From a virus, in IMG/VR virus record IMGVR_UViG_3300017739_003809, positions 1 through 56,804 of that record: a stretch of DNA of 56,804 bases; one strand, given 5' to 3'. The notes beneath the pieces are model-generated. The model was not told where the DNA came from. It worked only from the letters and a program-made list of their open reading frames with translations, and did not search any database. The position numbers and the translations under genes were made by a program. Below are positions 1-56,804 of the stretch, piece after piece. Every line of letters begins with the position of its first letter. Position 1 is the stretch's first letter.

Positions 1-837
1 GGAGAAGAAGTAGATGTTACTTGGTTTCAACCAACATCATGTTATCAACAAGCATTAGCCACTTGCATTTATGGATGCACAGATCCTAATGCTAGTAATT
101 ATGACCCTAATGCTGAATGGGATAATGGTAGTTGTGAGTACAATATTTATGGGTGTACTGATGATACTGCCCTTAACTACAACCCAGATGCAAACGTGGA
201 CGACGGGTCTTGTATTTACGACATACTTGGTTGTACAGATCCTACAGCCAACAACTATAACCCCTTGGCTACTATTAACGATGGAAGCTGCACTTATGAT
301 ATCTTGGGTTGTACTGACCCTAATGCACTCAATTACAACCCGGCAGCCAATGTTAATGATGGTTCTTGTGAATATCCTATACCTGGGTGCACTGACCCAG
401 CTGCCCTTAATTATAATGAATTCGCTACTATGGAAGATGGTAGCTGTGAATATATAGAAGGGTGCACAAATCCCGAGGCAATAAATTATAACTCACTTGC
501 TATTTTAGATGATGGGAGTTGTGTTTACCCCCCAGAAAACTGTGATGGTTCTTATTTTGCACCTAATACTTTTACCCCTAATAATGATGGGTATAATGAT
601 GGGTGGGCCGTAGTAGTAGCTGATCCCGACTGTTGGCGAACCTGGAATGTTCAGATTTATAACAGATGGGGTGGGTTAGTATGGGAAAGTAACCAAGTAG
701 GAGAAGTTTGGCAAGGTAGTGTACATAATGGAAATCACTACGTAGTAGACGGAGTTTATTTATATAAAGTAATCGGAGCAGGATGGGATCCTGCTATAAC
801 ATTTAAAACCACAGGACATATAACAATATTCAGATGA
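1..837 (+). CDS. Cys-repeat protein with T9SS type B (CHU_C-like) C-terminus, 5'-truncated
   Basis: The frame is open from base 1, so the gene starts outside the window; 278 residues are visible. Six repeats of about 25 residues follow the pattern GCTDPxAxNYNPxAxxxDGSC (bases 73 to about 530), each with two cysteines. The last ~95 residues begin with an NTFTPNNDGYND motif, continue with YNRWGGLVWES and DGVYLYKV, and end in TGHITIFR. This is the pattern of the gliding-motility-associated C-terminal domain (CHU_C, T9SS type B sorting signal) of Bacteroidota. The family is exported by Sec and then carried across the outer membrane by T9SS. The gene overlaps the next by ATGA. Finding this in a T4-like phage is unusual. 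The N-terminal signal peptide cannot be seen. Confidence 0.88.
   Translation, partial: GEEVDVTWFQPTSCYQQALATCIYGCTDPNASNYDPNAEWDNGSCEYNIYGCTDDTALNYNPDANVDDGSCIYDILGCTDPTANNYNPLATINDGSCTYDILGCTDPNALNYNPAANVNDGSCEYPIPGCTDPAALNYNEFATMEDGSCEYIEGCTNPEAINYNSLAILDDGSCVYPPENCDGSYFAPNTFTPNNDGYNDGWAVVVADPDCWRTWNVQIYNRWGGLVWESNQVGEVWQGSVHNGNHYVVDGVYLYKVIGAGWDPAITFKTTGHITIFR
73..530 (+). repeat. Six in-frame GCTDP-type protein repeats
   Basis: Six copies of a 23-26 residue unit lie in tandem. Each starts GCT(D/N), has an NYN or NYD core and closes with DGSC or NGSC. DNA copies differ at many synonymous sites, so this is an old or selected protein repeat rather than a fresh DNA duplication. The same unit is repeated in the gene at 5862. 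Confidence 0.88.
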
Positions 838-1106
838 AAAATTTACTATTATTATTAGGAGTACTTCTCCTTACAGGTTGTTACAACCACATTCCACACA
901 AAGTTTATAAAAACCCTCAAGCTTATAGTTTTGATACTATGATTCCTTTAAATTGGGATGGAAATTACCCAGTTAAAAATTGGGAAGAAGAAATTAAATT
1001 AGGTAAACCTATTAAAGCTTGGAATGGTTTTACTTACATATTTGAACCCCACCCTACTAAAAAAGGTGTAATAATAATTAAAACGGACATAACTAAAATT
1101 AAATAA
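834..1106 (+). CDS. Small predicted lipoprotein
   Basis: This 90-residue protein has a short Lys/Asn n-region, a Leu-rich core and an LLTGC lipobox with Cys16 as the likely lipidated residue. The mature part is polar and aromatic with no known domain. No acidic residues follow the Cys, so there is no clear Bacteroidota surface-export signal and it may stay in the periplasm. It overlaps the upstream T9SS cargo gene by ATGA and the downstream gene by TAATG, so the three are probably translated together. Confidence 0.75.
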   Translation: MKNLLLLLGVLLLTGCYNHIPHKVYKNPQAYSFDTMIPLNWDGNYPVKNWEEEIKLGKPIKAWNGFTYIFEPHPTKKGVIIIKTDITKIK

Positions 1107-1291
1107 TGTTATCAAATTGGCTTATGAATTTTCTCCTTATGCTTTCGGCATTTGGAATTACACTCACCCCCGGCAGTGATGCATCAGAATTTGATTTTAA
1201 CGGAAATGGGGTTATTGATATTTTTGATATAATGGATATGTTATCTATGCAACCTTCTGTAGATGAACTTGGAGTTTACGAAGAAAAATAA
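1106..1291 (+). CDS. Small dockerin/EF-hand-like protein
   Basis: This 61-residue protein has a hydrophobic N-terminus (about residues 5-20, a signal or anchor) followed by one EF-hand/dockerin-type loop with D30, N32, N34, D38 and D41 at the calcium-ligand positions. Single dockerin-like loops of this kind are common near the ends of secreted Bacteroidota proteins. Its start overlaps the stop of the lipoprotein gene, so it belongs to the same exported-protein cluster. The function is unknown. Confidence 0.65.
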   Translation: MLSNWLMNFLLMLSAFGITLTPGSDASEFDFNGNGVIDIFDIMDMLSMQPSVDELGVYEEK

Positions 1292-1312
1292 TACAATAAT
1301 AAAAAAAACTAA

Positions 1313-1984
1313 ATGAAAGTTACTTTATTAAATGTTACTCCAAATGCTGAAGACCACATTGTTGAGGTGGCACGTATATCTAGTTCACGTAAGAATAAGA
1401 AAGATAAACCAGAGGGCCTTCTTCGCTACTTGGTACAACACAAACACTGGTCACCGTTCGAGCACGGTCATGCGACGTTCGAGATTGAAACTTCCAAAGC
1501 AATTGGAATCCAACTCATCAGACACCGTTCTTTTGCTTTTCAAGAATTTAGTCAACGATATCAAGATGTTAATCGTTTGGAATCTATGTTCGAACCCATT
1601 GAACTACGGGCGCAATGTGAAGATAATAGACAAAGTTCAACAGAAATAATAAACCCAGCAATATCATATAAAGGTAATGATTTAACTGCGCAGGATTTAA
1701 TTAATAGACATTTAGAAAACTCTCAACATCTTTATAAAAGACTATTAGATAGTGGGGTAGCTAGAGAACAAGCTCGTATGGTTCTTCCTCTCACTACAGC
1801 AACTAAAATTCATATGACAGGTTCTGTTCGATCTTGGGTTCATTTTCTTGAATTAAGGGACGATGATCATGCACAAAAAGAAATCCAATTAGTAGCTAAG
1901 GAAATTAAGAATATATTTATTAAGGAATTTCCTATAATATCAAACGCTTTAAAATATGAATCAACCAACAAGACAACAAATTAA
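1313..1984 (+). CDS. thyX: Flavin-dependent thymidylate synthase ThyX
   Basis: ThyX makes dTMP from dUMP using FAD, NADPH and methylene-tetrahydrofolate. The protein has 223 residues, normal for the family. The signature RHRX7S is present as RHR at 70-72 with S80 and R82, preceded by the HWSPFEH segment (45-51). The C-terminal half has the REQARMVLP motif that carries substrate-binding arginines. Phage ThyX supplies thymidylate for genome replication. The gene overlaps the next one by 29 bases in another frame. Confidence 0.96.
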   Translation: MKVTLLNVTPNAEDHIVEVARISSSRKNKKDKPEGLLRYLVQHKHWSPFEHGHATFEIETSKAIGIQLIRHRSFAFQEFSQRYQDVNRLESMFEPIELRAQCEDNRQSSTEIINPAISYKGNDLTAQDLINRHLENSQHLYKRLLDSGVAREQARMVLPLTTATKIHMTGSVRSWVHFLELRDDDHAQKEIQLVAKEIKNIFIKEFPIISNALKYESTNKTTN

Positions 1985-2564
1985 AACCGCAGTTAAAACT
2001 AAAGGCTATAAGTGGTTTGAAAATGGTAACTATAACCTTAATATAGTAGGAGTTAGAAACGGTGAAACAGGAAATGAAGTAACTAATAAATTTGACGATT
2101 TTTTAACCTTATCCTATAAAGTAGATGGGGAATGGAATTATCACTGTTTTGATGCTACTACGGATCCGGGAAAACACTGGGTTGAAAATATTATGAGAGA
2201 AGAAGGTGTTGCTGTTTTAAAAGAAAATCAATATAGAGGGTCCCATAAAATAGGATTACACCAGGGTAAGTATGAAGCATTACGTCAGCAAAAACCTGTT
2301 CAGGTATATCGCGATAATGATTTAGATGGTGATTATGATTTATTAGAAGAAAATGTTCAAGAAGGTATTTTTGGTATTAATATTCATAGAGCTACTAAAT
2401 GGGAAGGTAAGAAATCTACTCAAATAGATAAATGGAGTGCGGGATGTCAAGTAATTGCGGCTAATGATGATTTCCGTTTATTTATGGAAGTTTGTAATAA
2501 AGCTAAAGATACTTGGGGTAATTCATTTACTTATACCTTAATAAACTCTAACGACTTAGTTTAA
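1956..2564 (+). CDS. YkuD/L,D-transpeptidase-like phage protein, possible lysis or wall enzyme
   Basis: This 202-residue protein has no signal peptide. Its C-terminal half has an INIHRAT segment followed about 20 residues later by WSAGCQVI. Spacing and residues resemble the His ... S-x-G-C catalytic motif of YkuD-type L,D-transpeptidases. The N-terminal half, with a FDATTDPGKHW segment, is unrecognised. A peptidoglycan-modifying or endolysin-like role is inferred from the motif only. The start lies inside the end of thyX, so the two are probably translationally coupled. Confidence 0.6.
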   Translation: MNQPTRQQIKTAVKTKGYKWFENGNYNLNIVGVRNGETGNEVTNKFDDFLTLSYKVDGEWNYHCFDATTDPGKHWVENIMREEGVAVLKENQYRGSHKIGLHQGKYEALRQQKPVQVYRDNDLDGDYDLLEENVQEGIFGINIHRATKWEGKKSTQIDKWSAGCQVIAANDDFRLFMEVCNKAKDTWGNSFTYTLINSNDLV

Positions 2565-2590
2565 GAAACTTGGAAAACGCTATATTTTTA

Positions 2591-2600
2591 CGTATATTTA
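2591..2600 (+). promoter_or_regulatory. AT-rich promoter-like box CGTATATTTA
   Basis: The 56-base gap before the gene at 2621 holds CGTATATTTA, 20 bases before the ATG. Close relatives lie before the genes at 36814 and 46601. It resembles the single-box late promoter of T4-like phages and the -7 box of Bacteroidota promoters. Assignment is by pattern only. Confidence 0.35.
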
Positions 2601-2620
2601 GGACGTAAAAATTATGTGTT

Positions 2621-3175
2621 ATGAAAAAGTTATTATTATTATTTTTAACAGTTACGGTTGCAACTTTATCGCAAGCCCAATGTAGGTATAATTTTCATTT
2701 TGGTTATACAAACTATATTACTAAAGGCCAAACTAATTTAAATGGATTTAGAGCAACCTACTGGCCTAGACAATACAGATGGAATAATTGGAATACCTGG
2801 GGTTCTAATAGTTTAGCAAATATGGGTAGAACTACTAATCGTTATGAAAATAATAATGATGTAGGTTTATTTGGTGATTTTGTATTTACAGTACCAAATG
2901 AAGATAAATCCCAGGAATACCAAGCAGCTGTTTTAGGATTTATTATGCCCATATTTCCCCCAGCATTTAATATGCATTTAGGGTTTGGGACTAAATGGAA
3001 TAATGGTTTAGAAGATGAATTTCAATCTGAATTTATATCAACTTATGGAATAACTTTTATTGCACCTAATAGGGGTATAACGTTATCTGTAGGAAGACAA
3101 ACAAGGGCTAGAGAAATGTTTGCAAGAACTGGAGCTAATACAACTATTGGGATAGGATATACTATAAGACGATAA
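2621..3175 (+). CDS. Exported protein, possible small outer-membrane beta-barrel
   Basis: The 184-residue product starts with a clear signal peptide (MKKLLLLFLTVTVATLSQAQ, cleavage near residue 20). The mature protein is rich in aromatic, Gly and Asn residues with alternating hydrophobic strands, and it ends in a strand-like GIGYTIRR. This suits a small beta-barrel or outer-membrane-associated protein, but no family is recognised. It is preceded by a promoter-like AT box and abuts the HExxH/VWA gene. Confidence 0.65.
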   Translation: MKKLLLLFLTVTVATLSQAQCRYNFHFGYTNYITKGQTNLNGFRATYWPRQYRWNNWNTWGSNSLANMGRTTNRYENNNDVGLFGDFVFTVPNEDKSQEYQAAVLGFIMPIFPPAFNMHLGFGTKWNNGLEDEFQSEFISTYGITFIAPNRGITLSVGRQTRAREMFARTGANTTIGIGYTIRR

Positions 3176-3177
3176 AG

Positions 3178-4932
3178 ATGCAAAAAGGAGCAGCGTATTG
3201 GATGGATCTTCGTCATTTTGATGATGAAGATCCTATCTTTTTAGCCCAAGTACAAAGGGGAATTACAAATTTTGTTAAGATTCTCACAGGAAAAGATATT
3301 CCTGTTGAGTATGCCACATCAGGTGATTCAATGACCGATGGAGAAACGGTATATATCGCATCAAATCTTAGAGAGGATACAATAGATTACACAGTGGGGT
3401 TAGCTCTTCATGAAGCTTCTCATGTTTTATTAACAGACTTTGCATACCTTAATAAAGAACGTGGGAAAGTATTAGAAACTAAATGGAACATACCTAAGGA
3501 AGATACTGATAATGTGTTTACTTTAATTAATTTTGTTGAAGATAAACGTATAGATCATTATGTTTATTCAACAGCCCCTGGGTATCAATTTTACTATGAA
3601 GAACTTTACCGTAAATCTTTTTATAATCAAATTGTAGATGATAATCTTAAAACAGATAATTTTACTACGCCAACTTGGGACGCATATTTTTTTAGAATAA
3701 TTAATATATTTAATCGTAATTCTGATTTAGATAAATTACCCGGGTTAAAAGAGGTACGTGATTTACTCACATATAATCAAATTAGTAAGTTAAAGTCTAC
3801 CCAGGACAGTATAAAAACTGCTGTTGAAATATATAATATTATTAAACAATATATCCAAGAAGAAGAAGAGGAAGAAGATGGAGAGAATAAACCATTAAAT
3901 AACCAAGAATATAAAACACGTGAACAGGTAGAACGCCAAAAGAATTTTATTAATTCACAATATAGAAAAAAACGTGTCCATAAAAAGGTAAAGGAACAAG
4001 TTAATAAGCTAGCTAATTCAGATACTAAAATTAATAATTATTCTTTATCTCAAAATACATCTATCCCCACTTTAATTACTAAAGATTGGGAAGAATATTT
4101 TACAGGTCCTTTTGGCCATAATGAAGAAGCAGTTAATAAGGGATTATTTTTAGGAAAACAACTTCTTAAAAAACTTAAAGTTAGAAATACGGTTAAGAGG
4201 GATATTTTTGAAAATCAAAAGAAAGGTAAATTAAATTCTTCTAAATTGTACCAGGCTCCCTTTAATGAAAATTTATTTTATAGGATAGAGAAAGAAGACT
4301 ATAAAAACACTTTTATTCACATATCATTAGATCTTAGTGGTAGTATGAGAGGAGAAAAATTAATACAAACCATCCAAACAGCAGTAGCTATATCTTATGC
4401 TGCTTGTAATATAAAAGGGTTTGATGTAGAAATTTCTTTAAGAGGTACTATTGATCCTAATAAATCCAAGTCTATGCATTCGTCTAATCAAGTTCCTGTA
4501 TTAGCCTATGCCTTTAACTCTAAAAAAGACTCTATAAAAAAATTACAAAGATTTAAAAAACTTATTACGTGTGGTATGACCCCGGAAGGTATTTGTTTAG
4601 ATCAAATTAGAAAAGATTTACCCTCTCCTTCCTATTATCAAGAAGTTTATTTAGTAAATATATCAGATGGGTTACCTAATATAAGTTCGGCCTCTTATAA
4701 TTTTAGTACTGCTATTAACCATACTGCTAAAGTAGTTAATGAATATAAAAAAGATAATATTGGATTATTAAGTTATTTTATCCATGATACCTGGGATAAA
4801 ACACAAAAGGCTGAGGGGACTTTTAAAACAATGTATGGGAAAAGTGCTAAATATATTGATATTAATAATGTATCTTTAGTAGCTAATACAATAAATAATC
4901 TTCTCCTTTCTAATACTATTAAGGTTTGTTAA
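3178..4932 (+). CDS. HExxH metallopeptidase-like and von Willebrand A domain protein
   Basis: This 584-residue protein has two parts. The N-terminal part contains LHEASHVLL with a zinc-protease-type HExxH at about residues 77-81, and further acidic residues downstream (NFVEDKRID) that could supply the third ligand. After an acidic linker (about 226-235), the C-terminal third carries a complete VWA MIDAS site: DLSGS near 385-389, a conserved Thr in TCGMTPEG and ISDGLPN. Such proteins usually pair with a MoxR-type AAA+ ATPase; none is visible here, so a partner may lie outside. The role may be a chaperone- or chelatase-like complex, or proteolysis. No signal peptide is present, so it should be cytoplasmic. 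Confidence 0.8.
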   Translation: MQKGAAYWMDLRHFDDEDPIFLAQVQRGITNFVKILTGKDIPVEYATSGDSMTDGETVYIASNLREDTIDYTVGLALHEASHVLLTDFAYLNKERGKVLETKWNIPKEDTDNVFTLINFVEDKRIDHYVYSTAPGYQFYYEELYRKSFYNQIVDDNLKTDNFTTPTWDAYFFRIINIFNRNSDLDKLPGLKEVRDLLTYNQISKLKSTQDSIKTAVEIYNIIKQYIQEEEEEEDGENKPLNNQEYKTREQVERQKNFINSQYRKKRVHKKVKEQVNKLANSDTKINNYSLSQNTSIPTLITKDWEEYFTGPFGHNEEAVNKGLFLGKQLLKKLKVRNTVKRDIFENQKKGKLNSSKLYQAPFNENLFYRIEKEDYKNTFIHISLDLSGSMRGEKLIQTIQTAVAISYAACNIKGFDVEISLRGTIDPNKSKSMHSSNQVPVLAYAFNSKKDSIKKLQRFKKLITCGMTPEGICLDQIRKDLPSPSYYQEVYLVNISDGLPNISSASYNFSTAINHTAKVVNEYKKDNIGLLSYFIHDTWDKTQKAEGTFKTMYGKSAKYIDINNVSLVANTINNLLLSNTIKVC

Positions 4933-4953
4933 AAGTATTTATATGTACTTTTG
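4925..4953 (+). promoter_or_regulatory. Candidate Bacteroidota-type promoter (TTTG - 17 bp - TAnnTTTG)
   Basis: TTTG at 4925-4928 and TACTTTTG at 4946-4953 match the -33 and -7 boxes of Bacteroidota housekeeping promoters with a 17-base spacer. The -33 box lies within the last codons of the upstream gene. The ATG of the next small gene is 17 bases downstream. The site also contains GTATTTATAT, similar to the late-type box, so it could serve either polymerase form. Confidence 0.45.
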
Positions 4954-4969
4954 AAAACAAATTTTAAAG

Positions 4970-5143
4970 ATGGATATAACGGATATAATTTCTAGGTTAG
5001 AGGTTGTTATAGATAATATTGAATATGAAGATATTAATATAACAGAAATACAAGAAGCGTTAACATTATTAGTGAATGATTTAGAAACTTCATCAAATTT
5101 TGATGCAGATTTTGGAGATATTCAATTTAATGATCTCACTTAA
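4970..5143 (+). CDS. Small acidic protein, 57 residues
   Basis: An ATG follows the promoter-like site and opens a 57-codon frame ending in TAA. The product starts MDITDIISRLEVV and is rich in Asp, Glu, Ile and Leu with a helical pattern and an acidic C-terminus. No family is recognised. Position, same strand and promoter support a real gene, and no competing frame fills the gap. Confidence 0.55.
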   Translation: MDITDIISRLEVVIDNIEYEDINITEIQEALTLLVNDLETSSNFDADFGDIQFNDLT

Positions 5144-5188
5144 TATGTATTAGTGTCTTAATAAATTAAATAGGTTGCTTTAAAATTA

Positions 5189-5488
5189 ATGGAAGTAATC
5201 TATATGGCAAAAGAATTAAATGAAGATACGGGTTTTACAGTAAGTTTAAAAACCCTCGCAGGAATAGGAATTTCAATGGCCACAGTTATCAGTATGTGGT
5301 TTGTCCTGCAGGCTGATATAGCCGAAGCAAAAGAACTCCCAGCTCCACCTGATCCCGAAATTACAAGGATGGAATTTGACATGAAGGACCAATTAGTCCG
5401 TCAAACTATTATGTCAACCCAAGAAGATGTCTCAGAACTTAAAGAAGATCTTGACCGCATCGAAGCTAAAATAGATAAATTAAAGTAA
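5189..5488 (+). CDS. Membrane-anchored coiled-coil protein (possible holin or spanin component)
   Basis: The 99-residue frame has one membrane segment (about residues 24-42), a Pro-rich stretch (LPAPPDPE) and a charged coiled coil at the C-terminus. An alternative start at 5204 gives MAKELNED, a plausible natural N-terminus; the upstream ATG has the more A-rich context. The layout suits a small phage membrane protein of the lysis or envelope set, but no family motif decides this. It lies three bases before the exported thioredoxin-like gene. Confidence 0.7.
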   Translation: MEVIYMAKELNEDTGFTVSLKTLAGIGISMATVISMWFVLQADIAEAKELPAPPDPEITRMEFDMKDQLVRQTIMSTQEDVSELKEDLDRIEAKIDKLK

Positions 5489-5490
5489 AA

Positions 5491-5862
5491 ATGAAATACT
5501 TAGTTGCAATTATATCGTTTTTACTTATTTCTACTAATGCAAGTAAACCCTTACTAGAAGAAAACTCCCCATTACCAACATGTGGAGATGATATATGTGT
5601 TGTACAGTTTAATGCAGCATTTAATTCAGCAAATGAAGTAACTTGGTTAAATGAATTAACCGATTGTTCTACTACTACAGTAGATATCATGGCTGATCCA
5701 AGTTTACCCCAAGATTATAAAATTGTTGTTGTACCTACTATTCTAATTTTAGAAGATGGAGAAGAAGTAGCGAGGTTTCAGGCTAACATTATGATGCAGA
5801 TGGAAGCTACCCGCAAAGAGGTACAAGGATCCATAGACGAAATCATAATGAGCAAATTTTAA
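5491..5862 (+). CDS. Exported thioredoxin-like fold protein without the CxxC site
   Basis: The 123-residue product begins with a signal peptide (MKYLVAIISFLLISTNAS). The rest follows a thioredoxin-like order: a strand (CVVQFNAAF), a helix, a second strand (TTTVDIMADP) and a cis-Pro-like VVVPTILILEDGEEVARF segment. The place where WCxxC should occur reads FNSAN, so the canonical redox site is absent; the only close cysteines are in TCGDDIC before the first strand. A periplasmic binding or chaperone role is more likely than classic disulfide exchange. Its stop overlaps the start of the T9SS cargo gene. Confidence 0.7.
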   Translation: MKYLVAIISFLLISTNASKPLLEENSPLPTCGDDICVVQFNAAFNSANEVTWLNELTDCSTTTVDIMADPSLPQDYKIVVVPTILILEDGEEVARFQANIMMQMEATRKEVQGSIDEIIMSKF

Positions 5863-8800
5863 TGAAACATTTATTAACTTCCCTTTTATTACTTATTGGC
5901 CTTACAAGTTTAGCACAACCTCCTATTTTTGAAGGTTGTACTGATCCTTCGGCCTTAAATTTTAACCCAATAGCTATAACACCCCCTAGTGGTCTTATTG
6001 TACCCGGAGGTAGTTGTAATCAAATTTCATGGAACCAAAATTACTTTGGTATTAGTCCTGAAGATTACAATGCAAACCCTTCATGGTGGGAGGCAGGTAC
6101 AGAAATTTTTATATCAGGACAACAATGGTTTGTAGATGGTGTTAACTTTCCTACAAACTGTAATGCTCCCGCTATATTAGTATATGTTGTACCCACAGCA
6201 GATCAGGCTGATGGGTTTACAGGAACATTTATACCAGGTCTTAATGTAAATGCCATAGTTGGAGAAACCTGGCAAAGTAATGGGGTATGTGAATACCCCT
6301 TTCCTGGCTGTACTGATCTAGAGGCAATTAACTTTAACCCAGAAGCTACATTTGATGATGGGAGTTGCATTGATAGTTGTGAAGGGGTACAAAATTTAAT
6401 AGGTGAAATAAATTGTTTTTCATTCTTTCCTAACCAAGGTGAAGTAAGTGTTAGTTGGGATCCAACTTTTCCTGCTTGTAATCCTATAGGTTTTTACGTA
6501 GGTTTAGATCTTGAAGACTTACAATTTATACCTTATGGTCCTTGGTTTGGAAACTATTTTTATGGTTATACTGAATCTACTCCGGTATCTAGTGATGAAT
6601 ATTATTTTATAGTTGAATCCCCAGGAGGGGTTTTGGATACCTTAATATTAGATAATCCTAACTGTGGAATAGGTTGTACAGATCCTATGGCCTCTAATTA
6701 TAACCCATTTGCAGGAATTGAGGATGAATTTAATCCCTCTTGTGAATATGGTTATGTATCGGAATGTGGAACTGATAGTACACAAAATGTTTACGTAAGC
6801 ATTACAGGTGATACTTTTTCCCAATATGAAACTAGCTGGGAAATATTAACTACGGATAGTGTACCTCAAATATTAGCAAGTGAAGAGATAGGTTTTTATA
6901 CTACTGCAGGAGTTACTGTAACTACTACGTATTGCATACCATTAGGTGTAGAATTTACATTTAATATCTATGATAGTTATGGTGATGGACTTGCGGGTTC
7001 TACAACGGGGGGTTCGGCTGATGGTGATGTTTTAATAACTACAGAGTGTGGTGATACTATTTATACTATATTACCTTTTGAGGGCCAAAATCCTAATTTT
7101 GGTTATGGGGCAACTAGCGTTCCTAACTTATTAAATCAATGCCCCCCAGATAATCCTCCTTTTGGATGTAAAGATCCCGATTATTTAGAATTTAATTCTT
7201 TAGCTGAAAATAACGATCAGTCTATGTGTTTAACCTTAGCTGTTCCGGGTTGTATTGATCCTAATATGTTTAATTACAATCCTGAAGCTAATACTATGGA
7301 TTTAATCCCATCTTGTGATTATACTCTAATGTTATTTGATGGAGGAGGGGATGGATGGGATAATTCATATTTAGGTGTTATCCAAGATGGAGAACCAATT
7401 GGTGCTTTTACCTGTACCGAACAAGAAGCTTTATACACAATAAACATCAGTTCACTTACTCATATTGAACTTACTTTTTATGATATATCGTTTGGTGGGT
7501 TTTTTGGAGAAGGTGGAACTACAACAGATGTTTCGCAATGTGGGTTTAAGTTAATTAATTCAAATGGTCAAGTAGTTTATCAAAAAGGTAATAATCCTTG
7601 GCTTAATCCTATTGAACCCGGTGAAACCTATACTCCCTACTTAAATTGTGGTAACTATTGTGTTCCTTTTATTGAAGGTTGTATAGATGAAGGAGCATAT
7701 AATTTTGATAGCTTAGCTAATACTGCAGATGAAAGCTGCGTTTACTTCCCTGGATGTACTAATCCCTTATATTTAGAGTATTTTGAGCAAGGATTTACAG
7801 CGGATGTAAATGATGGGTCTTGTAGTGTAGAAGTTGTAAATGGGTGTACGGATGAGGAAGCATTTAACTACAATCCAGAAGCTAACTTAGATAATGAAGG
7901 ATGTATTCCCGTACTACTAGGTTGTACAGATGAAGAAGCTTATAATTTTGATGTAAATGCTAATACTAATGATGGTAGTTGTGAACCATTTATATTTGGT
8001 TGTACTGATGCTACATCATTTAATTATAGTGAAGAAGCAAATACTGATGATAATAGTTGTATTTCTATAATATTTGGGTGTACAGATGAATCCCAATTCA
8101 ATTATGACCCATCAGCAAACACAGAATATGATCCTTCAAATTGTGAGCCCTTTATTTATGGTTGTTTAGATGAATCCGCATTTAATTTTGATGCACTAGC
8201 AAACACACAATTATTTGGTTCTTGTATACCTGTCTTGTTGGGCTGCACTGATGAAACAGCTTTAAACTATAATGAACTAGCAAACACAGATGATTTATCT
8301 TGTATTCCAGTATTACTGGGATGTACGGATCCTACGGCTACTAATTATAATGAATTAGCAAATACTGATGACGAATCATGTATACCCTTTATATACGGCT
8401 GTACTGATTTAACAGCATACAATTATAATGTGTTAGCAAATACTGATGATGGAACTTGTGAACCCATAGTATTAGGTTGTACAGATATAGAAGCTTACAA
8501 CTATAATGAACTAGCTAATACAGAAGATAATTCATGCCTTCCCGTAGTATTTGGTTGTACAGATCCTACAGCATTTAACTATAACATTGAAGCAAATACT
8601 GACAATGGATCTTGTGAAGAAGTAATATTTGGGTGTACCGATGAAACAGCATTAAATTATGACCCCGAAGCAAATACAAATAATGGATCATGTACCGAAG
8701 TAGTAGAAGGATGTATGGATCCCCTAGCACTTAATTATAATGAACTAGCTAATGTTGAGGATGGTAGTTGTATAGATGCTATTTATGGTTGTACTGACTC

Positions 8801-9413
8801 AACTGCTTTTAACTATAATGAATTAGCAAACGCTGATAATGGTACATGTATAGATGTAGTTGAAGGTTGTACAGATCCATCAGCATTTAATTACAATCCA
8901 GAAGCAAATACTGAAGACTTTAGTTGTATTGAAATAGTATATGGTTGTACTAATCCACAAGCGGCTAATTATGATGAATTAGCAAATACAGACAATGGTA
9001 CCTGTGAAACAGTATATGCTAATTGTACAGATCTAGTAGTAGAAACTTATAACTTATTAGGATTTGAAAGTGAGTGTTTTGCTTGGGTAATTGATGTTAG
9101 TCCAAGTTGCTGTAATAATGAATGGGCCGAAGGGTGTCAAACTTTATATAATTATTGTGATGAAAATACAGTAACTAATGTAGAAGAATTTGGCGAAACT
9201 CAAATTATAGTATTCCCTAACCCAACAAGAGACCGCATAAATATCGCAAGTAACTTACGTATAAACGCAGTACTCTATAATTCCATAGGACAGCCCGTAT
9301 TACGAGAAACTAACGTAAATAGTTTAGATTTAAGTCAATTTGAATCGGGTATTTATAATTTAATTCTAACTTATGATAACCTTAAGTTTACTAAAAAAAT
9401 TATTAAACAATGA
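5862..9413 (+). CDS. Large Cys-repeat protein with T9SS type A sorting domain
   Basis: This 1183-residue protein has a signal peptide (MKHLLTSLLLLIGLTSLAQ), then two groups of GCTDP repeats. Five repeats are spread over the first ~490 residues between non-repeat domains, including two segments with SYGDGLAG and GGGDGWDN, probably calcium-binding beta domains. Seventeen repeats lie in tandem from residue ~606 to ~1053. A Cys-rich segment follows, then a C-terminal domain with VFPNPTRDRINI, LYNSIGQPVL and SGIYNLIL, ending TKKIIKQ. That is the T9SS type A sorting domain (Por secretion tail), which directs cargo through the outer membrane and is normally removed on anchoring or release. The gene overlaps its neighbours at both ends. 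A surface adhesin, receptor mask or virion-associated role is possible. Confidence 0.92.
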   Translation: MKHLLTSLLLLIGLTSLAQPPIFEGCTDPSALNFNPIAITPPSGLIVPGGSCNQISWNQNYFGISPEDYNANPSWWEAGTEIFISGQQWFVDGVNFPTNCNAPAILVYVVPTADQADGFTGTFIPGLNVNAIVGETWQSNGVCEYPFPGCTDLEAINFNPEATFDDGSCIDSCEGVQNLIGEINCFSFFPNQGEVSVSWDPTFPACNPIGFYVGLDLEDLQFIPYGPWFGNYFYGYTESTPVSSDEYYFIVESPGGVLDTLILDNPNCGIGCTDPMASNYNPFAGIEDEFNPSCEYGYVSECGTDSTQNVYVSITGDTFSQYETSWEILTTDSVPQILASEEIGFYTTAGVTVTTTYCIPLGVEFTFNIYDSYGDGLAGSTTGGSADGDVLITTECGDTIYTILPFEGQNPNFGYGATSVPNLLNQCPPDNPPFGCKDPDYLEFNSLAENNDQSMCLTLAVPGCIDPNMFNYNPEANTMDLIPSCDYTLMLFDGGGDGWDNSYLGVIQDGEPIGAFTCTEQEALYTINISSLTHIELTFYDISFGGFFGEGGTTTDVSQCGFKLINSNGQVVYQKGNNPWLNPIEPGETYTPYLNCGNYCVPFIEGCIDEGAYNFDSLANTADESCVYFPGCTNPLYLEYFEQGFTADVNDGSCSVEVVNGCTDEEAFNYNPEANLDNEGCIPVLLGCTDEEAYNFDVNANTNDGSCEPFIFGCTDATSFNYSEEANTDDNSCISIIFGCTDESQFNYDPSANTEYDPSNCEPFIYGCLDESAFNFDALANTQLFGSCIPVLLGCTDETALNYNELANTDDLSCIPVLLGCTDPTATNYNELANTDDESCIPFIYGCTDLTAYNYNVLANTDDGTCEPIVLGCTDIEAYNYNELANTEDNSCLPVVFGCTDPTAFNYNIEANTDNGSCEEVIFGCTDETALNYDPEANTNNGSCTEVVEGCMDPLALNYNELANVEDGSCIDAIYGCTDSTAFNYNELANADNGTCIDVVEGCTDPSAFNYNPEANTEDFSCIEIVYGCTNPQAANYDELANTDNGTCETVYANCTDLVVETYNLLGFESECFAWVIDVSPSCCNNEWAEGCQTLYNYCDENTVTNVEEFGETQIIVFPNPTRDRINIASNLRINAVLYNSIGQPVLRETNVNSLDLSQFESGIYNLILTYDNLKFTKKIIKQ
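7677..9020 (+). repeat. Seventeen tandem GCTDP-type repeats
   Basis: Seventeen units of about 26 residues (about 79 bases) run without interruption inside the T9SS type A cargo gene. Most have the form GCTDxxAxNYNxxANTDDGSC followed by four or five residues such as IPVLL or EEVIF. Two Cys per unit suggest one disulfide each; the Asp-rich turn may bind calcium. Copies differ at the DNA level but some neighbours are close, which suits expansion and contraction by recombination. Confidence 0.9.
9193..9410 (+). other. T9SS type A sorting domain coding segment
   Basis: The last ~73 residues of the gene at 5862 contain the ordered motifs of the Por secretion tail: PNP followed by hydrophobic strands, LYNSIGQ, an L-S-x-F-x-S-G-I-Y turn and a basic KKIIKQ end. 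The match is by motif order and position at the extreme C-terminus. Confidence 0.88.
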
Positions 9414-10453
9414 AAAAGCTTTTAATTACTTTATTATGTTTTACACCCTTTTTATTACAAGCACAACAGCTTAAAGAATGGGGTCAACAACAATTAAAAT
9501 TTGCTACTTTCTATACAGCAGTAACTGGTAATAATTCATTAGCAGATGTAAGTATTTATTCTATAAATCCTACTACGGGGGTTTTAGAAGAAAATATTGA
9601 ATCTACTCCTTTTGATTATACTTTAGCTTTTGGGGTTAGAAAAATTGCACGTTTGGATTATGAAAATAGGAAAAATGTATTTTATAATGGTACTGAAACA
9701 TCAGTTTCGGATGCTGCCACTGTAGGTAACGTAGAGGGCTTAGAATATTTATTTGAATTTGACTATAAAAGACAACAAGGAAGTAAATTCGTTGATCAAC
9801 AACATTTTTTAAGATATGTACATGATCATTGGATTTTAAAAGTAGAATATGTTCAAGATGGGTTTGCTGATTTAAGATATTTTGAAGCATCTCAACGCTA
9901 CAGATATAACATAGCAAAAGAATTTTCTTTAAACGTTGGCTTAGTACAACGTTTTTCTGAACCCTATGGATTTGATCCCCTATCTGAGTTAGCGGGAGCT
10001 GATTTTACAAACATAGCTATTGAACAAGGTTATGGTACTAATTTTGAAGGAGAATGGCTTAACCCTAGTGGAGATATAATTGCTGAAAATAATATAGTAT
10101 GGAATGCTGTAGCTCTTCCTAGTGTATTAAATGAATATGTAGATCAAGAAAGATCTTTACTCCCATACCAGTGGAATCACTCATTAGTAATAGGATATGA
10201 TTATTACCATTACACTAAATCATTTTGGTTTCATTCTTGGGCTAGTGTATTACCACTTCACGTAAGTGCTAAAAATGAATACTCATATACTAATTTTGTA
10301 GATGGTAATACTTGGTTTGATTACACAGGTGGGTTAATTTTAGGATGGCAAGTAAATAAAAGATTAGGTCTTTTCTCAGAAGGAAAATACCATAAGTACT
10401 GGAATCGCGCATGGCATGATTTTTCAGTTGGTTTTAACTATAGAATAATTTAA
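9410..10453 (+). CDS. Predicted outer-membrane beta-barrel protein
   Basis: The 347-residue product has a signal peptide (MKKLLITLLCFTPFLLQAQ). The mature sequence has many amphipathic strands rich in Tyr, Phe and Trp alternating with polar residues, and ends with a barrel-like strand (FSVGFNYRII). These are hallmarks of an outer-membrane beta-barrel. It overlaps the T9SS cargo gene by ATGA, so the two are probably made together; it could be an anchor or export partner. It lacks the NPAYAG-type N-terminus of PorP/SprF proteins, so that family is not assigned. Confidence 0.72.
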   Translation: MKKLLITLLCFTPFLLQAQQLKEWGQQQLKFATFYTAVTGNNSLADVSIYSINPTTGVLEENIESTPFDYTLAFGVRKIARLDYENRKNVFYNGTETSVSDAATVGNVEGLEYLFEFDYKRQQGSKFVDQQHFLRYVHDHWILKVEYVQDGFADLRYFEASQRYRYNIAKEFSLNVGLVQRFSEPYGFDPLSELAGADFTNIAIEQGYGTNFEGEWLNPSGDIIAENNIVWNAVALPSVLNEYVDQERSLLPYQWNHSLVIGYDYYHYTKSFWFHSWASVLPLHVSAKNEYSYTNFVDGNTWFDYTGGLILGWQVNKRLGLFSEGKYHKYWNRAWHDFSVGFNYRII

Positions 10454-10465
10454 AACAACAAAATT

Positions 10466-10684
10466 ATGGCATTTAAAGATATTTTTAAAGACGAAAACGA
10501 TATTAACGAAAAATCAGTAGTTGGTTTTTCAGCATTTACCATTATGGTAGTATTTGCTATAACTGATTTAGCAACAGGTTATTTTGGGCAAGATTTAGTA
10601 ATTAATGAAGCTATTTATAACTCATTTGTATTTGTAACCTTAGGTAGTTTTGGCATAGCAGGATTAGAAAAATTTGCTAAATAA
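10466..10684 (+). CDS. Small two-helix membrane protein, holin candidate
   Basis: The 72-residue protein has a polar N-terminus (MAFKDIFKDENDINEKS), a membrane helix (about 18-37), a short charged loop and a second hydrophobic stretch (about 50-66) ending in a basic tail. Size and topology fit a class II-type holin or other phage membrane protein; no specific family motif is seen. It overlaps the nuclease gene by one base (TAATG). Confidence 0.65.
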   Translation: MAFKDIFKDENDINEKSVVGFSAFTIMVVFAITDLATGYFGQDLVINEAIYNSFVFVTLGSFGIAGLEKFAK

Positions 10685-11064
10685 TGTATGAATATAATGC
10701 TGTGTTAGATAGGGTAGTTGATGGTGATACAATAGATGTTACTATTGATTTGGGGTTTAATGTTTGGAAAAAAATAAGAGTCCGAATGGAAGGTATTAAT
10801 ACCCCTGAATCTCGAACTAGAGATTTAGAAGAAAAAAAACGTGGTTTAGCTGCAAAAGATAGATTAATAGAAATTTTAAAATTTAACGATAATAAATGTA
10901 GATTAAAAGTTTCTGGAGTAGGAAAATATGGTAGAGCCTTAGCCACTGTTTTTGTAGATTCTCTTTCCGCCTTAAATGGAAAGGATGGTATTACATTAAT
11001 TGATGTAAATAAACAACTTATAAAAGAAGGTCACGCAGTTGAATATTGGGGGGGAAAACGGTAA
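10684..11064 (+). CDS. Thermonuclease (staphylococcal nuclease-like)
   Basis: The 126-residue protein has the full catalytic set of the SNase family: DGDT at 13-16, Arg34 in the RVRMEGINTPE segment, Glu42, and a GKYGR motif near residue 85. The family hydrolyses DNA and RNA with calcium. Unlike the secreted bacterial enzymes it has no signal peptide, so it should act in the infected cell or as a virion part; host DNA breakdown is a plausible role. The length is that of a single SNase domain. Confidence 0.9.
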   Translation: MYEYNAVLDRVVDGDTIDVTIDLGFNVWKKIRVRMEGINTPESRTRDLEEKKRGLAAKDRLIEILKFNDNKCRLKVSGVGKYGRALATVFVDSLSALNGKDGITLIDVNKQLIKEGHAVEYWGGKR

Positions 11065-11080
11065 TTTTCTATAATTTTTA

Positions 11081-11090
11081 TATATTTATA
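11081..11090 (+). promoter_or_regulatory. Late-promoter-like box TATATTTATA
   Basis: The 39-base gap after the nuclease gene contains TATATTTATA, 13 bases before the next ATG. The identical 10-mer lies 11-12 bases before the genes at 19104 and 29043. No TTTG -33 box lies at the expected distance, which suits a one-box late promoter read by the phage sigma factor. Confidence 0.5.
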
Positions 11091-11103
11091 ACAAAACTAT
11101 TCT

Positions 11104-11544
11104 ATGGCTAATAATAATTTTTACGGATATAAAAGAAACCCTAAAAAAGTTAATTTTGAAGGTGCTAGGGGATCTGTAGATTTAGAATTTGAATCTATGA
11201 ATCCCTATGAATTTAAAAAAGGTATGAATGTTGAACTTGCTAAATTAGGTACTGGTTTAAGAGAATCTAATGAAGAACAAAGAGAAAAAGCTACTGAATC
11301 AGTAATAAAAAATTTAAAAGATGTTCCAGCATATTATTCTATGATGGAACATTATGAAACTGTAACTAAAAATATAGAGGGTAGAAAACCCACTTTTAAA
11401 TCTTTTGTAAAAGAATTTAAAGACTATTCTATGAAAGAAATAAAAGGAAAATTTACAGTTGATAAAATGAAAGAAATTAAGCTCAGAGAGTCTGTTAGAA
11501 CTGAGGTTAGAAATATAATAAACGAACTTTTTAAAACAAAGTAA
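11104..11544 (+). CDS. Hypothetical charged protein
   Basis: The 146-residue protein is mostly helical and charged, with a basic N-terminal segment (NNNFYGYKRNPKKV) and a long Lys/Glu helix at the C-terminus ending in VRNIINELFKTK. No family is recognised. It heads a unit behind a late-promoter-like box and is separated from the next acidic gene by one base, so a role with the following small proteins is likely. Confidence 0.75.
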   Translation: MANNNFYGYKRNPKKVNFEGARGSVDLEFESMNPYEFKKGMNVELAKLGTGLRESNEEQREKATESVIKNLKDVPAYYSMMEHYETVTKNIEGRKPTFKSFVKEFKDYSMKEIKGKFTVDKMKEIKLRESVRTEVRNIINELFKTK

Positions 11545-11545
11545 A

Positions 11546-11953
11546 ATGACTATTGAAGAATTAAACAAACTCATTCAAGAAGAGCTTAAAGCTTACTTAA
11601 ATGAAAATGAATTAGACAGTGTAGAAGAAGAAATGATGGAAGATGAGGATGATGATATTGAAGTAACTACTGATGAACCCGAAGAAGAAGGAGGTGAAGC
11701 AATGGCTACTTTAAGACAAATTTTTGATATGCTAAAACCTATTGTTGAACCCGAAGAAGAGCCTGAAATGGATATGGGTGATGAAGAAGACGATAATGAA
11801 GAGGAGGAAGAAATGGATGAAGCTGTCGGTTATCCTAACTATAAGGCCGATCAGGTCCAAAAAGTAAAAGCTGATGCTACAGATGTTAATCAGGGTCTTA
11901 ATGAATCTTTTGATGCTTCATCTAGATTTAAAAAACTTGCTAACATAAAGTAA
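11546..11953 (+). CDS. Acidic protein with modular phage tail motifs
   Basis: This 135-residue protein starts with an amphipathic helix (MTIEELNKLIQEELKAYLNE), followed by a long Asp/Glu-rich middle. Its C-terminal part has YPNYKADQVQ and ends LNESFDASSRFKKLANIK. The YPxYKAxQVQ segment recurs in the large fusion protein at 37763 and the RF(K/Q)KLA element recurs in the gene at 49455. L-N-E-S is a possible prohead protease site. The function is unknown; a scaffold-like or head-internal protein is possible. Confidence 0.75.
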   Translation: MTIEELNKLIQEELKAYLNENELDSVEEEMMEDEDDDIEVTTDEPEEEGGEAMATLRQIFDMLKPIVEPEEEPEMDMGDEEDDNEEEEEMDEAVGYPNYKADQVQKVKADATDVNQGLNESFDASSRFKKLANIK

Positions 11954-11954
11954 T

Positions 11955-12221
11955 ATGTCATTAGTTTATGCTCCCGTATCGTCATCTCACTCTACTTCTT
12001 ATACAGGTAGTATTAGTAAAATATTATCCTTAGGTGCGGATGAAGACCAAAACACGTTAGAGCGAATTGAATTTGGTACTTTTACTACCCCCGAAACTGC
12101 ATTTACTGCTTCCTCAATAGTGGATTCGATAGTCATACCTGCAGGCACATATGTAGAGGGACCCATAGGGAGAGTTAAAGTAGCCGCCTCTAGTGATTTT
12201 TTAATTTATTTTAACCAATAA
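11955..12221 (+). CDS. Hypothetical small beta-rich protein
   Basis: The 88-residue product is rich in Ser, Thr, Val and Ile with no charged clusters and looks like a compact beta domain (SIVIPAGTYVEGPIGRVKVAA). This resembles small virion decoration or fibre-tip domains, but no family is recognised. It lies one base after the acidic gene. Confidence 0.65.
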   Translation: MSLVYAPVSSSHSTSYTGSISKILSLGADEDQNTLERIEFGTFTTPETAFTASSIVDSIVIPAGTYVEGPIGRVKVAASSDFLIYFNQ

Positions 12222-12232
12222 AACTCACTCTA

Positions 12233-13372
12233 ATGGTTAATATAAACGCTTTATTGAGCGAATGGGCATACCGATGCAAGAAGGGCTATCCAGACATGGA
12301 TAGCCCCTCTGATCTTAAGGTTCTTAAGAATATCCTTAAAGAACAGGATATTATTTTACCTCAATTACAAGAACAAGAAGAGGAAGAAAAAAAAGGACCA
12401 GATAAAAAAGAACTTATTGATTTAATAAATAAAAGTGAGTTAAATCCTAAAGTAATAAATAAACTATTTAAAGTAATAAAAGGCAGTGGCATTAGACCCC
12501 AATTTAAAGATTATCTAACTAAACAGGGATATACTGAAGATTCCTTCAAAAATGCAGATGCTGATATAGATAGAATTTTAAATGTTCTTACTAATACTGA
12601 ATCAGAAGAACTATTAAATTATATTAAGAGTCCTAAAAAATTATCGGATTTACCTATTAGAGGAAATTTAGCTAAAGAAGCAGGTTTATCTCAAACATTA
12701 TCTCAGGATTTAATTCAAATAGTAGGAGTAGATAAAGGTGGTTCTAATATAGGTAAAGTAGAATTATTTTTAGCCTTAATTTTTAGTGATGTAAGTAATA
12801 GAGGCGGTGGTGGTGATTTAGATTGGGAAGGAATAGGTAATTTAGAAGTTAAAGGTACTGGGGGAAGAATGGGACAACAAAGTGGTAGAGGTAATTATAT
12901 AAATGGGGTTAATATGTTAGCTGATAAATTTTTACCCGTTGGGGAAGAAAGAGAAGAATTTGAAGAAGACCCTAGTAACCAATACATAAATATTTGTATA
13001 CAAAATGCTTATAATGCAGCTATTAAAAATGATATTGATTCAAAAGAAGCTATTAGTTCTATACAAAATGTGTTAGATCAAGTATTTTTTGAAAAAGGAT
13101 TAGCTAAAAAATATTTTAATAATCCTGATGATTTTAAAGATTTAGCTAAAATGAGAAATAGTATATTTAAATTAAATATAGAATCATACGCCGAAAAAAC
13201 TAATGTAGATGCATTTTTATTTGCTACTTCAGCCACAGGTGAATATGCTATAGTGGATATAGATAAAGTAGGTGAAGCAGTAGATGGGGGTATAATAAAA
13301 GTAGCTGTTGATCCTAAGAAAGGATATTTTTGGCATAATCCTAACCCTAATATAAAATTAGGTAAAAAATAA
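12233..13372 (+). CDS. Hypothetical protein with nuclease-like E-x-K motif
   Basis: The 379-residue protein begins with a segment (NALLSEWAYRCKKGYPDMDS) of a type often seen at the start of marine phage proteins. A Glu-rich linker follows. The middle contains GDLDWEGIGNLEVKG, where an Asp and an E-V-K stand in the arrangement of PD-(D/E)XK nuclease cores. A nuclease-like fold is possible but unproven. No signal peptide or membrane segment is seen. Confidence 0.7.
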   Translation: MVNINALLSEWAYRCKKGYPDMDSPSDLKVLKNILKEQDIILPQLQEQEEEEKKGPDKKELIDLINKSELNPKVINKLFKVIKGSGIRPQFKDYLTKQGYTEDSFKNADADIDRILNVLTNTESEELLNYIKSPKKLSDLPIRGNLAKEAGLSQTLSQDLIQIVGVDKGGSNIGKVELFLALIFSDVSNRGGGGDLDWEGIGNLEVKGTGGRMGQQSGRGNYINGVNMLADKFLPVGEEREEFEEDPSNQYINICIQNAYNAAIKNDIDSKEAISSIQNVLDQVFFEKGLAKKYFNNPDDFKDLAKMRNSIFKLNIESYAEKTNVDAFLFATSATGEYAIVDIDKVGEAVDGGIIKVAVDPKKGYFWHNPNPNIKLGKK

Positions 13373-13402
13373 TTTGGATTTTCATTTCTTCTTGTGTATC
13401 TT

Positions 13403-13424
13403 CCCTTACTGTAGGGGGTAAGGG
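13403..13424 (+). terminator. Hairpin in intergenic gap, weak terminator candidate
   Basis: CCCTTAC (13403-13409) pairs with GTAAGGG (13418-13424) across an 8-base loop, in the 82-base gap between genes. No T-run follows, so termination is uncertain; it might instead be an RNA processing or protective element. Confidence 0.35.
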
Positions 13425-13454
13425 GTTGAGTCGCACAGTTCGCACATTCGCATT

Positions 13455-13733
13455 ATGTCATTAAACAGTTTTTTCGATACATTAGATACGGACGCTAAAT
13501 TCGATGCTTGGCGTAAATCCATTAACTCAAAGTTAATTCATTTAAAAAATACTATTCCTATTGAGAATAGAGATGAACTTAACTATATAGGTGAAACCCT
13601 ACAATTATTAAGTCACTTAACTCTTTTAGATAGTAGTTATGTTTCTAATAACCCTGATACAGGAAATAAACAAGAATTAATAAAACGATTAAAAGTTTGT
13701 AATTCTTATTATAAAAAATTTGGAAACCGATAA
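13455..13733 (+). CDS. Hypothetical helical protein
   Basis: The 92-residue product starts MSLNSFFDTLDTDAKFDAWR and appears all-helical with no recognisable domain. It is preceded by the hairpin-containing gap and followed by a 31-base gap with another AT box (CGTATATTAAAT at 13741). The function is unknown. Confidence 0.65.
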   Translation: MSLNSFFDTLDTDAKFDAWRKSINSKLIHLKNTIPIENRDELNYIGETLQLLSHLTLLDSSYVSNNPDTGNKQELIKRLKVCNSYYKKFGNR

Positions 13734-13764
13734 ATAGGTTCGTATATTAAATAAAAATTTTATT

Positions 13765-13968
13765 ATGGCAAGATATCATAAACAACTAAATATAGCTCTT
13801 GAAAGATTAAATCAAGGACTATCACGTGTACATACTTTTGTAAAAAGGGGAGAAAACCAAAAAGCACTTTATTATATGGATAATGATTTAAAAGAATTAT
13901 ATATGGAACTTCAAAATATAATTAATATTGAACCTGGAGAACCAAATACTAGAATTGGAAATATATAA
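13765..13968 (+). CDS. Hypothetical small helical protein
   Basis: The 67-residue product is helical and basic at the start (MARYHKQLNIALERLNQGLS) and ends in a short polar tail. No family is recognised. It overlaps the next gene by TAATG, suggesting translational coupling. Confidence 0.65.
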   Translation: MARYHKQLNIALERLNQGLSRVHTFVKRGENQKALYYMDNDLKELYMELQNIINIEPGEPNTRIGNI

Positions 13969-14750
13969 TGATAGGTGCAGAACAAATTAAAATTAATTTT
14001 GAAACTTTTAATGGAGTTTTAGAAGATAATTTTGAAGGTGAACGTTTAGAAAAGCTTAAAACCCTTACTGATTGTTTAAAAGAGCGAATGATGTTTGCTC
14101 CTGCATCTACTAAGGATTGGTTTAATAATGCATTTCCCGGAGGGTATTTAGATCATGTTTTACGCGTAAATAAAATAGCAAATCAGCTACATAAATTATA
14201 TGCATTTCATAATGCTAATGAATCTTATACAGGTGAAGAACTTAATTTTGTATCTTTATTCTGTCAATTAGGTAAATTAGGGGATTGGAATAATGAATAT
14301 TTTACTAAAAATGATTCGGATTGGCATGTTAAAAATTTAGGTATGGTTTATAAATTTAATGAACATGTGCCTGCTATGAAAATTTATGATCGTACTATTT
14401 ACCTCCTTCAGGATGCTGGTATTAAAATATCTCATAATGAATATTTGGCTATTCGTAACCAAGAAGGATTATTTGATGAAAGTAATAAGTTTTATTTTTA
14501 TAGTGGACAAAAAGAAACCAAATTTAGAACTCATTTACCTTTATTAATTCACCAGGCTATCCAAACAGCTCAAGAAATAGAATTTCAAATGTGGAGTTCT
14601 GGAAATTCGGTTATACAACAATCGTCTAAACCCGCTAATGCCTCCAAAGCAGATAAAACAATAAGGAAAGCTAAAGCGATAAACCCAGAAAATAATCCTA
14701 ACTTCAACGAAAAGACGAAGTCAATTATTGATTCATTCTTTACAGACTAA
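13968..14750 (+). CDS. HD-domain-like protein with altered metal site
   Basis: The 260-residue protein has two features of HD-type phosphohydrolases: FPGGYLDHVLRVNKIA, where the first metal His sits, and FVSLFCQLGKLGDWNNEY, where family members normally have H-D before LGK(L/I)GD. Here those two residues are Cys-Gln, so the defining HD pair is gone while the flanks remain. It may be a non-catalytic or changed-activity member. The last ~50 residues are Ser/Lys-rich. It overlaps both neighbours and precedes the late sigma gene. Confidence 0.72.
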   Translation: MIGAEQIKINFETFNGVLEDNFEGERLEKLKTLTDCLKERMMFAPASTKDWFNNAFPGGYLDHVLRVNKIANQLHKLYAFHNANESYTGEELNFVSLFCQLGKLGDWNNEYFTKNDSDWHVKNLGMVYKFNEHVPAMKIYDRTIYLLQDAGIKISHNEYLAIRNQEGLFDESNKFYFYSGQKETKFRTHLPLLIHQAIQTAQEIEFQMWSSGNSVIQQSSKPANASKADKTIRKAKAINPENNPNFNEKTKSIIDSFFTD

Positions 14751-14998
14751 TGGAAATTATAATTGCAATATTAATAGCATTATTAATTATAGCTGGATTT
14801 GCTATTCGTAATCTTGTTCAAAAGAATGAGATATTAGAAGATTTTATAGCAAAACAAAGTGAAGCTATTGATTCATGTAATGAAAGATTAAAAACAGTAG
14901 ATGATAAAGGTTTTTTTATTGCAGATGATGAAATCGGTTGGTTTTTTACCGAAGTTAAGAAGATACAGGAGGCACTAAATGAATTTCGCCTCCGCTAA
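14750..14998 (+). CDS. Small membrane-anchored protein
   Basis: The 82-residue product has an N-terminal membrane helix (about residues 2-20), a coiled coil, and a conserved-looking segment VDDKGFFIADDEIGWFF followed by a helix. Proteins of this layout are common in T4-like marine phages and have no known function. The start overlaps the stop of the HD-like gene by one base. Confidence 0.7.
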   Translation: MEIIIAILIALLIIAGFAIRNLVQKNEILEDFIAKQSEAIDSCNERLKTVDDKGFFIADDEIGWFFTEVKKIQEALNEFRLR

Positions 14999-15002
14999 TT
15001 AA

Positions 15003-15704
15003 ATGGCAAAAAAAAGAGGACGTAAAAGTAAAAGACAATACTTTACAGAGGATACGGAGCATGCAATAATAGAATATTTAGCAAGCGAAGATCAAGCAGC
15101 AAGAAATCGGATTTATAATTCACGAATTCATCATTCGTTTTATAAGTTAGCCGAAAATCTTATTCATACTTTTAAATTTTATTATACGGAAGTAGATGAC
15201 CTTGAAGATTTAAAACACGAGGTTATATGCTTTTTACTTGAAAAATTGCATTACTTTAAAGCAGGTAAAGGTAAAGCTTTTTCCTATTTTAGTATAGTAG
15301 GAAAAAATTATCTTATTCTTTATAATAATAAAAATTATGCTAAAAAGAAAGGTAAAGCGGATTTAATAGAAGTAGATACCGATAATACCATTTTAAATAA
15401 TTTTGAAAATAAAGAAAAATTAGCAGATAAAATTGATTTTTTAGATTTGTTTGTTGAAAAAATGGAGTTTAAACTACCAATAGTTTTTTCAAAACCTGAC
15501 GATTTAATAGTAGCGGATGCGGTTTTAACACTATTTAGAAAAAGAGATACATTAGAAATCTTTAATAAAAAAGCTCTTTATATTTATATAAGAGAAATTA
15601 CTGGTTGTGATACTCCCTCTATTACTAAAGTTACTAAAAATATGAAACAATATTATCTTAAGGCTTATAATCAGTGGGAATTAGGTAAACCAATAGTTTT
15701 ATAA
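15003..15704 (+). CDS. 55: RNA polymerase sigma factor for late transcription (gp55-like)
   Basis: The 233-residue protein starts with a basic tail (MAKKRGRKSKRQYF), then IIEYLASED and a NRIYNSRIHHSFYKLAENLIHTFKF segment, followed by a region 2-like stretch with KGKAFSYFSIVGKNYLI. This order matches the late sigma factors of T4-like phages, which direct host RNA polymerase to short TATA-like late promoters. Its presence agrees with the TATATTTATA boxes in this window. T4 gp55 is 185 residues, so this one is somewhat longer. Confidence 0.82.
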   Translation: MAKKRGRKSKRQYFTEDTEHAIIEYLASEDQAARNRIYNSRIHHSFYKLAENLIHTFKFYYTEVDDLEDLKHEVICFLLEKLHYFKAGKGKAFSYFSIVGKNYLILYNNKNYAKKKGKADLIEVDTDNTILNNFENKEKLADKIDFLDLFVEKMEFKLPIVFSKPDDLIVADAVLTLFRKRDTLEIFNKKALYIYIREITGCDTPSITKVTKNMKQYYLKAYNQWELGKPIVL

Positions 15705-15714
15705 TTACATATGT

Positions 15715-16080
15715 ATGGGCATGAGTAACCCACTTGATACAATATTATTTGATAGTAAATCATCTTCTGATGTATTTAAAGAAATATATAATAATAGTAA
15801 AAAAAAAGATAAACAAATTAATTCTTTAATTGCTGAATTAAAACCTTTAATACAAAATATAGGAGACGCACCAGTAGTAGTTCCCCTTATAAAAGAATAT
15901 TTGGAAGTAAGTGTTAAAAATGATGAACACTTGATAAAAATGATGGCAGTTATCCAAAGATTACAAAATAACACTACCACGGGTGGAGGAGATTCGTTAC
16001 TTACAGATGAAGAATTAAAACAACTTCAGCAAATAGCAGAAGAAGTAGCTAAAGATGAGCACCCGACAAATACAAAATAA
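15715..16080 (+). CDS. Hypothetical small helical protein next to the late sigma gene
   Basis: The 121-residue product is helical with a Gly/Thr-rich linker (NNTTTGGGDSLL) before a final acidic helix. A second start six bases downstream gives MSNPLD. No family is recognised. It lies between the late sigma gene and the baseplate peptidase gene, which it overlaps by 26 bases. It could be a transcription co-factor or a baseplate part. Confidence 0.65.
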   Translation: MGMSNPLDTILFDSKSSSDVFKEIYNNSKKKDKQINSLIAELKPLIQNIGDAPVVVPLIKEYLEVSVKNDEHLIKMMAVIQRLQNNTTTGGGDSLLTDEELKQLQQIAEEVAKDEHPTNTK

Positions 16081-17767
16081 TAACTCTAGTAATAGAGGAA
16101 TTAAACAATCTACTACACCTACTCTTATTAAGGGTAGGGTTTATAGTGTTATAATGGATGAATCACATCCATTTTTTGAAAAAATATTGGGTGAATTCGA
16201 TCCTACTTATATAGGTTATATTTTTTGGGGATCTTTAAATGATAAAGAGGGGGATATACAAAAAAATCCCTTAAAACTTTCTATGGCTAAACCATATTTT
16301 AATTGGTTAACTTATACCCCCTTTACCACAGAAATAGTAGATTTAGTAAAAGCCCCAAGCAATAATCATTATACTGCTTTAGGGGGTAATCATACTAACA
16401 TAGAATATTTTTATTACCCCCCTGTAAATATATGGAATAATTCAGCAGGAAACCCATTACCTAGAGAAACAGATATTAAATTAGCAAATGGCGAATTAAA
16501 TCTAGGAGATTATACAGATGAGAATAAAATTGCTGAAATAAAAAATATGGTACCCTTTGAGGGTGATATGATTTTAGAAGGTAGATTTGGTAATAGTATT
16601 AGATTTGGATCTTCTAATCCTCGAGGTAAAAATAATTGGTCTGAAAACGAGAGTGAAGGTGCCCCTATAACTATCATATCTAATGGACAATCACCCACGG
16701 GCGGAGGTGCCATAGAAAATATAAATAGCGATGATAGTTCTATTTATTTATGTTCTAATCATAATATAGATAATTTTAATATAGCTTCTAAAAACTATGA
16801 TTCTTTAAATGCTACTTTTAGTGAACCCCAATCTGGATTAGAACCCTTAGCTTCCTTTATAAATTCTAATACTTCTGTAGTAGAATTATTAAATCCCATA
16901 TCAATTACAGAAGCATCAACTTTTACAGATGCCCCATCACTTATTATAGAAGGTCAATCTGAAGCTCCACATGGGGATGATGAATCAGCACTTATTGGAG
17001 ATGATATAATACCTGTTATTGAAGGGGGATTTGAAGATTTAACTAAAATTCCAGGTAAATATGAAGATAATTCAAGAACTCTTCGCGAATTGTTTATAGT
17101 TCCTAAAAGATTTTCAAACGGAATTGTACTTGTAACAGATTCTTTAGCATCTCCCCTCATGACAATGCTTTTATCTGCAGAAAAGGCTGGTACGACTTTA
17201 ATAGTAAATAGTGGATTTAGACCACCTGTAGATGATATTTATTTAAATAATAACTTAATACAAAAATCTCAAAAAACCCTTAGATTATCTGCTTTAAAAA
17301 GTCAGTATAAAGGTAAGCTTAAAGAACCTTGGTTAAGAAATACTACAGTTATTCAACCCTTTGATGGATATCAAGTTGGGGATTCATATAGAACTTCTCC
17401 CCAAAAGAAACATTTTTCTCCCGTAACTGCTCCCTCATATCGATCTGCTCATGGTAGATCTAGAGCATGTGATTTTTCAACTGCTAGTGCTACTAGTGAT
17501 GGATATAAGTGGTTAGCCAAAAATGGATGGAAATTTGGTTTTATTAGAACTGTATCTAGTGAACCATGGCATTTTGGTTATAGACCAGATGTAGCAGAAA
17601 AAGGACCAACTGCTCTTTTACCATATAAGTATGAACCAGGTAAAGCCTATGCAAATACAACTAATAGATGGAATAATGTTTTTGGATCTATAGAACCCGA
17701 TTGGGCACAAGAATTAACAGCATTTCAAGAACAACAAGCACAACAATTAAATGATTCAAGCACCTGA
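16055..17767 (+). CDS. Baseplate hub-type protein with M15 (VanY-like) peptidase domain
   Basis: The 570-residue protein has an N-terminal part with beta-rich, OB-like segments (TLIKGRVYSVIMDE and later GDMILEGRFGNSIRFG) typical of gp5-like hub proteins. Around residues 464-510 it has SAHGRSRACDF and SSEPWHFGY, the His/Asp and the E-x-W-H motifs that bind zinc in M15 D-Ala-D-Ala carboxypeptidases. T4 gp5 uses a lysozyme domain instead, so here a peptidase probably opens the peptidoglycan during DNA entry. It is followed by a spike-like protein and gp25/gp6. Confidence 0.82.
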   Translation: MSTRQIQNNNSSNRGIKQSTTPTLIKGRVYSVIMDESHPFFEKILGEFDPTYIGYIFWGSLNDKEGDIQKNPLKLSMAKPYFNWLTYTPFTTEIVDLVKAPSNNHYTALGGNHTNIEYFYYPPVNIWNNSAGNPLPRETDIKLANGELNLGDYTDENKIAEIKNMVPFEGDMILEGRFGNSIRFGSSNPRGKNNWSENESEGAPITIISNGQSPTGGGAIENINSDDSSIYLCSNHNIDNFNIASKNYDSLNATFSEPQSGLEPLASFINSNTSVVELLNPISITEASTFTDAPSLIIEGQSEAPHGDDESALIGDDIIPVIEGGFEDLTKIPGKYEDNSRTLRELFIVPKRFSNGIVLVTDSLASPLMTMLLSAEKAGTTLIVNSGFRPPVDDIYLNNNLIQKSQKTLRLSALKSQYKGKLKEPWLRNTTVIQPFDGYQVGDSYRTSPQKKHFSPVTAPSYRSAHGRSRACDFSTASATSDGYKWLAKNGWKFGFIRTVSSEPWHFGYRPDVAEKGPTALLPYKYEPGKAYANTTNRWNNVFGSIEPDWAQELTAFQEQQAQQLNDSST

Positions 17768-18212
17768 TATATACCAAGGAAAACAAGTAATAATTACTTC
17801 TGATCGTTTAATATTTAATGCCCGGGAAGATACTGTATTTTCTTCTAATAATACTATAGCATTTAGTACTAATAAAGATTTTCATATTAATACTAATAGT
17901 AATTCTTCAGGTAAATTTGCTGTTAATAGCCCTAAAATACATTTAGGTATAGTTAAATCTGATAAATCATTAGCCAATAACCCAGCAGTTAAGGGTCAAG
18001 AATTAGAACAATTATTAATTGATATACTAGACCATTTAAATAAATTATATAATGGAGTACTACCTCTACTAAACCAAATTACAGTCTTTCCAGGTTTACC
18101 TACAGTACCTAGCCCTAGTAATATTGGAGTTATAAGTCCTTTAATTAGTGAAATAAATACTTTAAAAGGTAAGATTAAAAATATTAAAAGTAATAATGTA
18201 TACCTAAAATGA
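17751..18212 (+). CDS. Baseplate spike-like protein
   Basis: The 153-residue product has repeated short beta strands (VIITSDRLIFNAR, IAFSTNKDFHINTN, FAVNSPKIHLG) followed by a KGQELEQLLIDIL helix. This strand pattern and the KGQEL segment resemble the C-terminal spike prism of T4-like gp5 proteins. It overlaps the peptidase gene by 17 bases, so the hub and its spike may be separate chains here. The exact role is inferred. Confidence 0.68.
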   Translation: MIQAPDIYQGKQVIITSDRLIFNAREDTVFSSNNTIAFSTNKDFHINTNSNSSGKFAVNSPKIHLGIVKSDKSLANNPAVKGQELEQLLIDILDHLNKLYNGVLPLLNQITVFPGLPTVPSPSNIGVISPLISEINTLKGKIKNIKSNNVYLK

Positions 18213-19081
18213 GTGTAGAATTATTCAAAGCAGTACTCCCCACAGTTCAAAATGTATTTGAGGATGGTAGGCAACAAACTTTTTTTATAAAAGAACAGAT
18301 TCCTTTTGTAGAAGCACAAGTTACTGCTAATATTCCAACCCCTGAAAGTATATTAAATGTTTTACCTCCATTAACTACACCTAGCCAATTTAGAGAAATT
18401 CAAGCAAAATTTGTAAAGCTCAAAGAAGATTGTAAAAAAGTAGAAAGATTAATTGAAAGATTAATAAAACAAATAGATAGTGCCTTAGCAAAATTAGAAC
18501 AAATAGATAAAATATTTGGGACTATAGAAGGTTTTATGAGCCTATTAGCTGATTTAATTCCATTATTCAGAACTATAATAGGAATATCTCAAATAACCCT
18601 AGCAGGTCAAGTGTCATTTGCAGCAAGTGGTGTAGTTATTATTCGTGTAGGTGATGCTATTAAATTTTTAAAAGCTAAAATTAAAGAAATAAACGCTTTA
18701 AGAAAAATTACCCAACCTATAACTACACCTATCTTAAAAGAAACTAATGAGTTAAGAAACGAAGTATTATACCCAGTAAGAGCTAAACTCCAACAAATTC
18801 TTACAGAAATTAGGGCCAGGTGTTTTTATTTAGATTCAGTTTTAATAGAAAAACTTAAAGAATTAGAATTAGCTATGGCGCAAAATCCAGGGTCTGGAGG
18901 GGGCTTAGATGGCCCACAAGGGACTGGAATTTCTCAAAATACCGATGAAATAGTTAATCTTCTTTCTAGCCAAGTAGACCCCGAATTAATATTAGATAAT
19001 TTAGAAAATTCTAATAAACAAAAAGTTATAGAATATTTATACGAGAAAGGATTAACAGGATATCAAATAATTAGAAAATAA
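18209..19081 (+). CDS. Hypothetical baseplate-region coiled-coil protein
   Basis: The 290-residue protein has a long coiled coil (about 70-105), a hydrophobic central stretch (LLADLIPLFRTIIGISQI to about residue 150) and more helices, then a Gly-rich linker (PGSGGGLDGPQGTG) and a C-terminal helical end. It lies between the spike-like gene and gp25, so a baseplate or tail-tip role is likely. It overlaps the upstream gene by ATGA. Confidence 0.7.
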   Translation: MSVELFKAVLPTVQNVFEDGRQQTFFIKEQIPFVEAQVTANIPTPESILNVLPPLTTPSQFREIQAKFVKLKEDCKKVERLIERLIKQIDSALAKLEQIDKIFGTIEGFMSLLADLIPLFRTIIGISQITLAGQVSFAASGVVIIRVGDAIKFLKAKIKEINALRKITQPITTPILKETNELRNEVLYPVRAKLQQILTEIRARCFYLDSVLIEKLKELELAMAQNPGSGGGLDGPQGTGISQNTDEIVNLLSSQVDPELILDNLENSNKQKVIEYLYEKGLTGYQIIRK

Positions 19082-19091
19082 TATATTTATA
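19082..19091 (+). promoter_or_regulatory. Late-promoter-like box TATATTTATA
   Basis: An exact TATATTTATA copy starts immediately after the stop of the upstream gene and ends 12 bases before the next ATG. Sequence and distance match the sites at 11081 and 29022. Confidence 0.5.
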
Positions 19092-19103
19092 ATAAAGTAG
19101 ATC

Positions 19104-19460
19104 ATGAAATTAAATGCATTTGAAAAAATAATTAGAAAAGTTGTGCGTGAAGAAATTGATTATGCACTAAAACGTGAACTAACTTCTTTAAAAGAAGAAA
19201 TAGTTAAACCAAATCAAAATCTCCAGATTAAAGAATCTAATACATCTGAAATAAAAGAAGAATTTAGACAAAAAATCCAACAACAAATGCCTTCTTTTAA
19301 TACAGGCAATGGGACATTAGATTCATTATTAAATGAAACTGCTGTAACTCCCTCTTCTGAAGAAATATTTAATGTTAATGATCCAGTAAATCAATTTGCA
19401 AATAAAGATTATGGTCCATTAATGAAAGCTATGAATAAAAATAAAAATTTTAGGCCCTAA
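19104..19460 (+). CDS. Hypothetical helical protein before gp25
   Basis: The 118-residue product begins with an amphipathic helix (MKLNAFEKIIRKVVREEIDY) of the type shared by many small proteins of this phage, followed by a polar Asn/Ser-rich region ending KNKNFRP. L-N-E and similar sites occur in the middle. No family is recognised. It overlaps the gp25 gene by TAATG. Confidence 0.7.
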   Translation: MKLNAFEKIIRKVVREEIDYALKRELTSLKEEIVKPNQNLQIKESNTSEIKEEFRQKIQQQMPSFNTGNGTLDSLLNETAVTPSSEEIFNVNDPVNQFANKDYGPLMKAMNKNKNFRP

Positions 19461-19873
19461 TGGCAATACGAAAAAAAATAGGATATAAAATTGATCCACT
19501 TGATTTAGATACGCGTAAAGCTATCGGAGTCAAAGTACCTTTTACTAAAAAAGGTATATTTCAATTTAATTATACTACAAAGGACCAAATTAAATCTAAT
19601 CTTATTAATCTTCTTTTAACTTCCCCAGGTGAAAGATATCATGAACCAACTTATGGAGTTGGGTTAAGAGATATATTATTTGAACCTAATTCAACTACGG
19701 CTCAAAAAATAAGTTCCTTAAAAGCAAGAATAGAACAAAACACATCTTTTCATATTCCCCAGATAGAAATAACTAATCTTAATGTTTCTCCTCAAGACAA
19801 AGAATTATTAGTACAAATAGCTTATAGAGTTTTATTAGATAATGATACAAACGAGATTTCTATAACATTATAA
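19460..19873 (+). CDS. 25: Baseplate wedge subunit gp25-like
   Basis: The 137-residue protein has the gp25/GPW family signature near its middle: LLTSPGERYHEPTYGVGL followed by RDILFEP. T4 gp25 (132 residues) is the lysozyme-like-fold wedge protein that joins with gp6 and gp53 and helps start sheath assembly. Length and position directly before gp6 fit. Confidence 0.93.
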   Translation: MAIRKKIGYKIDPLDLDTRKAIGVKVPFTKKGIFQFNYTTKDQIKSNLINLLLTSPGERYHEPTYGVGLRDILFEPNSTTAQKISSLKARIEQNTSFHIPQIEITNLNVSPQDKELLVQIAYRVLLDNDTNEISITL

Positions 19874-19876
19874 CAA

Positions 19877-21793
19877 ATGGCATATTCAAAAGTAAATAAT
19901 ACATCCGGTACTAATAAAAAAGATATTAAATATCTAAATAAAACGTATAATCAATTTAAGCAGGATTTAATTGAATTTAGTAAAAATTATTTTCCTGATT
20001 CATATAATGATTTTTCCGAAAGTAATCCAGGAATGATATTCCTTGAATTAGCTTCCTATGTTGGGGATGTACTATCTTTTTATACAGATACTCAAATCCA
20101 AGAAACTTTTATTGAATCAGCTCAAGAAAAATCAAATTTATTAGCTTTAGCTTATAATTTAGGTTATAAACCGGCTATAAGTAATCCTTCTTTTACTAAT
20201 GCTGATTTTTATATAACTATTCCGGCTAAAGGAACCGATCCATTTGAGCCAGATTACCAATACGCTATTACAGTTTTAAAAAATTCTATATTTGTTACTA
20301 GTGAAGCTATTCCAACACGATTTCTTCTTACTGAAGATATTAATTTCCAAAATAGTAGTTCACTTAACTCTACAGAAGTTTCATTATATACAAGAACAGG
20401 AAACCCTCAGATAAACGATGCAGGCAACCCAGAAAGTTACTTACTAAAAAAATCCGCTCGTGTTATAAGTGCTGAAATAAAAACAGCTACTTTTACATTA
20501 GGCCAATCCGAAAAGTTTTTAACTTTAGAAATTCCAGATGATAAAATAATAGGTATAGAATCCGTAATAGATTCTGATGGAAATTCATATTCTGAAGTAC
20601 CTTATTTAGCTCAAGATACAATATTTGAAGAAGTAAATAATGTAACAGAAAATAATCCTAATTTATCTACATATGGTGGAGATACTCCCTATTTGCTAAG
20701 ACTAAAAAAAGTACCTAAAAGATTTACTACCCGTTTTACTTCAAATAATATTCTACAATTACAATTTGGGGCTGGAAATACTTCAGGTGCAGATGAAGAA
20801 ATAATCCCCAATCCCGATAATGTGGGTTTAGGAGTAGCGGATAAAAGATCTCTAACAGATCTAGCCTTTGATCCTTCTAATTTTCTTTTTACTAAAGCAT
20901 ACGGAGAAGTTCCCTCTAATACTACTATTACAGTAAATTATTTAGTAGGAGGAGGAGTGAATTCTAATATTGAATCTAATGTACTTACTAAAACAGTAGA
21001 TGCTAAATTTTTTAGTGGAAATATTCAAGAACCTAATGGTATTATTACCAGTGTAAAAAATTCTTTCCAAATTAATAACCCCTTACCAGCAACTGGAGGT
21101 AGTGCCGGTGACTCAATAGAAGATATTAGACAAAATTCTATTGCTTCTGCAGGAGCCCAATTAAGAACTGTATCAAGGGAAGATTATATTATTAGAAGTC
21201 TTGCCATGCCTGCTAGGTTAGGTAGAATAGCAAAAGCTCATATCGTTAAAGACGATCAAATTACAGTTGAAAGTAGTGCAAAGATTTCTAATCCTAATGG
21301 ATTAAATTTATATACTTTATCTTATGATAAAAATAGAAACCTTACACAATTAAATCCGGCAACACGGCAAAATTTAATTAGTTATTTAGAGCAATATAGA
21401 ATGTTAACTGATTCTATTAATATTAAAGATGGTTTTATTATAAATGTAGGTGTAGAATTTGATATAGTAGCTTTTAAAAACTATAATAATGATCAAGTTC
21501 TTTTAAATTGCATTAATACCTTAAAAGATTACTTTAATATAGATAATTGGCAAATGAATCAACCTATAGTACTTAGTGAAGTATTTAATGTAATAGGATC
21601 AGTAGTAGGAGTACAAAATGTAGAAGATGTTAAACTAGTAAACAAAGCAGGAACTGCTTTAGGTTACTCTCAATATTCTTATGATTTTGACTCTGCGTTA
21701 ATTAATAATATTTTATATCCTTCTGTAGATGTAAGTATATTTGAAGTTAAATATCCAGATCAAGATATAGTAGGAAGAATAGTAAAATACTAA
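19877..21793 (+). CDS. 6: Baseplate wedge subunit gp6-like (J-like)
   Basis: The 638-residue protein starts with KDIKYLNKTYNQFKQDLIEF and has the typical FSESNPGMIFLELASYVGDVL segment with SFYTDTQIQE following. The later part contains the RTVSREDYIIRSLAMPARLG segment that marks gp6/J family proteins. T4 gp6 (660 residues) forms the ring of the baseplate wedge. Its place directly after gp25 is conserved. Confidence 0.92.
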   Translation: MAYSKVNNTSGTNKKDIKYLNKTYNQFKQDLIEFSKNYFPDSYNDFSESNPGMIFLELASYVGDVLSFYTDTQIQETFIESAQEKSNLLALAYNLGYKPAISNPSFTNADFYITIPAKGTDPFEPDYQYAITVLKNSIFVTSEAIPTRFLLTEDINFQNSSSLNSTEVSLYTRTGNPQINDAGNPESYLLKKSARVISAEIKTATFTLGQSEKFLTLEIPDDKIIGIESVIDSDGNSYSEVPYLAQDTIFEEVNNVTENNPNLSTYGGDTPYLLRLKKVPKRFTTRFTSNNILQLQFGAGNTSGADEEIIPNPDNVGLGVADKRSLTDLAFDPSNFLFTKAYGEVPSNTTITVNYLVGGGVNSNIESNVLTKTVDAKFFSGNIQEPNGIITSVKNSFQINNPLPATGGSAGDSIEDIRQNSIASAGAQLRTVSREDYIIRSLAMPARLGRIAKAHIVKDDQITVESSAKISNPNGLNLYTLSYDKNRNLTQLNPATRQNLISYLEQYRMLTDSINIKDGFIINVGVEFDIVAFKNYNNDQVLLNCINTLKDYFNIDNWQMNQPIVLSEVFNVIGSVVGVQNVEDVKLVNKAGTALGYSQYSYDFDSALINNILYPSVDVSIFEVKYPDQDIVGRIVKY

Positions 21794-21795
21794 TT

Positions 21796-22941
21796 ATGGC
21801 ATATCATTTTTTATACCCCGAAAAAGACTCTACAATATATTCTCATCCTAATAGAAGAGATTTAAATACAGGTATTGTAGAAACTTTAGCATTAGATTCT
21901 GAAAAAGGGATTAATGATAGTTTATATTATCCTCCTAGAATACTTTTACAATTTAAGGATTCAGAACTAAAAACAGTACTAAAAGATAAAGTATCTGGTA
22001 ATTTTTCGGCTAGTTTAAAATTATATGCTACTGAGTTTAGTAAAAATTTACCCATAACCCAAACAGTAGAACTATATCCCCTATCAGAATCATGGAATAA
22101 TGGTACACAAAGGTATAATGACCATCCTAACTTTAATGGGATTATTAGTAATGGATGTTCATGGTTATATAAAGATAATGGAACAGATAAAACCTCATGG
22201 GGTACTTTAACTACAGGAGTAACTGGGAGTTTTTCGGGTAGTGCTATCCCTTCTGGTGGTTTATGGTATACAGGTAGTGGTTTTGAAACCACCCAATCTA
22301 TAGGCATAACTAATAATTTTGATTTAGATTTTAATATTACCAACCAAATTAAAAAGTTTTCTTCAAGCCTATTTTTATCACAAACATACCCTGATGGCAT
22401 TCCTAATAATGGATTTATTCTCTTAAGAGAAAACGATATATTTAATAATTCAACAGATCAGGGGTGCCTAAAATACTTTTCAGTAGATACTCATACTATT
22501 TTTTCTCCTACTTTAACTATTAAGTGGGACGATTCCAGTTATGTAACAAGTAGTGGAGCAACTGCACTAGACAGTGGTAAAATACAAGTAAGCATTAATA
22601 ATAATAGAGGAGAATACAGACAAACGGAAGAAAAAACTTTTAGGATTAGTTCTAGAAAACAATATCCTACTAGAACATTTACAACTTCTTCAAACTTTTT
22701 AAATGTAAATTATTTAACAGCTAATTCATATTATAGTATAGAAGATTATACATCTAAAGAAACCATTATACCTTTTGATACTAGTTATACTAAATTAAGC
22801 GCAGATTCTGAGGGAATGTTTTTTAAATTAAATATGCAAGGTTTACAACCTGAAAGATATTATAGAATTTTAATCCGCCATGATAATAATGATGGAATTC
22901 AAATTTATGATGACAATTATTATTTTAAAGTAACTAGATAA
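21796..22941 (+). CDS. Virion structural protein with DNRLRE-like beta domain
   Basis: The 381-residue protein starts with FLYPEKDSTIYS and has RILLQFKDSEL, ASLKLYATE and ELYPLSESWNNGT in order. This resembles DNRLRE domains, which are beta-sandwiches on extracellular proteins. A C-terminal part (about 260-380) looks like a fibronectin-type or other beta domain. It sits in the tail block and overlaps the next gene by one base, so it is likely a baseplate or fibre part. The domain match is by motif only. Confidence 0.72.
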   Translation: MAYHFLYPEKDSTIYSHPNRRDLNTGIVETLALDSEKGINDSLYYPPRILLQFKDSELKTVLKDKVSGNFSASLKLYATEFSKNLPITQTVELYPLSESWNNGTQRYNDHPNFNGIISNGCSWLYKDNGTDKTSWGTLTTGVTGSFSGSAIPSGGLWYTGSGFETTQSIGITNNFDLDFNITNQIKKFSSSLFLSQTYPDGIPNNGFILLRENDIFNNSTDQGCLKYFSVDTHTIFSPTLTIKWDDSSYVTSSGATALDSGKIQVSINNNRGEYRQTEEKTFRISSRKQYPTRTFTTSSNFLNVNYLTANSYYSIEDYTSKETIIPFDTSYTKLSADSEGMFFKLNMQGLQPERYYRILIRHDNNDGIQIYDDNYYFKVTR

Positions 22942-23732
22942 TGGCTCAAAATATTTCTATAAGAAAAAATATTTATGATAGTTCTAAATTTAAAGAAGTA
23001 GTTAATACTAATTTTTCTGAATTATTTAATTCACAAGATAATTTTAATATTGATGATTTTTTTAATCAGTATAATAGATTATTCACTGAAATACCATTAA
23101 CTGGTCAATCTAGCCATGCTGAATTAATTAGAAGAAGTACTGAATATTTAGGCCCTGTAGGACCAGATGCTAAAGATCAACAAATTAGTAGTTTACAAGA
23201 CCAAATAAAAGATTTATTAGAACAGCTTCAGGAAGCTAATCAACCAGATGTTTCTACTGTAAGAGAACATCCTAGATTTTCTAATGGTTCTGTTATAAGA
23301 AGAAGCGAAAATAGCGCTGCAGGGTGGCCTGATGTATTTGTTATGGACCAGGGTTTTAAAAGGGCTTTATTCTTTTCAGGTGATCCTGAATTATATAGTT
23401 CTTTCTTAAAATTGTCTGGTTATACTTCAGATAACCCACCCCCAAGAGTACCAGATATTATAATTGATGATATCCCCACAGGTGAACCTTTAACTGAACA
23501 AAATTTCAATGATGAGTTTAGACCGCCAAAAGGAAGTTTTGAAGCTGAAGAATTTAGAATTTCTCTCGATCCTACAGATGCTGCTTTAAATTTTGATAAG
23601 TATGATGGAGACGTAGAAAGATATAGAGATGCATTAAATAAAGATTTTGACGAAAAAACTAGTTTAATTATAGCCCTAGAAGAAAAAATTGAAGACTTTA
23701 ACAAACAAATTCAAAGTATAGCAGGAGGATAA
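22941..23732 (+). CDS. Hypothetical structural protein with coiled coil
   Basis: The 263-residue protein has a coiled coil (about 79-98), then a segment WPDVFVMDQGFKRALFFSGD like phage proteins with short WxxVYVMxxGxxR elements, a Pro-rich stretch (DNPPPRVPD) and a final coiled coil. No family is recognised. Tight linkage with the tail genes supports a virion role. Confidence 0.7.
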   Translation: MAQNISIRKNIYDSSKFKEVVNTNFSELFNSQDNFNIDDFFNQYNRLFTEIPLTGQSSHAELIRRSTEYLGPVGPDAKDQQISSLQDQIKDLLEQLQEANQPDVSTVREHPRFSNGSVIRRSENSAAGWPDVFVMDQGFKRALFFSGDPELYSSFLKLSGYTSDNPPPRVPDIIIDDIPTGEPLTEQNFNDEFRPPKGSFEAEEFRISLDPTDAALNFDKYDGDVERYRDALNKDFDEKTSLIIALEEKIEDFNKQIQSIAGG

Positions 23733-24343
23733 TGGCAAGAAAAAACCCAAATAGTCCAGTATTTAAAGAAACTATAGTTCTAACTGAAGAACAGGAACAG
23801 GCTATAGTTGACCTTAAAGCTGAAAGAGAAATATATAAAGAACAACTTAAAAGGGCTAGAAGAAAAAGAGGCAAAATAAAAGATATATTAGATAATTTTG
23901 AAGCCGTAGTAATTGGTGATGTTTTATTAGATGTTTTACCAGATGAAAATGCGGACGAAATTGTTAATTCAGTAATTATATCTAAAACCGACATTATAAA
24001 CGTATTAAATGGTTTTGATACTACAGAAATTACAGAAGAAGTCACAACTACTACCTTTGGTAGCACAACTACAAATGAAATAGTAGTAGGTACAGTATCT
24101 GGATACAGTGAAGGGCAAATTAATAGTGCTAAAGGTACATTAGATAGAATATTTAATAGTAGTACTATAAGAGAATTAATTAGTTTATCACCTATTTTAA
24201 ATGATGGTGAATTATACTCCCCTATTTATTTTCAAAGAATAAATGAAGTTGATGGAGGTCCAAATGGTAAAGAGTTATTAAGAGTAATTATAGAAGATAT
24301 AGAAACAACAACTAAAGAACCAACTACATCCTCAGCTACATGA
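23732..24343 (+). CDS. Hypothetical structural protein
   Basis: The 203-residue product has a basic coiled coil (about 20-50), a Thr-rich middle (EEVTTTTFGSTTTNE) and a mixed C-terminus ending in a Thr/Ser tail. No domain is recognised. It overlaps its neighbours by one and four bases within the tail block, so joint expression with the large tail protein downstream is likely. Confidence 0.7.
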   Translation: MARKNPNSPVFKETIVLTEEQEQAIVDLKAEREIYKEQLKRARRKRGKIKDILDNFEAVVIGDVLLDVLPDENADEIVNSVIISKTDIINVLNGFDTTEITEEVTTTTFGSTTTNEIVVGTVSGYSEGQINSAKGTLDRIFNSSTIRELISLSPILNDGELYSPIYFQRINEVDGGPNGKELLRVIIEDIETTTKEPTTSSAT

Positions 24344-27300
24344 CTGTTACTTCAACTCAAATATTAGAACAAGTTAAACCAGAAGATAAAAGTTTACTTA
24401 AAAGTAAAACTTTAGTTAGAACTTTTGGAAAGGAAGAAGACTGTGTTGAATTACATGTATATGACTTAAATAACAATCTTCTAACATCAAATTATAATTT
24501 TGATAGTTATGAAATTCCCGATATAGACAATGAAGAAGGTTTATTTAGTGAAATTACTTTTAACCCTGATAGAGCATTAAGAAAATTAGGCTTTACTACA
24601 GGTAAGTATAAACTACAAATAAATTTTCACAGAAAACAAATATTAAATACTTCTGATAATTTATTTTTTATTGAATCTATTTCTCCTAATAGGACAGAAT
24701 TAAAAGTAAAACTTAAAGATGCAGATAACTTATCTTCATTATTATTTGCGGTAAATAACTTTATTGCGCTATTAGGTGATACTATTGAGGGCGTTTCTTA
24801 CTTTAAGGATTTTGCATTAAATCTTAATAATAATGTAGTTTTAACTGGAGTTAATTTTATAGCTGAGGAAGGAGTTAGTAACAGTTTTTTTATTAAACTT
24901 TACGAACCTTTACCTAATACCCTAAATGAAAAAACCCAATTTAGAGTTATTGAAGAACTTACGGATCCAATTGAATATATAATAGATTTAGGAGCCCCCG
25001 AAATTACTATAGATTCAACTGAACTAAGAGGACCTAATTTAAGAATAGATACACGTTTAAATTCGAGTACTCCTACTCAATATAGGGCCTATAATGATAT
25101 ATTATCATATGAAACAACTTCATCTTTAAATAATGTATTAAATGCACTATCCTCTAGTATTCCCATTTCTATAGAATATGATAATCCCATTACTGATTCA
25201 GGTTATACTTTTGAAAAATTTATACACTTTAGTTCTGCCGAAGAAAGATTAAGAAATTTTAAATATAAATTAGAATTAATAGAATTATATGACTCTAAAA
25301 GTGTTTTTTTAGAAACAAACGATTTACCTCTGCTTTCAAATGAAAAAGAAACAAATCAAGCTCTTAAATCTAAGATAATTAATGATTTTGATGGGTATGA
25401 AAGATTTTTATATTTTGAAAGTGGTACTTATGCTTGGCCTAAAAGTAATAATTTGGCTCCTTATAATTTAAAGTCTGTAACCTCTTCAGAAGCACTATCT
25501 TGGTTTGGAAATTTAAATGATATAGGATTATATGCGGGGGGGCAAATAACTAGTGCTTCCCAATTTGATGATGAAAATCCATATATTTTAAGAAATACTC
25601 TTCCCCAGTATATTATAGATAATAACCAAAATGAACAGTTTGTAACGTTTATTGATATGGTGGGTCAACACTTTGATAACATATGGTTATATATAGAAAA
25701 TATTACAGATAAAAATATTGCTCATAATAGTTTAAATGAAGGAATTTCAAAAGATTTAGTATTTAATGCTTTAAAAGAAAAAGGAATACCCGCATTTAAT
25801 CAATTTGAAAATTCAAATTTATTTAATTATTTTATAGGTGATAAAGGTATAGGTATATTAGGTGAATCTTCTGAAATTGCATTTCAGAATGTAGGTGATG
25901 TTCTTGATGAAGAAAGTGGCCTTCCTTTAACTTTTCCGGTAGATGTAACTCCTACTATTGTAAGTGCTTCAAACGAAAGAACCCCTTTACAGGATATAAG
26001 TAAGGAAGTATGGAAACGTTTATATCACAATGCTCCTTATTTATTAAAAACTAAAGGTACTGAAAGAGGTATTAAGGCTTTAATGGCGTGTTATGGAATA
26101 CCTGAAAGTATTTTACATGTTAAAGAATATGGGGGCCCTAATGCTGATAAATCAGGATTTAGAACCTTTAAATACCCAAAATCAACACAAGGTTTAGATA
26201 TTACTGGTGTAAATATTCCACAAAAATTAGAATTCACACACTTACCTCATAGCAATGCTACTGATACAGGTCCCAGAACTGTAGAATTTACAATAGTTCC
26301 TAACCATTATCTTGATGTTAATAATGGAAGAAATGTTATTATTACTGACAGGGCTGAAAGTAGTAATTATAGTTTAACCCCACACTTTAATTATTCAGGA
26401 TCAGGTAAATTTGATTTTGAAGATTTAAGTGGGTTAAAAGCTAGAGCATTAGATGAATATTCTCCTTGGTACCACGGGGGCCCTTTTACAGTATTTATGG
26501 ATACTACTAGTAATAATCATATCTTTGATATTAAAGTAGCTACATTTGTAGACAATGAATATATTGAAAATAATGATGCTGCTGCTACATTTTCAACCTT
26601 AGGAGATGACAGCGCGGGAAAAGCATTTGGTATAGGGGTAAATGGTGAAGTTCAAGCATTACTAAACATATCTTCTAGTTTTACTGTTCAACACTTTAAA
26701 GTTTACACTAGTTCATTAAGTCTAGAAACTAGAAAAATACATACTAAAGACCCTTCTATAATTGCGGGTAATGATACTTCTTCTCTCTTTGATAAGGAAT
26801 TACACTATTATAACCCGTTAGGAGGAAATTTAATCACAGAAAGCATAGGAACTCCAACAAACGAATCTCCCTATCATTTTAAAAACTATGCTATTAACCA
26901 AACGGCTGATGGAGCTGCGGGTACTATAAAAGCCATTAGTAATGTAGATTATAAATTTGTTACATATGATCATCATATAACAACTCCAGATACTGTAGGT
27001 TCTTCTATGGCATCTGAAAAAATTAGATTTGATCAAGGTACTATTCAAGATAATATATTATCTCCCTATATTAAAGCCGAAGAATCAGCTTTAGATAGAC
27101 AACCCCCTGATTTTTCTCACTTAGGTGTATTCTTTTCTCCTACATTTGAAATTAATGAAGATATTATATATAGTTTAGGAGGATTTAGATTAGATGATTT
27201 TATAGGAGACCCTAGACATTTAAATAGTAGTAGTTATACTGATTTAAAAAAAGTTAAACATGACTATTTTAAAGAAAAAGTAAAAGACAGATATAACTTT

Positions 27301-27642
27301 TTTGATTACTTAAGAACTATACAATTTTTTGATCATACTTTATTTAAAATAATTGAAGAATTTGTACCTGCTAAAGCCAACTTAAAAACAGGCTTAGTAG
27401 TAGAACCTCATTATTTAGAAAGAGATAAATTTACTTATGCTAATACAGATTTTTCTTCTATATCTTTTCCTGATATAAATTATACTTCAACATCTGGAAG
27501 TTTATCTGGAGAATATATATTATATACAAGTTCTATTAATGTAGAAGAAATCTTTTCAGATGTAACTGGGAGTTTCGAAAATAATTTTGTACATAATGCG
27601 ATTAGCAGCAAATATTTTAGAATAGCAGAAAATAGACAATAA
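24340..27642 (+). CDS. Large tail/baseplate structural protein
   Basis: The 1100-residue protein has an N-terminal beta-rich part and a middle segment VWKRLYHNAPYLLKTKGTER followed by GIKALMACYGIPESIL. This resembles the tail protein I family (P2 gpI-like) motif in which a short conserved helix precedes a C-Y-G-I-P turn. The C-terminal half is beta-rich with LamG-like strands, then a helical end. It is probably a baseplate-fibre connector. The assignment beyond 'structural' is tentative. Confidence 0.75.
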   Translation: MTVTSTQILEQVKPEDKSLLKSKTLVRTFGKEEDCVELHVYDLNNNLLTSNYNFDSYEIPDIDNEEGLFSEITFNPDRALRKLGFTTGKYKLQINFHRKQILNTSDNLFFIESISPNRTELKVKLKDADNLSSLLFAVNNFIALLGDTIEGVSYFKDFALNLNNNVVLTGVNFIAEEGVSNSFFIKLYEPLPNTLNEKTQFRVIEELTDPIEYIIDLGAPEITIDSTELRGPNLRIDTRLNSSTPTQYRAYNDILSYETTSSLNNVLNALSSSIPISIEYDNPITDSGYTFEKFIHFSSAEERLRNFKYKLELIELYDSKSVFLETNDLPLLSNEKETNQALKSKIINDFDGYERFLYFESGTYAWPKSNNLAPYNLKSVTSSEALSWFGNLNDIGLYAGGQITSASQFDDENPYILRNTLPQYIIDNNQNEQFVTFIDMVGQHFDNIWLYIENITDKNIAHNSLNEGISKDLVFNALKEKGIPAFNQFENSNLFNYFIGDKGIGILGESSEIAFQNVGDVLDEESGLPLTFPVDVTPTIVSASNERTPLQDISKEVWKRLYHNAPYLLKTKGTERGIKALMACYGIPESILHVKEYGGPNADKSGFRTFKYPKSTQGLDITGVNIPQKLEFTHLPHSNATDTGPRTVEFTIVPNHYLDVNNGRNVIITDRAESSNYSLTPHFNYSGSGKFDFEDLSGLKARALDEYSPWYHGGPFTVFMDTTSNNHIFDIKVATFVDNEYIENNDAAATFSTLGDDSAGKAFGIGVNGEVQALLNISSSFTVQHFKVYTSSLSLETRKIHTKDPSIIAGNDTSSLFDKELHYYNPLGGNLITESIGTPTNESPYHFKNYAINQTADGAAGTIKAISNVDYKFVTYDHHITTPDTVGSSMASEKIRFDQGTIQDNILSPYIKAEESALDRQPPDFSHLGVFFSPTFEINEDIIYSLGGFRLDDFIGDPRHLNSSSYTDLKKVKHDYFKEKVKDRYNFFDYLRTIQFFDHTLFKIIEEFVPAKANLKTGLVVEPHYLERDKFTYANTDFSSISFPDINYTSTSGSLSGEYILYTSSINVEEIFSDVTGSFENNFVHNAISSKYFRIAENRQ

Positions 27643-27643
27643 C

Positions 27644-28381
27644 ATGCCACCAATTCAAACACCACCAACTTTTAATGCTGTTACTACTGGGTCTAAAGAA
27701 TTTTCAGTAGAACTTAATGATGCTGTTTTTGATACTAAGGCGTGGAGAACTAGTAGATATGATGGTAGTATAACTAAAACAACTACTATAAATAAAATAG
27801 ATATATCTAATGATATAACTTATGGTAAAACTACAGCAATTCAAAAATATTCTAGAAATATATATATTGGAACTAATATAGTAGGTATGGATAGTGAATT
27901 ATCACAAGAAGATAGTACATTAACTACTTACCCTAATTTTTCATATGCACAAACTAATGCTTTTATTACTATAGATGAAGATAATGAAGTAAATAAAACA
28001 GAAATAGAAGCTAATTTAAGTAATCCGGATGCTAAAAGAGGTTTTTATAGATCATTTCATGAAGATTTTCCTGAAGGGAATACATGTAAAATAATTATAT
28101 TAGACGAATCATTAAAACAAAACTTAGAAGATTTTTATTCTATATATTTTAATGGAGGAAGACTACAACACTTAGTTAGATTTGACTATGGGGGAGAAGG
28201 TTATAATGCTAATTATAATAAAACAGATAATACATTTATATATGCTACTAGTAGTGGTTTAATAAGTGCTAGTTCAGATATCATTAATAAAGATATACTT
28301 ATTGATGAATTCTTTACGGGATCATTAATTGAAAATGTACTTCTTTATGCCGGAGACCCACAATCACCACTTGGTAAATAA
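27644..28381 (+). CDS. Hypothetical tail structural protein
   Basis: The 245-residue product starts MPPIQTPPTF and is mixed alpha/beta with a KRGFYRSFHEDFPEG segment. It has no signal peptide or membrane helix. No family is recognised. It is one base from the large tail gene and followed at 10 bases by another structural-type gene. Confidence 0.7.
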   Translation: MPPIQTPPTFNAVTTGSKEFSVELNDAVFDTKAWRTSRYDGSITKTTTINKIDISNDITYGKTTAIQKYSRNIYIGTNIVGMDSELSQEDSTLTTYPNFSYAQTNAFITIDEDNEVNKTEIEANLSNPDAKRGFYRSFHEDFPEGNTCKIIILDESLKQNLEDFYSIYFNGGRLQHLVRFDYGGEGYNANYNKTDNTFIYATSSGLISASSDIINKDILIDEFFTGSLIENVLLYAGDPQSPLGK

Positions 28382-28391
28382 TTAGAATATT

Positions 28392-29006
28392 ATGGCAACA
28401 TCACAAACATCTCTTCCTCAGTCGACTTCTACTAGTGGTATTACAGCGGGTTCTTTTGGAGAATTTTTTGATGCTGCATTTTCTTTTAGGGATAATGCTT
28501 TATATAGGGGGAATAAAAGATTTTTTATAACTTTCACCCCTACAGGAAGTTTCTTAGCAATTAGAACCACAGCAACAGGTAGTATTCCTAATGGAGAATC
28601 AGGATTACTTACTAGAAATTTAGCAGAATTATCTACAGGAGAATTATCTAGTATTAATAAAACTAGTTTTACTTTAAATCTTTCTGAAAAAACTCCCTTA
28701 AACCAAAATTACCAAGCTACAGGATCTGTAGATATTTCTCCCAATACAAAACCTAGCCCCCCATTATTTGAATCGGGCAGCTATGTAATCTCAAGATTAA
28801 ATGATTCGGTTCCTTCATTATTAATTAATTTACCTAAAAATCAACATTTATCTGATGGGTTAGGGGGAAGAGGTTTTATTATAATACCCGAAAATTTACA
28901 CCCTCATATAAAACGTAACTTAGTTCATTTTTTAGCTAAAGCTGGAATATCACTAGGGTTAGATCAGATACCCGCTTTAGATAGAACTTTTGAAAAATTA
29001 AAATGA
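28392..29006 (+). CDS. Hypothetical tail structural protein
   Basis: The 204-residue product starts with a Ser/Thr-rich stretch (TSQTSLPQSTSTSGI) and is otherwise beta-rich with a KNQHLSDGLGGRGFIIIPEN segment. No family is recognised. It ends a run of tightly packed tail genes; a late-promoter-like box follows. Confidence 0.68.
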   Translation: MATSQTSLPQSTSTSGITAGSFGEFFDAAFSFRDNALYRGNKRFFITFTPTGSFLAIRTTATGSIPNGESGLLTRNLAELSTGELSSINKTSFTLNLSEKTPLNQNYQATGSVDISPNTKPSPPLFESGSYVISRLNDSVPSLLINLPKNQHLSDGLGGRGFIIIPENLHPHIKRNLVHFLAKAGISLGLDQIPALDRTFEKLK

Positions 29007-29021
29007 TTTTTTGAATTTAAT

Positions 29022-29031
29022 TATATTTATA
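29022..29031 (+). promoter_or_regulatory. Late-promoter-like box TATATTTATA
   Basis: The 36-base gap has an exact TATATTTATA 11 bases before the next ATG. This is the third exact copy with nearly the same distance to a start codon. Confidence 0.5.
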
Positions 29032-29042
29032 CAAAAACACCA

Positions 29043-29732
29043 ATGGGATATTTAGACAATCAAAGTATTATAGTAGATGCGGTTCTTACTAAAAAAGGAA
29101 GAGAAGCATTAGCTAGGCAAGACGGTTCTTTTAAAATTACTCAATTTGCCTTAGGAGATGATGAGATAGATTATACACTATTTAATGAAAATCACTCAAA
29201 TGGGTCTTCTTTTTCCGGGGAAGCTATTGAAAATCTTCCTTTATTAGAAGCTATTCCTGATGATCAAGCAATATTGAAAAGCAAATTAGTAAGTTTACCT
29301 AGAGGTACTTCAGCAATGCCTGTTGTGACAGCTAATGTTGCTAAAATTACTCTTTCATTAGGATCTACAACAGTAGTTAATCCTACTACTCTTAACTTTA
29401 GTGGTCAAGCTAATTTAAAAGAACCTAATGGGTATATAGCAACTATTGCAGACAGAAGATTATTATCTAAATTTACAGCTACTACCCAACAAGGAGCTTT
29501 AGCTAAACAAAGACCTTATTCTAATGTTGCTATAGCAGAGACCGCAATAGGATCTTCTTTTACTATGACTGCTATTAATTCCCAAACTTTATTTGGAACT
29601 GCTACTAAATTATTAACTCAATTAGTAATTGAGGGTAGAGATAGTGGTGCTCGAATAACAGTTCCTGTAGAAATTTCTAAAGAAGTATTAGCAACTACTA
29701 CAACACAGGATGTAGAAGGTGTAGTAAGATAA
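29043..29732 (+). CDS. Conserved T4-like virion structural protein
   Basis: The 229-residue protein begins MGYLDNQSIIVDAVLTKKGRE and continues with FKITQFALGDDEIDY, then ENLPLLEAIPDD and LVSLPRGT. These segments are typical of a structural protein found in many T4-like marine phages. It is likely a tail or baseplate-fibre component; the precise role is not known. Confidence 0.72.
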   Translation: MGYLDNQSIIVDAVLTKKGREALARQDGSFKITQFALGDDEIDYTLFNENHSNGSSFSGEAIENLPLLEAIPDDQAILKSKLVSLPRGTSAMPVVTANVAKITLSLGSTTVVNPTTLNFSGQANLKEPNGYIATIADRRLLSKFTATTQQGALAKQRPYSNVAIAETAIGSSFTMTAINSQTLFGTATKLLTQLVIEGRDSGARITVPVEISKEVLATTTTQDVEGVVR

Positions 29733-29742
29733 AATTTAAAAC

Positions 29743-30777
29743 ATGGCCACATTTACAAGATTTTCCCCCGACGACGTAGTAATCACTACCGAAAAAGTAT
29801 TTACATCTACATGGACTAATAATACTAATGCTTTAACCCCCGCAGCTGCTCATTTTGGATCTTTAGGAAACCAAGCCGCCGATTATACTCATGCAACTAG
29901 CAGTACTGCTCACCATGTAGTATGCTATAATGGAACCGCTACTAATACTAGTTTTGATCCCCAATTTTCAGTAGCTTATGGGCATAAAGCAGGAAGTGGA
30001 TCCTTATTTTATACTACAACAGATACGGGGTTTGCAGGTTCTAGATCTGTATATGGGCAGTATAGATCATTAGTGTTTGGGGACGAAACTCGTAATTTTA
30101 CATTTAATGGCCATGAACCTGAAGATATTTATATTATAAATGTAAATAGAGGTAGATATAAACAGTCTTTAAGAGTAGGATCTTTAAATCTTACACTAGG
30201 ATCTACTGAAGTAAAACTAACTGATGATTCAGTTTCTAAATCGGGTAGTGCTGTTTTTACAAATGTAGGGAGACAATTTAATATAGTATCTGGTTCTAGT
30301 GGAACTATGTCAGGATCAAATTTATCTCAAACTATTAGTGGAAGTTATGGTTTATTTTACCCAGATGCTGGTTTTATAGTATTAAACCCAGATGCTTTAA
30401 GACATGGCGGAGCCGCTGCTATAACAGCTCTTCCCCCTAGAACTTCTAATGTATCTATTACAGGATCTCATAGTTTATTAACATCATCCTTAGTATTAGG
30501 TAATAATTTTGAAATTGATAGTGAAGAAAAAATATCTTCTCAATTTTATTTTGTAAGAGCTAAAAATAAAGAATTTAATTATACTACTAATCCATCTTTT
30601 ATAGATGGAAATGGTAATTTAAACTTTACTTCTATGATAGATAACCCAGTAGTTTATATTACAACTATTGGCTTATATAATGATGCTAATGAATTATTAG
30701 CTACGGCTAAGTTAAGTCAACCTATAACTAAAGACTTTACTAAAGAGGCTTTAATAAAAGTTAAACTTGATTATTAA
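29743..30777 (+). CDS. Virion structural protein sharing a C-terminal module with the giant fibre
   Basis: The 344-residue protein is beta-rich and Ser/Gly/Thr-rich. Its last ~75 residues contain NKEFNYTTNPSF and YITTIGLYNDANELLATAKL, ending LIKVKLDY. The same module closes the 1863-residue protein directly downstream (HEYNFTLNPT ... TTVGLYNDEGELL). The shared ending suggests a common attachment or trimerisation site. The gene overlaps the fibre gene by one base. Confidence 0.75.
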   Translation: MATFTRFSPDDVVITTEKVFTSTWTNNTNALTPAAAHFGSLGNQAADYTHATSSTAHHVVCYNGTATNTSFDPQFSVAYGHKAGSGSLFYTTTDTGFAGSRSVYGQYRSLVFGDETRNFTFNGHEPEDIYIINVNRGRYKQSLRVGSLNLTLGSTEVKLTDDSVSKSGSAVFTNVGRQFNIVSGSSGTMSGSNLSQTISGSYGLFYPDAGFIVLNPDALRHGGAAAITALPPRTSNVSITGSHSLLTSSLVLGNNFEIDSEEKISSQFYFVRAKNKEFNYTTNPSFIDGNGNLNFTSMIDNPVVYITTIGLYNDANELLATAKLSQPITKDFTKEALIKVKLDY

Positions 30778-33700
30778 TGTTTATATACAAAAAGCTGAAA
30801 GCTTCAGATGTTGGTATAACAGCGTTTGAGGCCCATAAAGAGTTTAATGTAAATAAGGATAATACTTCATCCTTAGGCATTTCTCTTATAGACAGCAGTT
30901 TTAGTTCAGCTAGTAGAGATTCTTATTCAGGATTACTTGTTGACACTAATAATCATAAAAAATATTTTCAATTAGATCATTTATTTTATAATGATGCTAT
31001 ATTTAATTATGGTAATTTATTAGGAGGGTTAGAATATAACCAACAAGAAAAAAGACTCTACAATAAAGCAACTATTATATCTATATCCCAGAAAAATTTC
31101 GGTAGTGGAATACAAAAGGGAACATTTGATTTTAATAACAACTATATAGATGATTCAAAAGGAAATTTATATAGTAAAACTTCTAATTTAGATAATTTTC
31201 CCAAAGATAAAGAAAGACCATTTTATTTAGGACCAGTAAAAGGCCATAAATATTTTGATTTAACTAGAAATTCTGATACAGGAGAAAAAATTGTTAATTT
31301 TTCTTCAACATTTAGCGATATTAAATTAGATGATTCCTTATATACAAACATTATTGAATATATTAGCTGTTCATTTAGTGAAGATACAGTATTAAACTGT
31401 CCAGTAATAACATTAGATAATGGTTATATTAAAGCACCCCATAGTAAAAATTATAATTTTGGAAACGAAAATTTTACTATAACTTTTTGGTATAAACCTA
31501 CTTCAACTAATGGACCTAAATTTATTTTAGGAAAATCTAAAACTAAAACTATAGTAGAAACCCCTGAATCTAGTACAAATGGAAATTTATCTTCAACTCA
31601 TGGTTCTGCTAGTTTTTTACAACCAAAAGAAGTAGACGCAGGCAGAGCATTTCCTTTTGAAGTATTATTAGATAATTCTAATAAAATTAAATTTTCCAGA
31701 TCAGATCAGGACAATAACTCAAGTATTACCTATGATGCTGCTTTAACTAATAATACTTTTTCTCACGTTGCTGTAAGAAAAAAAGATAATGAGTTAAAAA
31801 TATTCATAAATGGGAATTCTGGATCTAATTCCACTATTGATTCTACTGATTTATGTAAAAACGAAGCAGATTTATTTATTGGTTCTCAAGGAGGAACTAG
31901 AGAAAACATTTCCTACAATAAGGAACATAAAATTTCTCAAATAATGATCTTTAATAAAGGTCTAACCCATGAAGAAATTAAAAACGTATCATCTTCAATA
32001 TCTGGAACACCTTTTGTTGGTAATATATTTTATGAACAGGGTATTGCTACATTAACATCACCTACTGTTAATAACAATACTTTAACCACTTTACAAAACC
32101 AAACTGAAACTATTACATTATTGCCTACTTCATTTAATGTGGGTGAAGAAACTATAAATGACTTTCCCGAAGAATTGACATTTAGTGGATCTAATTTTAC
32201 TTTTGTTTCCCCTCAAGAAACTCTTGGAATATTCACTGCACAAAATATTTTTGATAGTTTAAATTTTGATACTACTAAAGTAAGCGCTAGTTTTGATACA
32301 GGCAATAATAAAATAAGTTTAGTTTCTCTACCCACTTCATCAGTAGCTTCTTCTGATTTTTTACTTACTATAAAAAGTTCATCCTTAGAATTAAATCTAG
32401 ATAGTACATCAGATTTTAGTACAGCTGATCTTTTTACTTCTTCTAATGATACTGTAAATAATAGAGATAACGATTCTCTTACACAAACGACCTCAATAGT
32501 CGGGGGAAGACAAGTTTCTCTAACTAATCCTAAAACATTTACAGCATCTTTTACTATTGACCCTGTAACACCTACTACAATTACTGATGAAAGGTGGACT
32601 GAACCAGAAGAGGTAGCGCTTGGTGGTGGTAGTGGTGGTAACCCATTTAATTTCAATGGTGTAGACGATTTAGATGCAGATACTATATTTCAAATACAGG
32701 GTGCATCCGGATTTACTGCGGTTAACACAGACCCAAATAATGGTATAGCTTCTGCTAATGGAGATGGTGAAATAACCTTTAGTGGTTCAGCAGGGATGGT
32801 TGCTCCATTTTTTGTAGGAGATTTACCTCGTGTTGAAATGGCTATGAATAGCGGTGTTGTAAATACATTTACAATGAATACAAGCCAAAAAACCCAAAAT
32901 TTATTTGGAGCAGATAATAATTTAGGCAGTTCTATTTCATTTAATAATGGGACCCATGGCGAAGTTTTAAATGCCGCAATGCCTTCAACTACTAAGTATG
33001 AAGATTTTTATGGACCCGAGGGAAACGATACTATTGGTTTTAATAGAGCAGATGTTTACTTTAATGCTGGTACTTTTGGAAATAATGATAATGATGAACA
33101 AGGCACATTCCAATTAGGCCACATGGCTAAGAATGGAAATAGTAATAAGTTTTTTGCTAGATATTCTAGATCCCCACTCAATATAAAATATAGATTTTCT
33201 TTTGAAGGTTTTAAAACAAGTGGTACAAGTAACACAATTATAATTGAATTACAAAGAAGAATTTTAAAACACGATGGTTCAGTATTATCAGGCTTTACTG
33301 AAGTAAGTGAATTAGATGGCAATGCTAATGCATTTTCACTTACTACTACTAATAACACATATAATATAGATTATAGATTTGGACTATCATCTACCGATAA
33401 TCAATTCCTTACAAATGAACATTATGGGGGAAGTGATTCCAATAATTTAAATTTAGGTCCTAAAATACAATTTAGATTCGTTGTTAAAAAAGTTGGTGGA
33501 GGAAACACCACTATTCAATGTGGCCCACCTAAAATAAACGTAATAGATCAGGGTAGAAACGCCGGATTTTACAGTACTCATAAAGTAAGAACTAACACTA
33601 CGGATAACCCTATTACAGCTAAACCTGGTGAAATAATTAAATACACTGTAAATGGTATAAAAACTAAACAAGCAGGCACTGGAAATAACTTAAACTTTAG

Positions 33701-36368
33701 CAACACAGCAAATCGTTTAACATCAGGAAGTTTTAATACTGCTGGTAATAACCCTTCAAATAGTCAGTTTGAAGCTGCAAGGCTTTACATTATGCTCTTT
33801 AGGCAAGATGAAACAATAGGACAATTTGGGCCTAATCTTGACCATGAACTTTTAAATATTCATGAATTTAAAAGTGAAGATAATTCTTACCAATCATCAA
33901 CCTCAAACTCAGATGAAGATTTAATAGGACATTATGTAGTACCTAGTAATATTGTTCAAAATAATGATAATAATACTAAGTTCTTTTTACAAATAATGGT
34001 AGGGGGAGATATAGACCCAATAAATAACCAACCTAATATTTTAAGAGTTCCTCAATCTCATGGGTTTTCTTTAAGAAATATTTTAATAGAAAAATTTAGT
34101 ATACCTGATAATTATACTATTTCTAATATAGTAGGAACACCCCCTCTAGTCAGTTCAAATAAAATTCATAAACAATTAGGTAACTCTTATCTTGAATTAG
34201 TAATAGCTAATACAGAAGAAAATCTTTTAAAATCAAATATTATTCCTAATTTAGGACTTACATTTGATAGTGATTTAATCCAAAATGCTAATTTAGGAAA
34301 TAATCAGACCCAAATAGCTGGAAATTTTCTTAACCCTAATTTTATTGAAACTGTTGAAAATTTAGATGGAAGTTTTGGAAATAAAGTAAGATTTGGTAAC
34401 ACCACTGATACATTAAATGAGGGTACAACCTCAGGAATATTAGTAACCGAATCTATGGCTTTTACAGCAAGTATTGACATACAGGCTAATGTAGAAGTTA
34501 CTTCAAGCTTTACACCACCAAATAAAGGATTATATACAATTAATAATGTAAATTTAACTACTTTTGCATTAGGTAGTAGAAATAAAGTAGCAGTACAAGT
34601 TTTTAAAAATGGTGTTTTATATCCTAATAGCAGTACTGGTGGTAATGATGGTGGGACTAGATTAGCCCCACATCTTTTAGATGATGTTAATATCTTCAAT
34701 GAAAACCCATTAACTTTAGGAGTATTAGAAGAGACCGATAATATTAGTTTTGTATTTAAATCAGTATCGGCTTCAAGTGAAATTGAAGCTCTGGGTGGAG
34801 GTACATTTGCGGCTTCATTTGAGTCTGGGGGCTTTAGTAAAAACCCATTTGCGGGAGTTGGAACTAATACTTTTGATATAAATAAAATTAGTATAACTAA
34901 ATTAAGCAGCTCAAACGAAATTACTCTTGCAAATGGATCTACTTTTACAGAAGATAATGGAATAACAGCAGGTCATTTTGTAGAAATATCTTCATCCCAT
35001 GTAGATCAGGGTACTGCTAATTACCCATTTAGTACTGGTCAATCTACGGCTAGTATAATTAGTATATCAGATGATGGAGTAACAGCTACTTTAAATACAG
35101 ACTTTTTTATAACAAGCTCAATAGCAGTACAACCTTTTATTACTAATTTCTTTGAAAAAGGGCCTTTCCAAATTAGTGCTTCATTTACACCTCCAGGGCT
35201 AGATGCTTTTATAGCTAGTAAAGTTTATACTGTAGCTACTAACGTCACAAGTGTAACAAATACAAACGATCCAGGATTAAACTTAGGGCTTGGATATAAA
35301 ATAGATAAAACTAGTGGATTTAATGCTGGAACTTTAGCTGAAGAGTTTTTTGATAACGCGGGTTCCCAAGCAGTAAATGCAGAATTTAGAATACCTAATA
35401 CCCCTGAAATAGATTCTATAACTTTTAAATATTTTGTAAGTGGAACATTAAGTAATGATTATCCTAATGGGACAGTAACTGCTTCTTTAAATTACACCCA
35501 AAGTTTTAATCCCCTTATAGCACTTGCTGCTATTTCGGGTTCGAATATATCTAGTGGTCCTACTATTTCAGCAGGTGAATTTAGTCCGTTTACTAGTTTT
35601 TCTAGTAATAAATTAAAAATTACTTCGTCACATACTTCTAATGAGGGAATTTTAGGTTTACAGTTTACAACAGGTAAACAAGATATAGGTATAATAGATA
35701 GAACAAGTGATGGAAAGATAGAAATAGACCAAGTTTTATTCATAACAGGCTCTTCACAGGCAACTGGTTCATCTCCATCATCATCTGTTACTCCGGGAGA
35801 TATAACTTTTAATGCCACTAATTTAGTAGATGCTGTTGGAGTAACAGAACAATTAGTCGGAGGCACCTTTACTTTTGATAATTTTGCTACCCAGGCAACT
35901 GACCCTGAAACTTATATAATTCAAGATATATTAGGAGTATCTGATCAAAACCCAAATGCTAATATTATTCAAATATCTAATCAAGATGGAGGTAGTAGCA
36001 ATATTCAAACTATAGATGAAAATGATTTAGATGGAACTACAAGTGTTGAAGTAGATTTCCTTACCCAAGTACCTAATGAATTTACGTTAGATTTTAAAAA
36101 TAACCATCTTATTTTTGAAAACGAATATCACTGTACAGTAGATGAACATGAATATAACTTTACATTAAATCCAACAGTTAGAAAACTAAAATCTATTACT
36201 GATGGTGAATTAGCTAATTTTGCTACAGGTTCGAAATTTAAACCATATGTAACAACAGTAGGGTTATATAATGATGAAGGAGAGTTATTAGTAGTTGGAA
36301 AATTAGGTCAACCAGTTAGAATGAGTGATAAAACAGATACAACATTTGTTGTAAGATATGATACATGA
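30777..36368 (+). CDS. Giant tail fibre/adhesin with LamG-like domain
   Basis: At 1863 residues this is the largest gene here. Residues ~216-410 form a concanavalin A/LamG-like domain with FTITFWYKP, SHVAVRKKDNELKIFING and ISQIMIFNKGLTHEEI, a pattern used for carbohydrate or protein binding. The rest is Ser/Thr/Asn-rich beta structure, suggesting a long fibre. The C-terminal ~85 residues match the end of the preceding protein. A role in host recognition is likely; the binding target is unknown. Confidence 0.82.
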   Translation: MFIYKKLKASDVGITAFEAHKEFNVNKDNTSSLGISLIDSSFSSASRDSYSGLLVDTNNHKKYFQLDHLFYNDAIFNYGNLLGGLEYNQQEKRLYNKATIISISQKNFGSGIQKGTFDFNNNYIDDSKGNLYSKTSNLDNFPKDKERPFYLGPVKGHKYFDLTRNSDTGEKIVNFSSTFSDIKLDDSLYTNIIEYISCSFSEDTVLNCPVITLDNGYIKAPHSKNYNFGNENFTITFWYKPTSTNGPKFILGKSKTKTIVETPESSTNGNLSSTHGSASFLQPKEVDAGRAFPFEVLLDNSNKIKFSRSDQDNNSSITYDAALTNNTFSHVAVRKKDNELKIFINGNSGSNSTIDSTDLCKNEADLFIGSQGGTRENISYNKEHKISQIMIFNKGLTHEEIKNVSSSISGTPFVGNIFYEQGIATLTSPTVNNNTLTTLQNQTETITLLPTSFNVGEETINDFPEELTFSGSNFTFVSPQETLGIFTAQNIFDSLNFDTTKVSASFDTGNNKISLVSLPTSSVASSDFLLTIKSSSLELNLDSTSDFSTADLFTSSNDTVNNRDNDSLTQTTSIVGGRQVSLTNPKTFTASFTIDPVTPTTITDERWTEPEEVALGGGSGGNPFNFNGVDDLDADTIFQIQGASGFTAVNTDPNNGIASANGDGEITFSGSAGMVAPFFVGDLPRVEMAMNSGVVNTFTMNTSQKTQNLFGADNNLGSSISFNNGTHGEVLNAAMPSTTKYEDFYGPEGNDTIGFNRADVYFNAGTFGNNDNDEQGTFQLGHMAKNGNSNKFFARYSRSPLNIKYRFSFEGFKTSGTSNTIIIELQRRILKHDGSVLSGFTEVSELDGNANAFSLTTTNNTYNIDYRFGLSSTDNQFLTNEHYGGSDSNNLNLGPKIQFRFVVKKVGGGNTTIQCGPPKINVIDQGRNAGFYSTHKVRTNTTDNPITAKPGEIIKYTVNGIKTKQAGTGNNLNFSNTANRLTSGSFNTAGNNPSNSQFEAARLYIMLFRQDETIGQFGPNLDHELLNIHEFKSEDNSYQSSTSNSDEDLIGHYVVPSNIVQNNDNNTKFFLQIMVGGDIDPINNQPNILRVPQSHGFSLRNILIEKFSIPDNYTISNIVGTPPLVSSNKIHKQLGNSYLELVIANTEENLLKSNIIPNLGLTFDSDLIQNANLGNNQTQIAGNFLNPNFIETVENLDGSFGNKVRFGNTTDTLNEGTTSGILVTESMAFTASIDIQANVEVTSSFTPPNKGLYTINNVNLTTFALGSRNKVAVQVFKNGVLYPNSSTGGNDGGTRLAPHLLDDVNIFNENPLTLGVLEETDNISFVFKSVSASSEIEALGGGTFAASFESGGFSKNPFAGVGTNTFDINKISITKLSSSNEITLANGSTFTEDNGITAGHFVEISSSHVDQGTANYPFSTGQSTASIISISDDGVTATLNTDFFITSSIAVQPFITNFFEKGPFQISASFTPPGLDAFIASKVYTVATNVTSVTNTNDPGLNLGLGYKIDKTSGFNAGTLAEEFFDNAGSQAVNAEFRIPNTPEIDSITFKYFVSGTLSNDYPNGTVTASLNYTQSFNPLIALAAISGSNISSGPTISAGEFSPFTSFSSNKLKITSSHTSNEGILGLQFTTGKQDIGIIDRTSDGKIEIDQVLFITGSSQATGSSPSSSVTPGDITFNATNLVDAVGVTEQLVGGTFTFDNFATQATDPETYIIQDILGVSDQNPNANIIQISNQDGGSSNIQTIDENDLDGTTSVEVDFLTQVPNEFTLDFKNNHLIFENEYHCTVDEHEYNFTLNPTVRKLKSITDGELANFATGSKFKPYVTTVGLYNDEGELLVVGKLGQPVRMSDKTDTTFVVRYDT

Positions 36369-36790
36369 TAATACCAGAAAGTTATGAACAATTCCCCGAA
36401 GGCACATATGGATACGTTTACCAAACAACTCACATACCTTCAGGAAAAAAATATGTAGGCAAAAAAGCCTTAATTTATAATCAAAAGAAAAAAATTGGTA
36501 AACGTGAAGCCGCCCTATGGGAGGGTAAAGGTAGACCACCAGTTTATAAGCAAGTCCAAAAAGAAAGTGATTGGAAAACCTATTATGGTTCTCACCAATT
36601 TATTAAAGAAGAAATTAAAAGTGGTAATCAATCACATTTTGAACGTATAATTTTGCAATTAGCCTACTCTAAAAAAGAATTAACTTACTTAGAAAATAAA
36701 GCATTATTTAGTTTAGGCGTATTAGAAACTAAAGATTATTTAAATGATAACATCGAAGGAAGATACTTTAAGAGGGATTTTGGCCTTTGA
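36365..36790 (+). CDS. GIY-YIG-like endonuclease candidate
   Basis: The 141-residue protein starts with TYGYVYQTTHIPSGKKYVGKK, in which G-Y-V-Y and Y-V-G stand at the spacing of the GIY and YIG elements, followed by SDWKTYYGS. A later ELTYLENKALF segment supplies a Glu that could be the metal ligand. Such small GIY-YIG-like proteins are common in T4-like phages. It overlaps the end of the fibre gene by ATGA. Confidence 0.68.
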   Translation: MIIPESYEQFPEGTYGYVYQTTHIPSGKKYVGKKALIYNQKKKIGKREAALWEGKGRPPVYKQVQKESDWKTYYGSHQFIKEEIKSGNQSHFERIILQLAYSKKELTYLENKALFSLGVLETKDYLNDNIEGRYFKRDFGL

Positions 36791-36799
36791 CCTTTCTTT

Positions 36800-36810
36800 C
36801 GTATATTTAG
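36800..36810 (+). promoter_or_regulatory. AT-rich promoter-like box CGTATATTTAG
   Basis: CGTATATTTAG lies in the 23-base gap and ends three bases before the primase ATG; the same core occurs at 2591 and 46573. Being so near the ATG, transcription from here would give a very short leader, so the assignment is uncertain. Confidence 0.3.
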
Positions 36811-36813
36811 GGG

Positions 36814-37734
36814 ATGAAGGAAGATCGCCTTATATATTTGCTAGAAAGTCTATTAGGAAAAAGCAAAAGCGCACGAGGAGGAGACGAGGCCGTATTTAGT
36901 TGCCCTAATTGTAACCACCATAAGAAAAAACTTACACTAAATAAATTAACCCAAAAATACCAATGTTGGGTTTGTGGTTTTAAAGGTGCAAGAGCACTAC
37001 AACTCCTTAAATTCATTAAGGCTCCTTATACAGCATTCCAAGAATTAAAAGAAATTGATGCTCAGTATAATTTTAAAACAACACATGTAGAAAAACCTAA
37101 AGACCAACTTCAATTACCCGAGGGATTTATTACACTACTTAAAAGTAAAGGTTTAACTAGAGATAAAGCATATCACTATTTAAAATCCCGAGGAGTTACA
37201 GCCCAAGATATAATAAAATATAATATCGGATATATTGAAGAGGGTAAATTAGCTAATTTTATAATAATACCAAGTTATGATAGACAAGGAATCCTCAATT
37301 ACTGGGTGGGTCGCTCGTTTGATCCGCAAGCTTATCACAAACACAAGCTTCCGCCAACATCAAAAGATATTATTGGCTTTGACATGCTTTGTAACTTTAA
37401 TATTCCTATTATCATTTGTGAAGGTGCCTTTGATGCAATTGCAATCAAACGAAATGCCGTGCCCTTGTTTGGAAAACGAATCAGCAAGTCACTCTATAAA
37501 GAACTCGTTAGAGGACGAGTAAAACAAATATACCTTGCACTTGACCAAGATGCTATAAATGATTCCCTTAAGTATGCTAAAGAACTTATGGCATATGGTA
37601 AGGAAATATTTTTATTAGAACTTGATGGTAAAGATCCAAGTGATCTAGGATTTAAAGAAATGACTCGTGTATTACAAAACGCAAAACCACTAACATTCCA
37701 AGGATTAGTAGAAAAGAAAATCTTATATCAGTAA
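36814..37734 (+). CDS. 61: DNA primase (DnaG/gp61-type)
   Basis: The 306-residue protein has an N-terminal zinc ribbon (C30, C33, C51, C54 in CPNC ... CWVCG) and a C-terminal TOPRIM domain with ICEGAFDAIA near residue 202 and ALDQDA near 243, which provide the catalytic Glu and Asp residues. It should synthesise RNA primers for lagging-strand replication with the phage helicase. Length is close to T4 gp61 (342). Confidence 0.9.
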   Translation: MKEDRLIYLLESLLGKSKSARGGDEAVFSCPNCNHHKKKLTLNKLTQKYQCWVCGFKGARALQLLKFIKAPYTAFQELKEIDAQYNFKTTHVEKPKDQLQLPEGFITLLKSKGLTRDKAYHYLKSRGVTAQDIIKYNIGYIEEGKLANFIIIPSYDRQGILNYWVGRSFDPQAYHKHKLPPTSKDIIGFDMLCNFNIPIIICEGAFDAIAIKRNAVPLFGKRISKSLYKELVRGRVKQIYLALDQDAINDSLKYAKELMAYGKEIFLLELDGKDPSDLGFKEMTRVLQNAKPLTFQGLVEKKILYQ

Positions 37735-37737
37735 GCT

Positions 37738-37748
37738 ATATGTATAAC
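37738..37748 (+). promoter_or_regulatory. Shared intergenic motif ATATGTATAAC
   Basis: ATATGTATAAC lies 14 bases before the ATG at 37763; the same 11-mer is at 41190, 29 bases before the gene at 41230. It may be a second promoter class, distinct from TATATTTATA. Only these two exact copies were noticed. Confidence 0.3.
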
Positions 37749-37762
37749 AAACTGCAGTTTAT

Positions 37763-40700
37763 ATGAAAGTAGCCCTTTTACCAGGTGGGTTTAAACCACC
37801 TCATCTTGGACATTATAATATGGCAAAATATCTTGCAGATTTTGCTGATAACGTTATAGTAAGAATTGGGTCAAAAGAACGAGAAGGTATAGGGTCCAAA
37901 TTAGCTTTAGAAATTTTTAATTATTATAAAGCATCTGACCCGGATCCAAGAGCACAAAAACTTACTATTAGTTTAGCACAAGCAGCTTCTCCTGTAAAGG
38001 ACGTTTACGATTTTGTAGAAAAAATAGCCCCCGAGGGGTCAGAGCTAATTTTAGGGATAGGAGAGAAAGACGCTAAAGACGGAAGATATAACAGTATTCC
38101 TAAATTTGCAGAACCTCGCAATATTAAGGCTAAAATTAAATTAGTACCACCTCAAGCAGGTGGTATTTCAGGTACGCGTATGCGTGAGATTATTAAAAAT
38201 AATAATAAAGAAGAGTTTTTTAAGTTTATCCCCGAATTTTTACCTGAAGAAATTAAAGAAGAAATTTGGACCAAATTATTAGATACTACTATGCCTACTG
38301 ACATAGATGAGATGATGGGTGGTACAATGAATAAACAAGAAATGGATAAACATAACGCTAACATGAAAAAATTACGTAAAGTTTTATCTAAAGTTAATTC
38401 ACAAGGTGATATGGTAGAAGTACCTAGAAATTTAACTAAAGGATTGCGCAGAAAACTATACGAAGGACGTTATGACCAAGAAACCCTAATGCAGTCTAGA
38501 TTTATAGTAAATGTATTTAAAGCTAATTTTGGTAAACCCACTGAAGAAAGTAGTGAAGGTAATATAGGGGGAGTTGAATATGAATTAGATTATATATTTG
38601 AACCTAATATCGAAGAAGTAGGACCACTACCCTTTATAATTGATGGCGAGGCTGATAATGATACTTTACAAATTAAAATTAAGTATAACCCAGATAAATT
38701 TCCAGAGGCATATACTGAATTAATCCCTGAAATTAAAGATACAATTCGCCATGAATTAGAACATATAGCTCAATTTAATTTCTCTAAGGGAGTTAATCCT
38801 AATTCTCAAAAATTAAGCCAATATACTTGGTTTCAGTATTTTACATTTGACTATGAAGTGCCTGCTTTTGTGCAGGGTTTATATAAAAGGGCGAAAACTA
38901 AACGAATTTCATTTACCGAGGCAGTAAATGAATTTTTAATTAATTATCTTGATGTATTAACAGATGAAGAAGAAATTAAAGTAAAACAAACTTGGATGGA
39001 TTATGCTCGTAAAAACCTACCCGCGGCACAAATAGATGAAAAACGTGACCCTAAAGTAGGTACAGGTAAAAAACCTAAAGGATCAGGACGTAGACTTTAT
39101 ACAGATGAAGACCCTACAGATACAGTAAAAGTTAAATTTAGCACTAGGCAAGATATAGTAGATACTTTATCTAAAAAATCATTTAAAGCTAAATCACACG
39201 CTCGTCAATCACAGATTATTAATTTAATTCACCAAAGAGTTAGAGCAGCCTTAAATAGGTCTAAAGACCCAGCAGTAAAAAAACGACTACGCTCCGCTTT
39301 TGAATATATTAAAAAACGTAAAGAAGCTTCTAAAAGGAAAACACAACGTTTAAAAAAAGAAGGTATGTACCCTCCTTACAAAGCTAATCAAGTCCAACAA
39401 ACTAGATATAAGGCAAGCGACACATTTACTAGAGACCCCAAAAAGTCTAAAAAATTAGGATATTTAGAAGATAATATAGGCGAGGGAGATACTTATGAAA
39501 AAATGGCTGCTAAAGGTAAAAAAGCAGGTAATTTAAAACAAGGTACAGTTAGAAAAAGATTACGTATTCCTAAGGGCGAAAAAATACCTTTATCATTAAT
39601 TAATAAAGAAATATCACGTCTTAAAAAAATGGAAAAAAGAAGTCCTAAAAATCAAAAATATTATAAGGCACTTACTTTAGCTAAAACCTTAAAAACAACA
39701 ACTAATGTTAATGAAATGAAATTATTTTCAAAAGAATGGTGGTCAGATGTGATTATCGAAGAAATATTAAAAGAAGGTGGAGCAGCGGGCCATATGGCAC
39801 ATCCATTTGATTTACCTAACGTTACCAGTGGTAAGGATTTAATTAAATCATTTGAACAAGCTGCCGATAGTCTTAAAAAAACACCCGGTAGCGTTAAGAT
39901 AGATGGCGTAAATGCGTCAATTAGATTAATTAACTTAGGCGATAAAAAGGAATTCGCCATGGACCGTGGCTCAAAAAAGGCACTCGATTTAAAGGGTGTT
40001 ACTAAAGCAGATTTAGAAGATAGATTTGGACCCGGCCACGGTATGATTAAGTCTGGGGGCGATGTATTAGATATTTTTAATAGTGCTTTACCTTCAATCC
40101 AAGAAGAATTAAACGCATTAGGTTTATTAAATGACTCTAATGTGATGTTTAATATGGAGTATGTTAGTGGTAAATCTAATGTACAAGACTATGGTAAAAA
40201 TTTCTTAGCAATACATGGTTTATTAAGTGTAGAAACTAAAGAGGTACAAGGTGCTCGTAAAATGTTAACAAAGCGTATTACTACTGAAAAAACATTTGAT
40301 AAAGCAGATATGGACGAGTTACTTAAAAAATTAGAGCCGTTTGCTAAAAAGAAAGGATTTGAAATTTATGGTTCAGTACCCACTACATTTACTAAAGACC
40401 CAGATTTTAATAAAGCATTAAATACCCGTTACACTGTTGATTTTGCAGAAGGAGACCAAACTAAAACATTAGGCCAATGGTTATCTACAGTTACTAGTAT
40501 ACCTAAAACGGATCGCCTAAAGTTAAATATTGAAGGTATTCCCCACGGTGGAACTAAAGATGTAGGAGCCCTAAGTAAGCAAGTATATTTTGCAATATTT
40601 GGGGGTGAAAATGTAGATGATTTATTTGATGATGAGCAAGAAAAACAAAAAGCACTTCAAGGAGCTATAACCTATTTAGCAACAGAAAAATTAGGTGATG

Positions 40701-40849
40701 CAATTTTAGATGTATTAGATTCGCCTATGGGTTCTGTTAATGACCATGAAGGTGTAGTTATACGTGATGATAAAATCTCACCTAAACCATTTAAAGTTAC
40801 AGGTAAATTTATAACAGGAGGTGTATCCTCAGATTTTCAGAAAAAATGA
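37763..40849 (+). CDS. Nucleotidyltransferase - metallopeptidase - ligase-like fusion protein
   Basis: The 1028-residue protein joins three catalytic-looking parts. Residues 1-170 form a nucleotidyltransferase (cytidylyltransferase/NMNAT-like) with GGFKPPHLGH (8-17) and ISGTRMRE (~136-143). The middle carries IRHELEHIAQF with a zinc HExxH near 330-334. Basic linkers follow, including YPPYKANQVQ. The C-terminal ~350 residues resemble a nucleic-acid ligase core: VKIDG (motif I-like, ~712), FNMEYVSG, EGVVIR (motif IV-like, ~996) and PFKVTG (motif V-like). Short L/I/V-x-E sites lie between the parts, so the chain may be processed. Possible roles are NAD or RNA metabolism or a head-packaged effector. 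Confidence 0.78.
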   Translation: MKVALLPGGFKPPHLGHYNMAKYLADFADNVIVRIGSKEREGIGSKLALEIFNYYKASDPDPRAQKLTISLAQAASPVKDVYDFVEKIAPEGSELILGIGEKDAKDGRYNSIPKFAEPRNIKAKIKLVPPQAGGISGTRMREIIKNNNKEEFFKFIPEFLPEEIKEEIWTKLLDTTMPTDIDEMMGGTMNKQEMDKHNANMKKLRKVLSKVNSQGDMVEVPRNLTKGLRRKLYEGRYDQETLMQSRFIVNVFKANFGKPTEESSEGNIGGVEYELDYIFEPNIEEVGPLPFIIDGEADNDTLQIKIKYNPDKFPEAYTELIPEIKDTIRHELEHIAQFNFSKGVNPNSQKLSQYTWFQYFTFDYEVPAFVQGLYKRAKTKRISFTEAVNEFLINYLDVLTDEEEIKVKQTWMDYARKNLPAAQIDEKRDPKVGTGKKPKGSGRRLYTDEDPTDTVKVKFSTRQDIVDTLSKKSFKAKSHARQSQIINLIHQRVRAALNRSKDPAVKKRLRSAFEYIKKRKEASKRKTQRLKKEGMYPPYKANQVQQTRYKASDTFTRDPKKSKKLGYLEDNIGEGDTYEKMAAKGKKAGNLKQGTVRKRLRIPKGEKIPLSLINKEISRLKKMEKRSPKNQKYYKALTLAKTLKTTTNVNEMKLFSKEWWSDVIIEEILKEGGAAGHMAHPFDLPNVTSGKDLIKSFEQAADSLKKTPGSVKIDGVNASIRLINLGDKKEFAMDRGSKKALDLKGVTKADLEDRFGPGHGMIKSGGDVLDIFNSALPSIQEELNALGLLNDSNVMFNMEYVSGKSNVQDYGKNFLAIHGLLSVETKEVQGARKMLTKRITTEKTFDKADMDELLKKLEPFAKKKGFEIYGSVPTTFTKDPDFNKALNTRYTVDFAEGDQTKTLGQWLSTVTSIPKTDRLKLNIEGIPHGGTKDVGALSKQVYFAIFGGENVDDLFDDEQEKQKALQGAITYLATEKLGDAILDVLDSPMGSVNDHEGVVIRDDKISPKPFKVTGKFITGGVSSDFQKK

Positions 40850-41181
40850 AACTAAAAGATATATTAAACGAAATTACTATTAGCCGCAATATTGAAATTA
40901 ATATTGTAGGTAATGATATTATGATAAAACAGGGCGACCGTATAAATGGTAAACTGATTGAAGTTAATATTGCTACCCGAGGATTTTCTGATCGTATTTA
41001 TAGAGGTTATTTATTTGTAGATAGTGGTGAATCTGGACGTCAACAAATAAATCTTGATGGGGGTGAAAGGGGCTTATTTGAGTTTTATGATGCTGTAGGT
41101 GCAGGTAGGGGAGTTGAAGCAAGAGAATTTTTTAAAAAATATGGAGTTAAACTTACCTCTTCAGAATTTGATGTAAGTTAA
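40846..41181 (+). CDS. Hypothetical protein
   Basis: The 111-residue product begins with the short helix MKLKDILNEITISR common to small proteins here and continues as an alpha/beta domain (IYRGYLFVDSGESGRQQINL) with a Gly-rich turn. No family is recognised. It overlaps the fusion gene by ATGA. Confidence 0.68.
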   Translation: MKLKDILNEITISRNIEINIVGNDIMIKQGDRINGKLIEVNIATRGFSDRIYRGYLFVDSGESGRQQINLDGGERGLFEFYDAVGAGRGVEAREFFKKYGVKLTSSEFDVS

Positions 41182-41189
41182 TTTTTGAC

Positions 41190-41200
41190 ATATGTATAAC
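41190..41200 (+). promoter_or_regulatory. Shared intergenic motif ATATGTATAAC
   Basis: Identical to the motif at 37738; here it is preceded by TTTTTGAC and lies 29 bases before the ATG of the next small gene. It could be a promoter for this short unit, which is closed by a strong terminator. Confidence 0.35.
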
Positions 41201-41229
41201 CACAAATAATAACATAAAAACAATTAATC

Positions 41230-41439
41230 ATGGCCGGATTATTAGACTTATTTCAAAATGACAAAACTACCCTAGGACAAAGGTTATATGCTTCTGGTCA
41301 CTCTAGAAAAAACGCGGGTGACTCTATTGAGGTAGAATTTGTTAATTATAATGTAGTAGGTGCTGCTCAAGAATTATTTACCAATATTTCTGCTCCACTC
41401 CCCTACACTAAGCAATCGATTGATACTCAATCTAATTAA
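41230..41439 (+). CDS. Small hypothetical protein in its own transcription unit
   Basis: The 69-residue product starts MAGLLDLFQNDKTTLGQRLY and has a short beta-like core (SIEVEFVNYNVVG). No family is recognised. It lies between a promoter-like motif and the strongest terminator of the window, so it may be made independently and in high amount; a small structural or decoration protein is possible. Confidence 0.68.
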   Translation: MAGLLDLFQNDKTTLGQRLYASGHSRKNAGDSIEVEFVNYNVVGAAQELFTNISAPLPYTKQSIDTQSN

Positions 41440-41460
41440 TCATTAATTTTGCTTTATAAG

Positions 41461-41492
41461 GGCCTCTTCCTACACTAGGGAGAGGCCTTTTT
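41461..41492 (+). terminator. Strong intrinsic terminator
   Basis: GGCCTCTTCCTA (41461-41472) pairs with TAGGGAGAGGCC (41476-41487) over a three-base loop, with one G-T wobble, and is followed directly by a T-run. This is a classic rho-independent terminator for rightward transcription. Confidence 0.9.
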
Positions 41493-41505
41493 ATATATAT
41501 AATCG

Positions 41506-42090
41506 ATGTTAAATAAAGAATTTAAAAGAAAAGACGTAGAACGTATGCGTAACCTTATTAAGGGTAAAGCAAACGATTCTGCAGAGTTACAAGTTGGTTA
41601 CACGACTAAAAAAGAAAGTTATAAAGAAGGTGATATTTGGGAAGAAGGAGGTAAAAAATGGACTATTAAAGATGGTATTAAACAAACTTATACTAAGTTA
41701 GATAAAGCTAGGAAAGAAGCTACTTTACCTTTATTTTGCCCCGAATGTGGATCTTTAATGAAACGAAGTATTGATACTAAAATGTATAATATTCATAAAA
41801 AATGTTTTGATTGTGTTGTAAAAATGGAACATAAATTACAAATAAAAGGTGAATATGAAAAATATGAAAGGGATACTATAGCTAATAATACAAATGATTA
41901 TGTTGATCATTTAGAATCCTATCTTATAGAAGCTATAAATTCATCTAATACACAATTTGTTTCTGAAAGAGGAGAAATAGAAAGATGGAAAGGAGGATTA
42001 GATAAAAAACAATTATCTAAAGATATTAAAAAATCAGTTTTAATAGCAAAAGAAAATATTGAAAAATATAGGAATAATGATAAAACTTAA
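41506..42090 (+). CDS. Zinc-ribbon phage protein
   Basis: The 194-residue protein starts with FKRKDVERMRNLIKGKAND, has a GDIWEEGGKKWTIKDGIKQ segment, and then a four-Cys zinc ribbon (C78, C81, C100, C103). A helical C-terminus follows. The arrangement is seen in many T4-like marine phages with unknown function. It is the first gene after a strong terminator, so a promoter should lie in the short gap; only an AT stretch (TTATATATATAATC) is seen there. Confidence 0.75.
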   Translation: MLNKEFKRKDVERMRNLIKGKANDSAELQVGYTTKKESYKEGDIWEEGGKKWTIKDGIKQTYTKLDKARKEATLPLFCPECGSLMKRSIDTKMYNIHKKCFDCVVKMEHKLQIKGEYEKYERDTIANNTNDYVDHLESYLIEAINSSNTQFVSERGEIERWKGGLDKKQLSKDIKKSVLIAKENIEKYRNNDKT

Positions 42091-42685
42091 AGAACTTTTA
42101 TTTGGTAAAAAAGATTGTGGGTGCACGAGTACTACAGGTACTACACTTAATGAAGGAGTTAAAGTATCTGAAAATTTACAATACCATTTAGATAATAAAA
42201 TCCCTCTAGGTGAATCAATTTTTAGGATTAGTTCTAATGCCCATGTAAAATTATTTGCAGAAACTAGAAAATTATGGGAATTAGATAAAATCCAATTATC
42301 TGAAGCAGATGAATATTACATGCATACAGATGCGGGTCGTCAAGGAATATATGAAGGTAAATTAGTACCTCTTGATTTACCATATATTATGGAAGCTCCT
42401 AAAAAGAAAAAGAAAAACCCACCATTAAATAAACCAAAACGAGGAGGTCCTAAAGCATACTATGTTTATGTAAGAGATCCCAGAACTAAAAAAGTTAAAA
42501 AAGTTACATTTGGTTCAGGTGGATTAAAAGCAAAATTAGGAAATAAAAAAGCATCACAAGCATTTGCAAAAAGACATGATTGTAAAAATAAAAAAGATAG
42601 GACTAAAGCTAGTTACTGGAGTTGCAACCTGCCTAGATATCACAAACAATTGGGTCTTGCAACTCCTGCCTCAACTTTCTGGTAA
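42077..42685 (+). CDS. Basic modular phage protein, Cys/Lys-rich C-terminus
   Basis: From the ATG at 42077 the product has 202 residues; an upstream ATG at 42059 would add six. The N-terminus MIKLKELLFGKKDCGC is followed by LNEG, LSEA and IMEA sites. A KKKKKNPP linker leads to a conserved C-terminal domain with YYVYVRDPRTKKVKKVTFG and KRHDCKNKKDRTKASYWSC. The latter domain is widespread in T4-like marine phages; the function is unknown. It overlaps both neighbours. Confidence 0.72.
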   Translation: MIKLKELLFGKKDCGCTSTTGTTLNEGVKVSENLQYHLDNKIPLGESIFRISSNAHVKLFAETRKLWELDKIQLSEADEYYMHTDAGRQGIYEGKLVPLDLPYIMEAPKKKKKNPPLNKPKRGGPKAYYVYVRDPRTKKVKKVTFGSGGLKAKLGNKKASQAFAKRHDCKNKKDRTKASYWSCNLPRYHKQLGLATPASTFW

Positions 42686-42956
42686 GCCATATACTGATAT
42701 TATAGAATCGGATAGTACTATAAGTCGTTTATTCCCTGCTACAACTAAACCCGAAGATTTAAAATGGCATATGGATGATGAAGATAGAACTATTACAGTT
42801 CTTAGTAACACTAATTGGCAATTTCAATTTGAGGATCAATTACCTGTTTCTTTAAACAGTCCTATATTTATTAGGAGACACCAATGGCATCGTCTTATAA
42901 AAGGAGATGGGTCATTAATGATTAGTATATTTAAACCATGCAAGAACGCAAACTAA
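42657..42956 (+). CDS. Cupin-like small protein, start uncertain
   Basis: The frame reads as a plausible cupin-type domain: KPYTDIIESD, DLKWHMDDEDRTITVL, WQFQFEDQLP, IFIRRHQWHRLIKG. The His and Asp positions suit a small beta-barrel metal or ligand site. No ATG lies near the expected start; TTG at 42657 gives 99 residues and a 29-base overlap with the upstream gene. ATG at 42576 or TTG at 42564 would overlap it far more. It overlaps the downstream gene by 19 bases. Confidence 0.6.
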   Translation: MQLLPQLSGKPYTDIIESDSTISRLFPATTKPEDLKWHMDDEDRTITVLSNTNWQFQFEDQLPVSLNSPIFIRRHQWHRLIKGDGSLMISIFKPCKNAN

Positions 42957-43945
42957 CAAAACCTGAAGCTAAAGCCAAAGAGCGTATAGTTAAAGACTTA
43001 AAGGGAGCTAAAGCTGATTTTAAAAAACGCTATGGTGATGATGCCGAAGCAGTTATGTATGCTACTGCAACTAAAAGAGCTAAAAAAGTAGCACAAGAAG
43101 GATCTTGTGGTTATAATGAAGATGCTAAAACAGGTAAAAAATTAAAAACTCCTGGTGGTTTAAATGAAATAATAAATGAACTAATCGAAGAATTAGTATA
43201 CGAAGAATTATGTAAGCGTGGTAAAGCCTATATAGCTGCACGTAAAAGAGCCGGAGAAAAATCATCTGCTTATCTTTCGGGACGTGCTGTAAAAGTATGT
43301 AAAGGACAAATTAAAGGAGCAGGTGGTAAAAGAAAAAAATCTTATAGAAAGAAAAAACGCAAACGTAGAACTAATGAAGCGTTATATCAACAATTAAGAA
43401 CCCAAACTTTAAGACATTTAGAAGAAACATTATTTAATGACCCACATTTTGCTATAATAGCAGAATATGAAAATATTAATGAAGTATCTCGTAAAGCAAT
43501 ACCTATTACTATTAAGGGAAAAACTTATTCCTCTATGGGAGATATATATGCTAAAAAAGCTTTAGCAAAACTAAGCCCCGAAGAAAGAAAAAAAGCTATA
43601 GAAAAAGCTATGAAGGATCATGGGGCATCTAAACAATCAATTGACCCAAAAGATTTTAAATTTTTAGATGGTATAGATTTAGGAAATCCTGTAGACGAAA
43701 GTTTAAGAAATTGGTTTAAAAAAGAAGATTGGGTTAGAATTGACACCCAAGGTAACATAGCGGGTAAGTGCGGAACAATGCCTAAGGGTAAAGCAACACA
43801 ACGCTGCTTACCTCGTGCTAAAGCCCAATCACTTACTAAAGCCCAACGTAGAGCTACAGCTAGAAAAAAAGTTAGAGGTAGTAAAAAGGGTAAACAATTT
43901 GTTAGAAACACTAAAAAAGCTAAGGTTAGCTTTAAAAAGAAATAA
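42938..43945 (+). CDS. Modular basic phage protein
   Basis: The 335-residue protein looks like joined modules: a helical start with DFKKRYGDDAEAVMYATATK; then ELCKRGKAYIAARKRAG and [15 protein letters not shown] followed by a very basic stretch; then a helical region; and a DUF5872-like C-terminus (WFKKEDWVRIDTQG, KCGTMPKGKATQRCLP). The CKRG module also forms the separate 83-residue protein at 45405. LNE, TNE, INE and VDE lie at module joints, possible head-protease sites. The role may be in the head or DNA-binding; not established. Confidence 0.72.
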   Translation: MQERKLTKPEAKAKERIVKDLKGAKADFKKRYGDDAEAVMYATATKRAKKVAQEGSCGYNEDAKTGKKLKTPGGLNEIINELIEELVYEELCKRGKAYIAARKRAGEKSSAYLSGRAVKVCKGQIKGAGGKRKKSYRKKKRKRRTNEALYQQLRTQTLRHLEETLFNDPHFAIIAEYENINEVSRKAIPITIKGKTYSSMGDIYAKKALAKLSPEERKKAIEKAMKDHGASKQSIDPKDFKFLDGIDLGNPVDESLRNWFKKEDWVRIDTQGNIAGKCGTMPKGKATQRCLPRAKAQSLTKAQRRATARKKVRGSKKGKQFVRNTKKAKVSFKKK

Positions 43946-43947
43946 TT

Positions 43948-44262
43948 ATGGCAAGAAAAGTAAATGTAAAAACCCAAGTTAAAAAACTTCTTGATAAAAC
44001 TGAAGTTGATGAAAAGTTATTAGGTAAAATTAAAGAAGCCTTAGAAAAAACAGACGTTGATGATAAAATTTTAGACGCCTATGCTGATGCTAAAGAATCT
44101 GGTTTACTAGATAAAATTAAGTGTTATGTTAAGTGCTATGGAGGATATGTATTAGCAGTAGGAGCGGGTTGCTTATTTGGAGTTAATGGCTGGTGGGCTT
44201 TAGGATTTTTAGTCGCATCAGGTGTTTGGGCAAATAAAGTAGCAGCTTGTAAATTTAAATAA
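43948..44262 (+). CDS. Small membrane protein
   Basis: The 104-residue protein has a charged helical N-terminal half (LLDKTEVDEKLLGKIKEALE) and a Gly-rich hydrophobic C-terminal half (about 65-98, YGGYVLAVGAGCLFGVNGWW) that could form one or two membrane helices. No family is recognised. Confidence 0.68.
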   Translation: MARKVNVKTQVKKLLDKTEVDEKLLGKIKEALEKTDVDDKILDAYADAKESGLLDKIKCYVKCYGGYVLAVGAGCLFGVNGWWALGFLVASGVWANKVAACKFK

Positions 44263-44271
44263 AATAATAAC

Positions 44272-45408
44272 ATGAGCTTTTTAGACGAAAATATGGTAGT
44301 CACTGACGATCCCGCTAAGGCAGAAGCTTTAGCAAAAAAAGGGGTTATGGTTAAATTAGTAGATTCTGTTGATGAAAAACTTGATCCAGTAGGAAAAGAA
44401 GACGATGACATCAATAATGATGGTAAAGTTAATAAAACAGATAAATATTTAGCTAATAGAAGAAAAGCGGTAGCCAAAGCCATGAAAAAAGAAAATCTTG
44501 AGGAAGGTAAATTAGCTAATGCTCTAGGTGGTGCTGCTATGCTTGCAAGTCTATTATTAGTAAATAAAATTAATTCTAGTGATCCTGTTGTTCAACGTTT
44601 AAAAGCCGAATATGAACAAGCAGAACCTGCTAAACAAGATTCTATTCAAAAATTATTAACTAAAAGACTAATCTTTTTAGATACAGGAAAATTTGATAAT
44701 GCTACCCCAATGAGAGAAGGTGAAAAAGAAGAATTTAAATATAAAGCCCCTAAAGATAAAGATAAGGATGATATTAGAATAGATCCTGATACTAAATTTA
44801 AAGTTGATTTAAAGCACCTTATCCAAAAACACATGAAAGAGGGTAAATCTAGGGATGAAGTAATTAAAATCACTAAAGCATTAATGGCAAAACTTCATAA
44901 TAAAGGTAAAGTTGAAATTGACGGTACTACACTTTTATTTAAAGAAATTAAAGACATTAGAAATATCAAAGCCATGATTTCAAAAGCCAAAATGGAAAGA
45001 GATAAGGCCCTTAAAGATGGCAACGGTGGCTTAGCCGATAAAATCGAAGGAAGACTAAAAGTAAAACTTGATAACCTCAATTACAATTGGAAAACTGATC
45101 CCGATGCGATGGAGGTATTAGGTGATTTTCTTGAAGAAGCTGATTTAGATATTAGAGATATGCAAATGGAATTACCTCAACCAGATGCACCTGATTACTT
45201 GGGCGACGATGGTATGGATTACGAAGGTGGGATGGCTAAAAGCCAAATGCTTAAAATGAAAAAATATGCTGTTGCTCTTTGTGATATGATTGAAGATGAA
45301 TCCCAATTAGAATCATGGGTTCAAGCTAAATTAACTAAAGCTTCTGATTATATGTCTTCAGTTTTTCATTACTTAGATTATCAAAGATCTAAAATGAAAG
45401 AAGAATGA
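44272..45408 (+). CDS. EF-hand-containing modular phage protein
   Basis: The 378-residue protein has an EF-hand-like loop (D46, N48, D50, N54, D57 in [17 protein letters not shown]), then a short hydrophobic segment (~85-98), a charged middle and a conserved C-terminal helical module with [19 protein letters not shown] and [18 protein letters not shown]. Both the loop and the C-terminal module are frequent in T4-like marine phage proteins. Function is unknown. It overlaps the next gene by ATGA. Confidence 0.72.
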
Positions 45409-45656
45409 ATAATATATTAAGAGAATATATTAGACAATATTTAGATGAAGCATTATGCAAAAGAGGATACGCTTATATAGCTAAAAGAAAACGACAAGGT
45501 GAAAAACATAATCCGTTTTTAATGGCTAGAGCAGTCAAAGTATGTAAGGGACAAATAAAAGGAGTAGGTGGTAGACAGAAAAAAGATTTTAGACCAGGTA
45601 AAGGAAAAAAACGATCAGCACAAGGTAGAAAACCAGATATAGTATCTAACAAATGA
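45405..45656 (+). CDS. Small basic CKRG-module protein
   Basis: The 83-residue product begins [21 protein letters not shown] and contains [19 protein letters not shown]. It is paralogous to an internal module of the gene at 42938, with strong protein but weak DNA similarity. It is highly basic at the C-terminus, so nucleic-acid binding is possible. Overlaps neighbours on both sides. Confidence 0.7.
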
Positions 45657-46087
45657 AACAATTAATTAGAGAACATATTAGACGTAAAGTTAGACAATTA
45701 GTCGAAGAACGTGAATATCAACTTCGTCAACTATCTCCGGGTGCTTATGATGCCTTAGGCCCGGGTACTTTAGGAATTCCACCTTCTGCTATTTCTGATG
45801 TTAAAATTATTAAAGCACCTAGACCTGTTTTTAAATGTTTTCTTGATAATGGTCAATCATTTAATATTATAGACAATGGTGATTTTATGCAGGCCGATAT
45901 TAACCGCATTTTATTTGATTTAGATAGAGAAGATGATTTAAATGGTGCAAAATATGAGCTTGAAAAATTAATGCAAAAAGGCAGTATTAAATCAGATGAA
46001 GAACCTGAAACAGATATTCCAGTCGCTAAACCAGATACACCTGCTGCAGAACCTGTAGACGAACCCGCAGACGAACCTGAAGTATAA
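45653..46087 (+). CDS. Hypothetical protein with acidic Pro-rich tail
   Basis: The 144-residue protein has a basic amphipathic start ([20 protein letters not shown]), a small alpha/beta middle (VFKCFLDNGQSFNIIDNG) and an acidic Pro/Ala tail (PAAEPVDEPADEPEV). No family is recognised. It overlaps the metallopeptidase gene by TAATG, so the two may act together. Confidence 0.68.
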   Translation: MKQLIREHIRRKVRQLVEEREYQLRQLSPGAYDALGPGTLGIPPSAISDVKIIKAPRPVFKCFLDNGQSFNIIDNGDFMQADINRILFDLDREDDLNGAKYELEKLMQKGSIKSDEEPETDIPVAKPDTPAAEPVDEPADEPEV

Positions 46088-46482
46088 TGAATAATAATCC
46101 GGAATTTCAACAAGCAGCAGCAGGTATTTATCAAGATGCGGTTAAAAAATTTAACATACGCACTACACCTAAATTATTCCTACGTCAGGATAAAGAAAAT
46201 GGTGCTATGACTTTAGGCAGGACTGCTTTTTATGATCCTTCTGAATTAAAAATTGTATTATTTATATCAGGTCGTCATCCTAAAGATATACTTAGGTCAT
46301 TTGCTCATGAATTAATTCATCATGTACAAAATGAACGTGGTGATTTACAATTAGGTGATTCGAGTGATCCTCAATATGCCCAAAAAGACGATCACTTACG
46401 TAAAATGGAAATGGAAGCATATTTAAAAGGTAATATGCTTATGAGAGACTTTGAAGATAATTTTAAGTATCAACAAGAATAA
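46087..46482 (+). CDS. Zinc metallopeptidase-like protein
   Basis: The 131-residue protein has SFAHELIHHVQNE with HExxH at 74-78 and an acidic helix (MEMEAY, E108 or E110) that can give the third zinc ligand. It begins with a helical part and has no signal peptide. Small HExxH proteins of this kind occur in T4-like phages; the target is unknown. Last gene before a hairpin terminator. Confidence 0.78.
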   Translation: MNNNPEFQQAAAGIYQDAVKKFNIRTTPKLFLRQDKENGAMTLGRTAFYDPSELKIVLFISGRHPKDILRSFAHELIHHVQNERGDLQLGDSSDPQYAQKDDHLRKMEMEAYLKGNMLMRDFEDNFKYQQE

Positions 46483-46539
46483 TATATGTAATAACGTATA
46501 GACTGATTCATAGCCAGTCGAAAAATTAGAACTGAGAGC

Positions 46540-46563
46540 TGTGGCCTCCATTTGGAGGCCACA
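46540..46563 (+). terminator. Hairpin terminator
   Basis: TGTGGCCTCC (46540-46549) pairs perfectly with GGAGGCCACA (46554-46563) around ATTT, followed by CTTTATGTT. The stem is strong but the T-run is short. It lies in a 118-base gap that also holds a small GACTG/CAGTC hairpin at 46501-46519. Confidence 0.75.
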
Positions 46564-46572
46564 CTTTATGTT

Positions 46573-46582
46573 CGTATATTTA
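46573..46582 (+). promoter_or_regulatory. AT-rich promoter-like box CGTATATTTA
   Basis: CGTATATTTA directly follows the terminator and lies 18 bases before the ATG at 46601. It matches the box at 2591. A terminator followed by such a box supports a new transcription start for the flavoprotein operon. Confidence 0.45.
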
Positions 46583-46600
46583 AATAACTTAAGTTTAAAC

Positions 46601-47917
46601 ATGGAAAAACTAGTAATCATAGGAGCCGGTGTAGCGGGCGTAAACGCTGCAACAAAATTAGTAGATAATGGTTATCCTGGTGATTTAATTACCATTATTG
46701 ATATGGGTAATGATCCATATAAGCGTAAACCAGAAGAAGTAATGACTGGGTTTATGGGCGCAGGAGGCTGGAGTGACGGCAAGTTAACATATCATACTTC
46801 AATTGGGGGGCATATGTCCAAATATTGCGGTGAAGATAAAGCTATGTCGTTATTTAGCGAGGTAATTGAAAATTTTAAACGATTCCATCCTAAACCAGAA
46901 GCGGTGCAGTGTTCAAACCCCGTTGCAGAACCTGAATTTATTAAACCATATTTTGGGTTACGTTTATTTCCAGTATGGCACGTGGGTACTGATTACTTAC
47001 ATGAAATTGGTAAAAACTGGTATGATTTCCTTTGTAATAAAGGTGTTAATTTTTACTGGAATACTAAAGTAACTAAAGTATTTTTTGAAGATAATAAAGT
47101 TGCCTTTGAATATGTTAATAGAGATCGTAAAGGTGGAGGTACTCTTGACTATAATCGTTTAATTTTTGGTGTAGGTAAATCAGGTATTGATTTTGGTAAG
47201 CGTTTAGCGGAACATTATGAATTACCAACTGAAGCAAAACCAGTACAAATTGGTGTACGTTTTGAAGCACCACAAAAACATTTCCAAAAATTGATTGATA
47301 TCAGTTATGACTTTAAATTATATCGTAAATTTGAAGATAAGGGTGTATCATTAAGGTCGTTTTGTACTAATAATAATGCAGCTTATGTAGCTGTAGAGGA
47401 AACATATGGTGATCACAGCTATAATGGCCATGCTAAAAAAGATGAAGCATATCGCAATGATATGACTAATTTTGGTATTTTAATGGAAATTAGAGGTATT
47501 GATAAACCATTTGATTGGTCACGTGAAGCGGTTAAAAAACTTCAAATTGATGGTACGGGTACTTATTATTCACCTAGCCATAGAGTACCATCTAAAACGA
47601 GTGAGGGCGAATATGTTAAAACTGAAATTGTAAATAGTTTGGATCCATTATATGATGCTATTGGTGATAATGCTGTTTATATTGAAGATTTTATTGAAGA
47701 TATGACTAAAATATTCCCTACGTTAGGAAATGATTGGGGTGTTTATATGCCAGAAGTAAAATATTTATCACCAGAACCACTTGTAGATTATGATAATTTA
47801 TCACTTAAAACAAGACCAAATGTCCACTTTGTAGGCGATGCTCTCTCAGCAAGAGGTATTACAGTAAGTGGAGCACAAGGTACATATGTTGCAGAATCAA
47901 TTTTAAATAATGGATAA
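46601..47917 (+). CDS. FAD-dependent dehydrogenase/oxidoreductase (COG2509-like)
   Basis: The 438-residue protein starts with a dinucleotide-binding fold (LVIIGAGVAGVNAA, GxGxxG at 8-13), has a GAGGWSDGKLTYHTSIGG segment and ends with an FAD-binding VHFVGDALSARGITVSGAQG motif. The G-W-S-D-G-K-L-T segment resembles uncharacterised FAD-dependent dehydrogenases of the COG2509 group. The longer frame from 46541 would run through the terminator hairpin, so the ATG at 46601 is preferred. A phage-borne flavoprotein is likely an auxiliary metabolic gene; substrate unknown. Confidence 0.85.
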   Translation: MEKLVIIGAGVAGVNAATKLVDNGYPGDLITIIDMGNDPYKRKPEEVMTGFMGAGGWSDGKLTYHTSIGGHMSKYCGEDKAMSLFSEVIENFKRFHPKPEAVQCSNPVAEPEFIKPYFGLRLFPVWHVGTDYLHEIGKNWYDFLCNKGVNFYWNTKVTKVFFEDNKVAFEYVNRDRKGGGTLDYNRLIFGVGKSGIDFGKRLAEHYELPTEAKPVQIGVRFEAPQKHFQKLIDISYDFKLYRKFEDKGVSLRSFCTNNNAAYVAVEETYGDHSYNGHAKKDEAYRNDMTNFGILMEIRGIDKPFDWSREAVKKLQIDGTGTYYSPSHRVPSKTSEGEYVKTEIVNSLDPLYDAIGDNAVYIEDFIEDMTKIFPTLGNDWGVYMPEVKYLSPEPLVDYDNLSLKTRPNVHFVGDALSARGITVSGAQGTYVAESILNNG

Positions 47918-48218
47918 AGAAGAAAAAAGACTTAAAGAAGTACAAGCTATTGAAGAACAGAATAGAGCTAGAGGAGTAGAAGATTTTCCTAAATCTAAAA
48001 AGTTAAAAACTCCTGAAGGTACTATAGCATACTATTGGGATAATAAACTTCATAACTGGGAAGGACCAGCTCTTATACCAGAGGGTGATAACCGTAAGAG
48101 AGAGTATTATATTTATGGTATACAATATTCTGAAGAAGAATGGAAAGAAAGAAAAAGAGATGGTAAGGGTTTACCATGGTATAAAGACCCAAGATTTAAA
48201 GGTAGAAACGCAGGATAA
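47910..48218 (+). CDS. Hypothetical MORN-like small protein
   Basis: The 102-residue product has a basic coiled start, then TIAYYWDNKLHNWEGPALIP and REYYIYGIQYSEEEW, which resemble MORN-like strands. It ends in a basic tail. No function is known. It overlaps the flavoprotein gene by eight bases and the kinase gene by TAATG. Confidence 0.7.
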   Translation: MDKEEKRLKEVQAIEEQNRARGVEDFPKSKKLKTPEGTIAYYWDNKLHNWEGPALIPEGDNRKREYYIYGIQYSEEEWKERKRDGKGLPWYKDPRFKGRNAG

Positions 48219-48739
48219 TGAAAATAGGTTTTTGTGGAACAATGAGTGTAGGTAAAACTACACTAGTTAAAGCTCTTCAGGAGATTCCTGAACTAAAAAA
48301 TTATAATTTTGCTACTGAACGTAGTGCATACCTTAATTCATTAGGTATACCTCTAAACCATGAAACAACTATAGAGGGACAGACAGTATTCTTAGCAGAA
48401 CGTGTAAGTGAATTAATGCAACCTAATATAGTTACAGATAGAACTATTATAGATGTAATGGCATTTACTAAATGTGCTAGAAAAACTAGTATAATAAATG
48501 GAGAAGCTTTTGAAGCATATGCTCAACGTTTTGTTTATTTATACGATTATTTATTTTATATTTCTCCAGAAGGCATGGATATGGAAGATAATGGTGTAAG
48601 GGAAACTAATTTAGAATATAGAAATGAAATTGACGTATGTATTCAAGAATTATTAAAAAAACATCGTCGTTTTTATACAACAATTAAAGGTTCTACAGAA
48701 GAACGAATTAAACAAATATTAAAAACAGTAACATTCTAA
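48218..48739 (+). CDS. P-loop NTPase, nucleotide or nucleoside kinase-like (AAA_28 type)
   Basis: The 173-residue protein has a Walker A motif (GTMSVGKTT, residues 7-15), an ATERSAYL segment and a TDRTIIDVMAF segment like the DR(S/T) motif of deoxynucleoside kinases and NadR-like AAA_28 enzymes. It probably phosphorylates a nucleoside or nucleotide. Its place downstream of the flavoprotein suggests a nucleotide or cofactor salvage operon. Confidence 0.8.
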   Translation: MKIGFCGTMSVGKTTLVKALQEIPELKNYNFATERSAYLNSLGIPLNHETTIEGQTVFLAERVSELMQPNIVTDRTIIDVMAFTKCARKTSIINGEAFEAYAQRFVYLYDYLFYISPEGMDMEDNGVRETNLEYRNEIDVCIQELLKKHRRFYTTIKGSTEERIKQILKTVTF

Positions 48740-48741
48740 TC

Positions 48742-49032
48742 ATGAAATTATGGAAATGGATAATAGGATTACTTGCAATGCTTGGTGGTGCGGCAGCAGT
48801 AGCTTCTACTCAAAAGAAAAAAGAGCACGACAAAAAGGTTAAAGAAACCCAAGATAAAATTAAAAAAGTTAGGGTTAAAACTAAAAAAGTAGAAGCAGAG
48901 CGTGCTGAAACTAAAAAAGCAATTAACACACAAAAGAAAAAAGTTGTTAAAGCTAAAACACAGGTTAAAAACACAGGTAATGCTAAGAAAGTAACAGGTG
49001 ATTTTAAGAAAAAATATAGAAGAAAAAAATGA
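48742..49032 (+). CDS. Small membrane-anchored basic coiled-coil protein (inner spanin candidate)
   Basis: The 96-residue product has a membrane helix at 4-22 and then a long, very Lys-rich coiled coil, the layout of an inner-membrane spanin. It overlaps the next gene, which encodes an exported coiled-coil protein, by ATGA. A spanin role is inferred from pairing and topology only. Confidence 0.65.
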   Translation: MKLWKWIIGLLAMLGGAAAVASTQKKKEHDKKVKETQDKIKKVRVKTKKVEAERAETKKAINTQKKKVVKAKTQVKNTGNAKKVTGDFKKKYRRKK

Positions 49033-49412
49033 AAAATTTATTATTAATTTTATCTTTAGGTTTATCTAGTATTTTTTATGCTCAACAAGATACTTTAAAA
49101 ATTCCTGCGGATGAGTTAGAGGAATTTTTTCTTGCTCTTGATACCCTTGAAATACAAGACTCGGTTAAAGCAGCTTTAATTCAAGAATTAGAATTTGAAA
49201 TCAAGCTACACGAACAATTAGCTAAACAAGATAGTCTTATAATTCTATATAAGGACCAAGAAATAAAATTATTAAACGAAGAAATTGATTTATACATTTA
49301 CCGCTTAGACAGAGTTGATAAGTGGTATAATAGACCGTGGGTAGGTGTAGCAGGGGGATTTATAGGTACTATAGTTTTAATAAATACTATGAATTATACA
49401 TTGCCTGACTAA
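49029..49412 (+). CDS. Exported coiled-coil protein with C-terminal membrane segment
   Basis: The 127-residue protein has a signal peptide (MKNLLLILSLGLSSIFYAQ), an acidic coiled coil (about 25-95), the motif VDKWYNRPWVGV, and a hydrophobic stretch (about 105-122). There is no lipobox, so it is not a classic outer spanin. It may act with the basic membrane protein encoded by the overlapping upstream gene. Confidence 0.68.
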   Translation: MKNLLLILSLGLSSIFYAQQDTLKIPADELEEFFLALDTLEIQDSVKAALIQELEFEIKLHEQLAKQDSLIILYKDQEIKLLNEEIDLYIYRLDRVDKWYNRPWVGVAGGFIGTIVLINTMNYTLPD

Positions 49413-49418
49413 GTTTTA

Positions 49419-49428
49419 TATATTTATT
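49419..49428 (+). promoter_or_regulatory. Late-promoter-like box TATATTTATT
   Basis: The 42-base gap holds TATATTTATT, one base off the TATATTTATA box, 26 bases before the ATG at 49455. It lies just after the stop of the exported coiled-coil gene. Confidence 0.38.
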
Positions 49429-49454
49429 ATTGTTAACAACAATATTTTTGCAAA

Positions 49455-50663
49455 ATGAATAAAACTGATATCAAGCAGATTATACTTGAAGAAATTGAAG
49501 CTACTCTAGAGGATATGAGAATGTCCCCTGAAATGATGGCTGCCCAATCTTTTATAGACGATGAAGAATTGGATGATAAAAGAGCTGCAGATGCTGAAGG
49601 GGAAGATTTTTCTCTTGAGGATGAAATGGAAATGGTAAGAGATTTTAATGATGAACAAGATGCTATATTTGGTAAACCTAGCTTTGTAGAGGAAGAAGAG
49701 TTAGAAGAAATGGCTCGCACATCTAATGTGTTCAAAATAAGCCAAGAAGCTGATTTAAAACAAGTTCTTCAATTTATGCAGCGCGTAAATAATGTTCTTA
49801 AAACATTTAAATCTCCAGGACAAAAACGCCCCAAAAAGCGGTTTACCCCAGAAGAAATAAAAGCCCTAGCTACAGCAATGCTTAAGCCCGAGGGCTTTAC
49901 TTCTAAGGATGTAATTGCTGCTACCTCTTATAGTAGCCCGGCCCAAGCAAATAAGTTCTTAAAAGCGCTTGAAATGAAAGGTTTAATTACATTAACTTCT
50001 CAACTTAAAAAAGCAATGGAACCAACTCGCGATCCAAATGCTCCTGAAACTAGAGGTAGAAAGAGAAGAGACGCAGAATTTGATATGTCAGACGATCCAA
50101 TGGCTGACTTAGATGCCTTAGGCTTAGGAGGCAGCATTGATCTAAGCGACCCATTAGCAGAAAACAACAACACCATGAGTGAATTAGAAAAATACATTAA
50201 ACAAGTAATTAAAGAAGCTAAAAGCCCATTAGCTAAAAAGATGAAAGAAATTGAAAATCAAGGGCGTATTGCAGCTCTTGAAACCAAATTATCAGCTATT
50301 GCTGAAATGATTGAAGAAACAGAGGGTCGTCTAACTCGCATTGATGAAGATAATGAGTTTAGAGACATGATGGATAAAAATGCCGTTAAAGAAGTTCGTA
50401 AACAACTTAAAGAACTTGAAAAGGCTAAAGCTAAGCTTGAAAAAGAAAGATCTAAAATGGAGGGTAAAGTAGAAAAAAAAGAAGTAGTTGATGAAGATTT
50501 ACCTGTAGCTGAAGACGCAGTAGAAGAAGATGCTATTGACGCAGCTATTGATGAAGTTGAATTAGAAGAAGATGATATAGCACTTAACGAATCTACACTT
50601 CGCTTTCAAAAATTAGCTGGTTTAATCACTGAAAGTGATATTCAAAAAAAAACTAAGTCTTAA
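49455..50663 (+). CDS. Acidic modular protein with winged-helix-like segment
   Basis: The 402-residue protein starts with the amphipathic element MNKTDIKQIILEEIEATLED, is acidic to ~90, then has a basic part with FTPEEIKALATAML and SSPAQANKFLKALEMKGLI that resembles a winged helix. A coiled coil (~265-350) precedes an acidic end with LNESTLRFQKLAGLITES. The frame stops just after an A9 run (50644-50652); removing one A would join it to the following frame, giving KKLSLNESREKL. The present C-terminus may thus be a frameshift product. Confidence 0.72.
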   Translation: MNKTDIKQIILEEIEATLEDMRMSPEMMAAQSFIDDEELDDKRAADAEGEDFSLEDEMEMVRDFNDEQDAIFGKPSFVEEEELEEMARTSNVFKISQEADLKQVLQFMQRVNNVLKTFKSPGQKRPKKRFTPEEIKALATAMLKPEGFTSKDVIAATSYSSPAQANKFLKALEMKGLITLTSQLKKAMEPTRDPNAPETRGRKRRDAEFDMSDDPMADLDALGLGGSIDLSDPLAENNNTMSELEKYIKQVIKEAKSPLAKKMKEIENQGRIAALETKLSAIAEMIEETEGRLTRIDEDNEFRDMMDKNAVKEVRKQLKELEKAKAKLEKERSKMEGKVEKKEVVDEDLPVAEDAVEEDAIDAAIDEVELEEDDIALNESTLRFQKLAGLITESDIQKKTKS

Positions 50664-50931
50664 CGAAAGTAGAGAAAAACTTATGAGTATGCTTTCTGGA
50701 GTAGCTAAAGACATGGTAGAAGATGGCAGTTTATTACCAGAAAACCCAGGAGGAGGCCCATTTAATGTCACAGGTAATTCTGAAGGATTTGAACCTCGAC
50801 AAATTGCTGCTCATAATCAAATTAAAAATGCTGTTAAAGAATTAGGTGGATCTGTAAACTATAAAGTCGATGGTCTTTCATTTACATATATGGTTAAAGG
50901 AGACGATTTATTTGTAAGAACAGACGATTAA
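50635..50931 (+). CDS. Small protein or shifted C-terminus of the preceding gene
   Basis: The frame is open from a GTG at 50635; the first ATG in frame is 50683, giving 82 residues. The product includes LSLNESREKLMSML and ends VKGDDLFVRTDD. It overlaps the end of the preceding gene across an A9 run. The join reads smoothly (SDIQKKLSLNESRE), so it may be the real C-terminus of that protein, reached by slippage, or split from it by an indel. Confidence 0.6.
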   Translation: MIFKKKLSLNESREKLMSMLSGVAKDMVEDGSLLPENPGGGPFNVTGNSEGFEPRQIAAHNQIKNAVKELGGSVNYKVDGLSFTYMVKGDDLFVRTDD

Positions 50932-50961
50932 AGAAGTTTAACTTAACTAAGTATAAAATTT

Positions 50962-50988
50962 AAGGGGACTTCGGTCCCCTTTCTTTTT
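50962..50988 (+). terminator. Strong intrinsic terminator with UUCG loop
   Basis: AAGGGGAC (50962-50969) pairs perfectly with GTCCCCTT (50974-50981) around a TTCG tetraloop and is followed by TCTTTTT. It separates the modular-protein operon from the packaging and head genes. Confidence 0.92.
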
Positions 50989-51003
50989 AGCTACGTATAT
51001 ACG

Positions 51004-52596
51004 ATGGCAGATATTAAAGCAATTATAAAGCAGGAATTTGTCAAATCAGCAAGCGATCCTGTTTATTTTATGAAAAAATATTGTTGGATTCAACATCCAA
51101 CAAGAGGTAGAACACAGTTTAATCTATACCCATTCCAAGAAAAAGTATTAGGGCTACTAAATAAACACGATAAGTCAGTAATTCTAAAATCAAGACAACT
51201 TGGTATTTCGACACTTTCAGCAGGTATAGCTTTACACATGATGTTGTTTCAAAAGGATAAAAACATCCTTGTAATAGCAACAAAACAAGAAACAGCTAAA
51301 AACCTAGTAACTAAAGTACGATTTATGTATGATCAGTTACCTAGTTGGTTAAAATTACCCACAGTAGAAAATAACCGATTATCACTACGACTTAAAAATG
51401 GATCCCAAATTAAAGCAGTATCTGCAGCAGGCGATGCTGGTAGATCAGAAGCAATTTCACTCCTAGTAATTGATGAGGCAGCATTTATTGAAGAAAATAG
51501 AATTGAAGAAATTTGGGGTTCAGCACAGCAAACACTTGCTACTGGTGGTAGGGCAATTATATTATCTACACCAAATGGTACTGGTAACTGGTTCCATAGA
51601 CAATGGGCTAAAGCACAAGATGGCACTAGTGGATTTACTCCTATTAGATTACCATGGACGGTGCACCCAGAACGAAATCAAGAGTGGAGAGATAAACAAG
51701 ATGATGAATTAGGGGATAGAATGGCAGCACAAGAATGTGACTGTGATTTTACTACCTCAGGAGATACAGTATTCCCACCTGAAGTAATAAATCATATTGA
51801 AGCTACAATGTTAAAAGACCCTTTAGAAAAAAGAGGTATAAATAGTAGTTTATGGGTTTGGGAATATCCTGATTATACTAGGCAATATATGGTTGTAGCT
51901 GATGTAGCAAGAGGTGATTCAAAAGACTATTCAGCATTTCACATTATAGATATTGAAACTTGTACCCAAGTAGCTGAATTTAAAGACCAAATCCCAACTA
52001 AAGATTTTGGCCGCATATTATTTAATATAGCAACTGAGTATAATAAAGCGCTACTTGTAATTGAAAATGCAAATATTGGTTGGGCTACTATACAAGAAGT
52101 AATTGATATGGGTTATGAAAATTTATATTATAGCCCTAAAGACGAAAAGTTTACTCGTGATGCAGAAGCATATATTGCTAAGGGGTATGATTTAATAGAT
52201 AAATCAAAAATGGTACCTGGTTTTACTATGTCACTTAGAACTAGACCATTAACAATTGCTAAACTAGATGCATATATTAAAGAACAAAGTATACAAATCC
52301 AGTCGAGACGCACATTAGATGAATTAAGAACATTTGTTTGGAAAAATGGTAGACCTGAAGCCCAAACAGGATATAATGATGATTTAACTATGTCTATAGC
52401 TACAGCATGTTATGTTAGAGATACTGCATTAAAGTTTGCCCAACAAGGAGTAGATTTAACCCGAGCTATGCTTAATAATACTACTAAGGCTTCATATAAC
52501 CCATTTTTTAGTTCAACTAAAATTAATGATCCTAAACAAGCATATAAAATGAAAGTAGGAGGAAAAGATGAAGATTTGTCTTGGCTTTTAGGTTAA
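51004..52596 (+). CDS. 17: Terminase large subunit (gp17-like)
   Basis: The 530-residue protein has the ATPase motifs of T4-type terminases: ILKSRQLGIST (Walker A-like, ~60-70), LLVIDEAAFI (Walker B, ~154-163) and LSTPNGTGN (coupling motif). The C-terminal nuclease part has VVADVARGDSKDYSAF with metal-binding Asp residues. It pumps DNA into proheads and cuts concatemers. It lies after a terminator; an ACGTATATACG stretch sits directly before the ATG. Confidence 0.96.
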   Translation: MADIKAIIKQEFVKSASDPVYFMKKYCWIQHPTRGRTQFNLYPFQEKVLGLLNKHDKSVILKSRQLGISTLSAGIALHMMLFQKDKNILVIATKQETAKNLVTKVRFMYDQLPSWLKLPTVENNRLSLRLKNGSQIKAVSAAGDAGRSEAISLLVIDEAAFIEENRIEEIWGSAQQTLATGGRAIILSTPNGTGNWFHRQWAKAQDGTSGFTPIRLPWTVHPERNQEWRDKQDDELGDRMAAQECDCDFTTSGDTVFPPEVINHIEATMLKDPLEKRGINSSLWVWEYPDYTRQYMVVADVARGDSKDYSAFHIIDIETCTQVAEFKDQIPTKDFGRILFNIATEYNKALLVIENANIGWATIQEVIDMGYENLYYSPKDEKFTRDAEAYIAKGYDLIDKSKMVPGFTMSLRTRPLTIAKLDAYIKEQSIQIQSRRTLDELRTFVWKNGRPEAQTGYNDDLTMSIATACYVRDTALKFAQQGVDLTRAMLNNTTKASYNPFFSSTKINDPKQAYKMKVGGKDEDLSWLLG

Positions 52597-52605
52597 ATAT
52601 TTATA
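52596..52605 (+). promoter_or_regulatory. Late-promoter-like box AATATTTATA
   Basis: The 30-base gap between terminase and portal holds AATATTTATA right at the terminase stop, 21 bases before the portal ATG. It differs from TATATTTATA in the first base. Confidence 0.38.
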
Positions 52606-52626
52606 CACACACAATAAATAATAAAT

Positions 52627-54474
52627 ATGGCAGATACTAGCTTATTTACAAGATTAAGACGATTGTTTTCTAACGATGTTATCATAAGAAACATTGGGGG
52701 AAAACAATTAAAAGTAATGGATGTTGATCGTATTCAAAAATACGGTAATTTAGAATCCAATTCATTATATGATAGATTTACAAGATTACATAGACCTGTA
52801 GGTTCTTCTTTACAATATAACCCCACACTTAATTATTCATCTATGCGACTTCAGTTGTATAGTGATTATGAGGCAATGGATTATGATTCATTAATCGCAC
52901 CTGCACTTGATATTATTTCAGAAGAGGCAACTCTTAAAAATGAATATGGTGATGTTTTAACTATTAAATCATCTAATGAAAATGTTAAACGTGTACTTCA
53001 TAATTTATTTTATGATGTATTAAATGTTGAATTTAATTTACCTTCTTGGGTTCGTCAAATGTGTAAGTATGGAGATTTTTATTTACACCTTCAAATTTCA
53101 GAAAAATTTGGTGTTTATAATGTTTTACCTCTTTCAGTATATCAAGTAGTAAGAGAAGAAGGTGCTGATCCCGAAAATCCTAACTATGTACAATATATTT
53201 TGGATCCTAATGGTTTATCACAATCTAATACTTACAGTGCCCGAAGAAGTGATCAAATGAAATTAGAAAATTATGAGGTAGCCCACTTCAGATTATTATC
53301 TGATGCCGCATATCTTCCTTATGGCCGTTCTTATCTTGAACCGGCTCGTAAAGTATTTAAACAACTTATTTTAATGGAAGATGCGATGCTTATTCATAGA
53401 ATTATGCGTGCACCAGAAAAAAGAATTTTTTATATGAATGTGGGAGGTATTCCCCCGAATGAGATTGATTCGTTTATGGAAAAGACAGTACGTCAAATGA
53501 AAAAAACACCATATGTGGATCAAAATACAGGTGACTATAACTTAAAGTTTAATATCCAAAATATGACTGAGGATTTTTATATCCCGGTTAGAGGTAATGA
53601 TTCATCTACTAAGATTGAAACTACAAAAGGATTAGATTATGATGGCACTACGGATATTGAATACTTAAAAAATCGAATGTTGGCTGCCCTTAAAATACCA
53701 AAAGCATTTTTAGGATATGATGAAAATCTTGAAGGTAAATCTACATTAGCGGCAATGGATATTCGTTTTGCTCGTACAATTGAACGTTTACAAAGAACTA
53801 TTGTATCAGAATTACATAAAATAGCATTAGTACATTTATATACACAGGGGTTTACTGACGCCGATTTAGTGGATTTTGAATTAGAACTAACAGGTCCTTC
53901 AATTGTATTTGAACAAGAAAAAACTGAATTATATAAATCAAAAGTTGAATTAGCTAATTCTATTTCAGATAAAAAGATATTATCTTCTGATTTTATATAT
54001 AAAAATATATTTAATTTATCAGAGGCAGAAATAGATTTTGAAAGAAATAAAGCACTAGATGATGCCGCTCATATATTTAGGCTTAATCAAATAGAAAACG
54101 AGGGTAATGATCCTGTAGAATCAGGTGAATCATATGGTACTCCTCACGATTTAGCAGGTTTATATTCTACTAAAAGAGATAAAACAATTAAAGATGTTCC
54201 TGATGGGTATGATGAAGAAAAACCAGGAAGACCCGCTATAAAATTAAGCCGTTATGATACTGATCAAGCCAATACAGGTAGAGATCCATTAGGTAAAGCA
54301 GGTTTAACTGCTGATGATACTCCTAATAGAACTAATGATGTTTCTACTTTTGCCCTAGAAGAAAATTCTAGAATTTTAAAAAAACTATCTTTAAGTAGAC
54401 TTAAAGGGAAAAAAGTTCTAAATGAAGAAAGTAAAAATTCTTTATTAGATGAAGAAAATATTATAAAAGAATAA
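52627..54474 (+). CDS. 20: Portal protein (gp20-like)
   Basis: The 615-residue protein has the T4-type portal order: YNPTLNYSSMRLQLYSDYEAM, APALDIISEEAT, VRQMCKYGDFYLHL, YGRSYLEPARKVFKQL, RAPEKRIFYMNVGGIPP and KIPKAFLGYDE. T4 gp20 is 524 residues; the extra C-terminal ~60 residues are polar and carry SLSRLKGKKVLNEESKNSLL, similar to the short tail elements of other proteins here. It forms the head vertex through which DNA passes. Confidence 0.95.
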   Translation: MADTSLFTRLRRLFSNDVIIRNIGGKQLKVMDVDRIQKYGNLESNSLYDRFTRLHRPVGSSLQYNPTLNYSSMRLQLYSDYEAMDYDSLIAPALDIISEEATLKNEYGDVLTIKSSNENVKRVLHNLFYDVLNVEFNLPSWVRQMCKYGDFYLHLQISEKFGVYNVLPLSVYQVVREEGADPENPNYVQYILDPNGLSQSNTYSARRSDQMKLENYEVAHFRLLSDAAYLPYGRSYLEPARKVFKQLILMEDAMLIHRIMRAPEKRIFYMNVGGIPPNEIDSFMEKTVRQMKKTPYVDQNTGDYNLKFNIQNMTEDFYIPVRGNDSSTKIETTKGLDYDGTTDIEYLKNRMLAALKIPKAFLGYDENLEGKSTLAAMDIRFARTIERLQRTIVSELHKIALVHLYTQGFTDADLVDFELELTGPSIVFEQEKTELYKSKVELANSISDKKILSSDFIYKNIFNLSEAEIDFERNKALDDAAHIFRLNQIENEGNDPVESGESYGTPHDLAGLYSTKRDKTIKDVPDGYDEEKPGRPAIKLSRYDTDQANTGRDPLGKAGLTADDTPNRTNDVSTFALEENSRILKKLSLSRLKGKKVLNEESKNSLLDEENIIKE

Positions 54475-54490
54475 GCTTCAGAACTCCTTA

Positions 54491-54500
54491 CATATTTATA
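54491..54500 (+). promoter_or_regulatory. Late-promoter-like box CATATTTATA
   Basis: The 47-base gap after the portal gene contains CATATTTATA, 21 bases before the next ATG. It differs from the TATATTTATA box at the first base only. Confidence 0.38.
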
Positions 54501-54521
54501 TAGGAATAAAAATATTCATGC

Positions 54522-55361
54522 ATGAAACCTAAGCACTCCAAGTACAAAAATACGGGGATACTATTTGAATTGTTAACTAGACAAATTACGTCTGAAACTA
54601 TTGCTAATAGGTCTCCTAAAGCTGTAGGTATTTTAAAAAACTTTTTTAGTAGCAATTCTACTCTTTTAAAAGAATATCAGATATATCATGCTTTATTAAA
54701 TAAAAAATTTGATAAAGAAGCAAACGCTACAGTTTTAATCGAAACATTAGCTAATGCCCATAATAAATTAAATAAATCTGTTTTAAGAAGAGAAAAATAT
54801 AATTTAGTTAGAGAAATAAAAGATAATTATAATTTAGAAGATTTTTTTAAAGCTAAAATCCCAAATTATAAAGTATATGCTAGTGTTTATAATTTATTAG
54901 AAAATCAAACAGCAAACCCATTGCATATAGTTGATTCTAAAGTTATAATATTAGAACACATTATAGGTAAAGGCCTTCCTAATAAACCCAAAAAAGATAT
55001 GGTTATGGAAGAATATGAGAAGTTTGATAAAGAAACTAGGGCTCTTACTTATAAAATGTTAATGGAAAAATTTAATGAAAAATATTCTAGGTTAAGTAAT
55101 AGTCAAAGAAAATTATTAAAAGAATATGTTTATAACATTTCTAATAGCCCTAAATTAAAGCGTTTTATTAATGAAGAAATTAATAAAGTAAAAGCTGAAA
55201 TTAAAGAATTATCTAATAATACAGATAAAGTTACCCAAATTAAATTAAATGAAATAGTAGGTTTAATAAAACCTCTATGTAAAAAATCATCTGTTCATGA
55301 TGATAATGTAATTAACCTTTTAAATTATTATGAATTGGTTAATGAATTAAAATCATTATAA
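54522..55361 (+). CDS. Conserved head-region protein of unknown function
   Basis: The 279-residue helical protein begins KPKHSKYKNTGILFELLTRQIT, a start seen in proteins at this place (between portal and prohead protease) in many T4-like marine phages. The rest is charged and helical with no known domain. Its position suggests a role in head assembly. It overlaps the next gene by TAATG. Confidence 0.75.
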   Translation: MKPKHSKYKNTGILFELLTRQITSETIANRSPKAVGILKNFFSSNSTLLKEYQIYHALLNKKFDKEANATVLIETLANAHNKLNKSVLRREKYNLVREIKDNYNLEDFFKAKIPNYKVYASVYNLLENQTANPLHIVDSKVIILEHIIGKGLPNKPKKDMVMEEYEKFDKETRALTYKMLMEKFNEKYSRLSNSQRKLLKEYVYNISNSPKLKRFINEEINKVKAEIKELSNNTDKVTQIKLNEIVGLIKPLCKKSSVHDDNVINLLNYYELVNELKSL

Positions 55362-55519
55362 TGAAAATAGATGAACTTAGGAATATTATTCGCGAACTCA
55401 TTAAAACAGAGTTAGAAGAAGCTAGTACATTAGGAACTGGTGCTTCTTTTAATCCTGGATCTTCTGAAGCTTACAGTACTCCTTTTGCATTCGGAAAAAA
55501 AAGAAAACGTAAAAATTAA
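55361..55519 (+). CDS. Small protein with GTGASF/TPFAF motif
   Basis: A 52-residue frame starts at the stop of the preceding gene. It has the amphipathic start MKIDELRNIIRELIKTELEE, then GTGASFNPGSSEAYSTPFAF and a basic tail (GKKRKRKN). The GTGASF...TPFAF pattern is common in small proteins of marine phages. Function is unknown; tight coupling in the head block supports a real gene. Confidence 0.75.
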   Translation: MKIDELRNIIRELIKTELEEASTLGTGASFNPGSSEAYSTPFAFGKKRKRKN

Positions 55520-55524
55520 TAGTT

Positions 55525-55665
55525 ATGCCAAGAAAAATTAATGCCTTTGATTTTAATAAAAACAATAGTAAAGTAAATAGACCAGGTATTCATGCTAAAA
55601 CTAAGCATAGTAACCATAAAAGCTCTAAAAATTATAGAAAATTAAATAGAGGACAAGGAAGATGA
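55525..55665 (+). CDS. Small very basic protein before the prohead protease
   Basis: This 46-residue product starts MPRKINAFDF, contains GIHAKTKHSNHKSSKNYRK and ends RGQGR. Short basic proteins with this VHAKTK ... RGQGR pattern precede head-protease genes in related phages. It overlaps the protease start by ATGA. A nucleic-acid or head-assembly role is possible. Confidence 0.75.
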   Translation: MPRKINAFDFNKNNSKVNRPGIHAKTKHSNHKSSKNYRKLNRGQGR

Positions 55666-56135
55666 AACAATTACTTATAGAACACATGCCATTTAAAGTA
55701 GATAAACTCTTAGTTGAGCAATCTATTAAAGAAAATAGACCCCTTAGAGTAAGCGGTATTATCCAAAGAGCTGGTGTTAAAAACCACAACGGTAGAATCT
55801 ATGAGCAAAAAATTCTTGAAAGAGAAATTAAAAAATATATTAATGGCCCCGTTAGGGAAAAAAGAGCCTTAGGCGAATTAGACCATCCTGAATCTTCTGT
55901 AATTAATTTAAATAATGTATCTCATAATATAGTAGAAGTTACTATGAAAGGAAATGATGTGCACGGTGTAGTAGAAATATTAACTACACCTGCTGGAAAT
56001 ATTTTAAAAGAATTATTCCGTTGTGGTGTTACAGTAGGAATATCCTCTAGAGGAATGGGCTCAGTAGAAGAAAATTCGGACGGAATATTAATGGTACAAG
56101 AAGATTTTGATTTACTTTGTTTTGATATGGTATAA
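55662..56135 (+). CDS. 21: Prohead core protease (gp21-like), C-terminus frameshifted
   Basis: The 157-residue frame contains the T4 gp21 signatures: ALGELDHPESSVINLNNVSH (catalytic His), VEILTTPAGNILKELF, GVTVGISSRGMGSV (catalytic Ser) and QEDFDLLCFDMV. Family members then continue with a V-S-x-P-S-x-x-x-A-Y segment; here a TAA at 56133-56135 intervenes and the expected sequence continues in the -1 frame (next feature). The catalytic residues lie before the break. The enzyme cleaves scaffold, capsid and internal head proteins at L/I-x-E sites. Confidence 0.9.
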   Translation: MKQLLIEHMPFKVDKLLVEQSIKENRPLRVSGIIQRAGVKNHNGRIYEQKILEREIKKYINGPVREKRALGELDHPESSVINLNNVSHNIVEVTMKGNDVHGVVEILTTPAGNILKELFRCGVTVGISSRGMGSVEENSDGILMVQEDFDLLCFDMV

Positions 56136-56266
56136 CCCCATCAACTCCCGGTGCCTATATGTCCCCTATGAATGAGGGAGTAAGTACCCCCACTAAAGAT
56201 TATACTAAAGTTAATAATGTTATTAGGGATATTATCTGTGATAATACTGGGGTGTGTAAGTGTTAA
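56136..56266 (+). pseudogene. Out-of-frame C-terminal remainder of the gp21-like protease
   Basis: In the -1 frame from base 56135 the sequence reads TPSTPGAYMSPMNEG, then KDYTKVNNVIRDIIC and ends CKC before a stop at 56264-56266. This is what the gp21 family has after its CFDxVS segment. One base seems to be missing near 56133 (GTA-TA-ACC where GTA-TCA-ACC is expected). Either the gene is truly truncated, it uses frameshifting, or the sequence has an error. Confidence 0.75.
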
Positions 56267-56445
56267 TCCTTACCAAAGTATCCTCTAATAAAATTAATAA
56301 TAAAGATAGCCGATGCTAAAGGCCATCCTAATACAACCCAAAATCTATCCATCCAATCCATAGGATATCCTGCTTTTACAATAGCTCCTTCAAGAAGAGC
56401 TGATGTTATAACCCCAATTAAAAAGTATTTTGCTAATAAAATCAT
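56263..56445 (-). CDS. Small membrane protein on the reverse strand
   Basis: The 60-residue product has two hydrophobic helices (about 4-22 and 35-53) around a short loop with YPMDWMDRFW, and a basic-acidic end (RGYFGKD). The composition and Trp/Gly-Trp-Pro pattern look like a real small phage membrane protein, possibly holin-like. It is the only convincing leftward gene of the window and its stop overlaps the stop of the shifted protease end. Confidence 0.68.
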   Translation of the reverse strand: MILLAKYFLIGVITSALLEGAIVKAGYPMDWMDRFWVVLGWPLASAIFIINFIRGYFGKD

Positions 56446-56508
56446 AATATAAATAGTTTTGCCCCAAGATACGAAAAAATTTTTTGGTTTCCAAATTTAC
56501 TTTATATT

Positions 56509-56516
56509 TATTTTTG
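56509..56516 (+). promoter_or_regulatory. Promoter-like site upstream of the scaffold gene
   Basis: TATTTTTG (56509-56516) fits the Bacteroidota -7 box TAnnTTTG, with TTTG at 56483-56486, 22 bases upstream, as a rough -33 box. The overlapping TATATTTATT at 56503-56512 fits the late-type box. Either or both could drive the scaffold and capsid genes. Confidence 0.4.
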
Positions 56517-56522
56517 AAACAT

Positions 56523-56588
56523 ACACTATCCTAATATAGTGTCCCTGGATTTTAAAACAAATCCCTATTAGAGATATTAAAATCTCTA
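56523..56588 (+). promoter_or_regulatory. Three consecutive hairpins in the scaffold gene leader
   Basis: Three perfect inverted repeats lie in a row: ACACTAT/ATAGTGT (56523-56529 with 56536-56542), GGATTT/AAATCC (56547-56552 with 56559-56564) and TAGAGAT/ATCTCTA (56569-56575 with 56582-56588), each with a six-base loop. They fall between the promoter-like site and the ATG at 56637. None has a T-run, so they are more likely mRNA leader structures than terminators. Confidence 0.5.
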
Positions 56589-56636
56589 TTTCCCGTACAC
56601 AATTTACTGGAAGCCAATTAAAACTTAAAAAACAAA

Positions 56637-56804
56637 ATGGCTAAAGAATTACTAAAGGAGGCAATCGCCGATGCGAAAGCCGTTAGAGAAGTAGCTTTAG
56701 AAAATGCTAAAATGGCATTAGAAGAAGCTTTCGACTCTAAAATTAAAAACATGCTCTCAGCTAAATTAGCTGAAGAGTTAGAAGAGGATGTTGAACTCGA
56801 AGAA
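56637..56804 (+). CDS. 22: Prohead scaffold-like protein (gp22 position), 3'-truncated
   Basis: An ATG at 56637 opens a frame to the window end (56 codons seen). The product starts MAKELLKEAIADAKAVREVA and continues as an acidic, Ala/Glu/Leu-rich helix, as expected for the prohead core scaffold. Gene order portal, protease, scaffold matches T4 (20-21-22). The long AT-rich leader suggests strong own expression. Confidence 0.72.
   Translation, partial: MAKELLKEAIADAKAVREVALENAKMALEEAFDSKIKNMLSAKLAEELEEDVELEE

Follow-up and report, generated by a model that had tools for sequence, protein, structure and literature searches.

The prohead protease gp21 is essential in phage T4, where cleavage occurs after L/I-x-E, and the autocleavage of this enzyme has been called a major gap (PMC9026906). 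Diverged homologues with a catalytic triad of like type, gp245 of phage SPN3US and gp175 of phiKZ, undergo C-terminal autocleavage after a glutamate (PMC5694885). In gp245 the triad consists of H77, S153 and D178, the Asp lying 25 residues past the Ser, and autocleavage was shown at E203 (PMC5694885). Truncation of the SPN3US protease by an amber mutation within the propeptide leaves an enzyme that is active and absent from proheads (PMC7411985). The mutant is non-viable, and the authors inferred that the C-terminal region targets the protease into the prohead (PMC7411985). Here we describe a protease gene of this kind in a single IMG/VR virus record, all 56,804 bases of which (the window) were analyzed.

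Identification of the prohead protease gene

The 157-aa product of the gene as written (Table 1) matches the Pfam family PF03420 Peptidase_S77 with 95.5 bits (cut-off 27, E 4e-27, residues 25-151), and a phmmer search aligns it to T4 gp21 (PDB 5jbl) with E 5e-18 over residues 28-151. The putative catalytic triad (His75, Ser129, Asp155) is kept in this short form. The segments GELDHP and GISSRGMGS and the D of FDMV align with GELNHP, GVSSRGLGS and GVDAV of T4, and are invariant in 10 of 10 aligned sequences. The ORFs at positions 51004, 52627, 54522 and 56637 follow the gene order of relatives around the protease. The part that would complete the folded domain, from the PS loop through the L/I-x-E site, is missing in the frame as written and is found in the -1 frame; this missing domain end is a lesion, not the mark of another family. 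Judged by its sequence, the gene is an ordinary T4 gp21-like prohead protease gene, the frame of which is broken in one record only.

Several small ORFs adjoin the protease. Two of them, located directly upstream on the plus strand and kept in relatives, resemble T4 genes 67 and 68 in their place; part of the 52-aa protein reappears downstream of the protease in two relatives (L008 and L011). A hydrophobic 60-aa ORF is convergent to the protease, and the stops of this ORF and of the protease tail overlap. Twenty relatives have a homologue next to the protease (28-77% identity), therefore the ORF is probably a real gene encoding a small membrane protein.

Table 1. Coordinates of the protease gene, its -1-frame continuation and neighbouring small ORFs in the window
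Feature	Coordinates	Strand	Remarks
Small ORF directly upstream of protease	55361..55519	+	52 aa
Small ORF directly upstream of protease	55525..55665	+	46 aa
Prohead protease (T4 gp21-like, Peptidase_S77), as written	55662..56135	+	157 aa, stop TAA 56133-56135
Sole stretch permitting a -1 shift	56126..56135	+	Between the -1-frame TGA 56123-56125 and the zero-frame TAA
Protease tail in the -1 frame	56135..56266	+	Last 43 codons and stop (56264-56266); encodes the invariant Pro-Ser loop, a predicted strand, M-N-E putative autocleavage site and C-terminal helix
M-N-E motif in the -1 frame	56168..56176	+	Putative autocleavage site
Hydrophobic small ORF	56263..56445	-	60 aa, probable small membrane protein gene

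The interrupted reading frame

The zero frame of the protease closes with TTT GAT ATG GTA TAA, about 670 bases short of the contig end. The first-pass annotation had placed this stop exactly where the family continues, which both the ORF reading and the alignment to relatives confirm. It had also proposed a continuation in the -1 frame. The anticipated tail, TPSTPGAYMSPMNEG...CKC and a stop, is indeed found there. The -1 frame continues as TPSTPGAYMSPMNEGVSTPTKDYTKVNNVIRDIICDNTGVCKC and is open as ITPSTPGAYMSPMNEGVSTPTKDYTKVNNVIRDIICDNTGVCKC up to its stop, and codon for codon the 43 residues of the tail match those of intact relatives. The cause suggested at that time, a single missing base, gains support from a 606-column alignment of the window gene with its eight closest relatives, which are 86-90% identical to it in DNA across the core. 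The only gap in this alignment is one position, at 56133/56134, and it falls in the window. The codon-by-codon match together with the single gap at the site argues that the -1-frame tail is not a product of chance. The claim that some 43 residues following the catalytic Ser are lost is slightly imprecise: the last 44 of 201 residues are gone, but about 28 residues after the Ser are retained, including the putative Asp.

Conservation of the frame in relatives

We scanned IMG/VR with the 157-aa product as the query and obtained 80 loci; since this query ends at the break, the first scan has no bias towards intact genes. The second scan, with the 48-sequence alignment A1 as the query, may slightly favour intact genes. 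Together with four loci from cultured phages the two scans yielded 163 loci. Of these, 160 are intact, meaning that the frame spans 176 residues or more, and none is short. Contig ends interrupt the other three, one of which reaches beyond the site and is still in frame there. All first-scan loci that reach the site stay in frame, mostly as V-S-(T/N/S)-P-S. The nearest relatives in IMG/VR show 92-96% protein identity, and a scan of genome_contigs returned three distant relatives only (53-55% identical). Searches with exact DNA patterns from the tail and from the vicinity of the site retrieved no second near-identical record from viral_contigs.

Over 43 codons, the tail of the window gene and that of its relative L005 differ by 15 synonymous and 3 non-synonymous changes. 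The dN/dS ratios of the tail are 0.04-0.15 between the window and relatives, and 0.01-0.22 among the relatives themselves. Two codons of the window tail are unseen in relatives, and neither gives a new amino acid. This substitution pattern indicates that the tail has remained under selection as protein up to the very recent past or the present. Because the differences are mostly synonymous, the break is either very recent or not real.

The C-terminal region and its putative autocleavage site

Of 147 distinct relatives, 146 carry a [LIMV]-x-E motif no more than 25 residues after the PS pair, and in 131 the next residue is G or S. The exception, L084, also has I-M-E; its late-starting match left the anchor outside the searched part, so the motif escaped the count. 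The motif Glu is invariant in alignment A1. Given the known specificity of T4 gp21, we infer a self-cleavage step at this motif, which is likely the C-terminal autocleavage site of the protease family.

In L005 numbering, the family possesses invariant P160, S161 and E172 past V157. The AlphaFold model of intact L005 (mean pLDDT 80.5, falling below 50 only at residues 173-177) matches the T4 structure 5jbl with a Foldseek E of 1e-10 and rmsd of 1.3. Its strand 150-157 ends at the stop of the window frame, and it is followed by a further strand (166-169) and a helix (181-196). The short form lacks the Pro-Ser loop, the last predicted strand, the [LIMV]-x-E(G/S) site and the C-terminal helix. 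Since one strand stops at the break and strand 166-169 lies beyond it, the short form according to this model ends inside the folded domain, and not at a processed end.

Origin of the break

To see whether other genes in the window are affected, 39 of its ORFs were compared with the ORFs of five related contigs. The protease alone is cut short while otherwise closely similar, and none of the other comparable window genes is clearly broken by a frameshift. The ORF at 22941, also flagged as short, encodes a divergent protein (31% identical) that differs at both ends, and several more ORF pairs differ in length only alongside divergence. A single indel over 57 kb of draft contig fits either an assembly error or one real mutation. 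A chimeric assembly was rejected, as there is no consistent jump in the identity to relatives at the site.

The break is most likely not a biological feature. We assign a probability of about 0.66 to a consensus error near the end of this draft viral contig, through which one base would be missing at 56133/56134. The real genome would then carry this base, and the living phage would make a full-length protease of the usual size (about 201 residues) that would cut the head scaffold and capsid precursors. An error is likelier than a mutation, given that T4 requires this gene, that the break is unique and that the site is close to the contig end. Homopolymers are the commonest context of indel errors, whereas the missing base lies outside any homopolymer, and the error rate of the collection is apparently low (about 160 copies of the gene show no break); both observations count against an error. 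The former, like the clean look of the remaining contig, favours a genuine and very recent one-base deletion, carried by a defective or minority genome in a mixed population that would not mature its heads unless complemented. The tail also still looks selected, as it would with a very young lesion. This possibility appears rather unlikely, since an assembled consensus should reflect the majority and the loss of an essential protease C-terminus should not reach it; moreover, no relative shares the break. Likewise, the essentiality of gp21 in T4 and the non-viability of the SPN3US mutant make a fixed break in a thriving phage unlikely. As about 160 related genes all lack this break, it most likely reflects a sequence error, or a dead genome copy, rather than programmed frameshifting.

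The first-pass annotation had also considered a programmed event, for which comparison with relatives and inspection of the site yield no support. Programmed -1 ribosomal frameshifting would produce both the short and the full-length protease, and a shift after GTA would indeed give a product as long as those of relatives, with Ile replacing the conserved Ser158. The upstream -1-frame TGA confines any shift to the ten bases given in Table 1. No slippery heptamer X XXY YYZ lies within them (0 of 6 in-frame heptamers in 56117-56138 qualify), and there is no homopolymer at the site for transcriptional slippage. Downstream, the pseudoknot-free folding energy of 56130-56230 equals that of shuffled sequences (z 0.12), the Rfam search gave sub-threshold matches only, and the frame switch occurs in 0 of 160 relatives. 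Such frameshifting is therefore highly improbable. It is very improbable that the 157-aa protein itself works as a short protease, for instance as a pre-processed form able to dispense with the C-terminal propeptide. Equivalents of the His, Ser and Asp are present in it, and T4-type proteases are thought to undergo C-terminal processing (PMC9026906, PMC5694885). However, the stop comes about 15 residues ahead of the conserved [LIMV]-x-E site, so that P160, S161 and the predicted strand 166-169 of the folded part would also be lost, and the targeting role proposed for the SPN3US C-terminus argues against such a form. Very improbable, too, is a real deletion in a phage that either lives with a propeptide-less short protease or regains the frame through a recoding signal of unrecognised type. 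Reassignment of TAA was rejected: of 59 window ORFs checked, 47 end in this codon, and reading through it would in any case not give the tail, which lies in another frame. Re-initiation at the ATG at 56159 was also rejected, there being by eye no purine-rich ribosome-binding site ahead of it.

Comparison with known proteases

With a consensus error as the preferred explanation, a false lead is removed: in the living population the gene is best regarded as full-length, pending reads. Retention of the Glu of the C-terminal [LIMV]-x-E motif by the examined relatives makes the proposed T4-type self-cleavage testable in small homologues. Proteases of the T4-like phages L002-L013 from IMG/VR are closely similar to that of the window (92-95% amino-acid identity for the closest) but intact across the site, as are those of Microcystis phage Mel-JY01 and the Flavobacterium phages immuto (51-54% identity). 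The Ser-Asp spacing of the window protease is similar to that of SPN3US gp245, but the SPN3US enzyme cleaves after A-x-E. The gene resembles T4 gp21 in sequence and in catalytic residues, and by gene order it would lie, as in T4, between portal (upstream) and scaffold (downstream) genes. It differs in that the window frame ends after the Asp-bearing strand, whereas T4 gp21 and the relatives continue via the PS loop to L/I-x-E and beyond.
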